Shown piece by piece: positions 1 to 52,598 of a DNA stretch of 52,598 nucleotides (within the stretch, counting starts at the first letter, position 1; every line of letters begins with the position of its first letter). Made by a program: the position numbers and the translations under genes. The DNA is taken from contig NZ_CALMGQ010000145.1 of the NCBI RefSeq assembly GCF_937863595.1, positions 1-52,598 on the forward strand, read 5' to 3'. A model generated the notes under the pieces. The model was not told the origin of the DNA. It searched no databases and worked only from the letters and a program-made list of their open reading frames with translations. The DNA is from an uncultured Cytophaga sp. Lineage in GTDB: Bacteria; Bacteroidota; Bacteroidia; Cytophagales; Cytophagaceae.

Positions 1-1
1 T

Positions 2-53
2 ACCTGTAAAGTTAATATTTTATCAGTTACTCCCCAGCTTTTTTACCTGACCC
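2..53 (-). repeat. Left copy of the 52-bp outward-facing repeat
   Basis: Positions 2-53 are the exact reverse complement of 52547-52598; identity breaks at 54 versus 52546. Read outward from the window, both edges begin GGGTCAGGTAAAAAAGCTGG and continue identically to the last base. This copy replaces the 3' part of an ABC ATPase gene, which suggests the edge of an inserted element. No transposase is inside the window, so the element family cannot be named. Confidence 0.85.
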
Positions 54-229
54 GAAGTAGGTTTGATGTGTCCTGCTATGATTTTAGAAAGTATTGTTTT
101 GCCACTTCCAGATGCTCCTGTTAACGCAATGCATTCTCCCTTTTGGATAGAGAATGAAATATTACTTAATACCGTTTCATCTTCGATAAATAAAGAAAGG
201 TGATTGACTTGTATGATTGGCGTGGACAT
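23..229 (-). pseudogene. ABC transporter ATP-binding protein, truncated after Walker A
   Basis: The 5' part of an ABC transporter ATPase gene. From the preferred start at 229 (MSTPIIQVNHLSL) it shows the usual first beta strands, the D-loop-like VLSNISFSIQKGE stretch and a Walker A motif GASGSGKT, then reads IAGHIKPTSG and enters the 52-bp terminal repeat. There it picks up seven foreign residues and stops at 23-25. A full ATPase has over 200 residues with Q-loop, LSGGQ signature and Walker B, all missing here. An in-frame extension upstream to 301 exists, but its extra 24 residues precede the conserved fold and look like leader sequence. I infer interruption by an inserted element rather than a natural short protein. 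Substrate is unknown. Confidence 0.75.
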
Positions 230-529
230 TGGGATTGGTTTAAGAATGAACAAAAACTGAATAACAATTACGAAACTTTTGCTCGAATGGGATTTTTTCA
301 CTTTCTATCTATTCTCTAAAGTATCCTCTATTTTGAGAATAGATGTTTAACAGGCATGTGCTCGGACGAACCAAAAAGTCGTCTGAACACTGTGCTTAAT
401 AACAATCGGTCTGCTTCTAATTTAAATAAGAATTTCAAAGGTTTGAAGCGCAATGCAGAACGCTCCAAGAATGTTATATCCCTTGGAGCGTTCGAAAAAA
501 CGGTTGGCTGAATTATCCGCCAATCAATT
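230..529. other. Intergenic region with a 12-bp hairpin
   Basis: About 300 bases between the ATPase remnant and arginase. The only clear structure is a perfect 12-bp inverted repeat, 458-469 with 482-493, around a 12-base loop. It sits just downstream of the arginase stop on the minus strand, where a terminator is expected, but no T-run follows the hairpin on that strand. I call it a possible terminator or RNA-stabilising hairpin. No gene is visible here. Confidence 0.5.
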
Positions 530-1471
530 CTAATCCATCAACACGTCAATCAATTCTATCACAGCTTTACTCATGCTGTTATTGTTATCGAGCAAGGGAT
601 TGATTTCTGTAAATTCCCACAGTCGAATATTTTCTAATCGTTTTAAGGTGTCTACCACTTGTTTTGCTTCATCCAATAACAAACCATTGTACACAGGAGT
701 GCCTGTTCCTGTAGACACACTCGTATCCAATACATCCACATCAAAGGATACATAAACTGCATCGTAGTCTTTAAAGTACGATACAGCCTGATCCAAAATA
801 AATGTAAGCCCTTTCGCTTTCACATCGTAGGGGCTGTAGTGATTTAATTTATAATCGCGTATCAAATGATACTCTTGAATTTCAAAATCACGTAAACCTA
901 TAAAGAAAATATCCTCAGGACCAATTTTAGGCATCAGTCGACTTGCGCCGCAATGCTTTAATTCTTCCCAAAATGGTTTTAGTCCTGCATCAATATCGCT
1001 TCTAGAAAGCTCTATGTTATCATAACCCATGCATGCAGACAAGGACATACCATGTATGTTGCCAGAAGGCGTTGTATAGGGTGTATGTAAATCAGCATGA
1101 GCATCTACCCAAATCACACCTAGTTTTTTATCGGCACCAATTGCTTCTCGAATACCTGCCATAATTCCGATGGCATTGCTATGATCCCCACTGATTACTA
1201 AGGGGTAACTTTTTTTAACTACTTCACAAATTTCTTTTGCTGTATTGTTATTTAGCTCAGATAATATCTTTGCATATTTCCCTTGTGCATACGGACCAGC
1301 CTCTCCTCTTTTATTCGGAAAACTTGAAAGTATTTTTGAAGGTATGTTTTTTAATACAGGCTGTTTACGCTCTGCATCTGCAACATACAATGCATCTAAT
1401 GCTAAAGACGTGCCCAAACGTTGTGCGCCAATATCCGATGGTACAGAAACAAGTATTTCTGGCTTTTTCAT
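530..1471 (-). CDS. Arginase / ureohydrolase family protein
   Basis: Binuclear-manganese ureohydrolase, 313 residues, the usual length of arginases. Metal-binding motifs are present in order: GDHS (95-98), WVDAHAD (121-127), NIHGM (138-142) and SFDVDVLD (242-249), followed by GTGTPV and, near the C-terminus, TEINPLLD. The family hydrolyses arginine (arginase) or related guanidino compounds (agmatinase, formimidoylglutamase) to urea or formamide. The NIHGM and TEINPLLD wording favours arginase, but substrate is not proven by motifs alone. No signal peptide, so cytoplasmic. It is a single-gene unit transcribed toward the truncated ATPase; the 12-bp hairpin at 458-493 lies just downstream of its stop. 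Confidence 0.88.
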   Translation of the reverse strand: MKKPEILVSVPSDIGAQRLGTSLALDALYVADAERKQPVLKNIPSKILSSFPNKRGEAGPYAQGKYAKILSELNNNTAKEICEVVKKSYPLVISGDHSNAIGIMAGIREAIGADKKLGVIWVDAHADLHTPYTTPSGNIHGMSLSACMGYDNIELSRSDIDAGLKPFWEELKHCGASRLMPKIGPEDIFFIGLRDFEIQEYHLIRDYKLNHYSPYDVKAKGLTFILDQAVSYFKDYDAVYVSFDVDVLDTSVSTGTGTPVYNGLLLDEAKQVVDTLKRLENIRLWEFTEINPLLDNNNSMSKAVIELIDVLMD

Positions 1472-1544
1472 AATTTAATAATACAATACAATCTACTTGT
1501 AATGATACGAAAACCTTTCTAAATTAGATTAAGAAATTATTAAT

Positions 1545-2420
1545 ATGATTATGATAAAATATCCTTTGTATGCCGTTCTAAGTTTATTGGTTGTTTTTGC
1601 AAGTTGTAAGAGCCATAAAAAACATTTAAGGGATAAAAGCAATTCAGACACTCTTTCAGTAGCAATGCCAATTATCAATCAGTCTGCTGAAGTAAATAAT
1701 CCATATTATAATACCAATTTTCAATTAAATTTATTTCAAGACAGTGTAACATTTTATGGTTTCAATTCAACAAACAAATGGGAATTGAAAATTGTAAATA
1801 ATCAAACACTTCTGTTTACTCACGATGGTGAAACAATTGAATTTAAACACGAGAAGCTGTTTCAAACTCAAGACGCATCCATCGTCAAATATTACTCTAC
1901 TAAATTGGTAGATTCTTTATCCAATAAGGCAGGAAAAAATTCAATCACAATAACCGTTAGCGAAGAAAAGTACTTAGACCTTTCGAGTTCCATATATGTG
2001 CCTTTTTCGGTGCGCATTGAACTTCAAAATTCACAAAGATCTGTCGTTTACTCTGGTGGAGGCTTTTATCTGGCTGAGCCAACGATCCACGATATTTGGG
2101 TATTGGATAGTATAAATACAGAAAAAATAGAAGTAAAAAAATTCCCACAAGGGCTTCCTACATTAGAATTTAAATTAGAAGGTGGTTCTCTTTCTGGTTT
2201 TTCTGGTTGCAATTATTTAAACACCGACTTTTATAAAGTTCGCAACGAAATTCAATTTGGAGATATGGCCTTAACGATGAAAAGTTGTATGGATGTAACC
2301 GGAGAATCGGATTTTATTACGTTGCTTAATAAAAAGCGTTATTCCTATACGTTAAAAAATGGGCAGCTTATATTAGTACATCGTGATAAATCAAAATTGG
2401 CTTTTCGCAAAGTAGATTAA
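1545..2420 (+). CDS. META-domain (HslJ-like) lipoprotein
   Basis: A 291-residue lipoprotein. The N-terminus has a hydrophobic stretch ending in a lipobox FASC, so it is expected to be lipidated and envelope-anchored. Residues about 185-290 form a META/HslJ domain: W-x-L near the start, the LSGFSGCNYL segment, and the paired-cysteine MKSCMD segment, all typical of this fold. The region before it (about 50-180) is predicted beta-rich and I do not recognise it. META proteins are linked to motility, novobiocin resistance or heat shock in other bacteria, but function here is unknown. A second ATG six bases downstream could also be the start. It converges on the gene at 2509 and shares a bidirectional terminator with it. 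Confidence 0.75.
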   Translation: MIMIKYPLYAVLSLLVVFASCKSHKKHLRDKSNSDTLSVAMPIINQSAEVNNPYYNTNFQLNLFQDSVTFYGFNSTNKWELKIVNNQTLLFTHDGETIEFKHEKLFQTQDASIVKYYSTKLVDSLSNKAGKNSITITVSEEKYLDLSSSIYVPFSVRIELQNSQRSVVYSGGGFYLAEPTIHDIWVLDSINTEKIEVKKFPQGLPTLEFKLEGGSLSGFSGCNYLNTDFYKVRNEIQFGDMALTMKSCMDVTGESDFITLLNKKRYSYTLKNGQLILVHRDKSKLAFRKVD

Positions 2421-2456
2421 CATTCGATTGATTTAAATTTTCATACCCTAGTATAC

Positions 2457-2491
2457 AAAATAAAAGTCCGCTTATAACGGACTTTTATTTT
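2457..2491. terminator. Bidirectional intrinsic terminator
   Basis: Perfect 14-bp stem (2457-2470 with 2478-2491) and 7-base loop. The GC core is flanked by A-run and T-run on both sides, so it can serve the convergent genes at 1545 (+) and 2509 (-). Confidence 0.88.
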
Positions 2492-2508
2492 GTAATTATT
2501 TTAGCAAA

Positions 2509-3558
2509 TTAATACGCTTGAAAAGATGTCGTTGAATATACATCAACTCCACTACTATTTTTCAATGAGAAATCCAATTTATATCCATCAGAACTGCAAG
2601 ATCCGTCGAAAGGAGTGTTATTTGGTGCAATATACTTATATCCTGCTGTTGCACTCCAAGCTCCAGTTGTAATTCCTCCTGCTGAAATAGGATTATTTGT
2701 CAAATCTACCGTATACTGAACTTTCCCTTGTTTCAAAATATAAGGTCCTTCATATGTTGTTCCGCAATTAGACCAGTTAAATGGAGTTGCTAGTTGGCAC
2801 ACAAATTTATCTCCATCTCTTGATATACCGTACTCGCTTGTTGAAACAAATTCGCCAGGAATATAAGTGTCCAATGCTATCGTGGTATCACCTTCAACTG
2901 TAACTGCTATTCCTGCTGCTGTTCCGTTAGAAGTATAGGTATTTTTTCTGCGAATATTCCATTCCCTAGTTACATTATGAGTACCTGTACCCGTTGTGTC
3001 AAATGTTAATGTTAACAATCCTCTTACTCGATGCTCTACCGTTGCTGGGGTTGTTGTATACAAACTCAACATCGTACCTCCGTTTGGACCATTTGTTACA
3101 TAACTAATACCATTGTAAGTAATCGATTGATTGTTTACATAATACAATATTTTATATTTGGTATATTCTATTTTCAACACTGCGCCTGGGTCTGAAAATT
3201 GATTCCCTGAAAAAAGACTTACTTCAACAGATCCACTCAATACCCTTGTGCCACAATTCATGCCAGACTTAGAATAATCAATTGTAAAACTTTTAGCATT
3301 AAATGTGACTTTACCGCAAGGTAAAATTGCACCGCCTGCGGTCGTTCTGAGGTTAGATGCATCTGAATATTGTTGAGAATTATATACCTTCTCAATATCA
3401 CTATAAACTTTATCTAGTTCATTACGGGCACCTGCATCATCTGGCTTTGATCTATCAACAATGGCTGGAGTTACTGGCGCTTCTTCCCTAGGCTTACAAC
3501 TGCTCACAAAAGCCGCTATAGATAAGCCTAACAAAATGGGATATACTACTTTTTTCAT
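2509..3558 (-). CDS. Unknown secreted lipoprotein
   Basis: 349 residues; signal sequence MKKVVYPILLGLSIAAF followed by lipobox VSSC, then a charged linker rich in P, E and R. The rest is Thr/Ser/Gly/Asn-rich and beta-strand-like with several cysteines (for example PCGKVTF, MNCGTR, NWSNCGTTYEG, DGSCSSDG), suggesting an exported disulfide-containing beta protein. I recognise no family. Standalone gene with a bidirectional terminator downstream; divergent from the DsbA-like gene at 3785. Likely attached to the outer membrane or periplasmic side. Confidence 0.7.
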   Translation of the reverse strand: MKKVVYPILLGLSIAAFVSSCKPREEAPVTPAIVDRSKPDDAGARNELDKVYSDIEKVYNSQQYSDASNLRTTAGGAILPCGKVTFNAKSFTIDYSKSGMNCGTRVLSGSVEVSLFSGNQFSDPGAVLKIEYTKYKILYYVNNQSITYNGISYVTNGPNGGTMLSLYTTTPATVEHRVRGLLTLTFDTTGTGTHNVTREWNIRRKNTYTSNGTAAGIAVTVEGDTTIALDTYIPGEFVSTSEYGISRDGDKFVCQLATPFNWSNCGTTYEGPYILKQGKVQYTVDLTNNPISAGGITTGAWSATAGYKYIAPNNTPFDGSCSSDGYKLDFSLKNSSGVDVYSTTSFQAY

Positions 3559-3738
3559 AAACTATGGTCGTTATACTTCAATATATATGTTTAAGGAATA
3601 GAATGTAACCAAACAGCTGTTCCTAATTTAACTTATTATTATACGCTATCATTTTCTTAACGTTTTACTATTCAACAATTTGATTTTTAACTGAGTGTAG
3701 GCAATGCGTTTTCATAAAACAACGATGAATCAATTTCC

Positions 3739-3746
3739 TATATTTG
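3739..3746 (+). promoter_or_regulatory. Candidate Bacteroidota -7 box upstream of the DsbA-like gene
   Basis: TATATTTG matches the Bacteroidota -7 consensus TAnnTTTG, 38 bases before the start at 3785. A matching -33 TTTG at the usual spacing is not clear, so the call is tentative. Confidence 0.4.
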
Positions 3747-3784
3747 ATGTTGAATAAAGCACAATATTCATTTACGGAGTATTT

Positions 3785-4522
3785 ATGAAAAAATCAACAT
3801 TGTATATTTCTACCATTTTTTGTATTCTATTGCTAACAAGCTCAGAAGTAAAAAAATATGAAAGCCTCACAAAACCAATTAAGCTTATTTATGTATATGA
3901 TGCACTTTGCGGATGGTGTTATGGCTTTGGGCCTGTAATCAATCAAATTGGGAATGATTATAAAGACAAAGTTGAAATTGAGATTTTAAGCGGAGGTATG
4001 GTGCTGGGAGATAGAATTGGACCCATTAGCAACATGTCCGAATACGTATTAAGTGCTATTCCCATACTTGAAGAAGCAAGTGGAGTAACATTTGGACAAG
4101 CGTATATAGAATTAGTAAAAGAGGGTAGTTATGTTTCCTCTTCTGAAAAACCATCCATTGCACTTTGTGTATACAAATCATTCACATCAAAAAATCAGAT
4201 CGCATACGCACACTCCATTCAAAAGGCTTTTTTTATAGAAGCGCGAGATATAAACCAAGACTCTGTTTATGCAAACATTGCAACTCAATTTGATCTTGAT
4301 AAAGTTGAGTTCTTAAAAAGAATGCAAGACACTGCCTATCTTAATTTAGCGCATGCAGAATTTGCTAAAGCGACAAAAATGGGTGTTACAGGATATCCCA
4401 CTCTTTTACAAAAAAAAGAGAACGGATATCAAGTTTTATGTGAAGGATATGTAAGTTATAAAGCTCTTGAAAAAAAGATAAATAAAGCGATAAAGGAAGA
4501 AAATAAAAAGGGCTCTATTTGA
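3785..4522 (+). CDS. DsbA-family (FrnE-like) thiol-disulfide protein
   Basis: 245 residues with an N-terminal hydrophobic segment, then a thioredoxin fold starting KLIYVYDALCGWCYGFGP. The CGWC motif at the start of the first helix is the redox pair. Most relatives (FrnE / COG3531 protein-disulfide isomerases) carry a DPMCSWCWGF-like version, so CGWC is a variant. The helical insertion and the cis-proline segment GVTGYPTLL near residue 200 follow, as expected for DsbA-like proteins. The signal segment suggests a periplasmic or membrane-attached location. The stop codon lies inside the terminator stem (4510-4556). It appears monocistronic. Confidence 0.82.
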   Translation: MKKSTLYISTIFCILLLTSSEVKKYESLTKPIKLIYVYDALCGWCYGFGPVINQIGNDYKDKVEIEILSGGMVLGDRIGPISNMSEYVLSAIPILEEASGVTFGQAYIELVKEGSYVSSSEKPSIALCVYKSFTSKNQIAYAHSIQKAFFIEARDINQDSVYANIATQFDLDKVEFLKRMQDTAYLNLAHAEFAKATKMGVTGYPTLLQKKENGYQVLCEGYVSYKALEKKINKAIKEENKKGSI

Positions 4523-4556
4523 TTAAAAATGGGTAGCGACAAATTATATAGAGCCC
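4510..4556 (+). terminator. Intrinsic terminator overlapping the DsbA-like stop codon
   Basis: 9-bp perfect stem, 4510-4518 with 4548-4556, long loop, followed by ATTTTGTTTTTTT. The left arm is within the coding sequence and the stop codon is at 4520-4522. Confidence 0.75.
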
Positions 4557-4567
4557 ATTTTGTTTTT

Positions 4568-4917
4568 TTATGTGTCTATAAATAAATTTGTATAACCATT
4601 GTACAAGTGCCGACCACCGCGAGGTCGCATATTTATAGTATATAACTATACGCCAATTTATACGCCCAATCATCAACTTATATTCAAGCGATTAAGATTA
4701 ATCCTTTCGTAATTGCGCCTGTTTATTTACTTATTTTTGTTTTGCTATAAATATGTGAACCTGCCGCAGTCATAATGCATTTAATTGTTTGCAAAAATTT
4801 AGAAAGTCAATATATGATTACCTACTATAAATCATATAGAGGCATAAAAAGTAAAATTGCTTATCTGCTAATGAATTAATTTATACTTTAACAGTTATAG
4901 CTTTAAAATTTCTATTC
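4568..4917. other. Non-coding gap with a small GC-rich hairpin
   Basis: About 350 bases without a convincing gene. A compact GC-rich patch at 4607-4628 contains a 5-bp stem (CGACC 4611-4615 with GGTCG 4623-4627) in otherwise very AT-rich DNA, followed by the AT palindrome TATAGT/ACTATA (4634-4650). The remainder before the dioxygenase start is AT-rich leader. I cannot assign a function. Confidence 0.5.
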
Positions 4918-5799
4918 ATGAACAGGAGAGCATTTATTAATACAAGTACTTTATTTGGTTTCACTATGTTAGGATTACATCAATTTGCCCGTGCTTGGGA
5001 TAATGAGCAAACCATTGAAACAGTAATGCCTGTCTTATTCATTGGACATGGAAGTCCAATGAATGCAATTGAACAAAATAGGTTTACGGATACATGGAAA
5101 AATATTGCTAAAGAAATTTCAATTCCCAAAGCAATCATGGTTGTGTCTGCACATTGGGAAACGGTTGGCACAAAAGTTACTGCAATGCAACACCCTCGAA
5201 CCATTCATGATTTTGGTGGTTTTCCCAAAGCACTTTTTGATGCACAATATCCAGCAGCTGGAACTCCGGAATTTGCGAAACAAACGCAAGACCTTTCGAC
5301 CCATTGGAAAATTGATGAAGATCACGAATGGGGTTTAGACCATGGAACATGGTCTGTATTGATGTCGATGTATCCCAATGCAGATATTCCTGTTTTTCAA
5401 ATGAGTTTAGATGTACGCAAAAAACCGGAAGAGCAGTTTGCTCTTGCACAAGATTTATTTGAATTAAGAAAACGAGGTGTACTCATTATCGGAAGCGGTA
5501 ATGTAGTACATAACTTACGAATGATCAAATGGGATAACTCTGCTTTTGATTGGGCTGAAAATTTTATACATACCGTTAAAACTATTGTTGATACAGATAA
5601 TTTTAGCCCATTGATACAGTATACGTCTCTTGAAAATTATAAATATGCGATACCTACGCCAGAGCATTACTTGCCCTTGTTATATTGTTTAGGCTTAAAG
5701 ACAAAAACAGATTCTATTCGTTATTTTAATGATGTAACAACGAATGGTTCCATCTCTATGCTTGGTTTGCTTATTCATCAAAAAAAAGAAGCTCGATAG
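4918..5799 (+). CDS. ygiD: Class III extradiol dioxygenase, DODA / YgiD family
   Basis: 293 residues. After a 26-residue leader beginning MNRRAFINTS, the catalytic domain starts at MPVLFIGHGSPMNA and keeps the family landmarks: VVSAHWE, the DFGGFP segment, DHGTWSVL and GSGNVVHNL, which carry the histidines that bind the metal. Relatives cleave catecholic rings such as L-DOPA, and the family is often annotated 4,5-DOPA dioxygenase extradiol. The RRxFI leader resembles a twin-arginine signal (recorded as a finding), so this copy may be exported. No catabolic neighbours indicate its natural substrate. The start at 4918 is the only one that retains the leader. Confidence 0.85.
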   Translation: MNRRAFINTSTLFGFTMLGLHQFARAWDNEQTIETVMPVLFIGHGSPMNAIEQNRFTDTWKNIAKEISIPKAIMVVSAHWETVGTKVTAMQHPRTIHDFGGFPKALFDAQYPAAGTPEFAKQTQDLSTHWKIDEDHEWGLDHGTWSVLMSMYPNADIPVFQMSLDVRKKPEEQFALAQDLFELRKRGVLIIGSGNVVHNLRMIKWDNSAFDWAENFIHTVKTIVDTDNFSPLIQYTSLENYKYAIPTPEHYLPLLYCLGLKTKTDSIRYFNDVTTNGSISMLGLLIHQKKEAR

Positions 5800-5813
5800 T
5801 TTTACCGAGCTTC
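5788..5813. terminator. Terminator between convergent genes
   Basis: 8-bp perfect stem GAAGCTCG/CGAGCTTC (5788-5795, 5806-5813), preceded by an A-run and followed by TACAATTTTTTTTT. The left arm overlaps the dioxygenase 3' end. It can serve both the dioxygenase (+) and the gene at 5832 (-). Confidence 0.75.
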
Positions 5814-5831
5814 TACAATTTTTTTTTAAAA

Positions 5832-6701
5832 TTACTTTGTGATGGTATACGCCATTACTGAATTACCAAAAAAAGTAGGCACAATTAATAACTGTTCCGT
5901 ATCTACATAGCATGCATCTGCTGCATTTAGTTTGGCTGCTTTTGTATCTAATATTTTTTCCACAAGTGTATCATTAATATAATACACTTCTCCTGGCCAA
6001 CAAGAGATAATGTATTCCTTTTTAGAAACCTGCATTACCCCATCTCCACCTGGAATGCCTTGTGCAACACCTGTTAATTTCTTAGTTGTATAGTCAGCAT
6101 CGTAAAATAAACCTGTCTCCATGTCAATAATACGTAAAGAACTATCTAATGCATACAAACCATTTGGTTTAAGTAACATCGGATCTTTTGCCCATAAGCT
6201 TACCACGCCGTTTCTATAAACATGGATTGTTCTCGCATCCGAATCTGTAAAGTATACATCGCCTTTGGCATCAATTGTAACATCATTCAAAAATTGTGCA
6301 CTGTCCACAACGATTGATTTTTCAATTGTTGCCGTTTCCATATCAATTATTACGAGCTTATGAATATCTGTTACATACATTTTTCCATTGTATACACCCA
6401 TTCCTTTTGGTGCATCTAATCCCTTAACCCATTCCAACTGCTCTATTTTTCCATCTAAACTCATACGACTTATGAATCCATTGCCATCTACACTATCTGG
6501 TTTACCATTGATGTTCGAAACATATAGAAATTCATCTGCTTTATTATATAAAACAGATTCGGGCACTTTAAAAATAGTATCTGTTTGCCATTTTAAAATA
6601 GCCTTTACTCCTGTAACCAACAGTTCTTCAGGTTCTGGTTTTTTATTTTCTGAACAGCTTAACAGTAAGAGTACAGAGACGAAATATATAATTTTATTCA
6701 T
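5832..6701 (-). CDS. SMP-30 / NHL-like beta-propeller lipoprotein
   Basis: 289 residues with lipobox LLSC near residue 16. The rest is a six-blade-type propeller: repeated strand patterns such as PESVLYNKADEFLYVSNI, LNDVTIDAKGDVYFTDSD and KPNGLYALDSSLRI, like SMP-30/gluconolactonase and related ATP/GTP-binding-annotated proteins. Enzymatic residues are less complete than in the paralog at 16718, so it may be a binding propeller rather than a lactonase. It lies 29 bases downstream of the GH3 gene on the same strand and is probably co-transcribed with it, which suggests a role in sugar or sugar-acid handling at the envelope. The link is inferred from position only. Confidence 0.72.
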   Translation of the reverse strand: MNKIIYFVSVLLLLSCSENKKPEPEELLVTGVKAILKWQTDTIFKVPESVLYNKADEFLYVSNINGKPDSVDGNGFISRMSLDGKIEQLEWVKGLDAPKGMGVYNGKMYVTDIHKLVIIDMETATIEKSIVVDSAQFLNDVTIDAKGDVYFTDSDARTIHVYRNGVVSLWAKDPMLLKPNGLYALDSSLRIIDMETGLFYDADYTTKKLTGVAQGIPGGDGVMQVSKKEYIISCWPGEVYYINDTLVEKILDTKAAKLNAADACYVDTEQLLIVPTFFGNSVMAYTITK

Positions 6702-6730
6702 GCGTACATTTTTAATTTAGTTGAAAATAA

Positions 6731-8989
6731 TTATTTATAATATACTAGTGCTTTTTGATTTGAAATCATTATTTCAAAAATTCCCTTTTCGGTAACGGTT
6801 TTAAGTGCTTCATTTACAAACGCAAGATCCCTCTTTGTTAATACAAAGTCAACGGATTTGGTTTCTCCTGGTATTAAATTTATTTTCTCAAATTTTCTCA
6901 ATCGCTTCACACATGGCGTAATCGATGCAACCAAATCATGCGTATACAATTCAATTACTTCTTGGCCTGCTACCTTGCCCGTGTTTGTAACTTTTACAGA
7001 AATTCTTAATGAATCATTTATTGCCAATGTATCTGTATTCATTATAATCTTTCCATACTCAAACGTTGTATAAGACAATCCATGGCCAAATGGATATTGT
7101 GGATTGAACTCATAAAAATAGTTGTATTCTGGTTCAACAATTTCTACCGCTTCATCCAACAATTTATGATCGTAGGTAATCAATGTGCCACTATAACGCG
7201 GATAGGTAAAAGGTAATTTCCCACTTGGATTATACGTTCCATAAAGTACGTCGTAAATGGCTTGTGCACCGTGTGTGCCCGGCCAATAAGCCAATACTAT
7301 AGCGCTGCAATAAGGTTCTATTTCTCTAATAATTCTCGGGCGACCCTCTAACAATACCAATACAATCGGCTTGCCCGTGCTAGCAAGTGTTTTTATCATA
7401 TCCACTTGTGTTGAATCAAATGCCAAGTCTGGAATATTGCCTGGAGTCTCTGCATATGCCGCTTCCCCAGCACAAATTACAATAACGTCTGAACTCCGTG
7501 CTGCTTTTATCAACGCTCCTTTATTTAATACGTTCGATTTATCCCAAGCAGATAAATCAAATATGCTTGTTAGCGGTGCATTCTTTTCAAACGCTTCAGC
7601 AATGGTTAATAAAGTGTCTGGATAAAATTCTTCCTTATTCCCTTGCCATGTGTAGGACCAGGCGCCATGTAATTCTGATAAAGTATTTGCAAACGGACCA
7701 GTAACCAATACACGTGTTTTGTCTGTGAAGGGCAATAGGTCATTTTTATTTTTTAGCAAGGTAATTGATTCACGTGCCGTCTGTACTGCTGTTTTAGTAT
7801 AAGCTGGCTTAGAAAATGCTTGCAATGCGTCTTGTTCTAAATAGGGGTGATCAAATAAGCCCAGATCTTTTTTTAATTGTAAAATTCTTCTGACGGATTT
7901 GTTAATGCGTTCTTCTGAAATCTTTCCTTCTTTCACTAATGCAATTAAATCGTTTGTGAAACTAAAATCAAAGGGAACAATGCACATATCAATTCCTGCT
8001 GTTACCGCTAGGTATACTGCGTCCTTATGGGTTTTCGCAACATGATGACGTTCTTGAAGTTTCAATATATCCAACCAATCTGTAATTACAACTCCTTTAA
8101 ATCCCAGCTCCGTTCGTAATACATCCGTTAACAAATATTTACTAGCATGTACTGGAGTGCCATTTATTTCTGCTGAATTTACCATCAACGTATGTGTTCC
8201 TTCATTTACAGCCGCTCTAAACGATGGTAAAAAATATTCGCGCAATACAATTTCGGGTATATATGCTGGAGCTCTATCTTTCCCATTTTGCGGCATGGAG
8301 TATCCAATAAAATGTTTCATACATGCTGCCACATGAAATGGACTAGAAACATCACCCCCTTCAAGTCCTTGAATGGACGCAAGGCCCATCTCGGAAGTCA
8401 AATACGTATCTTCGCCAAAGGTTTCTCCAAATCGCGACCACTGCTGATTGCGGCCAACATCTAAGACAGGTGCAAAGTTATATCGAATGCCAGCAGCCCG
8501 AACTTGAACAGCTGTTATTGCTCCACATTCTTTTGCTAATACTCTATTTCTGGTAGCCGCCAAACCAATATTGTGAGGGAACAAGGTTGCGCCATAAACA
8601 TAATTCGCACCATGTACTGCATCAATGCAATATAAAAATGGGATTTTATGTCGTGTTTTTTCTAAAGTTAATTTTTGAATGGGTTCAATTATCGCATGCC
8701 ATTCGTCTAGTGTATATGCATGTGTTAATACATTTTGAATAGAACCCACATGATGTTTTATGATAACATCGTTTACCTTCGCAGTATCAAGTACCACTGT
8801 ACTGTCAACTTCATTTGCAATGGTTGCTAAGGTAAGGTTTGTCATTTGTCCAACCTTTTCCTCAATCGTCATCTGAGAAATAATTTTTTCAATTTCTTCT
8901 GAACTTGCTTCTTCGTGTTGTTTGGAACACGACATACAATAAAGCATGGAGACAGCAGACAATATCCTTATGATTTGATTTTTATACAT
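6731..8989 (-). CDS. GH3 beta-glucosidase lipoprotein
   Basis: 752 residues, a full-length family 3 glycoside hydrolase. Signal and lipobox end at C21. The N-terminal TIM-barrel contains DAVHGANYVYGATLFPHNIGLAAT (around 123-146), KHFIGYSMPQNG, and the nucleophile segment VVITDW with D304. The second alpha/beta domain follows (ESITLLKNK, the GxWS-type turn, LLEGRPRI), and the C-terminal fibronectin-III-like domain begins near GHGLSYTTFEYG. The family removes terminal beta-linked glucose or xylose from oligosaccharides. Lipidation suggests a periplasmic or outer-membrane location. There are no SusC/SusD genes nearby, so this is not a standard polysaccharide utilisation locus. Upstream on the same strand is an aldo/keto reductase, downstream a propeller lipoprotein. 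Confidence 0.93.
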   Translation of the reverse strand: MYKNQIIRILSAVSMLYCMSCSKQHEEASSEEIEKIISQMTIEEKVGQMTNLTLATIANEVDSTVVLDTAKVNDVIIKHHVGSIQNVLTHAYTLDEWHAIIEPIQKLTLEKTRHKIPFLYCIDAVHGANYVYGATLFPHNIGLAATRNRVLAKECGAITAVQVRAAGIRYNFAPVLDVGRNQQWSRFGETFGEDTYLTSEMGLASIQGLEGGDVSSPFHVAACMKHFIGYSMPQNGKDRAPAYIPEIVLREYFLPSFRAAVNEGTHTLMVNSAEINGTPVHASKYLLTDVLRTELGFKGVVITDWLDILKLQERHHVAKTHKDAVYLAVTAGIDMCIVPFDFSFTNDLIALVKEGKISEERINKSVRRILQLKKDLGLFDHPYLEQDALQAFSKPAYTKTAVQTARESITLLKNKNDLLPFTDKTRVLVTGPFANTLSELHGAWSYTWQGNKEEFYPDTLLTIAEAFEKNAPLTSIFDLSAWDKSNVLNKGALIKAARSSDVIVICAGEAAYAETPGNIPDLAFDSTQVDMIKTLASTGKPIVLVLLEGRPRIIREIEPYCSAIVLAYWPGTHGAQAIYDVLYGTYNPSGKLPFTYPRYSGTLITYDHKLLDEAVEIVEPEYNYFYEFNPQYPFGHGLSYTTFEYGKIIMNTDTLAINDSLRISVKVTNTGKVAGQEVIELYTHDLVASITPCVKRLRKFEKINLIPGETKSVDFVLTKRDLAFVNEALKTVTEKGIFEIMISNQKALVYYK

Positions 8990-9059
8990 CCCTTATTTAA
9001 AAATTAAATGAAACGTGGACTATTAATTAACCTGGAGAATATTATATGGTGTTGGATTA

Positions 9060-10031
9060 TTATTGAGACCAAGCTGTTGGCTCTCTATCCCAACGGTGTT
9101 TTTTCAGCACATTGTACATATCTGCATCAAGTCTTGTGCCATCACTAACAGCGGTATTTGCTAATACATTGCGTTCTTTTCTCATACCCGGAATGGTTGT
9201 CGACACATCGTCATTCATTAAGATAAAGCGTAAGGCAAGCTCCGCCATAGACATTTCTTTTGTAACGAAAGGTCTTAAAAGATCTGCATGCTCTGCACTC
9301 GCAATTAAATTTTCTGGAACAAAATAGCTCGCTCTCCAATCGCCTTCGTCAAAAGTAGTGTCTTTGGTAATGTTTCCTGTTAAAGTCCCTTCATCAAAGG
9401 GTACGCGCGCAATGGTAGCAATGCCTAATTTTTTGCATAAAGGAAACAAAACATCTTCAGGTGCTTGATCAAAAATATTATAAATCACTTGCACAGAATC
9501 TATCAAGCCCGTTTTTAAGGTGTTTAAACAATTTTCTGGTTCCCATCTATTTACGCTTATTCCCCAAGCATCGACTTTGCCTTCCTTTTGCAAATCTTCT
9601 ACTGCTCGCTGCCAACGATCATCAAATGCCCAGGCATCTTCCCACACATGAAACTGCATTAAGTCTATCTTTTCTAGACCAAGATTTTTCAAACTTGTTT
9701 CCGTATATTTCTTTATATGGTCTGCGGGAAAACATTCATCTAGGCTATAAGATTTTTTAGAAGGCCATTTAAAATTCATCGGCGGAATTTTAGTGGCTAC
9801 ATATATTTTTTTGCTTTGGTGTCTTTGAACCAATTTGCCTAACAACTGTTCGCTATGTCCTTCGCCATATCCCCAAGCTGTATCAAAAAAATTAACCCCT
9901 CGTTCAACAGCAAGGTCTAACGATTTTTCAGATTGGCTATCTTCTGAACCTTTCCAGCCACTTGCACCCCACATGCCGTAACCAATTTCACTAACCTGCC
10001 AATTTGTACGGCCAAACTTTCTTAATTGCAT
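9060..10031 (-). CDS. Aldo/keto reductase
   Basis: 323 residues, the standard AKR barrel. The opening MQLRKFGRTNWQVSEIGYGMW, the catalytic FFDTAWGYGEGHSEQLLG (Asp and Tyr), the KIP segment with catalytic Lys (YVATKIPPM) and the H of LMQFHVWED are all in place. The NADPH-binding region is near the C-terminus (STTIPGMRKERNV). It probably reduces carbonyl sugars or aldehydes in the cytoplasm; no signal peptide. It sits 70 bases upstream of the GH3 gene on the same strand, so it could be part of a sugar-related unit with 6731 and 5832. The substrate cannot be read from sequence. Confidence 0.9.
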   Translation of the reverse strand: MQLRKFGRTNWQVSEIGYGMWGASGWKGSEDSQSEKSLDLAVERGVNFFDTAWGYGEGHSEQLLGKLVQRHQSKKIYVATKIPPMNFKWPSKKSYSLDECFPADHIKKYTETSLKNLGLEKIDLMQFHVWEDAWAFDDRWQRAVEDLQKEGKVDAWGISVNRWEPENCLNTLKTGLIDSVQVIYNIFDQAPEDVLFPLCKKLGIATIARVPFDEGTLTGNITKDTTFDEGDWRASYFVPENLIASAEHADLLRPFVTKEMSMAELALRFILMNDDVSTTIPGMRKERNVLANTAVSDGTRLDADMYNVLKKHRWDREPTAWSQ

Positions 10032-10188
10032 ATACTTACTAAATTATATTACTAAAACAAGGTAAGTTATTTTAATGAAATAAGAAATGGGGTATTTAAC
10101 TTTGAAAAAATCTATTTAAAAATTGAATGTATTTAACATTTGGTTATACAATTATAAAATCATATGTTCTTTTAGCTTAGCTGAATTC

Positions 10189-10560
10189 TCACTCTTCATT
10201 TACCATAAACATTGCTGTTTGGGGGAAACGAGCAAACAATTCGTCTTTTAACGTTTCGTCTATCGGCAGCTTTCCAATTGCTTGCGACATGCAATGCAAC
10301 CAAGCCATTGCATCGGGTTTTGATATTGGATGCGGCAAATGACGTGCGCGCATTTGTGGATGACCGAATTTTTGAGAGTATGCTTGTGGACCGCCTAAAA
10401 ATTGTGTCAAAAATAATCGTTGTTTCTCTTTTATCTCTTCTTTGTCATTTTTAAATAAATGGGCAATTTGCTCATTTACAAATACCAAATCATAAAAGTA
10501 CTTAACTAATAAATTTAGATTTTCTTCCCCTAGCCTTACATACAATGCATCTATATCCAT
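10189..10560 (-). CDS. Group II truncated haemoglobin
   Basis: 123 residues, the size of a 2-on-2 globin. Family landmarks are GGPQAYSQKFGHPQMRARHLPHPI, with the proximal histidine expected at H74 in RARH, and the group II tryptophan W87 in AWLHCM. Group II (trHbO/YjbI-like) globins bind O2 and are linked to NO or peroxide detoxification. Cytoplasmic. It lies between the aldo/keto reductase and a TlpA-like gene on the same strand but with gaps of 157 and 71 bases, so co-transcription is uncertain. Confidence 0.85.
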   Translation of the reverse strand: MDIDALYVRLGEENLNLLVKYFYDLVFVNEQIAHLFKNDKEEIKEKQRLFLTQFLGGPQAYSQKFGHPQMRARHLPHPISKPDAMAWLHCMSQAIGKLPIDETLKDELFARFPQTAMFMVNEE

Positions 10561-10631
10561 CTCATTAATTTTATAGATGCAAATTACTAAAAACCCATTA
10601 AACCAACCAAGAATATTAATTGCTAAGCTTC

Positions 10632-11144
10632 TTATTTAGTCGGATATTGTTTCTTTAGAAATTTTTTAAGCTGTTTGTAACCTATATCCATAGCTAAAAT
10701 CTTTCCTTTTTCATCAATTACCTGAATAGAAGGAGTACCAGATGCTTTATAATCTAACATTGTTTTAGCAGCTCCATCAAAAGGATCATACCCATGTATG
10801 GCAAAATTTAATTTATCTTCTTTTATCACGGGTCTTAATGTGCTTGTGTCCATATCAATGGCAACCATGATATACGCAATGTTTTCATCTTTATACGGCG
10901 CCATGATAATGGGTATAAATTGGTTTGCTTCTCTGCAATGGGGGCATGTTGGGCTCCATAAATGAAGAATTACTAGCTTTCCTTTATAGTCTGATAAACG
11001 TATGCTATCTCTATCCAAACCGGCTACTGTAAAAGCAGGCGCTTTATCACCAACTGAAAGCATGCTTAAAAATGTACCTGCGCTAAGTATTGCTATCAAA
11101 GATAATACGATAACATATAAGGAAATTTTGTTTCTGGCTTTCAT
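10632..11144 (-). CDS. TlpA/ResA-like membrane-anchored thioredoxin
   Basis: 170 residues. One N-terminal membrane anchor (about 8-28) is followed by a thioredoxin-like domain with active site WSPTCPHC (C67 and C70) and cis-proline segment SGTPSIQVID. TlpA/ResA proteins face the periplasm and keep cysteines of apocytochromes or other exported proteins reduced. No cytochrome maturation genes are beside it, so the client is unknown. The gene has the recurrent start context CAACTATG (minus strand) that also precedes the starts at 24745 and 25273. Confidence 0.85.
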   Translation of the reverse strand: MKARNKISLYVIVLSLIAILSAGTFLSMLSVGDKAPAFTVAGLDRDSIRLSDYKGKLVILHLWSPTCPHCREANQFIPIIMAPYKDENIAYIMVAIDMDTSTLRPVIKEDKLNFAIHGYDPFDGAAKTMLDYKASGTPSIQVIDEKGKILAMDIGYKQLKKFLKKQYPTK

Positions 11145-11249
11145 AGTTGTGCTCTTAATTCATTTCAAAATTAAACAAAAGCAGCTTCAACCTCTTATAC
11201 TATTACAGCAATTGATTGCAACATACCAGCTAAAACAAAAATACAATTT

Positions 11250-11286
11250 ATTGGATTAGAGGGTTTTGGGTACCCTCTAATCCAAT
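11250..11286 (-). terminator. Terminator of the prohibitin-like gene
   Basis: 15-bp perfect stem (11250-11264 with 11272-11286), 7-base loop, placed just after the stop of the minus-strand gene at 11290. Confidence 0.8.
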
Positions 11287-11289
11287 ATT

Positions 11290-12063
11290 TTATTCACCAC
11301 CTACCATTATGGGCACCTGACCATTGGTAATAATTACTTTTGCATTACTTGAAGTTGACAAGTACTTCATCATATCAATATACTTGTATTTTAAAGCAGC
11401 CTCTGTCATTGCAGAATTTATAATGTCTTGAGACTTTTTAATTCCTTCTGCTTCAACAACAATTCTTTCTGCTTCTTTTTGTTGCTTTAAAATAACATAC
11501 TCCATTTGCATTGCTTCTTGTTGCGCTTGCACTTTATTTTGTATGGCTTTTGTTATTTGTTCTGGCAAAACAATATCTTTTAACAACACAGCATCAATAA
11601 TAAACCCATATTTATTTACTGCAATTAACATTTGTTCTTTAATAGCAGATTCTATTTTTTCTCTTTCTGTGGCATACAGTTCAGTTGCATAATAACGTGC
11701 TGTAACCTCTCTGGTTGTTGCTCTGAAATTTGTCATGATTGCAACCTCTTCGTAATTCTGTCCAAACCGAACGTATACCGCTTTAGCACTATCCGGATTG
11801 ATGTGATACAACAAACTAATTTGTGCGTCAATACTTAATCCTTCTTTAGTAGGTACTATTAATTTACTATACACTTCCGTTACTCGAACGTTTATTTTAA
11901 TAATTTTGGAAACAAAGGGATTAAAACCTTTTGAACCTTGCAAAACAGGCAGTGTTTTTATAATGCCAATTTTTTGTATCATTCCTACCTCACCCGGTCG
12001 AACAATAGTACAGCTGCTTATTGCAACTAAAACAATAGCAATTAAAATAGTTAGCTTTTTCAT
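11290..12063 (-). CDS. Prohibitin-like SPFH-domain lipoprotein
   Basis: 257 residues. The N-terminus ends in a lipobox AISSC (C18), then immediately enters a band-7/SPFH domain: VRPGEVGMIQKIG, KEGLSIDAQISLLYHINPDSA, RATTREVTARYYATELYATERE, GFIIDAVLLKDIVLPEQI. A coiled-coil segment follows (KVQAQQEAMQMEYVILKQQKEAERIVVEAEGIKKS, about 178-213). The domain order is that of bacterial prohibitins, but these are usually anchored by a transmembrane helix, whereas this one looks lipidated. SPFH proteins assemble into large membrane-associated rings that scaffold proteases or microdomains. Monocistronic, with a strong terminator downstream. Confidence 0.85.
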   Translation of the reverse strand: MKKLTILIAIVLVAISSCTIVRPGEVGMIQKIGIIKTLPVLQGSKGFNPFVSKIIKINVRVTEVYSKLIVPTKEGLSIDAQISLLYHINPDSAKAVYVRFGQNYEEVAIMTNFRATTREVTARYYATELYATEREKIESAIKEQMLIAVNKYGFIIDAVLLKDIVLPEQITKAIQNKVQAQQEAMQMEYVILKQQKEAERIVVEAEGIKKSQDIINSAMTEAALKYKYIDMMKYLSTSSNAKVIITNGQVPIMVGGE

Positions 12064-12417
12064 GAAATTTGATTTAAAGGGTTTTAAATGAATGTGCGAA
12101 ATCTATTCAGAAATTATGTTGTGATTCTGTAGGGTTGGTATAGGGATATAAAATAGGTCAACATCTATGAGTTATGGAGCTTTTGGAGCCACTAATTATT
12201 TTTGTAGTTGTTAGGGTTTTGCTAAAAATGAATGCGGCCGGTTCATGCATAACATTAAAATGTCATAGTTGTCGTTAATATCATTCTAACGATCGATAAT
12301 TTACCTTTAAACTATTGCATGAGTGTGTATCACAATGTGCGTTAGTGAAATGTATCACCTCACGATCTCGGTTTTAAAATCAACTATTTTTCATTACTTT
12401 CAATAAATTTAACTTTT
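12064..12417. other. Non-coding gap between divergent genes
   Basis: About 350 AT-rich bases between the prohibitin-like gene (minus) and the membrane protein at 12438 (plus), so it must hold both promoters. GTGTATCAC (12325 region) and ATGTATCACC (12351 region) form an imperfect direct repeat that could be an operator. No ORF or RNA gene is apparent. Confidence 0.5.
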
Positions 12418-12447
12418 GAATATGAAATGAATATGAAATGAATATGA
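12418..12447 (+). repeat. Triplicated 11-bp leader/start-codon repeat
   Basis: The unit GAATATGAAAT occurs in tandem across the start of the next gene. Each copy creates an ATG; those at 12422, 12427 and 12433 run into TGA after two to four codons, and only the ATGs at 12438 and 12444 open the long frame. Confidence 0.8.
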
Positions 12448-13040
12448 AAAACGAAGTGAACACACATTTAAATCCGCTTCCAACGGGCAAAGTGGAGATT
12501 GCGGGTATTGCATTGTTTTTGATTGCGCTTTTTCTAAGATTTACACATCTGCCTTTTTCAGGACCATTAACAGTTCTTTCCTTAGGTACATTGGCGGTTA
12601 TTTATATAATTCGGGGCTTTGAAATAATAGGTTTTCAGCAAGATGAAAAGCAATTTAATGCCGTAAATATGATAACAGGAGTTATTCTTTCAATTACGTG
12701 TATCGGCATTTTGTTTCGCTTGATGTATTGGCCTTTTAGCCAAATGCATTTAACAATTGCGTGTTTTGGTTTGCCAATTGCATTTGGTTGGTTGTTTACT
12801 GTTCGTACAAAAGTAATTTATAAGGAAACTGCTCATGTATATTTTCTTAAATTAATTCGGGTGGCAGTATTTTTTGCTTTAGCTGCAACACTTTATTCCA
12901 TATCATTAAAAACTCAAATTGACATTGAAAATTGGGACGATACTAAAATGGCAGAATTAAAATACAAGTATATGAGCAACCAAAATAATGCGCAGTATAG
13001 AGAAGAATATTTAGAGTATAGAAAAAATAAATTGAAATAA
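12438..13040 (+). CDS. GldL-reminiscent four-helix membrane protein
   Basis: 200 residues with about four transmembrane helices (roughly 20-38, 42-62, 75-95, 100-120) and a fifth hydrophobic stretch near 133-150, then a charged, Tyr-rich cytoplasmic-type tail (KYKYMSNQNNAQYREEYLEYRKNKLK). Two helical hairpins carry related motifs, FLRFTHLPFSGPL and LFRLMYWPFSQMH, similar in pattern to the HWPGAG-type motif of GldL, the gliding/type 9 secretion motor protein. There is no gldM or gldN beside it and the tail differs, so I regard it as a distant relative or a different family with the same motif. Start at 12438 is forced by the repeat structure upstream. Confidence 0.6.
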   Translation: MNMKNEVNTHLNPLPTGKVEIAGIALFLIALFLRFTHLPFSGPLTVLSLGTLAVIYIIRGFEIIGFQQDEKQFNAVNMITGVILSITCIGILFRLMYWPFSQMHLTIACFGLPIAFGWLFTVRTKVIYKETAHVYFLKLIRVAVFFALAATLYSISLKTQIDIENWDDTKMAELKYKYMSNQNNAQYREEYLEYRKNKLK

Positions 13041-13208
13041 TATTTCTATAGCTGAATTAAGCTTTTGGTATTTCTGCGTCTTTAATTAAGGATAAAATAA
13101 ATTTCTTCCTCTATTAAGTTGAATACTTGATATTATATTTGGCGTATCAGTTTTTTCCATTTCTATTTGGCAAGTCTTTACAACAATTTCTACTATGGGG
13201 CTATAACG

Positions 13209-13241
13209 ATAGAAGCCTTCGCATGGAGCGAAGGCTTCTAT
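13209..13241. terminator. GC-rich hairpin between convergent genes
   Basis: Perfect 14-bp stem (13209-13222 with 13228-13241) and 5-base loop, between the stops of 12438 (+) and 13262 (-). No T-run follows on either strand, so it may end transcripts inefficiently or stabilise 3' ends. Confidence 0.65.
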
Positions 13242-13261
13242 ATGCACAACGTACGCTTTTA

Positions 13262-15004
13262 TTAAAATCGAATACCCGCATTAAAGCCCAGCCAGTAAGG
13301 GTTGTAAATGTTATCCCCGTTTGATATTTTAATCGTATTTTGGTATACAATAGCTTTATTTGGAATTATTTTTGATCCTTTTACTCCACTTGAATTTATA
13401 TACTTAGAAAACGACGTGTTGAATGTCGGTCCCGCAAACAAGGATACTCTCTTTGATATCTGTAAACCCAACATAATACGTAATTGAAGTTGCTCATTCA
13501 TCCTATTTGTGAAGGCTTCATTTTCATTTATATGTAATGCTACAAGATCAAAAGATATTGTTGAATTCTTACTCATTTGCGAAGTAGTTCCAAGTCCATA
13601 ACCAAATGTCCAGCGATAACTTACAGAATTAAAATTTACTCCGAATTCAAAAATATTATACAATCCTTTTACCCCACTTTTAATGGCAATATTTGCGCGT
13701 GTAGTTTCCGAATAATATGCTTCTATTTTAGCATATCCATTTTTAGCAATAGATAATATTCCAAAAGGCACGCCATGTATCGTATCGCAAATATTAATGA
13801 GCCCAAATTGAAAACCATTTACTTTATGCGCATGATTAACTAAACCAATTTGTCCGCCATTCACTACGCCATTATGCTGATTAACGATACACGCTAGTTG
13901 TAAACCGTCTAATTGTTCCGTTCCTACATTTACAGCACCTGACACTTGTACGCCAGAGGCTGCACCATTCGCAACATTTACAAGACCCGCAAATTGCCCA
14001 CCAATAAGCTCTTGATTTGTAATGTTTGCAATCCCTGCAAACTGTGCACCTCGCACATATTCTCCAACAATATTTGTTATGCCTGCCATTTGAACACCAT
14101 GTACTTCTCTGCGGACTATATTTGCTACACCACCGTATTCAAATTTTGATACTGCGCCATTATATCCAATAAGTCCATTTAACGAATACTCATTTCTATA
14201 AAGACCACTCGTTAAGCCATGTGATGCTAAAGGGTAAATTCCAGTAAATTGAAAATCATCTTGAATCAATAAATCTTCGCTGTATTGAATGTTAGATGTA
14301 TCTGTAATTTTTTTGGGTCTACGCTCCAATTGTTTCGCGATCATTATACTGTCGCGCAATTGTTTGTATTCCTTTTCAAGCGCTAATTTAGATGCTTTAT
14401 AACTCTTTTTTAATTGCGTATTATTTAAAAAAGATTGAATGGCTACACTATCTTTTTTTTGAACATAGGTAGAATTTAAGTCTATAAGTCCTTTTGAGTA
14501 CGAATTATCTAATAGCTTTATTGCTTGCACCGTGTCTGTCGAAATAAATTCGAAGGGCTTTGCAATCAATATTACTGGTGGAATTAGTGAATCTTTGTCA
14601 GACTCTATTATTGTATTTGTTTCAGGTGTTGTCTCTAGATTTGTATTGGTCTTAACACTCGTATTATTTTTCGGGGGCGCCGGATAATGATGTTCAGCTT
14701 TATTTCTTTTTAATACAATCTGATTACCTACTGCTCTATAAACGATAGGTGTTGATTTAAATAGTTTGTTCAGAACGTAGCCTAGACTTTCATTTTTAAC
14801 ATAAAAAGTTACGTGTCTACTTAAATCCACTTGGTCTGGAGAATAAGAAAAATTTACACCGTACGTGTTCTTTATCTGTTTAAGTGCTTGTTCTATACTA
14901 ATGTTTTGGAACTGAATAGTTACTTTTTTATCCAGTACTTGCGCAAAAATTGCATGTGTGGAAATGAATAGAAAAAGTAATGTCAGATGAATTTTTTGTC
15001 TCAT
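13262..15004 (-). CDS. STN-domain outer-membrane protein with GxQxAGxxN repeats
   Basis: 580 residues with a signal peptide ending near AIFA-Q. Residues about 28-100 are an STN (secretin/TonB short N-terminal) domain: VTIQFQNISIEQALKQI, YSPDQVD, VLNKLFKSTPIVYRAVGNQIVLK. A Pro/Thr linker and a Lys-rich helical region (about 180-245) follow. Residues about 288-425 are about nine repeats of 14-16 residues, such as VQMAGITNIVGEYVRG and AQFAGIANITNQELIG, like the surface-repeat family typified by Leptospira LA_2272. The C-terminal 150 residues look like outer-membrane beta strands and end in NAGIRF. STN domains normally sit on TonB receptors that talk to FecR; here no receptor domain is present. 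The gene follows sigma and FecR genes with a 44-base gap, so it is likely the surface sensor or target of that system. Confidence 0.75.
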   Translation of the reverse strand: MRQKIHLTLLFLFISTHAIFAQVLDKKVTIQFQNISIEQALKQIKNTYGVNFSYSPDQVDLSRHVTFYVKNESLGYVLNKLFKSTPIVYRAVGNQIVLKRNKAEHHYPAPPKNNTSVKTNTNLETTPETNTIIESDKDSLIPPVILIAKPFEFISTDTVQAIKLLDNSYSKGLIDLNSTYVQKKDSVAIQSFLNNTQLKKSYKASKLALEKEYKQLRDSIMIAKQLERRPKKITDTSNIQYSEDLLIQDDFQFTGIYPLASHGLTSGLYRNEYSLNGLIGYNGAVSKFEYGGVANIVRREVHGVQMAGITNIVGEYVRGAQFAGIANITNQELIGGQFAGLVNVANGAASGVQVSGAVNVGTEQLDGLQLACIVNQHNGVVNGGQIGLVNHAHKVNGFQFGLINICDTIHGVPFGILSIAKNGYAKIEAYYSETTRANIAIKSGVKGLYNIFEFGVNFNSVSYRWTFGYGLGTTSQMSKNSTISFDLVALHINENEAFTNRMNEQLQLRIMLGLQISKRVSLFAGPTFNTSFSKYINSSGVKGSKIIPNKAIVYQNTIKISNGDNIYNPYWLGFNAGIRF

Positions 15005-15048
15005 CTTAAAATTTTTTCTATAAATATACTAAAAAGTCTTTTAAAAAA

Positions 15049-16074
15049 TTATTTGCACCCTTCTCCTTTTAAGATGTATAAAGAACCTTGTTTCTCGATT
15101 TGCATATTCATGGAAAGTGCAATTACTTGTAAAATTTCTTCCACATCTGCATTGTCAAATTCACCCGTAAATCTGCATGTACCCATGTCTGGATTATTTA
15201 GTTTTACGTCAACACCTGTTCGACTTTTTAAATCCGTTACTACTTGATTTAAAGGAGTCCCAGTAAAAATCAGTAGGTCCGCATTTCTCCAAACGGCAGG
15301 CTTCGTATTCATTGTTTCACCTTTGCGCAAGTTGCCAATTCTATCTACGGTACACGTCATTCCTTTTGTTAGCATGACTTCTTTACCAGAGCGACTGTAT
15401 TTTTCTAGCACAGCAACTTTACCTTCTTCCACTTTTATAACATCTACCGAATCATTTGCTCTACTGCATACCAAAAATTTGGTTCCTTTTACTACTACTC
15501 TAGATCTGAATGATAAAACAGTAAATGGCTTTTTTTCGTTTTTTTGTACTTCAAAGAACGCTTCGCCATCTAAATATACGATACGTTCTGTTTCGCCATA
15601 TGTAGACGCATACCGAACCGTAGTTGTATCATGCACATATACTTTGCTGCTATCAGGAAGATAAAACTCCTTCATTCCTCCAAAGGATTGTAAATCTGTA
15701 AAAGTAGGTTTGGTAAATACAACATTACTCATAGCCCACGTTATACATGCTAAGAGCAATACTGCTGCTGCAGCTTTGGCCACTGGTGCTTGCCAGATAT
15801 TCACCCATAAAGAAATACTCTTTACTTCTTTACAATCTATCGTTTGCGCTTTTACAGCATTCCAAGCCTTAACAATATTGAATTCAGGGAATTGATTTCT
15901 CTCTCTCGAAACTTTCCAAGATTTTTCAACTTCTTCAAAAAACAACTTATGCTCCGGCTTTTCCGCTTTCCAGAGGTAAAGTTCTTGCACTTCTTGTTCC
16001 GAAAGTTCTCCCTGCTTAAAAGCAGTGATTGTTTCGTACCAGTAGTCGCTATTTAGAATATTTTCGTTTTTCAT
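15049..16074 (-). CDS. FecR-family anti-sigma factor
   Basis: About 342 residues from the preferred ATG at 16074 (MKNENILN); longer in-frame starts at 16080 and 16104 add up to ten residues without support. The N-terminal cytoplasmic anti-sigma segment includes YWYETITAFKQGELSEQEVQELYLWK, a single membrane helix lies near residues 95-113 (VAKAAAAVLLLACITWAM), then the periplasmic FecR domain (LPDSSKVYVHDTTTVRY, VYLDGEAFFEV, VVVKGTKFLV, VEEGKVAV) and a C-terminal domain of the DUF4974 type (FTGTPLNQVVTDLKSRTGVDVKL, CRFTGEFDNADVEEILQVIALSMN). It is expected to hold the ECF sigma encoded 40 bases upstream until a signal arrives from an STN domain. Confidence 0.9.
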   Translation of the reverse strand: MKNENILNSDYWYETITAFKQGELSEQEVQELYLWKAEKPEHKLFFEEVEKSWKVSRERNQFPEFNIVKAWNAVKAQTIDCKEVKSISLWVNIWQAPVAKAAAAVLLLACITWAMSNVVFTKPTFTDLQSFGGMKEFYLPDSSKVYVHDTTTVRYASTYGETERIVYLDGEAFFEVQKNEKKPFTVLSFRSRVVVKGTKFLVCSRANDSVDVIKVEEGKVAVLEKYSRSGKEVMLTKGMTCTVDRIGNLRKGETMNTKPAVWRNADLLIFTGTPLNQVVTDLKSRTGVDVKLNNPDMGTCRFTGEFDNADVEEILQVIALSMNMQIEKQGSLYILKGEGCK

Positions 16075-16118
16075 GGTCATTTCAATACTAAGACAATTGA
16101 GCAAAGGATTACCCCTAT

Positions 16119-16721
16119 TTATATATTGAAAATAATTGTGCTATTTTCAGAAATAAATATTGCGAGAAATAAGAGGAAAAGATGCTCTCTCATAATTCTC
16201 AGCGCTTTACCCATATGATTCTCAACTGTTTTAACAGATATTTGAAGCATTTCTGCTATTTCTTTGTAAGATAATTGCTCTTCTCTGCTCAACATGAAGA
16301 CAGTTCTGCAAGCATCTGGCATCGATGCAATTGCCTTATTAATTGAATCTTGCATTTCTTTACCCTCTAATTCCAAGATTGGGTCATAAGAAACAGACGC
16401 TGTTTCTTCGCTCAAAATTGACACGTCTTCATGTACAATTTTTTTAGCCCTATTGTATTCATTTATGCTTCTATTATAAACCGCACGAAATAAATAGGTC
16501 TTAAAAGAAGATTGAATGATCGTACTTGTTCTTTTATCCCAAAAATTTACAAAACACGTTTGTACAACATCTTCTGCAAGATCCTTATCTCGAACAATTC
16601 GAAATGAAAATCTACATAAGTGTTTGTAATAGGTATGAAACAAAGATTCAAAATAGTCTTCTTCGTTATCAGAAGGCCAATCTTTTTCTGTGTCTTTTAT
16701 AAGCCTGTGAGGGGTACTCAT
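16119..16721 (-). CDS. ECF RNA polymerase sigma-70 factor (FecI-like)
   Basis: 200 residues. Region 2: YYKHLCRFSFRIVRDKDLAEDVVQTCFVNFWDKR, with the DLAEDVVQ core-binding segment. Region 4: SMPDACRTVFMLSREEQLSYKEIAEMLQISVKTVENHMGKALRIMREHL, a helix-turn-helix. The Bacteroidota FecI-like group is typical. The last 18 residues (LFLLFLAIFISENSTIIFNI) are unusually hydrophobic, which is common in this group. The ATG overlaps the TGA of the lactonase-like gene in an ATGA, so translation is probably coupled. FecR follows after a short gap. This places sigma, anti-sigma and the STN protein under whatever controls the lactonase-like gene. Confidence 0.93.
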   Translation of the reverse strand: MSTPHRLIKDTEKDWPSDNEEDYFESLFHTYYKHLCRFSFRIVRDKDLAEDVVQTCFVNFWDKRTSTIIQSSFKTYLFRAVYNRSINEYNRAKKIVHEDVSILSEETASVSYDPILELEGKEMQDSINKAIASMPDACRTVFMLSREEQLSYKEIAEMLQISVKTVENHMGKALRIMREHLFLLFLAIFISENSTIIFNI

Positions 16722-17740
16722 TTATTTAATTTAAGACGTAACAAATACATATTTGCTGTGATATACAAATAAGACTCTGTATCATCTAGGGCAACATTTG
16801 AAGCATGTTCTTTAATTTTAATCGTAGCAATATGCTTTCCAGCTGGATTGAAAACCCAAATACCCATCGGACCAGAAGCGTATATATATCCCTTGCTATC
16901 CATCTTTAAACCATCGGGCAATCCTTTACCTTTATTTACAAAAGGAGTTGCATCCATAAATACGTTGCCGTTACTAAGTTTACCCAAACTGTCAATATCA
17001 TATACCGCCCAAATTGCGCGTGCTGGATCCGAATTGGCTACATATAATTTCTTTTCATCATTAGAAAGAATAAGTCCGTTGGGACGGGTTAAAGAATCAA
17101 TGATTTGTTCTACAGAACCATCTGCATTCAATCTATACACGCCTTCTTTTGTTTGTTCTTTTAATGGATCATTTTCTTGTTTTTCTAATCCGTATGGAGG
17201 ATCAGTGAAATAATAATTTCCCTTTTTGTCTGCAATAACATCATTTGGGCTGCTAAAGCGTTTGCCATCAAATTTATCAGCAAGTGTTTTAAAATCTGCT
17301 GTTGGAGCATCTAAAGGCGCGAGCATTACTGCTATGCGTCTATCACCACATTGTGTTAATATTAACTTGCCTTCGCTATTTAAACAAAGCCCATTAGATC
17401 CTGTTTCGCCTCCACGTGTAATTGTATCTGTATACCCAGATGGGGTTAAATATAGTTGCAGACTATCTTTCTCTGACCAGCTATTGATGGTGTTTCTGGG
17501 AACATCTGAAAAAATTAATTTGTGTTGGTCTTTTAACCAAAGCGGACCTTCTGCCCATAAAAATCCTTGTGCAAGAATTTCTGCCTTCGCATCTTTTGAA
17601 AATAAGGTTTCTGCTTCGGGATCTAATATTTCGATTTCACTCAATGTGTCTGCTAACTTAACTTGAGTATGTTGTTTTTGATCGGTACAGCTTGACAAAA
17701 AAATTGCCAAAATGGAAATAACTAAAAGACTCTTTTTCAT
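16718..17740 (-). CDS. SMP-30/gluconolactonase-family lipoprotein
   Basis: 340 residues, lipobox LSSC (C18). The mature part is a six-bladed propeller of the SMP-30/LRE family: GFLWAEGPLWLKDQHKLIFSDVP (start motif with metal-binding Glu), GSNGLCLNSEGKLILTQ, FSSPNDVIADKKGNYYFTDPPYGL (metal-binding Asn), TRPNGLILSNDEKKLYVANSD (metal-binding Asn/Asp) and GLPDGLKMDSKGYIYASGPMGIWVF. Relatives hydrolyse sugar lactones using a divalent metal. The propeller motifs are more complete than in the gene at 5832. It is the first gene of an operon with the ECF sigma (4-base overlap), FecR and STN genes. This pairing is unusual and suggests that a lactone or sugar acid may be part of the signal (inference). 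Confidence 0.86.
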   Translation of the reverse strand: MKKSLLVISILAIFLSSCTDQKQHTQVKLADTLSEIEILDPEAETLFSKDAKAEILAQGFLWAEGPLWLKDQHKLIFSDVPRNTINSWSEKDSLQLYLTPSGYTDTITRGGETGSNGLCLNSEGKLILTQCGDRRIAVMLAPLDAPTADFKTLADKFDGKRFSSPNDVIADKKGNYYFTDPPYGLEKQENDPLKEQTKEGVYRLNADGSVEQIIDSLTRPNGLILSNDEKKLYVANSDPARAIWAVYDIDSLGKLSNGNVFMDATPFVNKGKGLPDGLKMDSKGYIYASGPMGIWVFNPAGKHIATIKIKEHASNVALDDTESYLYITANMYLLRLKLNK

Positions 17741-17809
17741 TAAGCTAAAATACGCAATTTATTGGTATGAATAAAAACAAGGCAATTTCTTAATTCGAAA
17801 TACCTATAC

Positions 17810-18802
17810 TTAGGTAGTTTGAGATTTTTGAACGAACCAATTTTGAGGCAAGCGTTTTGTGATTTTTACGACTACAAAAGTAACAAGCAATGCAAATATC
17901 ATTCTAAAAATAAACACCATCGACCAGTGTGCACCCATGGATATCATTAGCAATGAGTCTTCAATTAAGCTGTGACATAAGCCCATTAAAACAAATGCAT
18001 AAAATACATCCATGGCAGGAATTTCCTTTTCTTCTGTCTCCTTAATAATTAATGCGCCTCCATATAAAATACCTAAACTCATGCCAATCACTGTCATGGG
18101 TATTACTTCTTTGTTAATCCCCAAGATGCTTAGTATTGGTTTTAAACCTTCACTAAATGTATTTAATATTCCAGATCTTTTTAATACACGCATTACAAAC
18201 AATAGCGCCATCACAACAAAGAATACTATGATGTATTTTTTAATTTCACCCAATACCCAATCCCCGATGCTGGGGTTTACAAGAATTTCAGGTTTCCATT
18301 GAATACTATTTGGTTGTTGTAAAAATTGGGTTTCATTTAACAATAGATTCATGCAAATAGCAGTAAGGATTCCAAAACCAAAACGAATTAAAAACATAAT
18401 CCAAAGTTTGCACCCTGCTTTGCGCGCTATTTGTAATTCTATTGGAAGTGCATGTGCCATCAACATCATACAACATAAGATGGATACTTGCGCGGTTGTC
18501 AAGGTGTTAGAAATATCTAAGGAATAAAATGCAATCATTCCTCCGTAAATATTGGTTACCATAGTTGTAGCCCAAATGATGCCGCAAGCGCCTGGTAAGC
18601 CAACAAATTTCATTATGGGGGCAAGTGCAGATCCTAAATAATCAATCCATCCTAAATACTGCAATACCTTTACAGCGATAGAAATGGGTATCATTATTTT
18701 ATATAACAGCAATGCTGATTTACTTGTGTCTTTTATTAAACTTTTGGAGGCCTTAATCATAGTTGCATGAAAGAATTCAAAAATAGGCAGAAAGTAATTC
18801 AT
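17810..18802 (-). CDS. Nucleoside-recognition (Gate) domain membrane protein
   Basis: About 330 residues with around eight membrane helices, of the SpmA/SpmB-like nucleoside-recognition family: IKDTSKSALLLYKIMIPISIAVKVLQYLGW, the second Gate-type half with GMSLGILYGGALIIKE, and CHSLIEDSLL near residue 290. I place the start at 18802 (MNYFLPIFEFF). An upstream in-frame ATG at 18829 lies inside the terminator hairpin (18806-18840) of the gene transcribed ahead of it and would add nine residues (MFKTYKPFS) of hairpin-encoded sequence. The transported solute is unknown. Transcription may come from read-through or from a promoter overlapping the terminator. Confidence 0.82.
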   Translation of the reverse strand: MNYFLPIFEFFHATMIKASKSLIKDTSKSALLLYKIMIPISIAVKVLQYLGWIDYLGSALAPIMKFVGLPGACGIIWATTMVTNIYGGMIAFYSLDISNTLTTAQVSILCCMMLMAHALPIELQIARKAGCKLWIMFLIRFGFGILTAICMNLLLNETQFLQQPNSIQWKPEILVNPSIGDWVLGEIKKYIIVFFVVMALLFVMRVLKRSGILNTFSEGLKPILSILGINKEVIPMTVIGMSLGILYGGALIIKETEEKEIPAMDVFYAFVLMGLCHSLIEDSLLMISMGAHWSMVFIFRMIFALLVTFVVVKITKRLPQNWFVQKSQTT

Positions 18803-18805
18803 AGA

Positions 18806-18840
18806 AAAGGGCTTGTACGTTTTAAACATACAAGCCCTTT
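18806..18840 (-). terminator. Terminator of the rhodanese-thioredoxin gene
   Basis: 12-bp perfect stem (18806-18817 with 18829-18840), 11-base loop, followed on the minus strand by TTTTCTA. It lies between the stop of 18862 and the start at 18802. Confidence 0.82.
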
Positions 18841-18861
18841 CTTTATGTAATTAAAGAGTAC

Positions 18862-19599
18862 TTACTTTAATTGATTCACCAATTGTTTTTTTGTTTTATA
18901 GCCAATGTCATCATAAACCAATTTCTTGTTTTTATAAATATGTATCGCTGGTAAAGATTCTATTTCAAAATGCTGACTCAGTGTTGGGTTTTTGTCTACA
19001 TCAATACGTACAACAGTAACTTTATCGGACATTGTTTCAGCAATGTCCTTCAAGTCTGGCTCCATTTGTTTGCATGGCCCACACCAGATTGCATAAAAAT
19101 CTACCAAAACATATTTGTCCGTTTCTAATAATTTTTGAAATTCAACCAAACTCATCTCTTGTTCTGATTGAGCAACACTTGGTGTATTTCCTTTTTCTAC
19201 AGGCAATGTGGCAGCATTCCATTTTAACATTCCTCCATCTAATTCGTATACTTTTTCAAAACCTTCCGAACGTAAATAGTTTGCAGCACTCGCACTTCTT
19301 CCACCGCTTAAACAATATACAAACACAGGTTCTTTTTTATTTAAAGGTGCTACTTGGGTTTTAAAATCTGAACCATTCCAATTCACATTTTTCGCATTTT
19401 TTATATGCTCTTTATTAAACTCTTCTTCCGAACGTACGTCCAGAAGTGTGGGATTTGCAGTAGCCTTCACCATATTGCTAAATTGAAGCGCATTAAGTTT
19501 TAGTGTGTCGTTGGTTGCTGCTGCAGATTGCTGATTTGAACAAGCGCTTAGGCTTGTTGCAAAGAATACAACCATCATTCCGATAAAAATTTGTTTCAT
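18862..19599 (-). CDS. Rhodanese-thioredoxin fusion lipoprotein
   Basis: About 245 residues from the ATG at 19599 (MKQIFIGMMVV), chosen because it gives a compact lipoprotein signal ending in LSAC; a longer frame opens at 19647. Domain 1, residues about 32-130, is a single rhodanese domain with the active loop CLSGGRS (catalytic Cys). Domain 2, about 145-245, is thioredoxin with WCGPCK and the SLPAIHIYKNK segment. Lipidation implies a periplasmic-side location. A sulfur-transfer domain fused to a thioredoxin could pass persulfide sulfur to the reductive Cys pair (inference). Monocistronic with its own terminator; the next genes upstream are two unrelated secreted proteins. Confidence 0.87.
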   Translation of the reverse strand: MKQIFIGMMVVFFATSLSACSNQQSAAATNDTLKLNALQFSNMVKATANPTLLDVRSEEEFNKEHIKNAKNVNWNGSDFKTQVAPLNKKEPVFVYCLSGGRSASAANYLRSEGFEKVYELDGGMLKWNAATLPVEKGNTPSVAQSEQEMSLVEFQKLLETDKYVLVDFYAIWCGPCKQMEPDLKDIAETMSDKVTVVRIDVDKNPTLSQHFEIESLPAIHIYKNKKLVYDDIGYKTKKQLVNQLK

Positions 19600-19656
19600 A
19601 TTTTTTACGTTTGTTTTAGAACACCTAATTATACGTTTAAAGTTCAATAATAGAGA

Positions 19657-20298
19657 TTATTCGGCAGAAATGGTAGTTTTATGGGGAGTTCTGACATATA
19701 CTTTGTGTCGTGCATTGTATTTAGAAATAAAAGGGAAAGATTTTTTATTGTCTGGGTCTTTTTTAATTTTTTTGAAACTAGCAGATAAGGCTGGGTCTCT
19801 AGTTATAATTGGCTCCAATGTTTTTTTATCAACTTTCGCAATTACTCCAGATGTATAATCTAAAAAGTACATTGTTATTTTAATCTGACCGTTGCCTACT
19901 GTTGATCGGTCTGCATCATTTGCTGGGACTGAAACCCATTCTTTTATCATAAAGGTTGAAATAGCTGCTTTTAAAAAAATCGGATTTAATTGGGATTTAT
20001 AAAATATAAATAATCGCCCATTTATAACCGTTGCATATAAATTCGCTTCAAACTTTAAACGTGTGTTATTGCTGTTTATATAAAATAAATTATCAACGTT
20101 AATTTTATCTTGAATGGCTCCAATCTCTAATTCGCAATTGGGGAATTTCGGAGTATTGCTTCTTACCTCTTTTAAAGACGTATAAATTCCATTTTTTAAT
20201 AGTAAACTGTTGTCAAATAACATGCTATCATACTCTGTTTGAGCAAAAAGTGTTATGGCAAAAAATGCAAGTATAATACAGGTAATTGTTTTTTTCAT
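19657..20298 (-). CDS. Secreted protein, paralog A of a tandem pair
   Basis: 213 residues with a cleavable signal (ending near LFAQ). The mature part matches the next gene upstream over its full length: FDSMLFDN versus FDSILFDN, NGIYTSLKE versus NGIYSTLEE, NTRLKFEANLYATVINGRLFIFY versus NTRLKFESSLYATVVEGRLSIFY, and KKSFPFISKYNAR versus KKSYPFISQYNTR. I recognise no family for either. Shorter than paralog B mainly because it lacks a Gly/Tyr-rich insertion. No lipobox. Separated from paralog B by 70 bases on the same strand, so possibly one transcript. Confidence 0.75.
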   Translation of the reverse strand: MKKTITCIILAFFAITLFAQTEYDSMLFDNSLLLKNGIYTSLKEVRSNTPKFPNCELEIGAIQDKINVDNLFYINSNNTRLKFEANLYATVINGRLFIFYKSQLNPIFLKAAISTFMIKEWVSVPANDADRSTVGNGQIKITMYFLDYTSGVIAKVDKKTLEPIITRDPALSASFKKIKKDPDNKKSFPFISKYNARHKVYVRTPHKTTISAE

Positions 20299-20368
20299 TG
20301 AATCAATTTGTTTCCGTCCGATTATTTGTACTCAAAAATATGTATAAAGAATTCAAATTTCCTGATTG

Positions 20369-21046
20369 TTATTCTTCTGATTTAGGTATTACGGGCAATA
20401 CGTAAATATACATAGGATTTCGAGTATTGTATTGAGAAATAAAAGGATACGACTTTTTATTGTTAGCATCGCTTCTTATTTTTTTGAAACTTGAATATAA
20501 GACAGGATCTCTCATAATTATTGGTTCCAAATTTTCCTTATTTACTTTGGAAATAAAACCTGTAGCAAAATCCAAACAATATATGTTGACTTCTACACTA
20601 CTTGTAGTTACGGGTACCGTACTTCCATAACCTGGATAGCCATAACCCATATTGTTTTGCGGCATATAGGTTGTCGTTGTAACAATTTCATTCAGTATAA
20701 ATGTAGATATTGCCCCTTTCAAAAAAACAGGATTTAATTGATTGTCATAAAAAATAGATAAGCGACCTTCAACAACAGTCGCATATAAACTCGATTCAAA
20801 CTTTAAGCGTGTGTTTCTGCTATTTCTATAATATAACGTATTTAAATATATTCGATCTTGATTTTTCTCTAATTCCAATTCACTATCCGGATATCTAGGC
20901 GAATTGTATTTAAGTTCCTCTAAAGTGCTATAGATTCCATTTTTAAAAACAGTTTTGTTGTCAAATAAGATACTATCAAAACCAATTTGAGCAAAAAGAG
21001 GTAGCATCAAAAAAAGATATACCGCACACAAAAACGCCTTTTTCAT
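20369..21046 (-). CDS. Secreted protein, paralog B of a tandem pair
   Basis: About 225 residues from the ATG at 21046 (MKKAFLCAVYLF), which starts a proper signal peptide ending near FAQ. An upstream ATG at 21127 would run the frame through the terminator of the MscS gene and is unlikely to be used. The mature part aligns with paralog A throughout. It contains an extra Gly/Tyr/Pro-rich insertion (NNMGYGYPGYGSTVPVTT, about residues 130-148 of this form) absent from A. Function unknown; gene duplication with divergence of one loop is the visible history. Confidence 0.75.
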   Translation of the reverse strand: MKKAFLCAVYLFLMLPLFAQIGFDSILFDNKTVFKNGIYSTLEELKYNSPRYPDSELELEKNQDRIYLNTLYYRNSRNTRLKFESSLYATVVEGRLSIFYDNQLNPVFLKGAISTFILNEIVTTTTYMPQNNMGYGYPGYGSTVPVTTSSVEVNIYCLDFATGFISKVNKENLEPIIMRDPVLYSSFKKIRSDANNKKSYPFISQYNTRNPMYIYVLPVIPKSEE

Positions 21047-21098
21047 ATACCAATTTATATAAAATTCCGCAGTAATTTGCAGAAGTTTCAATTGCAAA

Positions 21099-21132
21099 TA
21101 AAAATGTCTGAGCCAACGCTCAGACATTTTTA
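21099..21132 (-). terminator. Terminator of the MscS gene
   Basis: 15-bp stem (21099-21113 with 21118-21132), 4-base loop, followed on the minus strand by TTTTTATTTG after the stop of 21138. Confidence 0.85.
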
Positions 21133-21137
21133 TTAAT

Positions 21138-22013
21138 TTACTCTTGTAAGGTTGCTATTTTGGTTGCTTGATGAATAACGCGTTGTGGAAATGGAATTTC
21201 AATTCCTTCTTTATCAAAACCAATTTTGATTCGTTTTCTTAACTCACCTGTTACATCCCATTGTTTAATGGGTAAGGTATCTCCTACTATTTTAATATCA
21301 ATAGCTGAATCCCCTAGTTTATCAACTCGTAAAAACTGAGGTGCTTTAATAATAAAGTCTTTCCACTTTTCATCGTTTGCTAAGTCATTCCCTATTTTAT
21401 TGACAACGTTAATCACATGATCTAAATCTGCACTATAAGAAACGCCTACATTTAAATTTACACGAGAAAATACTTTTGACATATTTGAAACGGTCTTAAT
21501 TTCTCCGTGAGGTACGTGATGTACGGTACCATCCATATCCCGTAGGGTTGTCATGCGCAAACTTATATCTTCCACTAAGCCTCCAATAGTTCCAAAACTT
21601 ACTACGTCGCCTATTCTATATTGATTTTCAATGATGATGAATAATCCAGCAATGATGTCGCGAATAAGATACTGACCGCCAAAACCAAAAGCTAAGCCAA
21701 CAATACCAGCACCAGCAAGGATGGGCCCAATCATCAACCCAATTTCTCCTAAAATCATTAAGGTAGCAATCGTTAAAATTAAAATGGTAGAGCTAGTACT
21801 AAAAATTTTTATAAGTGTATCTTCTCTTTTCTTCTCCCCATCTTTTGAAGTTAATTGATCGGCAGTTATTGTTATACGAACAACTTTCTCAATAAACCGA
21901 TTTGCAATTTTATTCAAAATAAAAGAACCTATTATTATAAAAATAATTTTAACTCCATGTTCAAGTGCCCAAGGTAAAATATTTTCTAAATATGAGATTA
22001 ATTTTTCTTTCAT
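21138..22013 (-). CDS. mscS: Small-conductance mechanosensitive channel (MscS family)
   Basis: 291 residues. Three N-terminal helices; the pore-lining segment GPILAGAGIVGLAFGFGGQYLIRDIIAGLFIIIENQYRIGDVV holds the Gly/Ala-rich TM3 and the conserved hinge, followed by the MscS beta domain (TTLRDMDGTVHHVPHGEIKTVSNMSK) and the C-terminal alpha/beta cage (KIGFDKEGIEIPFPQRVIH). Classic MscS size and layout. Opens under hypo-osmotic tension in the inner membrane. It precedes the secreted paralogs but is separated from them by a terminator. Confidence 0.92.
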   Translation of the reverse strand: MKEKLISYLENILPWALEHGVKIIFIIIGSFILNKIANRFIEKVVRITITADQLTSKDGEKKREDTLIKIFSTSSTILILTIATLMILGEIGLMIGPILAGAGIVGLAFGFGGQYLIRDIIAGLFIIIENQYRIGDVVSFGTIGGLVEDISLRMTTLRDMDGTVHHVPHGEIKTVSNMSKVFSRVNLNVGVSYSADLDHVINVVNKIGNDLANDEKWKDFIIKAPQFLRVDKLGDSAIDIKIVGDTLPIKQWDVTGELRKRIKIGFDKEGIEIPFPQRVIHQATKIATLQE

Positions 22014-22342
22014 ACGTGATGTTTTTAATTATAAAACATATTTTCAGAAATACATTTTCTGTTTCCTGTTTTATATTTGGTTTTCTCAATTGATTTCGAA
22101 CGTATTTAAGCAGGGGCTTACATACACTTTGTTCCACTATCTACAATATACAAAATTTATATGGCTTATGTAAGTGATGTACATGAATTGTTGTTGAACA
22201 AAATACCCATAACCATTCAAAGTGCTCGTCAATATTATATTATAAATGTTTGTTATTCTATTATTTTAAAAAATAAAATGTTCAAAATAGAATTAATGGT
22301 AGCTTCATTAACAGTAGCGTAAATTTAATTTATTTTTATTCG
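22014..22342. other. Non-coding gap, AT-rich
   Basis: About 330 bases between the MscS gene and the PorT-like barrel gene, both on the minus strand. It must hold the MscS promoter. No ORF of useful length, RNA gene or repeat is visible, only AT-rich runs. Confidence 0.5.
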
Positions 22343-23005
22343 TTAATATATTCTGAACCCAACTGAAGCTTGTAGCCATATATTTTTGTACCGTGGAGTT
22401 TGAGATGAACTGTTTTCTCTATTATGTGTTACATCCCAACCTGTTCTTAATCCAAAAACAACATTATTAAAGTTAAAATCTAAACCGCCTGTCAGACAAA
22501 ATATATTATGGCGCACTGGTTCGCTTTTAAACTGTTCTTCTTGAAAACGATTTAATGACGAATTTGTAAAAACATTGCTTTGACTCATTAAAAATGAATA
22601 TTGAGGTCCGAATAGAATTGTTAGTCGTTCAATAGGCTTTACTGCAAAAAATATGGGTATGTCGACATAGTTTAATGTGCGCTTCAATTCATAGCTGCTT
22701 AATAAATAAATACCTGAACTATTAAAGCCACGTTGAGATAAGAGTACCTCTGGCTGTATACCAATATACTTTGCGATAGGTATGTACAAGAATGCGCCTC
22801 CTGCAAAGCCTGCTTTCCCTCTTGCATGAAAGTTTTCTGTATGAGAATTATATATACTTGAAAAATTTATCCCTGCTTTAAAACCGAATGAAATGTACTC
22901 TCGTGAGTCTTCATTCTGTGAAAATGCATTTATTGAACTTAAGAGCAGAAATACGAGGCATATTGTCAATTGACGCTTACAAATATTCTTTCCAAAATTA
23001 TACAT
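22343..23005 (-). CDS. PorT-like outer-membrane beta-barrel protein
   Basis: 220 residues with a signal ending near AFSQ. The barrel shows the family strand pattern: FGFKAGINFSSIY, GFAGGAFLYIPIAKYIGIQPEVLLSQRGF, LNYVDIPIFFAVKPIERLTILFGPQYSFL, GLDFNFNNVVFGLRTGWDV, and ends in an aromatic-rich terminal strand (WLQASVGFRIY). It is of the outer-membrane protein beta-barrel type abundant in Bacteroidota (about eight strands). It follows a 62-codon gene by 6 bases, so they form a bicistron. Confidence 0.83.
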   Translation of the reverse strand: MYNFGKNICKRQLTICLVFLLLSSINAFSQNEDSREYISFGFKAGINFSSIYNSHTENFHARGKAGFAGGAFLYIPIAKYIGIQPEVLLSQRGFNSSGIYLLSSYELKRTLNYVDIPIFFAVKPIERLTILFGPQYSFLMSQSNVFTNSSLNRFQEEQFKSEPVRHNIFCLTGGLDFNFNNVVFGLRTGWDVTHNRENSSSQTPRYKNIWLQASVGFRIY

Positions 23006-23011
23006 ACCGTA

Positions 23012-23200
23012 CTAATCAAGAGAAGGATACTTTAGATTCTGTTTTAATTGAATTTCTATTTTCTCCACTTGTACTTTTTGATTGACTTCCTTATAACTCA
23101 TCTCCTCTTTCGACTGAGAATTATTTAAACCAAATGAAAGTACAGTGCCTATAGATAAGCATACTAGTGATGAAATGATGAATGATTTGATAAATTTCAT
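23012..23200 (-). CDS. Small membrane or secreted protein, unknown
   Basis: 62 residues. Hydrophobic N-terminal segment (about 7-25) then a charged tail with several KE/KV pairs (MSYKEVNQKVQVEKIEIQLKQNL), perhaps a short coiled coil. Start ATG is preceded by CGCT in the recurrent (A/G)CTATG context. It lies 6 bases upstream of the PorT-like gene. I do not recognise it. It might be a partner or a leader peptide for the barrel (inference). Confidence 0.6.
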   Translation of the reverse strand: MKFIKSFIISSLVCLSIGTVLSFGLNNSQSKEEMSYKEVNQKVQVEKIEIQLKQNLKYPSLD

Positions 23201-23322
23201 AGCGGTAACATTTATATGATTTAAATAATGTGTTTCTTCTTTTTATAATTCTTAAAATTAATCAATCGATACATATTAGGACTTACAAAAAAATACAAAA
23301 TCGTTATAAATTTTTATACATA

Positions 23323-23363
23323 AAAAAAGGTCAGCGATTTAAGATAAATCGCTGACCTTTTTT
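23323..23363 (-). terminator. Terminator of the PepSY-like lipoprotein gene
   Basis: 18-bp perfect stem (23323-23340 with 23346-23363), 5-base loop, T-run on the minus strand. Confidence 0.88.
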
Positions 23364-23385
23364 ATATATGCTATTGTAGTTTTAA

Positions 23386-23967
23386 TTATTGAACAAATGT
23401 CCCGTCTTCCTTCACATATAAAATTACTTGATCGTTACTTACATTTGAAGATTTTTCAGTTATTACATAATATGTTCCTTCCTTAGTAATATGCTTATAC
23501 GTATACACATCAACTATTTTATAATCTGGATAGGTTTTCTTGATTGAATTATAAACTGTTTGTGAAAGTTGATCCGTTAAAATTTGATGTTTTTCCTCGA
23601 TTATCTTCCCTTCAGAATTATAAGTAATCACACCCTTTTTACCATCTTCTAAATATACTACTTTATATGATGTTGGATTGTTTGTGTCTTCGTTTAGTAT
23701 AGAGTCCTTTGACCATAGAATATCACTAGCTCTTGTATGTTGCTTTTTAAATTCTTGTTCTATTGAATTTACAGAAACAGTCTTTTTTTCTTTTACCACT
23801 ACAGTTTCTTCTTTCGAATTGCTGGGTTTTGGTTTTGCTGTTTGTGGACTTTCCTTTACAACCGTTTTGGTTGGAGTTGAAGTTTGCATGTTCTTCTTTG
23901 TACAAGAAGAAAAAATTCCCATATACATTATAGTAATGGAACTGAATAAAATAAATGATTTTTTCAT
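23386..23967 (-). CDS. PepSY-like (DUF2874-type) lipoprotein
   Basis: 193 residues, lipobox FSSC (C22), then a Lys/Thr/Pro/Ser-rich linker (about 25-70). The folded part repeats the beta-alpha PepSY-like pattern: VNSIEQEFKKQHTRASDILWSKDS ... YKVVYLEDGKKGVITYNSEGKIIEEKHQI, then LSQTVYNSIKKTYPDYKIVDVYTYKHITKEGTYYVITEK. Bacteroidota proteins of this type often occur next to two-component systems and may inhibit or sense periplasmic proteases. A shorter relative is at 41691 beside a two-component pair. Own terminator; just upstream lies the stress cluster from 24007. Confidence 0.72.
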   Translation of the reverse strand: MKKSFILFSSITIMYMGIFSSCTKKNMQTSTPTKTVVKESPQTAKPKPSNSKEETVVVKEKKTVSVNSIEQEFKKQHTRASDILWSKDSILNEDTNNPTSYKVVYLEDGKKGVITYNSEGKIIEEKHQILTDQLSQTVYNSIKKTYPDYKIVDVYTYKHITKEGTYYVITEKSSNVSNDQVILYVKEDGTFVQ

Positions 23968-24006
23968 ATTACTGCTATTAATAAGCTTATGAATGATTTT
24001 TATTAA

Positions 24007-24402
24007 TTAATGTATTATTTCAGTTTTAGCTTTTTTACTAACCAAATTGTTGAATATAGAACTTGCATAATCTTTAATCACATCCGAGTTACTTACTACA
24101 GCTTTTTGTACACCAAATTGCAAAATAAAACCTAATGCCTTTTTAAATAGATTATGCGAACCACCAACTAGTACTTTTTTTGAAAGATAACCTGTTGCAA
24201 TACCCATCAGATTGTCCACTATAGAATTCTTACCCTCTGCGTCTGAAGTAAAGGAATTAAATAAACCTTTAATTAAATTTACAGGCTTGATTGATTCAAC
24301 AAGATCATGAAAATGTTCATTAATCAAAGCACGCTCAATTTTTTTCCGTTTTTTCAAAATACTAATCGCTTCCTTTAAATTATCGTATTCATTCTTCATC
24401 AT
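24007..24402 (-). CDS. Unknown companion of the holin-X-like protein
   Basis: 131 residues, basic, amphipathic. Helical N-terminus (EAISILKKRKKIERALINEHFHDLVES), a Gly-containing middle that could be membrane-active (VDNLMGIATGYLSKKVLVGG) and a moderately hydrophobic C-terminal half. The first 14 bases overlap the end of the holin-X-like gene, so they are probably translated together. In my experience of Bacteroidota clusters, such a protein often accompanies a holin-X-like and YtxH pair. No function can be given. Confidence 0.6.
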   Translation of the reverse strand: MMKNEYDNLKEAISILKKRKKIERALINEHFHDLVESIKPVNLIKGLFNSFTSDAEGKNSIVDNLMGIATGYLSKKVLVGGSHNLFKKALGFILQFGVQKAVVSNSDVIKDYASSIFNNLVSKKAKTEIIH

Positions 24403-24745
24403 CGTCCTTTTTTAAAATTTCTTTAACCACAATATTCCTTGTTGGATTTTTTAAGAGTTGCGTTTTAAAAACAAAAAACACAATAAATAAAAAAACATAA
24501 AATCCGGATACGATTAAAAACCCTTTATACGGACTTAGAAGAATTTCACCAATCCAAAGTGACATTCCTACGCTCAACATCAATAAGAAAAACACAACCA
24601 CCATTAATAAAACTAAATTGCTTACTAACCCTGATACAATATCAGCTGCTTTTTTTATTGTAGTCAGCTTATATAACGTTGCGTTTGTTGTAACGTAATC
24701 TTCAAAGTCTTCTATTATTTTCATTAATGGTGATGTGCTTTCCAT
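24389..24745 (-). CDS. Holin-X-like (phage holin family) membrane protein
   Basis: 118 residues with two strong membrane helices (VLLMVVVFFLLMLSVGMSLWIGEIL and GFLIVSGFYVFLFIVFFVF) after an N-terminal amphipathic helix, and a charged C-terminal DDDEE. It matches the pattern of the superfamily III holin-X-like proteins (often annotated phage holin family) that lie next to YtxH genes in Bacteroidota. Nothing else phage-like is nearby, so I treat it as a cellular stress membrane protein. Overlaps 24007 by 14 bases and is followed upstream by YtxH at 24 bases distance. Confidence 0.75.
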   Translation of the reverse strand: MESTSPLMKIIEDFEDYVTTNATLYKLTTIKKAADIVSGLVSNLVLLMVVVFFLLMLSVGMSLWIGEILLSPYKGFLIVSGFYVFLFIVFFVFKTQLLKNPTRNIVVKEILKKDDDEE

Positions 24746-24768
24746 AGTTGTATTTTTATCTTTTGATA

Positions 24769-25065
24769 TTAAACTTCTGATAATGAATTTTTCAATTCAT
24801 TTTTAGCTTCATTTTTAGCTTCGTTATATCTAGACTTTCCTTTTGCTATTGCACCATGGATATCCTCAGATTTTTCTTCGAATTTATCTTTTAATGAGCT
24901 TATCAAATCGTTGAATTGATCCTTAACATCTTCTAAATAATCATCCCCTTTACTTAAGATTTTCTTTCTTGTTTCTGAACCTTTATCCGGTGCTAATAAT
25001 GTACCTACTAATGCTCCTACTGCAATTCCTGCTAATACGCCTAATAATGCTTTACCTGAATTCAT
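24769..25065 (-). CDS. YtxH-domain protein
   Basis: 98 residues. Starts with a Gly/Ala-rich membrane segment and a cleavage-like GTLLAPDKG (ALLGVLAGIAVGALVGTLLAPDKGSETRKKI), the YtxH signature, then a highly charged amphipathic helix to the C-terminus (repeated KNEAKNELK). YtxH proteins are general-stress proteins of unknown biochemical role. Same strand and close to the holin-X-like gene (24-base gap) and to the 50-residue Lmo0937-type gene (56-base gap). Confidence 0.85.
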   Translation of the reverse strand: MNSGKALLGVLAGIAVGALVGTLLAPDKGSETRKKILSKGDDYLEDVKDQFNDLISSLKDKFEEKSEDIHGAIAKGKSRYNEAKNEAKNELKNSLSEV

Positions 25066-25120
25066 AATTGTATAGTTTAAGTTGTTAGATTTTCATTTTT
25101 TTATTTAGTTGGGTTTAAAT

Positions 25121-25273
25121 TTAAACCCTACCACCTTGTATTACTCTAACTAATACAGCGATTACAGCTAATACTAATAGAATGTGAATAATGCCTCCAG
25201 CTGTATAAGCGAAGAAACCGATTGCCCAAAAGATGATTAAAATAACGGCGATGATGTAAAGTAAATTTCCCAT
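25121..25273 (-). CDS. Lmo0937-type small membrane protein
   Basis: A 50-residue gene. It reads MGNLLYIIAVILII, then a helix break AIGFFAYTAGGIIH and a second helix LLVLAVIAVLVRVIQGG. This is the pattern of the lmo0937 family, two short membrane helices. Start context CAACTATG. It precedes YtxH on the same strand. The family is common in stress clusters; role unknown. Confidence 0.85.
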   Translation of the reverse strand: MGNLLYIIAVILIIFWAIGFFAYTAGGIIHILLVLAVIAVLVRVIQGGRV

Positions 25274-25321
25274 AGTTGTAATTGTTTAGTTTAGTTTTTT
25301 TAATTTTAATTTTTAAATTTT

Positions 25322-25975
25322 TTATAAGAAAGAAATAGCTAGATATAAACTTGCAACTCCATTATTGGCATTTGGAAATCTATATGTATTTCCTAAATAT
25401 TGTTGCTCTTTGCCAATCTTTGTTAAGCCATAATTATACCTCGCTCCGATGCCAACATGGCCAATATCAAATCCAAGACCAACTGCAATACCTGCATCTA
25501 ATTTATTATAATCTTCATTGTTAATATTTCTTCTAAAATCAATTAAATTGAAATTAGCGTCGTTTACTGCTTTGCCTCCAATTAAATAAGAAACATAAGG
25601 GCCAACATGAATATTAAAATTGTCCGTTACATTTACAACAGCTAAAATAGGTAACTCCAAATAATTTAAATTAAACTCTGTACTTCCTTTCGTAAGGAAA
25701 GAATTGTAATTAATTTTTGCACCTTTCGTAGAATAATATAATTCTGGCTGAATTGCAAAATGTCTGGATACTGGAATTTTCGCAAATAAACCAGCATTGA
25801 AACCCGTAAGCATTTCTGAATTTTCATCGCCATCTTTTGTATATAAGTTAGAGAAATTAACTCCTCCTTTTATACCAAATCTAGCATGTAAATCTTCTCC
25901 TGTAACTTGTGCATTCGTATGCAAAGCGCATAAGCTAATGCATAACATAGATAGTGAAGTGATAAATTTTTTCAT
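25322..25975 (-). CDS. PorT-like outer-membrane beta-barrel protein
   Basis: About 217 residues from the ATG at 25975 (MKKFITSLSML), which begins a signal ending near TNAQ; a longer frame from 26041 overlaps the previous gene's 3' end and adds no signal-like sequence. Barrel strands resemble the gene at 22343: GIKGGVNFSNLY, FNAGLFAKIPVSRHFAIQPELYYSTKG, LNYLELPILAVVNVTDNFNIHVGPYVSYL, VGLGFDIGHVGIGARYNYGL, ending SLYLAISFL. It is 28 bases downstream of the DUF4142 lipoprotein gene, likely one unit. Confidence 0.83.
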   Translation of the reverse strand: MKKFITSLSMLCISLCALHTNAQVTGEDLHARFGIKGGVNFSNLYTKDGDENSEMLTGFNAGLFAKIPVSRHFAIQPELYYSTKGAKINYNSFLTKGSTEFNLNYLELPILAVVNVTDNFNIHVGPYVSYLIGGKAVNDANFNLIDFRRNINNEDYNKLDAGIAVGLGFDIGHVGIGARYNYGLTKIGKEQQYLGNTYRFPNANNGVASLYLAISFL

Positions 25976-26003
25976 AGCTGGTAGAAGTTTAATAATTTTA
26001 ATA

Positions 26004-26618
26004 TTACATTTTATCAAATTTGGCTTGAATTGCCATTGCATGATCCAAGTGCTCTCTCAAACCTGGCAACATTGAAGTAGCCCAAGCTCTAATATCTGCA
26101 TCGCTAGAATCTGTTGATTGTTTTTCAAATAAGTCTATCGCGTCTTTATGGCCCTTAACCATCATGTCTGCATACGCTTTATTGAAATCTTTTTGATCCG
26201 TTTTGTCGTTTAATTTTTTATATGCATCCTTAATATCATCTGTATTTTCAGTTGGTATTGAGATGTTTTTCTTAGCAGCTAATGTTGTTAAATCTGCAGA
26301 CGCTTTAGTATGAGCTGTGACCATCATTTTTCCTAAAGCTTTAATATCCGCATTAGTACTTTTTTCTTGTGCTAGTTTTCCTAATGAAATTTCTTCAAGG
26401 TTAATCTCATTTGCTTTAACTAAAAATTTAGCGTTTTTTTCATCTGCATTATCATCAAACTTTGCGTCGTTTTGTTCTTTCGCCAATTCTTCTGTTTTAA
26501 CTTCACTATGGTTTTCTTCAGCAGCGTGATCTTTATGGTCTTCACAAGAAGAAAATCCAAATAGAGATGCGGATAAGAAAACAATAATTGCGGATGATTT
26601 AACTTTAGACATTTTCAT
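26004..26618 (-). CDS. DUF4142 lipoprotein
   Basis: About 204 residues from ATG at 26618 or 26612 (MKMSKVKSSAIIVF), giving a lipobox FSSC; a longer frame opens at 26663. After a His/Asp/Glu-rich linker (EDHKDHAAEENHSE), a four-helix DUF4142 domain covers about 60-200: DEKNAKFLVKANEINLEEISLGKLAQEKSTNADIKALGKMMVTAHTKASADLTTLAAKKNI and HLDHAMAIQAKFDKM. The family is ferritin-like in fold and linked to stress survival; no metal ligands are proven here. Likely periplasmic-side or outer-membrane lipoprotein. Confidence 0.87.
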   Translation of the reverse strand: MKMSKVKSSAIIVFLSASLFGFSSCEDHKDHAAEENHSEVKTEELAKEQNDAKFDDNADEKNAKFLVKANEINLEEISLGKLAQEKSTNADIKALGKMMVTAHTKASADLTTLAAKKNISIPTENTDDIKDAYKKLNDKTDQKDFNKAYADMMVKGHKDAIDLFEKQSTDSSDADIRAWATSMLPGLREHLDHAMAIQAKFDKM

Positions 26619-27042
26619 ACTTTTAAAAGATTTAAGTTGTTGTTTGTTTAGCTTGTTGTTCATTTATAACATTACAAATTTGCATTAGATTGCTAAAGAT
26701 TATATTACATTAAAAAAATATTATGTTATATGATTTCCATTAACACGTCTTGATCGACAACAATTATAATTCAACTATTTAAAATAGTTAATCCTATTTG
26801 TTGCGTTTGAGCTTTGCCACAACTTATTACCAAGTGGGTGGTCTAAACAACACAACCACGACAGAAGCAATGCAGATAGCATAATATTATATCCTTTGTA
26901 ACATTACAAAACAGCATTGATCTGTATTGTATTTATATGTTAACCATCTTACCATAATGCATTTCATTTATTAAATTGCCATCTGTCTAAATAAAAATGG
27001 CCTGTAAAATTTACAGGCCATTTTTATTTAAATACTTGAATT
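26619..27042. other. Non-coding gap with the YihY terminator
   Basis: About 420 bases between the start of the DUF4142 gene and the end of YihY, both on the minus strand. It contains the leader of the DUF4142 gene and the terminator at 26990-27030. The rest is AT-rich without an ORF or RNA gene I can support. Confidence 0.5.
26990..27030 (-). terminator. Terminator of the YihY gene
   Basis: 20-bp perfect inverted repeat (26990-27009 with 27011-27030) around one base, with T-runs outside; on the minus strand it follows the YihY stop. The symmetric form would also work on the plus strand. Confidence 0.87.
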
Positions 27043-27933
27043 TCATTTTTCATCACGTACTATTTCTTTTTCTTTAGGAAAGAAACGTTTTGAATACGAG
27101 TAAGTAAACTCTGCGCCAAAAAATAAAATCATTGAAGAATAGGAAACCCATAATAATAATAATACAATAGACCCGCCTGCTCCATAAGCAGATTCTGGTG
27201 AGGCTTTACCAAAATAAAAACCTAATGCTGTTTTGCCGATCGTAAACAATACGCCTGTCACCAAAGAGCCCATCCACACCTGATTCCATTTAATTTTTGT
27301 GTCTGGTAAAATTTTAAACATAAGACCAAATAAAAATGAAATAACAATTAAGGAAAAGATGAAATTTATAATATTAAAAATATATAACATGAAATCTGAT
27401 CTGTCCGTATGAAACCATTCTCCCACAGCAGATAATGCTGTTGACAATACAAGCGAAATCAATAATAAAAAAGCAATTGCTAATATTAGACCGAATGAAA
27501 ATAATCTGTTCTTTAATAATAAAACAATTTTGTTTTTCTTTTCTTTTATTTCCTCTGGCTTTACTTCCCAGATTTCATTTAACGTTTTTTGTAAGGCAAT
27601 GAATACTCCTGTAGCGCCTATAATTAAAGTTGCAATACCTATAATAGAACCTAAAATTGTTTCCTTTCCCTGTCCCGCATTTGTTAACAATGATTCCATC
27701 TGCTTTGCAACGTTTGAGCCAAATGTAGAGGATATTTGATTAATGATGTTATGTGTTACAGCATCTCTGGTAAAGAAATAACCCGTCACAGTTACTATAA
27801 GTACCAACAAGCCGGGCAAACTAAAGATGGAATAATATGCAATTACTGCACTTTGTCTAAATGGATCTTTCTTATTCCATTCTGTAAATGTTTCTTTTAA
27901 TAGAGATGGAAATTCTTTCAAATGTAAATTCAT
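27043..27933 (-). CDS. YihY/BrkB-family membrane protein
   Basis: 296 residues, six predicted helices. Landmarks: the N-terminal RQSAVIAYYSIFSLPGLLVLIV segment, TLIIGATGVFIALQKTLNEIWEVKP, KWNQVWMGSLVTGVLFTIGKTALGFYFGKASPESAYGAGGSIVLLLLWVSYSSMILFFGAEFTYSYSK. All typical of the YihY/BrkB family. Its transport activity is not established; often near stress genes. Upstream on the same strand is a divergent DUF4142-like gene (38-base gap), so probably one transcript. Confidence 0.88.
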   Translation of the reverse strand: MNLHLKEFPSLLKETFTEWNKKDPFRQSAVIAYYSIFSLPGLLVLIVTVTGYFFTRDAVTHNIINQISSTFGSNVAKQMESLLTNAGQGKETILGSIIGIATLIIGATGVFIALQKTLNEIWEVKPEEIKEKKNKIVLLLKNRLFSFGLILAIAFLLLISLVLSTALSAVGEWFHTDRSDFMLYIFNIINFIFSLIVISFLFGLMFKILPDTKIKWNQVWMGSLVTGVLFTIGKTALGFYFGKASPESAYGAGGSIVLLLLWVSYSSMILFFGAEFTYSYSKRFFPKEKEIVRDEK

Positions 27934-27971
27934 AATTCTTTTTATTATAGTCTAGTTGGTAGCTTTTACAG

Positions 27972-28583
27972 TTACTTCATTTTTTTTTGAAATTTATTTT
28001 GGCAAAGCAATGCATATTCCCGTTGATTGTATAATGCTGGAATACTTATTGAAGTAATATCAATTATTAGATGATCTTTTGTTTTTCCTCTTATATTTTC
28101 AAAAATTTCAATTGCCTTAGTATTGGTTATGGCTATTTCATCACACAAGGTTTCATCAAATGTGTCGTCTATTATTGAAAAAAGATTGGATAAACGCTCT
28201 TCATCCATTCGGTTTAGTGAAGTAGGCATAGAATATTTTTTTGCTCCTAAAATACCTATCAACTCAAGATATTTTTTTGTATAAAACACTTCGTTTATTT
28301 TTCCTAACTCTCTCACATCAACTGTAATTGCTCTTGTTTGGGCAGCTTGAGCATACTTAATCTGCAACAAAAATAGTTCTGTTGCGCGTACTAAAAATGC
28401 TGCATTTAGTTTGTCCTCCGCTAAAACAGTTTTTTTATCGTTCAGTGTATGTACGTTCTTTTGAGAAAATATTGTTGGACTTTTAGAGATTGAAACACGA
28501 AAAATTGATGAAGCTGTAAATAAAAAACAAACGCAACATATTAGTTGCAAAATTATTCTTTTTGACCTTTTACTAAGATTCAT
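27972..28583 (-). CDS. Divergent DUF4142-like protein
   Basis: 203 residues. A membrane anchor (IILQLICCVCFLFTASSIF) without a clear lipobox, then helices that follow the DUF4142 pattern: LNAAFLVRATELFLLQIKYAQAAQTRAITVDVRELGKINEVFYTKKYLELIGILGAKK, similar to the FLVKAN..LGKLAQ..ALGK.M arrangement of the 26004 protein. The second half is more divergent. It heads a pair with YihY. Ferritin-like stress function is inferred from the fold pattern only. Confidence 0.62.
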   Translation of the reverse strand: MNLSKRSKRIILQLICCVCFLFTASSIFRVSISKSPTIFSQKNVHTLNDKKTVLAEDKLNAAFLVRATELFLLQIKYAQAAQTRAITVDVRELGKINEVFYTKKYLELIGILGAKKYSMPTSLNRMDEERLSNLFSIIDDTFDETLCDEIAITNTKAIEIFENIRGKTKDHLIIDITSISIPALYNQREYALLCQNKFQKKMK

Positions 28584-28671
28584 AATTGCATGATTTAGGT
28601 ATCATGCAATTTGCCTAATAAATAAAAAATTGTGTTGTACGTATTTATTTATTTGTTATACCATTACAATC

Positions 28672-30474
28672 TTAACGCTTATTTAGATTGATTGGTAAAA
28701 AAATATGAAATGTTGAGCCTTCTCCAAAAGTGCTTTCTGCAGTTATAAATCCTTTATGATTTTCTATTATTTTTTTGCAAATAGCCAATCCAATTCCTGT
28801 GCCAGGATAATCTGAGTTATTATGTAAACGATAAAACAAGGTAAAGATGGCATCTTTATATTCGTCTTTAAACCCTAATCCATTGTCACTAATTGATAGT
28901 TTATAATATTGTGCATTTTTTTCTTTTATCAATTCATTGTAGTCCGATGAATTAATTTTTTTGCAGGCAAAAGAAATAATAGGCGAGATGTCTTTTCTTG
29001 AGTATTTTATTGAATTTGAAATAAGATTTATAAATAACTGTTGTATTTGAAATGGAATCACAACCAAGGTAGGGAGAATTGTTCTGTGGATTTGAGCTTT
29101 CGCATCTTCTATTTGCTCCGTCAATTCTAGCACAGCCATATCTAATAATATATTTAAATCTGTACGCTCATATACCTTTTCTACTTTATTCGTTCGCGAA
29201 AATAGCAATAAATCATCTATTAGTATACGCATACGTTTTGCAGAAACCTGAATGCGCTCTAAGTAATCTTTTCCATGACTGGATAAATTCGTTGCCTCCT
29301 TTTCAAATATTCGAGAAATAAATGTTTGTATTTTTCTCAATGGTTCCTGTAAATCGTGGCTTGCGACATGATTAAATGAGGCCAACTCTTTATTACTTTT
29401 TTCTAATTCGCTATTTCTATCTTCTAATGATTTACTCACTAAGTATTCTTCTGTAACATCCATATTGATGCCAATTAATATTCTATTCCCAGAAGATGCA
29501 GTCAAAAACTTACCCGTTGATTTAAAATAGCGCAGATTGCCATCCTGGCGAATTACTCTAAAGAAGGCTACTGTAGATTGATTATGTTCTATAACTCTAT
29601 TCTGTCCACTTATAATAATATGTCTATCATCCGGATGAACAAAATCTAAAAATTGATTCGTTTTTGCGTTATATTCTTGGGTTGGTATTCCTAATAATTT
29701 ATGATGATTTTCTGAATATACTAAGTTATTATTTTCAAGATCCCACTGCCAGCTGCTAAATGCGCCTATGTCTTCAGCGTGATTCATGGTTTCTGTAGAT
29801 ATTTTTAAAATTAAATTGGCTTGTTTAAGTGCCTCAAGATCTTTATTAATTTTATAATAGGAAATAATAAATACAATTAATGAAAACATTAACATCACTA
29901 AGGAATACAATGGTGTAAAATACGTTTCTTTTTCATAATGTTGTTGCTGTTCTTGCAAATAAACGCCTTCCAAATCAATCATTTTATTTATGTGATTTCG
30001 AATGATCTTCATTATTTCTTTTCCTTCTAAAAGGCTTTTGTTAAATCTTTTCGCATTAACCTGGATGGAATCATCTAAATTGATAGCATTTTCTAATAAA
30101 ATATTATAGCGCAAACGAATTAATTTTACCAGAGAATCTAAATTATTTTGTTGCTTTAAATTATCATGTGTAAGTGATTGCAACAGATTAATTGACTCGC
30201 TAACTTTTAACCTGGAATCGTTAAAGTCTTTTAAAAAAATAGAATCTCTCGAAATGAAATAAGATGTCTGATTAATTTCTACATTTTTCAAGGATGAATT
30301 TAATTGCTCTAATTCAACCCTTACCTTCTGCGTATGTATTAATAATTGAGTAGATTCTGTGATACTAACAGAATTTTTATATGTAATTGTTGATATAAAA
30401 ATTAAAACAAAAAGAGAACCAACAAATATGGATTTTATGAGATTAGATTTATTAAGTAATGACTTAAAATTCAT
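28672..30474 (-). CDS. CHASE3/PAS sensor histidine kinase
   Basis: 600 residues. Two membrane helices (about 14-34 and 188-208) flank an extracytoplasmic CHASE3-like domain (about 38-185, helical, with FNDSRLKVSESINLLQSLT). A cytoplasmic PAS domain (about 235-345, SWQWDLENNNLVYSENHHKLLGI, then FVHPDDR) precedes a HisKA dimerisation domain with H373 in ASHDLQEPLRK, and an ATPase domain (NLISNSIKYSRK, DNGLGFKDEYKDAIF, GTGIGLAICKKI). It is 14 bases downstream of a single-domain response regulator, the likely partner. Confidence 0.9.
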   Translation of the reverse strand: MNFKSLLNKSNLIKSIFVGSLFVLIFISTITYKNSVSITESTQLLIHTQKVRVELEQLNSSLKNVEINQTSYFISRDSIFLKDFNDSRLKVSESINLLQSLTHDNLKQQNNLDSLVKLIRLRYNILLENAINLDDSIQVNAKRFNKSLLEGKEIMKIIRNHINKMIDLEGVYLQEQQQHYEKETYFTPLYSLVMLMFSLIVFIISYYKINKDLEALKQANLILKISTETMNHAEDIGAFSSWQWDLENNNLVYSENHHKLLGIPTQEYNAKTNQFLDFVHPDDRHIIISGQNRVIEHNQSTVAFFRVIRQDGNLRYFKSTGKFLTASSGNRILIGINMDVTEEYLVSKSLEDRNSELEKSNKELASFNHVASHDLQEPLRKIQTFISRIFEKEATNLSSHGKDYLERIQVSAKRMRILIDDLLLFSRTNKVEKVYERTDLNILLDMAVLELTEQIEDAKAQIHRTILPTLVVIPFQIQQLFINLISNSIKYSRKDISPIISFACKKINSSDYNELIKEKNAQYYKLSISDNGLGFKDEYKDAIFTLFYRLHNNSDYPGTGIGLAICKKIIENHKGFITAESTFGEGSTFHIFLPINLNKR

Positions 30475-30488
30475 TTCACTCCTCTACG

Positions 30489-30935
30489 TTATATACTCAA
30501 TAAAAAATTATCTCTATTTAGTCCATTTGTATGATATTGCCAATTAAGAGTTATCACTTCTGAAAGTGTACTTTTTAACATTACAAAATCATGCGGTTTT
30601 TTAATATATATGTTAGCCCCTTGTACAAAGGTTTCTTCAATATCTTCATCGGATGAAGAAGTTGAATAAATTGCAATTGCTATGTCTTTAAATGTGTCAT
30701 TCGCTTTAATTTCACGCAAACAATCTAGTCCTGTTTTTCCAGGCATGTTTAAATCCAAAAAAAGAATGTGTGGCAAAACGATATTGGGCTTATTTAAATA
30801 ATCCATCAATTCAATACCATTATTTAAAGTAGTTACTGAAGTTTTAATTTTAATTTCTTCAAATGCTTCCCGGAAAAATAATCTATCGTCTTCATCGTCA
30901 TCCGCTAACATTACTCTTATAATTTCACTTTGCAT
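30489..30935 (-). CDS. Single-domain response regulator
   Basis: 148 residues, a complete receiver domain with acidic pocket DDDEDD (12-17), phospho-acceptor D61 in LFLDLNMPG, the conserved Ser/Thr in IYSTSSS and Lys in IKKP. No output domain. The layout matches the Rcp1-type regulators that pair with phytochrome-like or CHASE/PAS kinases. Upstream of the kinase by 14 bases and downstream of the AraC-type regulator by 39. Expected to act by protein-protein contact. Confidence 0.92.
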   Translation of the reverse strand: MQSEIIRVMLADDDEDDRLFFREAFEEIKIKTSVTTLNNGIELMDYLNKPNIVLPHILFLDLNMPGKTGLDCLREIKANDTFKDIAIAIYSTSSSDEDIEETFVQGANIYIKKPHDFVMLKSTLSEVITLNWQYHTNGLNRDNFLLSI

Positions 30936-30974
30936 CTTACCTAAATATTTTAGTTTGTTCTTTAATTATGAAAA

Positions 30975-31535
30975 TTAGATGTTACGAATGTTATTTTTAC
31001 GCTTATCAATAATACGCTGAAATGCACTAGGTGTTAATCCGGTTGCACCTTTAAATTGATTACTGAAATGTGCTACGCTACTGTAATTTAACTTCCAGGC
31101 AATTTCTGTAATGGTTAATTCATTCGTCAATATCAATTGTTTTGCACGTTCAATTTTTTGCAAAATAATATAATTAGCTATAGATGTATATGTAACATCT
31201 GAAAAAAGATTAGAAATGTATCCATAACTTTGACCTATTTTATCGGCTAAATATGCAGAAGTTTTAGAAGTAGATAGTTTCTCATCTGAATAAACCATTT
31301 CGACTATTGCATCTTTAATTTTTTGAACCAAAACACTTTTATGACTTTCTACAACTGAAATACCATAGTCGTTCAAACTTTGATTTAACTTTTTTATAGT
31401 TTCTTTTGAAGGTGAGTTGTTTAATTCAACTTCGCCAAATCCTAGCACAGTATAATTCAAATGTAAAGAATCTAATTGCTCTTGAAGCACTTTCTTGCAA
31501 ATAGAATTTATGTCAAATTTTAAATACAGCTTCAT
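30975..31535 (-). CDS. AraC-family transcriptional regulator
   Basis: 186 residues. An N-terminal alpha/beta segment (about 1-65) similar to small-ligand or ACT-like folds, then an AraC-type double helix-turn-helix: SKTSAYLADKIGQSYGYISNLFSDVTYTSIANYIILQKIERAKQLILTNELTITEIAWKLNYSSVAHFSNQFKGATGLTPSAFQR. The N-terminus contains no cupin. Likely regulates stress or envelope genes here; target unknown. Same strand and adjacent to the response regulator. Confidence 0.85.
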   Translation of the reverse strand: MKLYLKFDINSICKKVLQEQLDSLHLNYTVLGFGEVELNNSPSKETIKKLNQSLNDYGISVVESHKSVLVQKIKDAIVEMVYSDEKLSTSKTSAYLADKIGQSYGYISNLFSDVTYTSIANYIILQKIERAKQLILTNELTITEIAWKLNYSSVAHFSNQFKGATGLTPSAFQRIIDKRKNNIRNI

Positions 31536-31569
31536 TCTCTTTTTTTAATAAATATAATTATTTTAAATA

Positions 31570-31610
31570 AATATACCTACTTCAATATGCGTTATTGAAG
31601 TAGGTATATT
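31570..31610 (-). terminator. Terminator of the small two-helix protein gene
   Basis: 18-bp perfect stem (31570-31587 with 31593-31610), 5-base loop, lying downstream of the stop at 31635 on the minus strand. Confidence 0.85.
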
Positions 31611-31634
31611 CCTATTTTTTAATTAAATAGTTTA

Positions 31635-31838
31635 TTATTTTTTCTTAGCCAACATAATTGCTCCGCCGATAACTAATACCACGCCTACAATAGGAGACCA
31701 TTGAACAGGATGCTCTTTTTCTTTATTGATTTCAATTGGACCAAGATCGACAACCTTTTCTTTTGTAACAAAAGTAAATCCTGTATAAGCAATCATTAAA
31801 GCCCCAATCACTATAATTACCCAAGCAATATTTTTCAT
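31635..31838 (-). CDS. Small two-helix membrane protein, unknown
   Basis: 67 residues: helix 1 about 3-22, a loop with KVVDLGPIEINKEKEHPVQW, helix 2 about 45-62 ending AKKK. The gene has the start context CAGCTATG and its own terminator. A similar pattern is frequent in Bacteroidota stress loci but I cannot name a family with confidence. Confidence 0.62.
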   Translation of the reverse strand: MKNIAWVIIVIGALMIAYTGFTFVTKEKVVDLGPIEINKEKEHPVQWSPIVGVVLVIGGAIMLAKKK

Positions 31839-31873
31839 AGCTGTTAATTTTAAATGTGTTTATTTTTATACTA

Positions 31874-32959
31874 TTATTTACACTGCATAGATTTATTTAA
31901 ATTCAACCAATCAGCAGAGCGTTGCATTTTTATTAAATACTGCTCTTCTTTAAATATCTTATAAAAGGTGTTTAAAGAAAAAATAATTGTATTCACTTCA
32001 GATGATTTTTTTCCTGAGAACATTTTTTCTTCTTTTAAGAATGAACTGTATTCTTGTTCGTTCTTAAAAATATTCATCAACAAAAAGTCAAACGTAGTTT
32101 TTGCAATTGTTTTATATATTGGCTCTCCAGTTGCCATCCAAGCGCAAAGCAATGCTTCTGAAATAACACTGGCGTTTATACTTACATTACGTTGAAACCA
32201 TTTCCAATTCTCCGTTTCAACCAATTTATATTGATCTACTAATAGCCCTGCGTATTTTTTAATCAACCATACACTTTCAATACTTTCATTTACTTTATTA
32301 TTAAAGTATAATCCTTTAATTAAAAGGGATATCGCATATACGGAGTGAATTTTACTTGCTCCTTGCAAAGCATTTTGAAACATCGCTTCAGCTTTTTCAA
32401 TAATTTCTTTGGGCATAACCTTCTTTTTTGAAATTAAATACCCTAAAGCCCAAATAGCGCAGCCTGTTGTATCAGCCAAATTTACCTCGCTATTAGCATC
32501 GGTGAATTTTTTATCTGCATCTACAAACTTGTAAAAGTAGCCTGATGGTTGCAGACAATGCTCAATAAAGCCTAAATAAATATCTATTAGTTCTAAATCC
32601 GTATCAGTTTTGTTCAACTCAAAATGATCGCACATGATAACCAATGCCATCGCATTATCATCTAATGCATAAATATTTAAATTTGAATCTACATTGTTTT
32701 GCTTGATTCCGAAATCTGTTGTTAATGTTTTAATTTGATTAAAACTTGTTTCTGAAAATGTATGAGAAATTTTTTCTCTAATGTCTGAAATTTCAAAATT
32801 ACGTACCGTTGTATTATATAATAAACCATTTCTATTAAAAGAAGCATTCGCTTTGTTTAAAAAATATGGATTGATTGCAGTAGAAGAATCTTTTTTTAAT
32901 AGCGTTTTAACAATTTCTTTGTCGTTTGTAAAACCGCTTTTATTTCTCAACTTTCTCAT
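31874..32959 (-). CDS. Six-hairpin-glycosidase-like alpha-alpha toroid protein, cytoplasmic
   Basis: 361 residues, no signal or membrane segment, wholly helical. It reads like the C-terminal (alpha/alpha)6 domain that accompanies some glycosyltransferases: NLNIYALDDNAMALVIMCDHFEL, LQPSGYFYKFVDADKKF, ADTTGCAIWALGYLISKK and ASVISEALLCAWMATGEPIYK. No catalytic acid pair is clear. It is next to the small two-helix protein and divergent from nothing obvious. I would describe it as an orphan six-hairpin protein; enzymatic activity is not supported by motif. Confidence 0.55.
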   Translation of the reverse strand: MRKLRNKSGFTNDKEIVKTLLKKDSSTAINPYFLNKANASFNRNGLLYNTTVRNFEISDIREKISHTFSETSFNQIKTLTTDFGIKQNNVDSNLNIYALDDNAMALVIMCDHFELNKTDTDLELIDIYLGFIEHCLQPSGYFYKFVDADKKFTDANSEVNLADTTGCAIWALGYLISKKKVMPKEIIEKAEAMFQNALQGASKIHSVYAISLLIKGLYFNNKVNESIESVWLIKKYAGLLVDQYKLVETENWKWFQRNVSINASVISEALLCAWMATGEPIYKTIAKTTFDFLLMNIFKNEQEYSSFLKEEKMFSGKKSSEVNTIIFSLNTFYKIFKEEQYLIKMQRSADWLNLNKSMQCK

Positions 32960-33169
32960 AATTCAGACCTTTAAATTAAACTTTCCAGAATCAATAATTG
33001 ATTTCCTAAAAGCATGCTGTAAAAGTGCTATGTTTTCCACATTAAAATATTACAGAATTATATTCTATTGTTACATAAATTACATATTATGCTTCCATAA
33101 TATGGTAGAATATTTATAAATAACTAAAAATAAGATGGTTGTGTTTTTATATGTAAAGCAAAAATTTCA

Positions 33170-33621
33170 TTATTTTATACCATTCCACTCATAATAATTA
33201 TGATCAGAATCCTTTTGAAAGCCCATTTTAGTATACAATTCATTTCCTACGTGTTGGTCTTAGCCGTTTCTAAAATTAAACCACAAGCATCTGTTTCCAT
33301 GCATAATTTTTGAGCTGCAGATAATAAAGCTTTAGATAACCCCATTCCTCTAAATGATTTACTTACAAATAAATCATTTAGCAACCACAAACGTTTCATG
33401 CGAGTGGAAGAAAAAATAGGATATAATTGTACGAAACCTGTTAATTCGGAATTTTCACCAACTGCAACAAAAATAATGGATTCATTATTTTTCATTCTTT
33501 CTGATAAAAACACTTTCGCAGCCTCTTTATCAGAATTCATTTTGTAAAATTCTCTATATGCCTCAAATAACTCTGTTAATTGGTTCAAATCTGCTGATTG
33601 GTAATTTCTAATGATATGCAT
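33170..33621 (-). pseudogene. GNAT acetyltransferase, frameshifted near the 3' end
   Basis: The first frame (33247-33621, 124 residues) has the GNAT core: YQSADLNQLTELFEAYREFY, the central strands FVAVGENSELTGFVQLYP, and the acetyl-CoA-binding NDLFVSKSFRGMGLSKALL. It then stops after ETAKTNT. Shifting the frame by one base continues with VGNELYTKMGFQ and on through the normal GNAT C-terminus to a stop at 33170-33172. The total would be about 150 residues, the family norm. One base appears to be missing after the codon for N in KTN. This could be a real inactivating mutation or a sequencing error. Confidence 0.75.
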
Positions 33622-33835
33622 ATATCTGTGTGTTCCTATTTTTAAAAGTACAATAGGATGGTTTTAATTTAGATTCAATTTTAAGCGTTACAAGGTTCTG
33701 TTCGTAATCTTAATTTTTAAGGATTAAGTGCAAGATTCACAAGTATTGTGAGATTGTGATGCTTTTACAAACTGGCTATCTTCCAAATTTCAGTTTCTGA
33801 AAAGTATGTATTGCTAATTAAAAAATTAACTATTT

Positions 33836-35173
33836 TTAATGGGGAAAGGTAATGATAAAGATCGTTCCTCTTTTTTGTTTATTATTTACTTCTATACACC
33901 CTTTATTTGCATCAATTAATTCTTTGCACAACAACAAACCAATGCCTGCTCCTTTTTCATTTAACGTGCCGTATCTACTTTTGGATAAATCATTCACAAA
34001 TAATTTTGCCTTTAAATCATCCGTAATCCCGATTCCTTCATCTTCAATATACAGCTTCAGGCTGTGCTCGTCTGAAGTTGCATATAATTTAATTGTACTG
34101 CTTGGAGGAGAAAATTTAATGGCATTGTTAAAAATATTTCTAAATATAATTTGAAACATTACTTTGTCAAAGTATATTATTGCTTTCGCATCAATTTCTA
34201 AATTAATTTTTAATTGTTTCTTTTCTAAAGACTCATGAATTTTTTGAATTTCGGATTTGATTTCTTCAAAAATTAAAATAGACTCTGGCATGGGATGCAA
34301 TCCGTTCATTTGTGAATAGGACCATGTCAACAGATTCTCCAACATTTGATATACATGCAAGGAAGACTCTTTTAAACGTAAACCCAACTGAACCATTTCT
34401 TCATGAGATAAGGCTGAATGAATCATGACCTCAGAAACACTCAATAAATTATTGACAGGCTGTCTAACATCATGAGAAATAATGGATATCAACTTAGATT
34501 TTAATATGTTTAATTCTTCTTGTTCTTTAGTCGTTTTATTCAGTTGAATAGTGGATTCATACAATTCATTTCGTTCTATTAATAAACTTTTATTCCGTTG
34601 AAATAAATACTTAACAATAACATCTGAAGAGATTACAAATATATACGACAAGAATACAGTACCCATCAAAGAGATAATATTGTATGTGGTATTAATGAAT
34701 ACAATTGAATCTGGCTTTAATCGAATGAGTGCATCAAAATTATAGTGATGCATCATAAATGTTATAATGCTTGAAATGGTAACTAAAACTATTGAAGAAA
34801 TGAGTGCATTTTTATATTCTTTATCGAATAGCAAAAATATAATTATAATTAAGGGTAAATAAAATGTCGCCATGTTTATCTTATTACCTAATAATATTGA
34901 GAGCGTAAGCACATTCGCAGTCATCGTTGAGAATATAATTGCTCGTGCAATAGTGTACTTTCTCCTTGAGTTAAAATTAAAGCATAATAAATATATAGGT
35001 GAAAATAAAATACACACCCATGCAAGTACATGCAAATCATAAATAATATACGGAATGATCATAAATATAGACGCCGCGATGCATAATACTGCAAGTGCGT
35101 TAACAAAGTAAATTCTCTTTGCTTCTACCGATTTAACATTTTCAGTGATTCCTATTTTTAATAACTCAAACAA
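33836..35173 (-). CDS. Membrane sensor histidine kinase
   Basis: 445 residues. Six or so N-terminal helices (between 20 and 185) form a membrane sensor with little periplasmic sequence, a short coiled coil (190-225), HisKA with H234 in IISHDVRQPVNNLLS, and an ATPase domain with NIFNNAIKFSPPSS, EDEGIGITDDLKAK and GAGIGLLLCKEL. No receiver domain or response regulator is adjacent, so it is an orphan kinase. The HDVRQPV motif resembles the one in the PAS/DHp protein at 38821, hinting at a shared subfamily. Confidence 0.88.
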   Translation of the reverse strand: MFELLKIGITENVKSVEAKRIYFVNALAVLCIAASIFMIIPYIIYDLHVLAWVCILFSPIYLLCFNFNSRRKYTIARAIIFSTMTANVLTLSILLGNKINMATFYLPLIIIIFLLFDKEYKNALISSIVLVTISSIITFMMHHYNFDALIRLKPDSIVFINTTYNIISLMGTVFLSYIFVISSDVIVKYLFQRNKSLLIERNELYESTIQLNKTTKEQEELNILKSKLISIISHDVRQPVNNLLSVSEVMIHSALSHEEMVQLGLRLKESSLHVYQMLENLLTWSYSQMNGLHPMPESILIFEEIKSEIQKIHESLEKKQLKINLEIDAKAIIYFDKVMFQIIFRNIFNNAIKFSPPSSTIKLYATSDEHSLKLYIEDEGIGITDDLKAKLFVNDLSKSRYGTLNEKGAGIGLLLCKELIDANKGCIEVNNKQKRGTIFIITFPH

Positions 35174-35236
35174 TTTTATTCTTTTTTATATTTTGAAAAT
35201 ATATTGAAATAAAATACTTGTACCTCCTAAAGATAA

Positions 35237-35275
35237 AAAAGCGTAATGGTTATTTTTCAATTCCATTACGCCTTT
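35237..35275 (-). terminator. Terminator of the DUF4380 gene
   Basis: GCGTAATGG (35241-35249) pairs with CCATTACGC (35263-35271); on the minus strand a run of TTTTTTAT follows. It lies between the stop of 35345 and the kinase start. Confidence 0.75.
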
Positions 35276-35344
35276 CTAAGTATTTTTAGTATTAATAAAT
35301 CACTTATTAAATTTTAAAATGACACTTAATTTTTTAAGAAGTTT

Positions 35345-36286
35345 TTACTTCTTCATAGATCGAGCAATTTTCAGTAACTCGGTATCTCCTATTTTTACGG
35401 CAACGGTAGAAGGAAGTTTTACTAATTTATAAGTTACGATGTATTTTAATTCTTCTTTCGCTTTCAATTCAACGTATTTTCCTTGTTGTTCAATTTCAAT
35501 ATAACTGTGATCTGGGTTTGCATACATTTCAATTTCCCCTTCTTCTGGTGCATACTTCCCTGTAGGAACATCTTCAAAAGATTTTACCATTAACAACCCA
35601 TTAGAGACTTGTGCCATCCAGCCTTCTTTGCCATCCGATAATAATTTCGGAACACCTTCAGGTATTGTTTCCATATTGTATTCAAACCAAGTAACATCTG
35701 CGCTATCCTTTGTTAGCGGAGCTAACAAACCTCTTTTTGATTCTTCCCCGCTTGGGTAAAATGTTAATCCCCCTGGCGCTACTCTTGAAATTTCCCAAGC
35801 TGCTACTTTTTGAGATACTTCAGACTCATTGATTATCAAATAGGTAATTTGTAAACTCGTATCCTTTACATCTATTTTGTAGGTTTTATTAAATACAAAA
35901 CCTTGTTTGGGATCCTTCTGGCTTCTAATAATTATTTCTGTTGGGTCTGAAATTACTGCATACGGAAGATTATCTAATTGTTGTGAAGGTGGCCACCCCC
36001 AAGCACTTTGCGGACTTGGCCATAATGATGTACCCCAATTATTTGAATTCACATCTTTGCCACTTAAAATATTTTCACCATTTAAAGAAAGCGCTTCCAA
36101 CCTGCCACCATTCTTTACATCTACTCGTGCTTGTAAGCCACCATACGTTAATATGTATAGACTGTCCCCTACAGTTGAAATGGTAGAATAGGGCTCTTCT
36201 TTTGTTTCGATTTTTTTCGGTTCCTCACAAGAATTCAATAACATTACTCCTAAAAGTGCCGCTGAGGTTAAAAGATTTCTTTTCAT
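35345..36286 (-). CDS. DUF4380-family lipoprotein
   Basis: 313 residues, lipobox LNSC (C20). The mature part has the galactose-mutarotase-like superfold: LQARVDVKNGGRLEALSLNGENIL, NWGTSLWPSPQSAWGWPPSQQLDN, KQGFVFNKTYKID, AAWEISRVAPGGLTFYPSG and HSYIEIEQQGKYVELKAKEELKYIVTYKLV. It belongs to the DUF4380 group, a relative of aldose epimerases; its function is unproven. Possibly binds or modifies an extracellular sugar. Divergent from tpx. Confidence 0.8.
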   Translation of the reverse strand: MKRNLLTSAALLGVMLLNSCEEPKKIETKEEPYSTISTVGDSLYILTYGGLQARVDVKNGGRLEALSLNGENILSGKDVNSNNWGTSLWPSPQSAWGWPPSQQLDNLPYAVISDPTEIIIRSQKDPKQGFVFNKTYKIDVKDTSLQITYLIINESEVSQKVAAWEISRVAPGGLTFYPSGEESKRGLLAPLTKDSADVTWFEYNMETIPEGVPKLLSDGKEGWMAQVSNGLLMVKSFEDVPTGKYAPEEGEIEMYANPDHSYIEIEQQGKYVELKAKEELKYIVTYKLVKLPSTVAVKIGDTELLKIARSMKK

Positions 36287-36609
36287 TTTTATATTCTTAA
36301 ATTATTGATTGATAAGCAATTTAATTTGAAATTTACAGTATTTTTTAGAAAGCTAACACCTTACGCAAGACTATTTTTTTATTTAAACAATCGATTTATC
36401 GTTCATAAAATAAATGATGCACATACATCTATTCTAAATATTTCTTTTAGGTATTTAATTTATACCTAAAAGTAGTGGTATCAATTAACCAAGGCAGAAG
36501 CAAATGCTATTTGAATTCAAAAAAAATGACTACATTATAATCAGGAGTTTTCATTCCCAAATAATACCATCCAACATCATTAAATTGAATATTAAATAAA
36601 ATCAACGTT
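36287..36609. other. Divergent intergenic region with an operator-like palindrome
   Basis: About 320 bases between the divergent DUF4380 and tpx genes, so both promoters must be here. It contains a perfect 10-bp inverted repeat CTTTTAGGTA/TACCTAAAAG (36444-36453 with 36463-36472) separated by nine AT bases. It lacks a T-run and is 137 bases before tpx, so it looks more like a binding site than a terminator. Confidence 0.5.
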
Positions 36610-37119
36610 ATGACAAAAGTTACATTAAAAGGCAATCCGGTTACCATTAAAGGCGATTTGCCAAACATTGGCACTACAGCATCGGATTTCACATTTGTTA
36701 AATCTGATTTATCAGAAGGCACTTTATACGGACAAGGGGATGTGATTAAAGTTATTATTGCAGTCCCAAGCTTGGATACAAGCACATGTGCCCTTGAAAC
36801 GAGACAATTCAACCAAAAATTAGCAGACCAAAAAGGCGTACAAGGAATTGTAATTTCAAAGGACTTGCCCTTTGCTATGAAACGTTTTTGCGAAACAGAA
36901 GGAATTTCAAATGTTGTGAGTGGTTCTGATTTCAGATCATCCGAATTTATTCAAAAGTATAATACCGAAATATTAGACGGACCATTAAAAGGTCTTTCTG
37001 CACGCGCTATTGTTTTAGTTGATAAAAATAATGTAGTCCGTTATACAGAGTTGGTGTCTGAAATTTCTGCAGAACCAAATTACGATCACGTATTAAAAGC
37101 AATTGAAGGCTTAAAATAA
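36610..37119 (+). CDS. tpx: Thiol peroxidase
   Basis: 169 residues, standard atypical 2-Cys peroxiredoxin. The peroxidatic cysteine is C60 in AVPSLDTSTC, the resolving cysteine C94 in KRFCETEGI. The first half has VTLKGNPVTIKGDLPNIG, and the later DGPLKGLSARAIVLVDKNNVV is the conserved active-site strand. It reduces hydroperoxides using thioredoxin. Cytoplasmic. Own terminator at 37144. Confidence 0.96.
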   Translation: MTKVTLKGNPVTIKGDLPNIGTTASDFTFVKSDLSEGTLYGQGDVIKVIIAVPSLDTSTCALETRQFNQKLADQKGVQGIVISKDLPFAMKRFCETEGISNVVSGSDFRSSEFIQKYNTEILDGPLKGLSARAIVLVDKNNVVRYTELVSEISAEPNYDHVLKAIEGLK

Positions 37120-37143
37120 GGTTGTTCGTTACGTATTTGTTTT

Positions 37144-37172
37144 AAGAGTCGCTAATGCGACTCTTTTTTTTT
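37144..37172 (+). terminator. tpx: Terminator of tpx
   Basis: 9-bp perfect stem (37144-37152 with 37157-37165), 4-base loop, followed by a long T-run. Confidence 0.9.
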
Positions 37173-37198
37173 ATTTTTAACTCAAACGATTTCATTTT

Positions 37199-38713
37199 AT
37201 GATACATAAACATCTTTTCATTCTTGGATTATTTCTCTTATCCATCATGGCGAGCAAAGCAGAAAGTATAAATGCTCTTTCTTTAAAAAATGGTTGTGTA
37301 GCCGTACAAAAACCCTCCACTTTTTTTACAGCAACCATACACAGCCCTAAAATTAATGAATGGTCAGTAAATGCGATGCAAGATGAAAAGAATCATACAG
37401 GCTGGTGCTCTGGAGCAGCATCAAGGGTTCCTTATGTCTTTGTATTTGAATTGTCAGAAGATTTTATTATAAATACTATTTCATTCAATACCTTTTGTCA
37501 AAAAGAATATCCAGGCATTAGCGCTAAAGATATCAAAATTGAATATTCAATAACTACAGCAAAAACGGGTTTTTTATCTGCTGGTAATTTTGCCTTACAA
37601 GAAAATGCAGAAAATATATTTACAATTACTGGAGTCAAGGTACGTTGGATTAAACTCACTATTTTATCAAACTTCGGAAACCCTCAATGGACAGAGCTAA
37701 TGGAGTTTAAAGCTTTGGGAGAATACGCAGTTGCTAAACCTAAAACAGTTTCCATAACCGGTATTTGGGACAGCGATTTTGATTGGGTAAGTATTAAAAC
37801 CAATCCCAATAATGAACTTTATGGTTGCTATAAGTGGTCTCATGGCGAGTTGTATATTAAAAAAGTAGAGCGTTCGACCTTTACATTTACTTGGAAACAG
37901 AACGATGATGGACAACAAGGATGGGGTGTGGTAGTCCTAAACAAAGAAGGGACAAAATTAAATGGTATTTGGGGTCTAAATAATGATACCACAATTTTTG
38001 GCTGCTGGGCATTATCTAAAAAACAAAGTACACCGTACGATTGTCCCAACGACTTAATAGCATCAAAACCCCCAATTAAAAAAATAGAGGAGCCTAAAAT
38101 TCCATCATTAAACGTAATGATTGAATTAGTGGATCGAACTTCAAAAAAGACTGTACCCGGAAAGATAGAGCTTTACACCAAATCCAATTTTTATCCTATC
38201 ATTTCTGAAGACGGAATGTATTCAGCAGATATTAAATCGGATTCTGTCATTATTATTAAAACTGCCTTAACAAACTATTACCCAACAATTGATACGTTTA
38301 AATTAGTAGCGCAAGAGTTAAAAGCCAACTATGTAAGCCACTCCATAGAGTTGTCAAAACTTGAAGCGGGAAATAATATTTTATTAAACAACATTCTTTT
38401 TAATAGAACCAGTTATGTATTACTCCCTAGTTCTACTGTTCCTCTAAAACAGTTAATATCCGTACTCAATCAATATCCTACGATGCTTATTGAGTTGTCT
38501 GGACATACGGATAATCAAGGAAACGCAAAACAAAATTTAAAATTATCTCAACAGCGTGTTGAAACAGTAAAAGCGTATTTGGTTGAAAATGGTGTCAACG
38601 GCGATCGAATTAAAACGGTTGGCTATGGTTCACAATATCCCATATCAAGTAACGATGGCGAACTGACACGAAAACTTAATAGACGTGTTGAGCTGAGAAT
38701 TATAACAATGTAA
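37199..38713 (+). CDS. OmpA-family protein with discoidin-like N-terminus
   Basis: 504 residues with a signal ending near SKA. Residues about 45-175 resemble an F5/8 type (discoidin-like) carbohydrate-binding domain: NAMQDEKNHTGWCSG and VPYVFVFELSEDFIINTISFNTFCQ with KVRWIKLTILSNFG. The middle (190-275) is a distinct beta domain starting GIWDSDFDWVSIK, with paired Cys in YGCYKW and FGCWALS. The C-terminal OmpA/peptidoglycan-binding domain (about 390-503) has NILFNRTSYVL, ELSGHTDNQGNAKQNLKLSQQRVETVKAYL and VGYGSQYPI, RRVELRI. Likely binds peptidoglycan and an exterior sugar or protein. Follows tpx with its own start. Confidence 0.8.
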   Translation: MIHKHLFILGLFLLSIMASKAESINALSLKNGCVAVQKPSTFFTATIHSPKINEWSVNAMQDEKNHTGWCSGAASRVPYVFVFELSEDFIINTISFNTFCQKEYPGISAKDIKIEYSITTAKTGFLSAGNFALQENAENIFTITGVKVRWIKLTILSNFGNPQWTELMEFKALGEYAVAKPKTVSITGIWDSDFDWVSIKTNPNNELYGCYKWSHGELYIKKVERSTFTFTWKQNDDGQQGWGVVVLNKEGTKLNGIWGLNNDTTIFGCWALSKKQSTPYDCPNDLIASKPPIKKIEEPKIPSLNVMIELVDRTSKKTVPGKIELYTKSNFYPIISEDGMYSADIKSDSVIIIKTALTNYYPTIDTFKLVAQELKANYVSHSIELSKLEAGNNILLNNILFNRTSYVLLPSSTVPLKQLISVLNQYPTMLIELSGHTDNQGNAKQNLKLSQQRVETVKAYLVENGVNGDRIKTVGYGSQYPISSNDGELTRKLNRRVELRIITM

Positions 38714-38820
38714 ATTAAGCTGAAGACGGAAACGAAAAGCAAATAGTTCTTTGAGGATGATTGGTCGATTCACTTAGTCCGAGAAACAACCAACCCAAGA
38801 TGGTAATGAATAAAATTCTT

Positions 38821-39423
38821 TTACGTATTTGCCCTATCCTGTAGTTCATGTAAAAATTGTGTAAGCTCCTTTGTAAATTGATTTAAGGAATTCAAGGAAG
38901 ATTTCATATATATTGAAATTTGCAATAAATCTTCCTGTGTACATTCCTTTCTATCTATTAAAGAAGTCATCCCAAGCATTTGTGTCACTGGTTGCCGAAC
39001 TTGATGTGAAGTCATAAACAACATTTCCTCCAAGCCCTGTATATACTCTAATTTTTTTTCTTGCGCTTTCTTACGTTCCGTTATATCTATAGAAAGTATA
39101 AAAAGGCCTTCGGGAACAGGTTGAATGCGTAGCTCGAACCAACCTTTTGAATTGTCTTGATAGGTAAATTCATTTTCGAAAAATTCGGCACATCGCTCCT
39201 TCATGCATATTTTAAGTAAATCAAATAGCGGAGTCTTTTCTATACCCGGATACTTTTCCATCATGGTATAGCCAAGAAGTTCTTCTTTTTTAAACTTACT
39301 GTGTTTAACTACAGAATCATTTACATACAAATAGCGCCAATCAAAACCAATCAATTGAAAACCTTCTATAAGATTGTCTAACGTGCTTGCTTTGCCTTTT
39401 TGATTATGTAATTCTCCGGTCAT
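38821..39423 (-). CDS. PAS and histidine-kinase-dimerisation protein lacking an ATPase domain
   Basis: 200 residues. A PAS domain (about 14-118: YLYVNDSVVKHSKFKKEELLGY, PGIEKTPLFDLLKICM, WFELRIQPVPEGLFILSIDITERK) is followed by a helical DHp-like segment with H140 in SHQVRQPVTQMLGM. The protein ends about 60 residues later. No ATPase-domain motif exists downstream, where only 100 bases separate it from the OmpA gene. It could be a phospho-acceptor or an inhibitor of other kinases (inference). The HxxRQPV motif is the same subfamily as in the 33836 kinase. Confidence 0.75.
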   Translation of the reverse strand: MTGELHNQKGKASTLDNLIEGFQLIGFDWRYLYVNDSVVKHSKFKKEELLGYTMMEKYPGIEKTPLFDLLKICMKERCAEFFENEFTYQDNSKGWFELRIQPVPEGLFILSIDITERKKAQEKKLEYIQGLEEMLFMTSHQVRQPVTQMLGMTSLIDRKECTQEDLLQISIYMKSSLNSLNQFTKELTQFLHELQDRANT

Positions 39424-39688
39424 AATAAAAATTGATTAAGATGTAAACAAACTCCATTGCTGAGATAAAATCTGATTTGAAAATTATTTATTTATAAAAA
39501 TTCAATAAGTTATACGAATGTAACTATAAATGATCTAGCTTTTAGAAGAATATTTTAATTAAATTTAAAAAAACTATTCCTAAAATTAACAATTGTTAAA
39601 TTGCTTTCTTATAAAAATTTAATAGAAAGGAAATTAACAATACACCACAATTCCCATTTCTTTACAGAATTCATTTCTACTTTGAATT

Positions 39689-40366
39689 ATGAAAATACTC
39701 GTCATAGAAGATGAACTGTCGATGCAAGAAATAATTAAAGAGACCCTCGAAAAAGAATCTTATATTATTGAATCCGCAACAACCTTTGATTCGGCCATTG
39801 ATAAAATTGTCTCCTACGACTACGATTGCATTTTACTAGATATTATGTTACCCGGCGGCAGCGGACTTGATATTTTGAGTGAATTAAAAAAATTAGATAA
39901 GGCGAGCAATGTCATTATTATCTCAGCTAAAAATTCCATTGAAGATAAAGTAATGGGTTTGAATTTGGGTGCAGACGATTATCTAATCAAACCTTTTCAC
40001 ATTGCTGAATTGACTGCGCGTGTTAAATCCATCTTACGAAGAAAATCTCTGAATGGCAAAAATGAGGTTGAAATTAAAAATGTAAAAATAAATTTTGATG
40101 ATCGCACGGTTGCAATCAATAACGAAGAAGTAATATTTAATAGAAAAGAATACGACATACTCGCCTATTTTATTTCAAACAAAGACCGACTCGTAAATAA
40201 GGCTGCTTTGGCAGAACATGTTTGGGGCGATTATATGGATCAAGCAAACGACTTTGAATTTATATACTCACAAATAAAAAATCTCCGTAAAAAATTAAAA
40301 GATCATAATGCTGATATTGAAATACAGGCGGTATATGGTATTGGTTACAAATTACATGTCTTATGA
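39689..40366 (+). CDS. OmpR-family response regulator
   Basis: 225 residues: receiver domain with phospho-acceptor D51 in CILLDIMLPG and Lys in LIKPF, then a winged-helix DNA-binding domain (about 130-225: EVIFNRKEYDILAYFISNKDRLVNKAALAEHVWGD and YSQIKNLRKKL, ending GIGYKLHVL). Last four bases overlap the kinase start (ATGA), so the pair is translationally coupled. Preceded by an intergenic region of about 265 bases with AT-rich leader. Confidence 0.93.
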   Translation: MKILVIEDELSMQEIIKETLEKESYIIESATTFDSAIDKIVSYDYDCILLDIMLPGGSGLDILSELKKLDKASNVIIISAKNSIEDKVMGLNLGADDYLIKPFHIAELTARVKSILRRKSLNGKNEVEIKNVKINFDDRTVAINNEEVIFNRKEYDILAYFISNKDRLVNKAALAEHVWGDYMDQANDFEFIYSQIKNLRKKLKDHNADIEIQAVYGIGYKLHVL

Positions 40367-41628
40367 GATTGCACAATTATACATTACTATATATCTCTAT
40401 TGCGCTATTTTTTATCATAGGTGTTTGGGCAAGTATTTTTTACATCCAAATGTTAGACGAAATATACGACAGCATAGATGATACACTTGGGAATAATAAA
40501 GCACTGATTATAAAAAAATCGAAAACGGATACGACTATTCTTTATAAATCTGATTTTGAAGAAAGTAATTATTCCATAAAAAAAATTGATGCAGCGTCTG
40601 CAAAAAAAATGAAAGACGTGTATGTAGATACGCTGATGTATATGGCTAATGAAGACGATATGGAAATTGTTCGTTTATTAAAAACAGTTTTTACAATCAA
40701 TCATGTCGATTATTATGAATTGAATGTCATCTCTTCTATGGTAGAAGAAGATGATTTGATGGAAGATTTATTCTATTCGCTTTTCTGGTTATATGGTATT
40801 TTATTGGTCAGCATATTTACTGTAAACACGCTTGTGTTGCGTAAAGTATGGAAACCTTTTTATAGCCTCATACAACAATTAGAACATTTTAATATTACGA
40901 AAAGTGCCTTTGTAGCTCCGCAAACTAAGGTCCACGAATTTAAATTGTTAAATAAATCCATTGAATCATTGCTCAAAAAAAACAGTGAATTGTATATCAG
41001 TCAAAAACAATTTATAGAGAATGCTTCGCACGAGTTGCAAACGCCTTTAGCAATAAGTATAAATAAGTTAGAACTGCTTTCAGAAAAAAATGATCTTACC
41101 GAAGCAGATATGATTTTATTGACTGCTGCAATAGAAAATTTGCAACGCCTAACCCGTTTAAATAAATCTTTGCTCTTATTATCTAAAATTGAAAACAAGC
41201 AATATGCGGATGAAACTACTGTTGCTGTGTCAAGCATTTGCAAACGTTTAAGTGAAGATTTTGAAGACTTGGCTGAATTTAAAAACATACAGATATCCTT
41301 TGAAAAACAAGCAGATTTAAACATCCAGATAAATGCCGACCTAGCAGAAATATTATGCAGCAACATTATTAAAAATGCAATTGTACATACTGATAATGGA
41401 GGCTTTGTAACCATTAGCGTAAAACAACATTCCATCCTTATTGAAAACAGCGGCGACAAAGCATTAGACTCAGAAAAAGTGTTTCAACGTTTTTATAAAA
41501 ATGCAACTAAAAAAAATAATACGGGTTTGGGCTTGGCAATTGTAAAGTCCATCGCGGATAAATATGGATTTGAATTACGTTATTCTTTTATGGACAAACA
41601 TCGAATTGAAATAATTTTCTCAAAATAA
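40363..41628 (+). CDS. Membrane sensor histidine kinase, partner of the OmpR-type regulator
   Basis: 421 residues. Helix 1 about 8-28, a periplasmic domain of about 100 residues, helix 2 about 138-158, a cytoplasmic coiled coil and HisKA with H223 in NASHELQTPLAIS, then an ATPase domain with NIIKNAIVHTDNGG, the short loop ENSGDKALDSEKVFQRFYKN and NTGLGLAIVKSI. Overlap of ATGA with the regulator confirms the pair. Followed 62 bases later by a PepSY-like gene that may be its target or sensor. Confidence 0.92.
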   Translation: MRLHNYTLLYISIALFFIIGVWASIFYIQMLDEIYDSIDDTLGNNKALIIKKSKTDTTILYKSDFEESNYSIKKIDAASAKKMKDVYVDTLMYMANEDDMEIVRLLKTVFTINHVDYYELNVISSMVEEDDLMEDLFYSLFWLYGILLVSIFTVNTLVLRKVWKPFYSLIQQLEHFNITKSAFVAPQTKVHEFKLLNKSIESLLKKNSELYISQKQFIENASHELQTPLAISINKLELLSEKNDLTEADMILLTAAIENLQRLTRLNKSLLLLSKIENKQYADETTVAVSSICKRLSEDFEDLAEFKNIQISFEKQADLNIQINADLAEILCSNIIKNAIVHTDNGGFVTISVKQHSILIENSGDKALDSEKVFQRFYKNATKKNNTGLGLAIVKSIADKYGFELRYSFMDKHRIEIIFSK

Positions 41629-41690
41629 TATATTCCCAATTCTTTCCCATTTTGAGTTTTATCTTGTATTCATATTAAACATCTATCACT

Positions 41691-42128
41691 ATGAAAAAAT
41701 TATCTATCTTATTATTCCTCGCTGCAACAAGCTGCGCATCGTTTGCACAAGACATCGCACAAAAAGATGTGCCTGCAGTTGTTGTTAATGCCTTTCAACA
41801 AAAATTTCCAAATCAAGCAAATGTTGAATGGGAATTGAAAAGAGGTTTGTACGAAGCAGAGTTTGAAATTAAAACCATGGACCACAGTGTGTATTTAGAC
41901 AGTACAGGTAAAGTTGTGAAACACAAGCAAGAAATTGCTGAAACCGAATTACCTGCTGTAGTTATGGCTACTATTAAAAAAGATTTTGCTGGATACAAAT
42001 TAGAAGATCCAAAGAAAATTGAAGAAGGTACAACCGTTACGTACAAAGTTGAATTGGAAAAAGGAACAGACGAACGTAAAGTAACGTTTGGTACCGATGG
42101 AAAAGTGATCGTGAATAAAGCAGACTAA
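41691..42128 (+). CDS. Secreted PepSY-like (DUF2874-type) protein
   Basis: 145 residues. A signal peptide ends near SFAQ. Two PepSY-like repeats: VPAVVVNAFQQKFPNQANVEWELKRGLYEAEFEI and LPAVVMATIKKDFAGYKLEDPKKIEEGTTVTYKVELEKG, each ending with a hairpin strand. Proteins of this kind are often the gene next to an OmpR/kinase pair in Bacteroidota, consistent with a role in signalling or as the regulated output. Start RBS is weak, as usual for the phylum. Confidence 0.87.
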   Translation: MKKLSILLFLAATSCASFAQDIAQKDVPAVVVNAFQQKFPNQANVEWELKRGLYEAEFEIKTMDHSVYLDSTGKVVKHKQEIAETELPAVVMATIKKDFAGYKLEDPKKIEEGTTVTYKVELEKGTDERKVTFGTDGKVIVNKAD

Positions 42129-42155
42129 TTTCATTATTATGCTTGCTCCTCCAAG

Positions 42156-42185
42156 GATGGTTGGTCGAAAAGACACATCCATGGC
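42156..42185 (+). repeat. 30-bp hairpin repeat, copy 1
   Basis: GATGGTTGGTCGAAAAGACA followed by CATCCATGGC. It differs from copy 2 (42393-42422) at one base. The unit folds as GGTC GAAAA GAC with outer ATGG/CCAT pairs. Confidence 0.75.
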
Positions 42186-42237
42186 AAACTTCGGTTCATA
42201 AGTGTAATTCTTAATCCGCGATTCATCCACCTTTATT

Positions 42238-42285
42238 GATCTTAAAAATAGCCCAAGATAAATATCTTGGGCTATTTTTAAGATC
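42238..42285. terminator. Strong bidirectional hairpin terminator
   Basis: 23-bp perfect stem (42238-42260 with 42263-42285) with a 2-base centre, GC-core GCCC/GGGC and T-run on both strands. Serves the PepSY-like gene (+) and may serve the exporter (-). Confidence 0.8.
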
Positions 42286-42392
42286 TGTTTTTACAACACT
42301 AATTATTTATCCGTATTGAACTGTAAACGAATGACAGCTTTATACATCAATCTATAAACTTTTTTCAGGACGAGTCACACTATAGATTTTAA

Positions 42393-42422
42393 GATGGTTG
42401 GTCGAAAAGACACAACCATGGC
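42393..42422 (+). repeat. 30-bp hairpin repeat, copy 2
   Basis: GATGGTTGGTCGAAAAGACA followed by CAACCATGGC. ATGGTTG pairs with CAACCAT and GTC with GAC around GAAAA, with one bulged A, giving a near-perfect hairpin. Confidence 0.78.
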
Positions 42423-42470
42423 GTAAATTTTTAGCCTTAGGATTTAGGTATTTAGCCCTAAGCATTCCGC

Positions 42471-44219
42471 TTATATTCGCGCTTGGTAGGTATGCAATTC
42501 ATAATACCTTCCCTCCTTCGCAATCAGTTCCGTATGGTTTCCTTGCTCCGCAATTTTTCCGTTTTCAATTACTAATATTTGATTGGCTTTTCTAATTGTA
42601 CTCAATCTGTGTGCGATTACAAAAGTTGTTCTGCCTTTCATTAATTCGGCCAAACTTTGTTGTATCAAGGATTCGCTTTGTGTATCTAAATTAGAAGTGG
42701 CTTCATCCAAAATAATAATTTTAGGATCTGCTAAGATTGCACGTGCAATGGCAATACGCTGACGTTGCCCGCCTGATAATTTTACACCACGCTCGCCAAT
42801 TAAGGTATCCAAGCCTTCACCAAAACGATCTGTAAATTCATTCACGTAACCTGCTTTCACGGCGTTCAACAATTGCTCTTCCGTAGCATCTGGTCTCGGG
42901 AATAAAATATTTTCTCTGATCGTTCCTTCAAACAAAAAATCATCTTGTAATACCACACCCAAATTTCTACGATAGCTGCTTAAGGTAACTTCTGATAAAT
43001 CAATCCCATCGATGGTGATTTTTCCTGATTCTGCATTTAAGAACGTTGCGACCAAGCCTGCAATTGTAGACTTGCCCGAACCTGATGTTCCTACCAATGC
43101 CGTTACTGTTCCGGCTGGTGCATCAAAACTCACATTGTTTAATACTTCTTTTCCTTCTACATAAGCAAAACACACATTATCAAATTTAATATCCCCTTTG
43201 ATTTCATTTAATGCAATCGTTCTTTTTACGCTATCTTCTTCTGCATCCATGTTCATAATTTCTTCGGTACGATCAAGACCTGCAAATGCTTCCGTAAGCT
43301 GACTGCCAATGTTACTCATTTGTACAATGGGTGCAATCATAAAGCCTAAATACATTGTGAACGACAAAAACTCTCCGCTCGTCATTTGTCCATTAATCAT
43401 CAAATAACCACCAATGCCCATAATCCCTAAGGTTGCCATACCCAATAAGAACAACGAAGCACTCGCAATCAATGAAGTAGATGTTAAGCTTTGTTTTACA
43501 TTTTCAAACAAGCGCTGCACTCCTGTTTCAAACGACTTGTTCTCTTGTTCTTCCGCATTAAATCCTTTGATGATGCGCACACCATTTAACGTTTCTGTTA
43601 ATCTACCTGTAACTTCTGCATTAATAATTCCACGCATTTTAAAGATTGGTCGGACATAACCAAATGCCTTCATCGCTATCACGGCAAAAATGGCAACGGG
43701 CACCAATACGTATACCGTCATCAGTGCATTGATCTTTATTAGTAGGACCAATGCAATAACAGACGTAATTGTTCCGCCAATTAATTGGACCAAACCTGTA
43801 CCAATTAAATTTCGAACACCTTCAACATCCGTCATAATCCGAGATACCAAAGCGCCCGATTTATTATTGTCGAAATAACTGATTGGCAAGCTCAATATTT
43901 TGCGTTGCACTTGTACCCGTAATTTTGAAATCAACAATTGCGCTTCCACGCTGAGAAGCTTTGTTAACAAGTACGAAATACCTGCATTTACGGTAATGGA
44001 TAAACCAACTACCCACAAAATTGTATACAGCATGTGCATGTCTTTATGCGCAACGACATCATCCAACAAGTATTTACTTGCGCCTGGTAACACCAAACTA
44101 GACAATCTACTGATGATGATTAATATCAAACCTATAAAAAGAATTTTTCTTCGGGGCCAAATGATTGTTTTAAAAACCTGACTAAGTGTTACTTTGCTTT
44201 TACTTTTAATTTTTTCCAT
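42471..44219 (-). CDS. ABC exporter half-transporter (MsbA-like)
   Basis: 582 residues with the ABCB layout: six membrane helices (20-310), intracellular loops, then the nucleotide-binding domain (about 340-580) with Walker A GTSGSGKST, Q-loop VVLQDDFLFEG, signature LSGGQRQRIAIARAIL, Walker B ILDEATSNLD and the H-loop VIAHRLSTI. It is a homodimeric exporter of lipids or drugs. MsbA-like sequence is suggested but substrate is unproven. Monocistronic; the stop at 42471 is near hairpin repeats. Confidence 0.93.
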   Translation of the reverse strand: MEKIKSKSKVTLSQVFKTIIWPRRKILFIGLILIIISRLSSLVLPGASKYLLDDVVAHKDMHMLYTILWVVGLSITVNAGISYLLTKLLSVEAQLLISKLRVQVQRKILSLPISYFDNNKSGALVSRIMTDVEGVRNLIGTGLVQLIGGTITSVIALVLLIKINALMTVYVLVPVAIFAVIAMKAFGYVRPIFKMRGIINAEVTGRLTETLNGVRIIKGFNAEEQENKSFETGVQRLFENVKQSLTSTSLIASASLFLLGMATLGIMGIGGYLMINGQMTSGEFLSFTMYLGFMIAPIVQMSNIGSQLTEAFAGLDRTEEIMNMDAEEDSVKRTIALNEIKGDIKFDNVCFAYVEGKEVLNNVSFDAPAGTVTALVGTSGSGKSTIAGLVATFLNAESGKITIDGIDLSEVTLSSYRRNLGVVLQDDFLFEGTIRENILFPRPDATEEQLLNAVKAGYVNEFTDRFGEGLDTLIGERGVKLSGGQRQRIAIARAILADPKIIILDEATSNLDTQSESLIQQSLAELMKGRTTFVIAHRLSTIRKANQILVIENGKIAEQGNHTELIAKEGRYYELHTYQARI

Positions 44220-44480
44220 TATCTATTTTGAATGTAAAAAGATTCTAATTTTAAAGGTACAACACAAAACGTGTATGTATTGATATAGTCGTATTAAAAT
44301 TGGTTTTATTGTATGAAAAAAGAATGAATCAATAGAATTCAAGACTGTAACCCTTATGGAGACAAAAATTATTGGAATTTAAAGGATTGATAATGGCTAT
44401 ACCTTGGTAGAGCATGCACTCAAAAAAAGAAAAGAGTGTGTTTTCAAAAACAACTATTTGAAATAGAGATAAATAAAAAT

Positions 44481-45362
44481 CTACACAAACTGCTCTAACA
44501 ATTCTATACGCTTTTCAATAGGCGGGTGCGTAGAAAATAAATTTCCAAAGAAACTCGTTTCCGCTATTTGTGGGTTGTGCATGAATAACTGCGCCACATC
44601 TTTTCGGGTTACTGCTTCAATATATGGGTCTTCTGAGATTTTACGCAAGGCGGAAGCCAGTGCATAAGGCTTTTTTGTTATTTCTGCTGCGCCCGCATCT
44701 GCCAAGTATTCGCGCTTACGCGAAATAGCAAAGTGTAACAGACGTGCAATAAAAAATGCAAGAATCGATGCGCCAATTGCCATAAGGATTACAGGTAAAT
44801 TACTTTTGCCGTCGTTGCTTCTGCCAGAGAAAAATCGACTATACTGTGCCGATTGAGCAATAAAAGAAAATATACCCACGAACACAATCGATATCATAAG
44901 CAAGCGAACATCTCTGTTTATAATGTGCGAAAGTTCATGTGCTAGTACACCTTCTAACTCTTCATCATTCAATTTCTCTATGATTCCTCTTGACAAAGTA
45001 ATTGTGAATGTGTTTTCATTAATGCCGCTCGCAAAAGCATTTAAGGACATGTCGTCAATGATATTTAATTTAGGCATTGGCATACCTTGCGAAATACAAA
45101 TGTTTTCAAGCAAGTTGTAGACCCGAGGTTGTTGGCTGCGCGACATGGGCTCAGAAGCAGTTGCTCTTTCAATCATATTTGTATGCTGAAAATACGCAAA
45201 CACAAACCAAATTGCCGACCCACACAGAAATAAAAAAGCTACTTGAGGCGAACCTGTTAGGATTAAACCCAGTATAATAAGTATAAGCGGAAACAAAAAA
45301 AGAAGTACAATAGATTTTCTATTGTTACTTCTAATTTGTTTTTGAATGCCGATGTATTCCAC
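44481..45362 (-). CDS. htpX: HtpX-like M48 metalloprotease
   Basis: 293 residues. Helices at about 18-58 and 155-170 and 188-210, with the zinc motif HELSH (142-146) and third ligand in FAISRKREYLADAGA. The HtpX role is quality control of inner-membrane proteins. It lies 13 bases downstream of a LemA gene, a pairing seen in many bacteria. The adjacent orientation suggests one operon (LemA first). Confidence 0.93.
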   Translation of the reverse strand: MEYIGIQKQIRSNNRKSIVLLFLFPLILIILGLILTGSPQVAFLFLCGSAIWFVFAYFQHTNMIERATASEPMSRSQQPRVYNLLENICISQGMPMPKLNIIDDMSLNAFASGINENTFTITLSRGIIEKLNDEELEGVLAHELSHIINRDVRLLMISIVFVGIFSFIAQSAQYSRFFSGRSNDGKSNLPVILMAIGASILAFFIARLLHFAISRKREYLADAGAAEITKKPYALASALRKISEDPYIEAVTRKDVAQLFMHNPQIAETSFFGNLFSTHPPIEKRIELLEQFV

Positions 45363-45375
45363 GTGTTAACTGAAT

Positions 45376-45936
45376 TTAAAATTTAATTACAGGTGGCTCT
45401 TCCATCATTTGTCTTTTCTCTGCTCCCACGTCATACATGGTTTCTCTTTGAAAATTATAGCGTTTCGCGATCATGTTATTGGGAAACGATTCTACCGAGG
45501 TATTGTATTCTTTTGTAGCAGCATTAAAGAAACGACGTGCAGCGGCAAGTTTGTTTTCAATGTCGCTAATCTCTTGTTGTAATTGCAAAAAGTTTTGATT
45601 CGCTTTTAAATCTGGATAGGCTTCAACCGTAATGCGCAAGCCTTGTAAGGCCGAAGTCAGTTGATTATCGGATTTAATTTTGTCGTCAATAGAACTTGCA
45701 CTTAATACACTGTTACGCGCTGCAATAACATCCGTTAACGTTTTGCTTTCGTGACCTGCATATCCTTTTACTGTTTCTACCAACTGCGGAACAAGATCGC
45801 TACGTTGTTTCAACTGTACATCAATATCCGAAAACGCTTGCTCGCGTCTGTTGCGCAAACCAACCAATGAGTTATAAATGCTTACCAACCAAAATATGAT
45901 TAGAACAATCGGTATAAGAATTACAAGAATTGCCAT
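45376..45936 (-). CDS. lemA: LemA-family protein
   Basis: 186 residues. One N-terminal helix (3-25), then the family signature YNSLVGLRNRREQAFSDIDVQLKQRSDLVPQLVETVKGYAGHE, ITVEAYPDLKANQNFLQLQQEISDIENKLAAARRFFNAATKEYNTSVESFPNN, typical of the four-helix LemA fold. Extracytoplasmic with an anchor. Operon with HtpX (13-base gap). Function is not established. Confidence 0.95.
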   Translation of the reverse strand: MAILVILIPIVLIIFWLVSIYNSLVGLRNRREQAFSDIDVQLKQRSDLVPQLVETVKGYAGHESKTLTDVIAARNSVLSASSIDDKIKSDNQLTSALQGLRITVEAYPDLKANQNFLQLQQEISDIENKLAAARRFFNAATKEYNTSVESFPNNMIAKRYNFQRETMYDVGAEKRQMMEEPPVIKF

Positions 45937-46114
45937 TATTAAAATATTGTTTAGATGGTTTGAACTTAAAAATTACCCATTTAAGAAATGGAAACAAAGA
46001 AGTATTTTTTAAATACCAGATTTAGCAAATTTCCTAATATTTTTGTCTTCGTATCCTTTATATTAACAATTGTTAACATTTTCATTATCAATTTTTTACT
46101 TATATTTTTATATG

Positions 46115-46122
46115 TACTTTTG
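46115..46122 (+). promoter_or_regulatory. Candidate Bacteroidota -7 promoter box upstream of the YiaA/B-type gene
   Basis: TACTTTTG fits TAnnTTTG exactly, 20 bases before the start at 46143. The -33 side is only a T-run at about 46092-46097. Short 5' leader expected. Confidence 0.5.
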
Positions 46123-46142
46123 GGCATAAACCAAATCAAATT

Positions 46143-46574
46143 ATGAATCAGAAACCTTCTAATGCTTTTATTGGTGCATCATGGATAGCTCTCGTAGCTG
46201 GTATGGTAGGATATTTAATCGGCTTATGGCGATCAGATATGTTGTTAAGTGAAAAAGGATATTACTTTACTATATTGATGTATGGCTTGTTCTCCGTAGT
46301 GTCTTTACAAAAAGCAGTTCGCGACCGTATTGAAGACGTTGTTGTAACCGATATTTATTTCGGTTTGGCTTGGTTTTCGAGTTTGCTTTCCATCGCTTTA
46401 CTTATCGTTGGTTTATGGAATGCAGAATTACTGCCGAGTGAAAAAGGTTTTTATGCATTCTCTTTTTTGTTATCTCTGTTTGCAGTTATTACCGTGCAAA
46501 AAAATACTCGAGATAGTCAGGTATATAAAAAACCTGATTCGCGTCAAATTAAGGCAGATTACTCCGGTGAATAA
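46143..46574 (+). CDS. YiaA/YiaB-type inner-membrane protein
   Basis: 143 residues, four helices in two similar halves. Each half has the pattern of membrane helix, S-EKGYY/FY, helix, then VxLQKxxRD: LSEKGYYFTILMYGLFSVVSLQKAVRD and LPSEKGFYAFSFLLSLFAVITVQKNTRD. This is the YiaA/YiaB family duplication. The inner membrane location is expected; function unknown. Own terminator. Confidence 0.86.
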   Translation: MNQKPSNAFIGASWIALVAGMVGYLIGLWRSDMLLSEKGYYFTILMYGLFSVVSLQKAVRDRIEDVVVTDIYFGLAWFSSLLSIALLIVGLWNAELLPSEKGFYAFSFLLSLFAVITVQKNTRDSQVYKKPDSRQIKADYSGE

Positions 46575-46601
46575 TTAAATTTTTCCTCTTCTATTTTTTC
46601 T

Positions 46602-46634
46602 AAAGCCTACAATGTGAATAACATTGTAGGCTTT
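46602..46634 (+). terminator. Terminator of the YiaA/B-type gene
   Basis: 14-bp perfect stem (46602-46615 with 46621-46634), 5-base loop, followed by TATTTTTTGG. Confidence 0.87.
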
Positions 46635-46744
46635 TATTTTTTGGATCTATCTGATTTTTAGTACTTTATAAAAAATGGACTACTATATTGGTTCCTATTT
46701 TATGTAATCGTTCAAAATTATAAAAGTATGTAAGTTACGTTCCT

Positions 46745-47389
46745 TCACACCCGAAACACCCTTTCCCCCGTCGATACATAAATCTCTGCATCTTTATCTT
46801 TTGGCATACGTGCCAAACCTGTTAGTCCACCGAAGGCAGGCAGAATTAAACTATTTTTTTTCTTATAAAAACAGGGCAATGCTAAACGTTGTCTGCCTTT
46901 ACCAAACAATACAAATCCTGGATGTATGTGACCTGTAATGATAAACTCATGTTCTGCTATTTCAATGACATCGTGGGCAAAAATAATATTACCTTCCTTC
47001 AAGGTGTTTTTGTATACCACCACATTGTATTTTTCGTAGTGGTGCATCTGCAAAATATCGTGATTACCGCGTACCAAGATACATTCCGTATCCGGATGCT
47101 TCTTCAATAGGGATCCAAAATATTCCCACTCTTGATTGTATGCGCTGTGAAACAAATCACCTAAAATCAATAATCGTTTCGGGTGATACATTTCCAATAA
47201 ATGATCTAATTGAATTAAGTCCTCCAAACCAGATTCTATTGGTATCGCCATGCCGTTCTTTCTAAAATGCGAGGCCTTACCCAAATGCAGATCCGAAAGA
47301 ATTAGCGTTTGTTTCTCTTTCCAAAAAAGTGCTTTCTGCGGAAGGATTTCAAATGTATTGTTATCGATGTGGAACACGGGTATTTCCAT
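46745..47389 (-). CDS. pdeM: Ligase-associated metallophosphoesterase
   Basis: 214 residues, calcineurin-like phosphatase with DLHLGK, GDLFHS, RGNHDIL, GHIHPG, all metal ligands in order. It is the PdeM-type member of the ligase-associated repair set and the last gene of the operon. Its ATG overlaps the Lhr stop by one base (TAATG). It likely removes 3'-phosphates or 2',3'-cyclic phosphates from nucleic-acid ends, based on family knowledge. Confidence 0.92.
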   Translation of the reverse strand: MEIPVFHIDNNTFEILPQKALFWKEKQTLILSDLHLGKASHFRKNGMAIPIESGLEDLIQLDHLLEMYHPKRLLILGDLFHSAYNQEWEYFGSLLKKHPDTECILVRGNHDILQMHHYEKYNVVVYKNTLKEGNIIFAHDVIEIAEHEFIITGHIHPGFVLFGKGRQRLALPCFYKKKNSLILPAFGGLTGLARMPKDKDAEIYVSTGERVFRV

Positions 47390-49830
47390 TATTCTTTCTC
47401 TAACTGTGTCTTCATTTTAAACAACCGGTCTTCAAGTGTTTCATTGGTATACTTTCCGCGCATGCGATCCACTAAAATCGGAAAAGCAAATGGGGTTGGT
47501 TTCTTCAGTTTTACTAAAACAAGTTTTTGTTGATTGATACGGGTATACGCTTTTTGCATCCGTGCTATTTCCAATTGAAAATCCAACACTTCGTCATAGG
47601 CTTGTCGCAACAATAAATTCGTTGGGTCGTATTGTTCAAATACTTTAAAAAACAATTCCGCATTGGCTTGTAGGTGTTTTGATTTCATCGACTTTCCAGG
47701 AAAGCCTTGAAAAACCAATCCTGCGATTGATGCTATTTCTCGGAACCGACGACGCGCCATTTCTGTGGAATTGACACTCAACTGTATTTCTTTTTCTAAA
47801 TTTTCAATGCCAAACAAATCCAATTCTAAGGCTTCTTCAATCGGAATTTCTTGATCTGATAATAATTCAAATCCATAATCGTTCATCGCTATTGAAAACG
47901 TCATGGGTTTAATTTCAGAAATTTTTCGCGCAACAATTGCCGCCATACCTTCATGTACAAAGCGTCCTTCAAAGGGATACATAAATACATGATAGCCTTC
48001 GCGCGTTTGAATAGACTCAATCAGAAATTCTTTATTGGATGGTAAGTGGGATCGGCTTGCCTGCAATTCAAACAGCGCTTTTAATTTTATTAACTCTTCC
48101 TCTTCTGCCTGATCGGTATCAAAAAAATGATCTATTTTATATCGAATCATTTCGGATAGTTGGGAAGACAATGGCATCCTTCCTCCTTGCCAACTCGGTA
48201 TCAAGCCTTTTTTTGCTTTACTTTTACGCACCAATACATCCATGTGATGGATGTGTACGATTTCCAAATTGTTTCCCGAAAACCAAAAGACATCGCCTGG
48301 TTTTAATTTTGAAATAAAATTTTCTTCAATGCTTCCGATGCGTTTGCCACTCATAAACTTTACTTGCATAGCCGTATAACTCACAATGGTTCCCATCGAT
48401 AAGCGATGCCGTGTTGCTACTGCTCTACTCGTTACGGTATAGATGCCTTCTTCTATCACGACTTTATGAAATTCATCGTAAGCATCTAAGGCATTTCCGC
48501 CTTTGGTAATAAAATCCAAACACCAAGCAAACTCCTCTGGTGTAACACTTGCATAACAAAACGTTTGTTTGATTTCATTATATATTTCTTCCGCCTTGAA
48601 TCCGTTGGATAATGCAAGCGTAACCAAATACTGAATCAATACATCAAAACTACGCACATAGGGAATACGGCTTTCAACGACATTGCGCTTCAAAGATTCG
48701 CGCATCGCTGCGCCTTCAATAATTTCTAAGGAATTGGTAGGCACAAAATAAATTTTGCTCAATGCACCCGGACTGTGTCCGCTTCTACCAGCGCGTTGCA
48801 TAAATCGTGCTACGCCTTTCGGACTCCCCACTTGTATGACAGTATCCACGGCAGAAAAATCTACACCTAAATCCAAACTAGAGGTACAGATCACGGCTTT
48901 CAATTTTCCTGCGTGTAAATTGTCTTCTACCCAAGCTCGTGTCTTCTGGTCTAAGGAGCCGTGATGCAATGCTATCAAACCTGCTAAGTCTGGCGCTACT
49001 TCTAATAATTGTCTGTACCAAATCTCGGACTGCGAACGGGTATTGGTAAATATTAAAACCGACTGACTGCTATAAATGATCGGAACTACTTTCGGTAATA
49101 ACTTCGTACCTATAAAACCAGCCCAAGGAAAATTTTCAATTACATCTGGAAAAATGGTTTCGATCTCAAGGCGCTTCGGAAGTTCTGCGCGAATCATTTT
49201 TGTTGGACTTGCATAGTTTCCCAACAACACATCTTTTGCTTCCTCTAAATTGCCAATGGTTGCAGAGATTCCCCAGATTTTTAAATCTGGCTTCAAACCT
49301 TTTAATCTCGATAAGGCCAGTTCAATTTGAACGCCTCGTTTGGAGCCGATCAATTCATGCCACTCATCTACCACAACAGTAGAGATATTTTTAAATACTT
49401 CGTCGTATCCTTTTTGTGCAAGTAGTAAATGCAAACTTTCTGGTGTGGTTACCAAAAGCTGCGGCATGTTTTTTTTCTGTTTCGTTTTTTGTGCCGTGGT
49501 TGTATCACCACTGCGTATAGCCACTTCAAAAGGTATCTCTAAATCACTACACGATCTGGACGTTGCATATTGAATTTCTTTTCCGAGTGCACGAATGGGT
49601 GTAATCCAAATGGCTTGCAAGCCGGGTTTCTTTTTTGTTTTGTAATTTGGATTGCGTTGCATGTAATCCAATAGTATTCCAAACCAAACAGAATAGGTTT
49701 TGCCTGTTCCGGTTGGTGCATTTACCAATCCTGAATAACCCGCCAACAGCGCTTCCCAGGTTTCTAATTGAAACGCATATGGTTTCCATTTTTGATTCTT
49801 AAACCAAGCAAGTATGTCTTTTTTCGTCAT
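47389..49830 (-). CDS. Lhr-like ligase-associated DEXH helicase
   Basis: 813 residues. N-terminal SF2 helicase with APTGTGKT (38-45), the DEWH box (155-158, in VVVDEWHEL), SATIGN and, in the second RecA domain, RAGRSGHSPGA. A winged-helix region and a C-terminal DUF-type domain of the Lhr core follow. It belongs to the ligase-associated subset that carries DEWH in place of DEVH. It overlaps the ligase gene by four bases (ATGA) and PdeM by one, indicating a tight operon. It acts on DNA in repair; substrate is not proven. Confidence 0.93.
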   Translation of the reverse strand: MTKKDILAWFKNQKWKPYAFQLETWEALLAGYSGLVNAPTGTGKTYSVWFGILLDYMQRNPNYKTKKKPGLQAIWITPIRALGKEIQYATSRSCSDLEIPFEVAIRSGDTTTAQKTKQKKNMPQLLVTTPESLHLLLAQKGYDEVFKNISTVVVDEWHELIGSKRGVQIELALSRLKGLKPDLKIWGISATIGNLEEAKDVLLGNYASPTKMIRAELPKRLEIETIFPDVIENFPWAGFIGTKLLPKVVPIIYSSQSVLIFTNTRSQSEIWYRQLLEVAPDLAGLIALHHGSLDQKTRAWVEDNLHAGKLKAVICTSSLDLGVDFSAVDTVIQVGSPKGVARFMQRAGRSGHSPGALSKIYFVPTNSLEIIEGAAMRESLKRNVVESRIPYVRSFDVLIQYLVTLALSNGFKAEEIYNEIKQTFCYASVTPEEFAWCLDFITKGGNALDAYDEFHKVVIEEGIYTVTSRAVATRHRLSMGTIVSYTAMQVKFMSGKRIGSIEENFISKLKPGDVFWFSGNNLEIVHIHHMDVLVRKSKAKKGLIPSWQGGRMPLSSQLSEMIRYKIDHFFDTDQAEEEELIKLKALFELQASRSHLPSNKEFLIESIQTREGYHVFMYPFEGRFVHEGMAAIVARKISEIKPMTFSIAMNDYGFELLSDQEIPIEEALELDLFGIENLEKEIQLSVNSTEMARRRFREIASIAGLVFQGFPGKSMKSKHLQANAELFFKVFEQYDPTNLLLRQAYDEVLDFQLEIARMQKAYTRINQQKLVLVKLKKPTPFAFPILVDRMRGKYTNETLEDRLFKMKTQLEKE

Positions 49831-51443
49831 ACTTTATTATTGAGTTGTTGAATCAAATCCAATAAATCTTGTTTGGTGTTTGCATCCTGAATTGCCTTAT
49901 CTTTACGCCAGCGCGCAATACGAGGGAAGCGCAAGGCTACTCCCGATTTATGTCTTGGCGATGGATTGATGCCTTCAAAGGCAATTTCAAAAACAAGTCC
50001 GGGTGTGACACTGCGCACCGGACCAAATTTTTCAAGCGTGTTCTTTTTTATCCATCGGTCTACTTCTACCAATTCTTTATCTTTTAATCCGGAATAGGCT
50101 TTTGTAAATGGGACCAATTCTTCTCCGTTCCAAACGGCAAAAGTGTAGTCGGTATATAAATCTGCTCTTCTGCCATGTCCTTTTTGTGCATACAACAACA
50201 CACCATCTACCGTTAAGGGATCAATTTTCCATTTCCACCATTTGCCTTTTCTTCGTCCCGATTCATATAAACTATCTTTGTGCTTCAACATCAAGCCTTC
50301 GCATAGGTGATCGCGCGATACATTGCGCAGCTGAACCATTTCATCCACATGCGTACACGGAAAGACCTTCGATAATTTTAACACCTCTTTTGCTGCCGGA
50401 TTTTTTTCTGCAATCTGTCTTAATAACTCTTCGAGCTTTGCTCTACGCTCAAACATAGGCAAGGCGCGTATGTCTACACCTTCATATTCCAATAAGTCAT
50501 AACACATCATTGCCAAGGGTGCATCTGCTAAACTTTTTTTAGAAAGGTTTTTTCTACCGATGCGCGTTTGCATGATGTGGAACGGCATGGGTTCTTCACC
50601 ATCAAAGGGAAGGATTTCTCCATCGATCACCGTGCCATCGGGCAAGGCCAGCTTTAATATTTCAAATTCCGGAAATTTATCCGTCATCAATTCTTCGCCT
50701 CTAGACCAAACAAACAATTCATTTTTACGCACAATGATTTGTCCGCGTATGCCATCAAATTTATATTCTATTTGCCAATCTGCAATCGTGCCCAATGCTT
50801 CCATGGGTATATCTAATTGATAGGCCAAATAAAATGGGTACGGTTTGGACGCATCTTCTTCAATGCTTGTATTGAATAATAAATGTTGCAAGCTTGTATC
50901 TTCTGCGGTCCAGTTGCCCATTAACTGATAGGCTACACTGCTTTCAGGTACGGAGAAATTTTTTGCTAAGGCTTTAATCACCAATTGTTGTGAAACACCC
51001 ACGCGGAAACTTCCCGTTATTAATTTATTGAATACAAACCGCTCTTCCGTATTTAACTGCATCCAAATTTCTTGAATGATGTGTTTGCGTTCCTCTTCCG
51101 TTTTTGTACTTAACGATTTTAATAAGGCCATCATGGCACTCAAACCGTATTCTGTAAACGATTCGGATTTCGGTAACAGTAAGGTGATGGTTTCCGCTAA
51201 ATCTCCCACTACATGATACGACTCTTCAAAAATCCAATCGCTGACACCCGATAGTTCAATCGCCCACGTTTTTAACTCAGCCGTTTTTACCGTCCGTTTC
51301 GGTTTCCTTCCGGTGAGTAAAGCCACTGCCCATATGGCATCATCCTCATTGGCTGTATTAAAATATTCAACCAATGCATCTACTTTTGCATTAGTCTTTG
51401 TGGTTTGATCCAAGTCGGAAAATAAATCAGCGAACTTCTTCAT
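49827..51443 (-). CDS. ATP-dependent DNA ligase (ligase-associated repair system)
   Basis: 538 residues. An N-terminal DNA-binding domain (to about 200), then the adenylation domain with the catalytic lysine K228 in EYKFDGIRGQ, motif III-type FVWSRGEE, DGEILPF, the Lys-rich MLKHKDSLYESGRRKGKWWKWK motif, and the C-terminal OB domain. Joins nicks using ATP. Overlaps the exonuclease gene by 17 bases and the helicase by 4. This is the ligase that names the system. Confidence 0.95.
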   Translation of the reverse strand: MKKFADLFSDLDQTTKTNAKVDALVEYFNTANEDDAIWAVALLTGRKPKRTVKTAELKTWAIELSGVSDWIFEESYHVVGDLAETITLLLPKSESFTEYGLSAMMALLKSLSTKTEEERKHIIQEIWMQLNTEERFVFNKLITGSFRVGVSQQLVIKALAKNFSVPESSVAYQLMGNWTAEDTSLQHLLFNTSIEEDASKPYPFYLAYQLDIPMEALGTIADWQIEYKFDGIRGQIIVRKNELFVWSRGEELMTDKFPEFEILKLALPDGTVIDGEILPFDGEEPMPFHIMQTRIGRKNLSKKSLADAPLAMMCYDLLEYEGVDIRALPMFERRAKLEELLRQIAEKNPAAKEVLKLSKVFPCTHVDEMVQLRNVSRDHLCEGLMLKHKDSLYESGRRKGKWWKWKIDPLTVDGVLLYAQKGHGRRADLYTDYTFAVWNGEELVPFTKAYSGLKDKELVEVDRWIKKNTLEKFGPVRSVTPGLVFEIAFEGINPSPRHKSGVALRFPRIARWRKDKAIQDANTKQDLLDLIQQLNNKV

Positions 51444-52476
51444 TGTGTACCTGTGTTTCGTCGTCCTTGTCTTTTCCTTCTGTTTCGTTTAAAGATTCTC
51501 CTTCATATAAGGTATCTACTTCAACCGCATTTATTTTTAATTCTTCGCGCAGCCATTTTGCAAACACCGATTTATAGCCATGGGTTACATATACATTTTC
51601 TGCGCCCGTTTCTTTTATGGCTGTATTTAAACCATCCCAATCTGCGTGATCGGATAACACAAATCCTCTATCTGCACTTTTGCGGCGGCGCGTTCCTCTT
51701 AATTGCATCCATCCACTGCAGATGCCAACTGAATAGGAATCGAAGCGTTTAAGCCAAGGGGTTCCTAAAGCAGAAGGCGGAGCAACAACAATATTTCCTT
51801 TAAACAAGGCTTTGTTTTTTTCACCTTCTACTCGAGTGGTCGGCGGTAAATCCAAGCCGTCTTCGATTAAAATTTTATTCAAATTGTCTACCGCACCGTG
51901 CGTATATATGTCTCCAATGTTGGTATCCAAATGTTTGATGATGCGTTGTGCTTTTCCCAAGGCATAGCCAATGATGATACTTGTTTTCCCTTCTTCTTTA
52001 TTTTTACTCCACCAACTATTGATGTCTGCATGGGTTTCAGCCGCATCAGGAAACCGATAGACAGGCAACCCAAAAGTAGACTCGGTTACAAAATGATGAC
52101 AACGTATCGGTTCAAAGGGAGTGGAAACATGATCGAGTTGCAATTTATAATCCCCAGATGCAACCCATATCTCGCCCTTGTATTCTAAGCGTACTTGTGC
52201 AGAACCTACAATGTGACCTGCAGGATGCAAACTAATCTTAACGCCATTCATCACGCGTTCTTCTCCATACTCAATGCCTTCTACGTCTATATTCTGACCC
52301 AAACGAAGTCTTAAAATTGGTACACTTTTTTTATGGGTTAAATAATGTTGATTTCCCCATTTAGCATGATCGGCATGCGCATGGGTTATGATGGCGTTTT
52401 TTACCGGTCGCCAAGGATCAATGTATACATCTGCCTGTGGACAGTATATTCCGTATGGATCAAATTTTAATAACAT
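51427..52476 (-). CDS. Ligase-associated DNA exonuclease (metallo-beta-lactamase fold)
   Basis: 349 residues of the SNM1/Pso2-like metallo-beta-lactamase exonuclease type. ITHAHADHAKWG carries the HxHxDH metal site, followed by HPAGHIVGSAQVR, WVASGDYKL and, later, VLSDHADWDGL and VYVTHGYKS of the beta-CASP region. The first gene of the repair operon; it overlaps the ligase gene by 17 bases. A short promoter region of about 70 bases lies between its start and the terminal 52-bp repeat at the window end. Confidence 0.93.
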   Translation of the reverse strand: MLLKFDPYGIYCPQADVYIDPWRPVKNAIITHAHADHAKWGNQHYLTHKKSVPILRLRLGQNIDVEGIEYGEERVMNGVKISLHPAGHIVGSAQVRLEYKGEIWVASGDYKLQLDHVSTPFEPIRCHHFVTESTFGLPVYRFPDAAETHADINSWWSKNKEEGKTSIIIGYALGKAQRIIKHLDTNIGDIYTHGAVDNLNKILIEDGLDLPPTTRVEGEKNKALFKGNIVVAPPSALGTPWLKRFDSYSVGICSGWMQLRGTRRRKSADRGFVLSDHADWDGLNTAIKETGAENVYVTHGYKSVFAKWLREELKINAVEVDTLYEGESLNETEGKDKDDETQVHNEEVR

Positions 52477-52546
52477 AGCTGAATGAATGATAAACTGCGC
52501 ATTAGATGCAGCCCTTTATTAAGTTCGGAATTTATTTAGAAGAATA

Positions 52547-52598
52547 GGGTCAGGTAAAAAAGCTGGGGAGTAACTGATAAAATATTAACTTTACAGGT
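52547..52598 (+). repeat. Right copy of the 52-bp outward-facing repeat
   Basis: The exact reverse complement of 2-53; the divergence point is at 52546. Read rightward it begins GGGTCAGGTAAAAAAGCTGG. The repair operon starts just inside it. Confidence 0.85.

Follow-up and report, generated by a model that had tools for sequence, protein, structure and literature searches.

A probable FecI/FecR-type signalling locus of Cytophaga with a predicted small-barrel STN protein as the outer-membrane member

A four-gene locus from an uncultured Cytophaga sp. is likely to encode cell-surface signalling of the FecI/FecR type, with an outer-membrane member that is not a TonB receptor and with the mechanism proposed below. 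FecR cell-surface signalling is generally described as requiring a TonB-dependent receptor. We call the locus a new form of FecIR cell-surface signalling, and it is probably a split counterpart of the Dma anti-sigma factors. Signalling without a TonB receptor had been suggested by an earlier, sequence-only reading of this DNA, and it gains support from a conserved gene order, from the presence of a single FecR with a FecR_C domain and a single STN protein, and from a shared sigma-type element. The sigma factor, FecR and the STN protein are the core of the module.

The window, that is, the whole stretch of DNA analyzed, is a contig of 52,598 bases from a genome of 3.97 Mb (G000:C145). Open reading frames and Pfam and NCBIfam searches bear out the four genes at 13262-17740 that the sequence-only reading had listed, all on the minus strand and in the order lactonase, sigma, fecR, and stn. 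The lactonase gene (16718..17740, minus strand) encodes an SMP-30/gluconolactonase-like lipoprotein (SGL; PF08450, E 8e-41), whose nearest solved relatives are 3e5z and 3dr2. It overlaps the sigma gene (16119..16721, minus strand) by the four bases ATGA at 16718-16721, exactly as had been claimed. Upstream of the lactonase lies a gene for a Gate-domain membrane protein (17810..18829, minus strand; PF07670), an order also seen in L031 and L032; its linkage to the module is confined to the genus. The same locus is present in the Cytophaga aurantiaca DSM 3654 record NZ_KB903621.1. A possible second copy of the operon in the window, around a 582-residue reading frame at 42471, was rejected, that frame being an ABC transporter with M48 and LemA neighbors. 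Models of defense systems gave no matches. Elsewhere in the window, at 19657-21127, there are two tandem paralogous secreted proteins of 213 and 252 residues, to which no function was assigned.

The sigma factor, of 200 residues, belongs to the Bacteroidota FecI-like ECF family (NCBIfam TIGR02985, E 6e-50, 169.6 bits against a cut-off of 126.4), and its place in the gene order is kept in relatives. The FecR gene (15049..16080, minus strand; the listed frame runs to 16104) is present as had been noted, but with a different start: judged from the DNA, an ATG at 16080 or 16074 is most likely, rather than the listed TTG. Its product has a cytoplasmic N-terminus and a single transmembrane helix near residue 112, followed in the periplasm by a FecR domain (PF04773) and an STN-like C-terminal domain, FecR_C (PF16344), as in the known anti-sigma factors of FecIR systems; it matches PDB 4m0n at E 1e-17. 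The host genome has a second TIGR02985 sigma gene (L081, G000:C52:6000-18000, at 3559-10002), which is followed by genes for a short protein lacking FecR_C, a lipoprotein, a TonB receptor lacking STN, another lipoprotein, and a PepSY-like protein. This set looks like an iron or heme uptake operon.

The STN gene (13262..15004, minus strand) encodes a protein of 580 residues, the proposed outer-membrane sensor. The sequence-only reading had seen in it an STN domain, GxQxAGxxN repeats and a barrel-like terminus. All three are present, but the repeats form a predicted beta-solenoid that is separate from the barrel. AlphaFold2, given 25 aligned relatives, produced a model (mean pLDDT 81, pTM 0.53) with a signal helix followed by an STN fold at residues 27-101, disorder, a helical hairpin (158-227), and, from 247 onward, a beta-rich part; modeled by itself, the beta-rich part reaches pLDDT 91 and pTM 0.78. 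The STN domain (14702..14926, minus strand; Pfam STN, E 5e-14) is closest in fold to the C-terminal domain of a Parabacteroides FecR (4m0n, VIA-align Z 10.8), followed by PupR (6ovm, 9.5), PupA (2a02, 9.1), and FecA (1zzv, 8.5). The disordered linker and hairpin together span residues 103-227 (14324..14698, minus strand), as judged from model secondary structure and pLDDT. The repeats at residues 247-420 (13745..14266, minus strand) have a period of exactly 16 residues in nearly all relatives, whose lengths differ by whole repeats. The matches of this region are to beta-helix proteins, among them GlmU and phage tailspikes; since the rmsd to GlmU is high, about 10 A, we claim only a solenoid-like arrangement. 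Among family models, the LA_2272 surface repeat model NF047436 matches the repeat barely above its cut-off and VC2662 falls far below its own. The notion that the solenoid is a portion of the barrel was ruled out by the two models and the fold comparison. Residues 423-580 (13265..13738, minus strand) are modeled as an eight-strand OmpA-like barrel ending in Phe, with VIA-align Z scores of 12-15 over about 110-132 residues against OprF, OmpA, NspA, and designed barrels. The usual C-terminal Phe is found in 19 of 24 relatives. Because the number of strands is even and most relatives end in Phe, we infer that the N-terminal side of the barrel, and hence the solenoid and the STN domain, faces the periplasm. 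Thus the STN domain lies on a protein predicted from the model to be in the outer membrane, but this partner lacks the plug and the 22-strand barrel of a TonB receptor; Pfam finds no Plug domain in it.

The genome offers FecR a single candidate partner. The STN protein is the only protein in it with an STN domain, and FecR the only anti-sigma factor of the FecR_C type, the sole other FecR_C match being the STN protein itself. There are 15 TonB receptors with a Plug domain, none with STN and none encoded on the contig of the window. FecR here therefore has no alternative STN protein with which to pair.

The arrangement recurs in relatives, 30 of 59 of which have a homologue. FecR is directly upstream on the same strand in 38 of 41 barrels that bear STN, and in 35 of the 41 the sigma factor is there too, so the gene order is far from being a peculiarity of one genome. 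The three STN barrels without an adjacent FecR are those of L037, the second copy of L031, and L099. In contrast, none of 38 STN-less barrels has FecR or sigma directly upstream. As a check free of bias from the STN query, loci were also collected from 395 genomes of the phylum with the barrel only, and both genes were directly upstream in 11/12 STN barrels and 0/32 STN-less ones (Fisher p 2e-9; many of the loci are related, so the p-values overstate independence and this one is just a guide). A genome scan with a narrower alignment, A3, gave 7 loci. Distance matrices of STN and FecR_C co-vary weakly and positively (partial r 0.22 given the barrel), a signal inseparable from shared ancestry. 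Several local variations were seen along the way. In the closed Cytophaga genome G002, a single FecR is followed by two STN barrels (L031, 8020-9738 and 10551-12278). The single copy in C. aurantiaca is closer by eye to the second of these, which suggests differential loss. Lipoproteins with DUF2807 (GIN domain) are encoded just 3' of STN barrels in two genomes (L031, 12392-13099; L033, 8470-9255), and in a third (G051, L180) a similar-looking gene comes after the promoter-like element described next. STN-less solenoid-barrels of one distant family (L108, 5302-10184; L114, 4933-8187) lack FecR and have conserved neighbors, one of them a gene resembling that for methionine sulfoxide reductase.

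Between the sigma and fecR genes of the window, at 16092..16117 on the minus strand, there is an exact match to a predicted promoter-like element, TAGGGGTA-N14-TGTC(TTA), which is the only such site in the window even when one mismatch is allowed. Of 28 non-redundant regions upstream of sigma in relatives, 11 contain TAGGGGTA, where 0.1 would be expected, and TGTC accompanies it at a fixed spacing. The form AGGGGTA-N13-15-TGTC occurs at 33 sites among the loci collected, compared to 2 for the reversed pattern and a permuted mean of 1.1 (maximum 7). Every one of the 37 aligned copies is preceded by a T, and one base after TGTC there is commonly a TA. When at most one mismatch is allowed, 25 of 35 modules have the element ahead of sigma or FecR, compared with an expected 0.85 of 35 for stretches drawn at random from these loci. 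Its other positions are before the second STN barrel of G002, where another copy precedes fecR (L031), before STN-less barrels in three loci, and before TonB-receptor-like genes in three loci. We offer, as an unproven reading, that the element is the -35/-10 promoter recognized by the sigma factor of the module and hence its predicted target. The fecR and stn genes should then have an internal promoter of their own, separate from that of lactonase and sigma.

The element may also define a regulon. Over eight genomes there were 22 exact sites against 16 for the reversed control; since this count is barely above the control it was dropped as evidence, and only positions and repeated neighbors were used. 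In five of the eight genomes the same protein of 82-90 residues is encoded 22-71 bases downstream of the element. Its spacing is that of an acyl carrier protein, with a weak database match in support (E about 0.13), and the carrier serine is absent by inspection. When 59 genomes were searched for this acyl-carrier-like gene, the exact element was found before all 8 strong orthologues, and with one mismatch before that of G003; those weaker matches that are ordinary acyl carrier proteins lack the element. Presence of the element before this gene in nine genomes suggests a conserved regulon. Within the family, the gene occurs in 9/12 genomes with an STN barrel and 0/7 without (p 0.003). Another exact site in G000 precedes a DUF3575 gene of outer-membrane type. 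In two Cytophaga genomes (L188, 1875-3269; L189, 3-1400) a GH10 xylanase-like gene, so called from a Pfam run on L188, lies about 100 bases 3' of the acyl-carrier-like gene on the same strand.

The mechanism that we favor would run from the outer membrane inwards. The eight-strand barrel would anchor the sensor in the outer membrane, and the solenoid and helical linker would hold the STN domain in the periplasm, where FecR could meet it with its own STN-like C-terminal domain. FecR would hold sigma back at the inner membrane. Once the barrel receives a signal, the contact between STN and FecR might change, so that FecR is released or destroyed, presumably by proteolysis. The freed sigma factor would transcribe genes behind TAGGGGTA-N14-TGTC, among them fecR-stn and the acyl-carrier-like gene.

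The scheme has precedents in known systems. Binding of an STN domain to the C-terminal region of FecR is established for PupB and PupR (PMC7186176), and in FoxA-FoxR the STN contact shields the anti-sigma factor from proteolysis (PMC11637429). The FecI-FecR-FecA, PupI-PupR-PupB, and FoxI-FoxR-FoxA systems share with the present locus an ECF sigma factor, a single-pass FecR with an STN-like C-terminus and an outer-membrane protein with an N-terminal STN domain (PMC7186176, PMC11637429). However, their partner is a 22-strand TonB receptor with a plug, whereas here an eight-strand barrel with a solenoid is predicted, in a genome without the receptor family that neighbors the module in relatives. 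That a protein other than a receptor can bear STN is known from VreA of the PUMA3 system (VreA-VreI-VreR) of Pseudomonas aeruginosa (PMC2729926). Unlike the STN protein here, VreA is mainly soluble and periplasmic, with a TolA/TonB-like C-terminus and no barrel; in PUMA3, the sigma gene overlaps that of the receptor, and the regulator is encoded in a unit of its own, again unlike here. Dma factors link sigma control to an outer-membrane barrel in Bacteroidota, also without a TonB receptor (PMC13088901). A Dma factor is one protein, with anti-sigma domain, transmembrane segment, tether, and barrel, and it acts with a sigma factor of the ECF21 family; here the anti-sigma factor and the barrel are split over two proteins, which would be joined via their FecR and STN domains. 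A fused arrangement laid out as in Dma was seen in a single case (G026, L051, 7634-10514), in which the sigma gene overlaps a gene for a 649-residue protein with a transmembrane segment and the same solenoid-barrel as the STN protein; directly downstream of this fused, anti-sigma-like protein is the gene for a true acyl carrier protein (PP-binding, E 1e-7). The LA_2272 and VC2662 families (NCBIfam) are comparable in the GxQ repeat, which matches NF047436, but their models cover the repeat alone, without STN or sigma control. The module thus combines features of Pup/Fox, VreA, and Dma in a form that we did not find described in the literature searched, and with its own control element it recurs across a large group of bacteria. 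The open literature searched gave no description of the element or of STN barrels without TonB receptors, although one may exist elsewhere.

Other readings of the locus have to be considered, of which a receptor-assisted origin is the main rival. The locus had been described as lacking a TonB receptor, which holds for this genome and not for the modules generally: the contig of the window has no Plug domain by Pfam, but in 11 of 42 modules the next gene on the same strand encodes a CarboxypepD_reg/Plug-like protein of one family (Plug scores slightly under the Pfam cut-off). The barrel may therefore normally serve a receptor, and the system could be a conventional TonB transducer that has lost it, the STN barrel being a former accessory and the Cytophaga remnant sensing through an unlinked receptor. 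Some of these receptor-like genes carry the element, one family member has its own STN domain (G022, L062), and G003 has a member at a different locus. Against this, no receptor of that family adjoins on the same strand in 31 of the 42 modules, the G000 genome has no match to the family at E 1e-20, and it has no other STN domain for FecR to meet. On balance we regard loss of a receptor as unlikely.

Another reading would be that FecR senses alone and that the STN barrel is a mere target of the sigma factor. The element does lie before fecR-stn, as it would for a target, and some STN-less barrels are likewise behind it. But the barrel carries STN almost only where FecR adjoins, which is more than a mere target would need, and of the readings considered this one seems to us the least probable. 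Nearly as improbable is the role proposed in the sequence-only reading for the lactonase, which would make or remove a sugar-lactone signal sensed by the barrel. The protein has the SGL propeller, with the SMP-30 family stretches EGP, PND, NGL, and DGL intact in alignment to 3e5z and 3dr2, and the ATGA coupling to sigma is also kept in both other Cytophaga genomes, giving way to a 3-base gap in the next relative, G003. However, of 22 genomes with a lactonase only 4, those of Cytophaga and one close MAG, have it next to the module, and in the other 18 the homologues lie elsewhere; most modules do without it, and the sigma-type element is downstream of it. From this restricted linkage, and from its position upstream of the predicted sigma-dependent promoter, the lactonase is probably an accessory or passenger and, like the Gate-domain gene, a local addition. 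A place in the signal path is thus not borne out.

A further reading is speculative and, on balance, unlikely: the module may belong to a separate sigma-linked branch of envelope sensing in Bacteroidota, in which the outer membrane itself is monitored by a small barrel whose periplasmic solenoid varies in length. Acyl-carrier-like proteins without the carrier serine are in the predicted regulon, so such a system might track or adjust membrane lipid supply rather than take up a nutrient. On this reading the split FecR-STN and the fused Dma-like forms would be alternative designs sharing a common barrel. If the mechanism favored above is right, a recurring module with an eight-strand barrel in place of the TonB receptor, a legible promoter element, and a predicted set of target genes would separate sensing from transport. 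It would also tie the Dma factors, described only recently, to FecR signalling of the classical kind, and it lends itself to simple tests in a genus that has a genetic model species.
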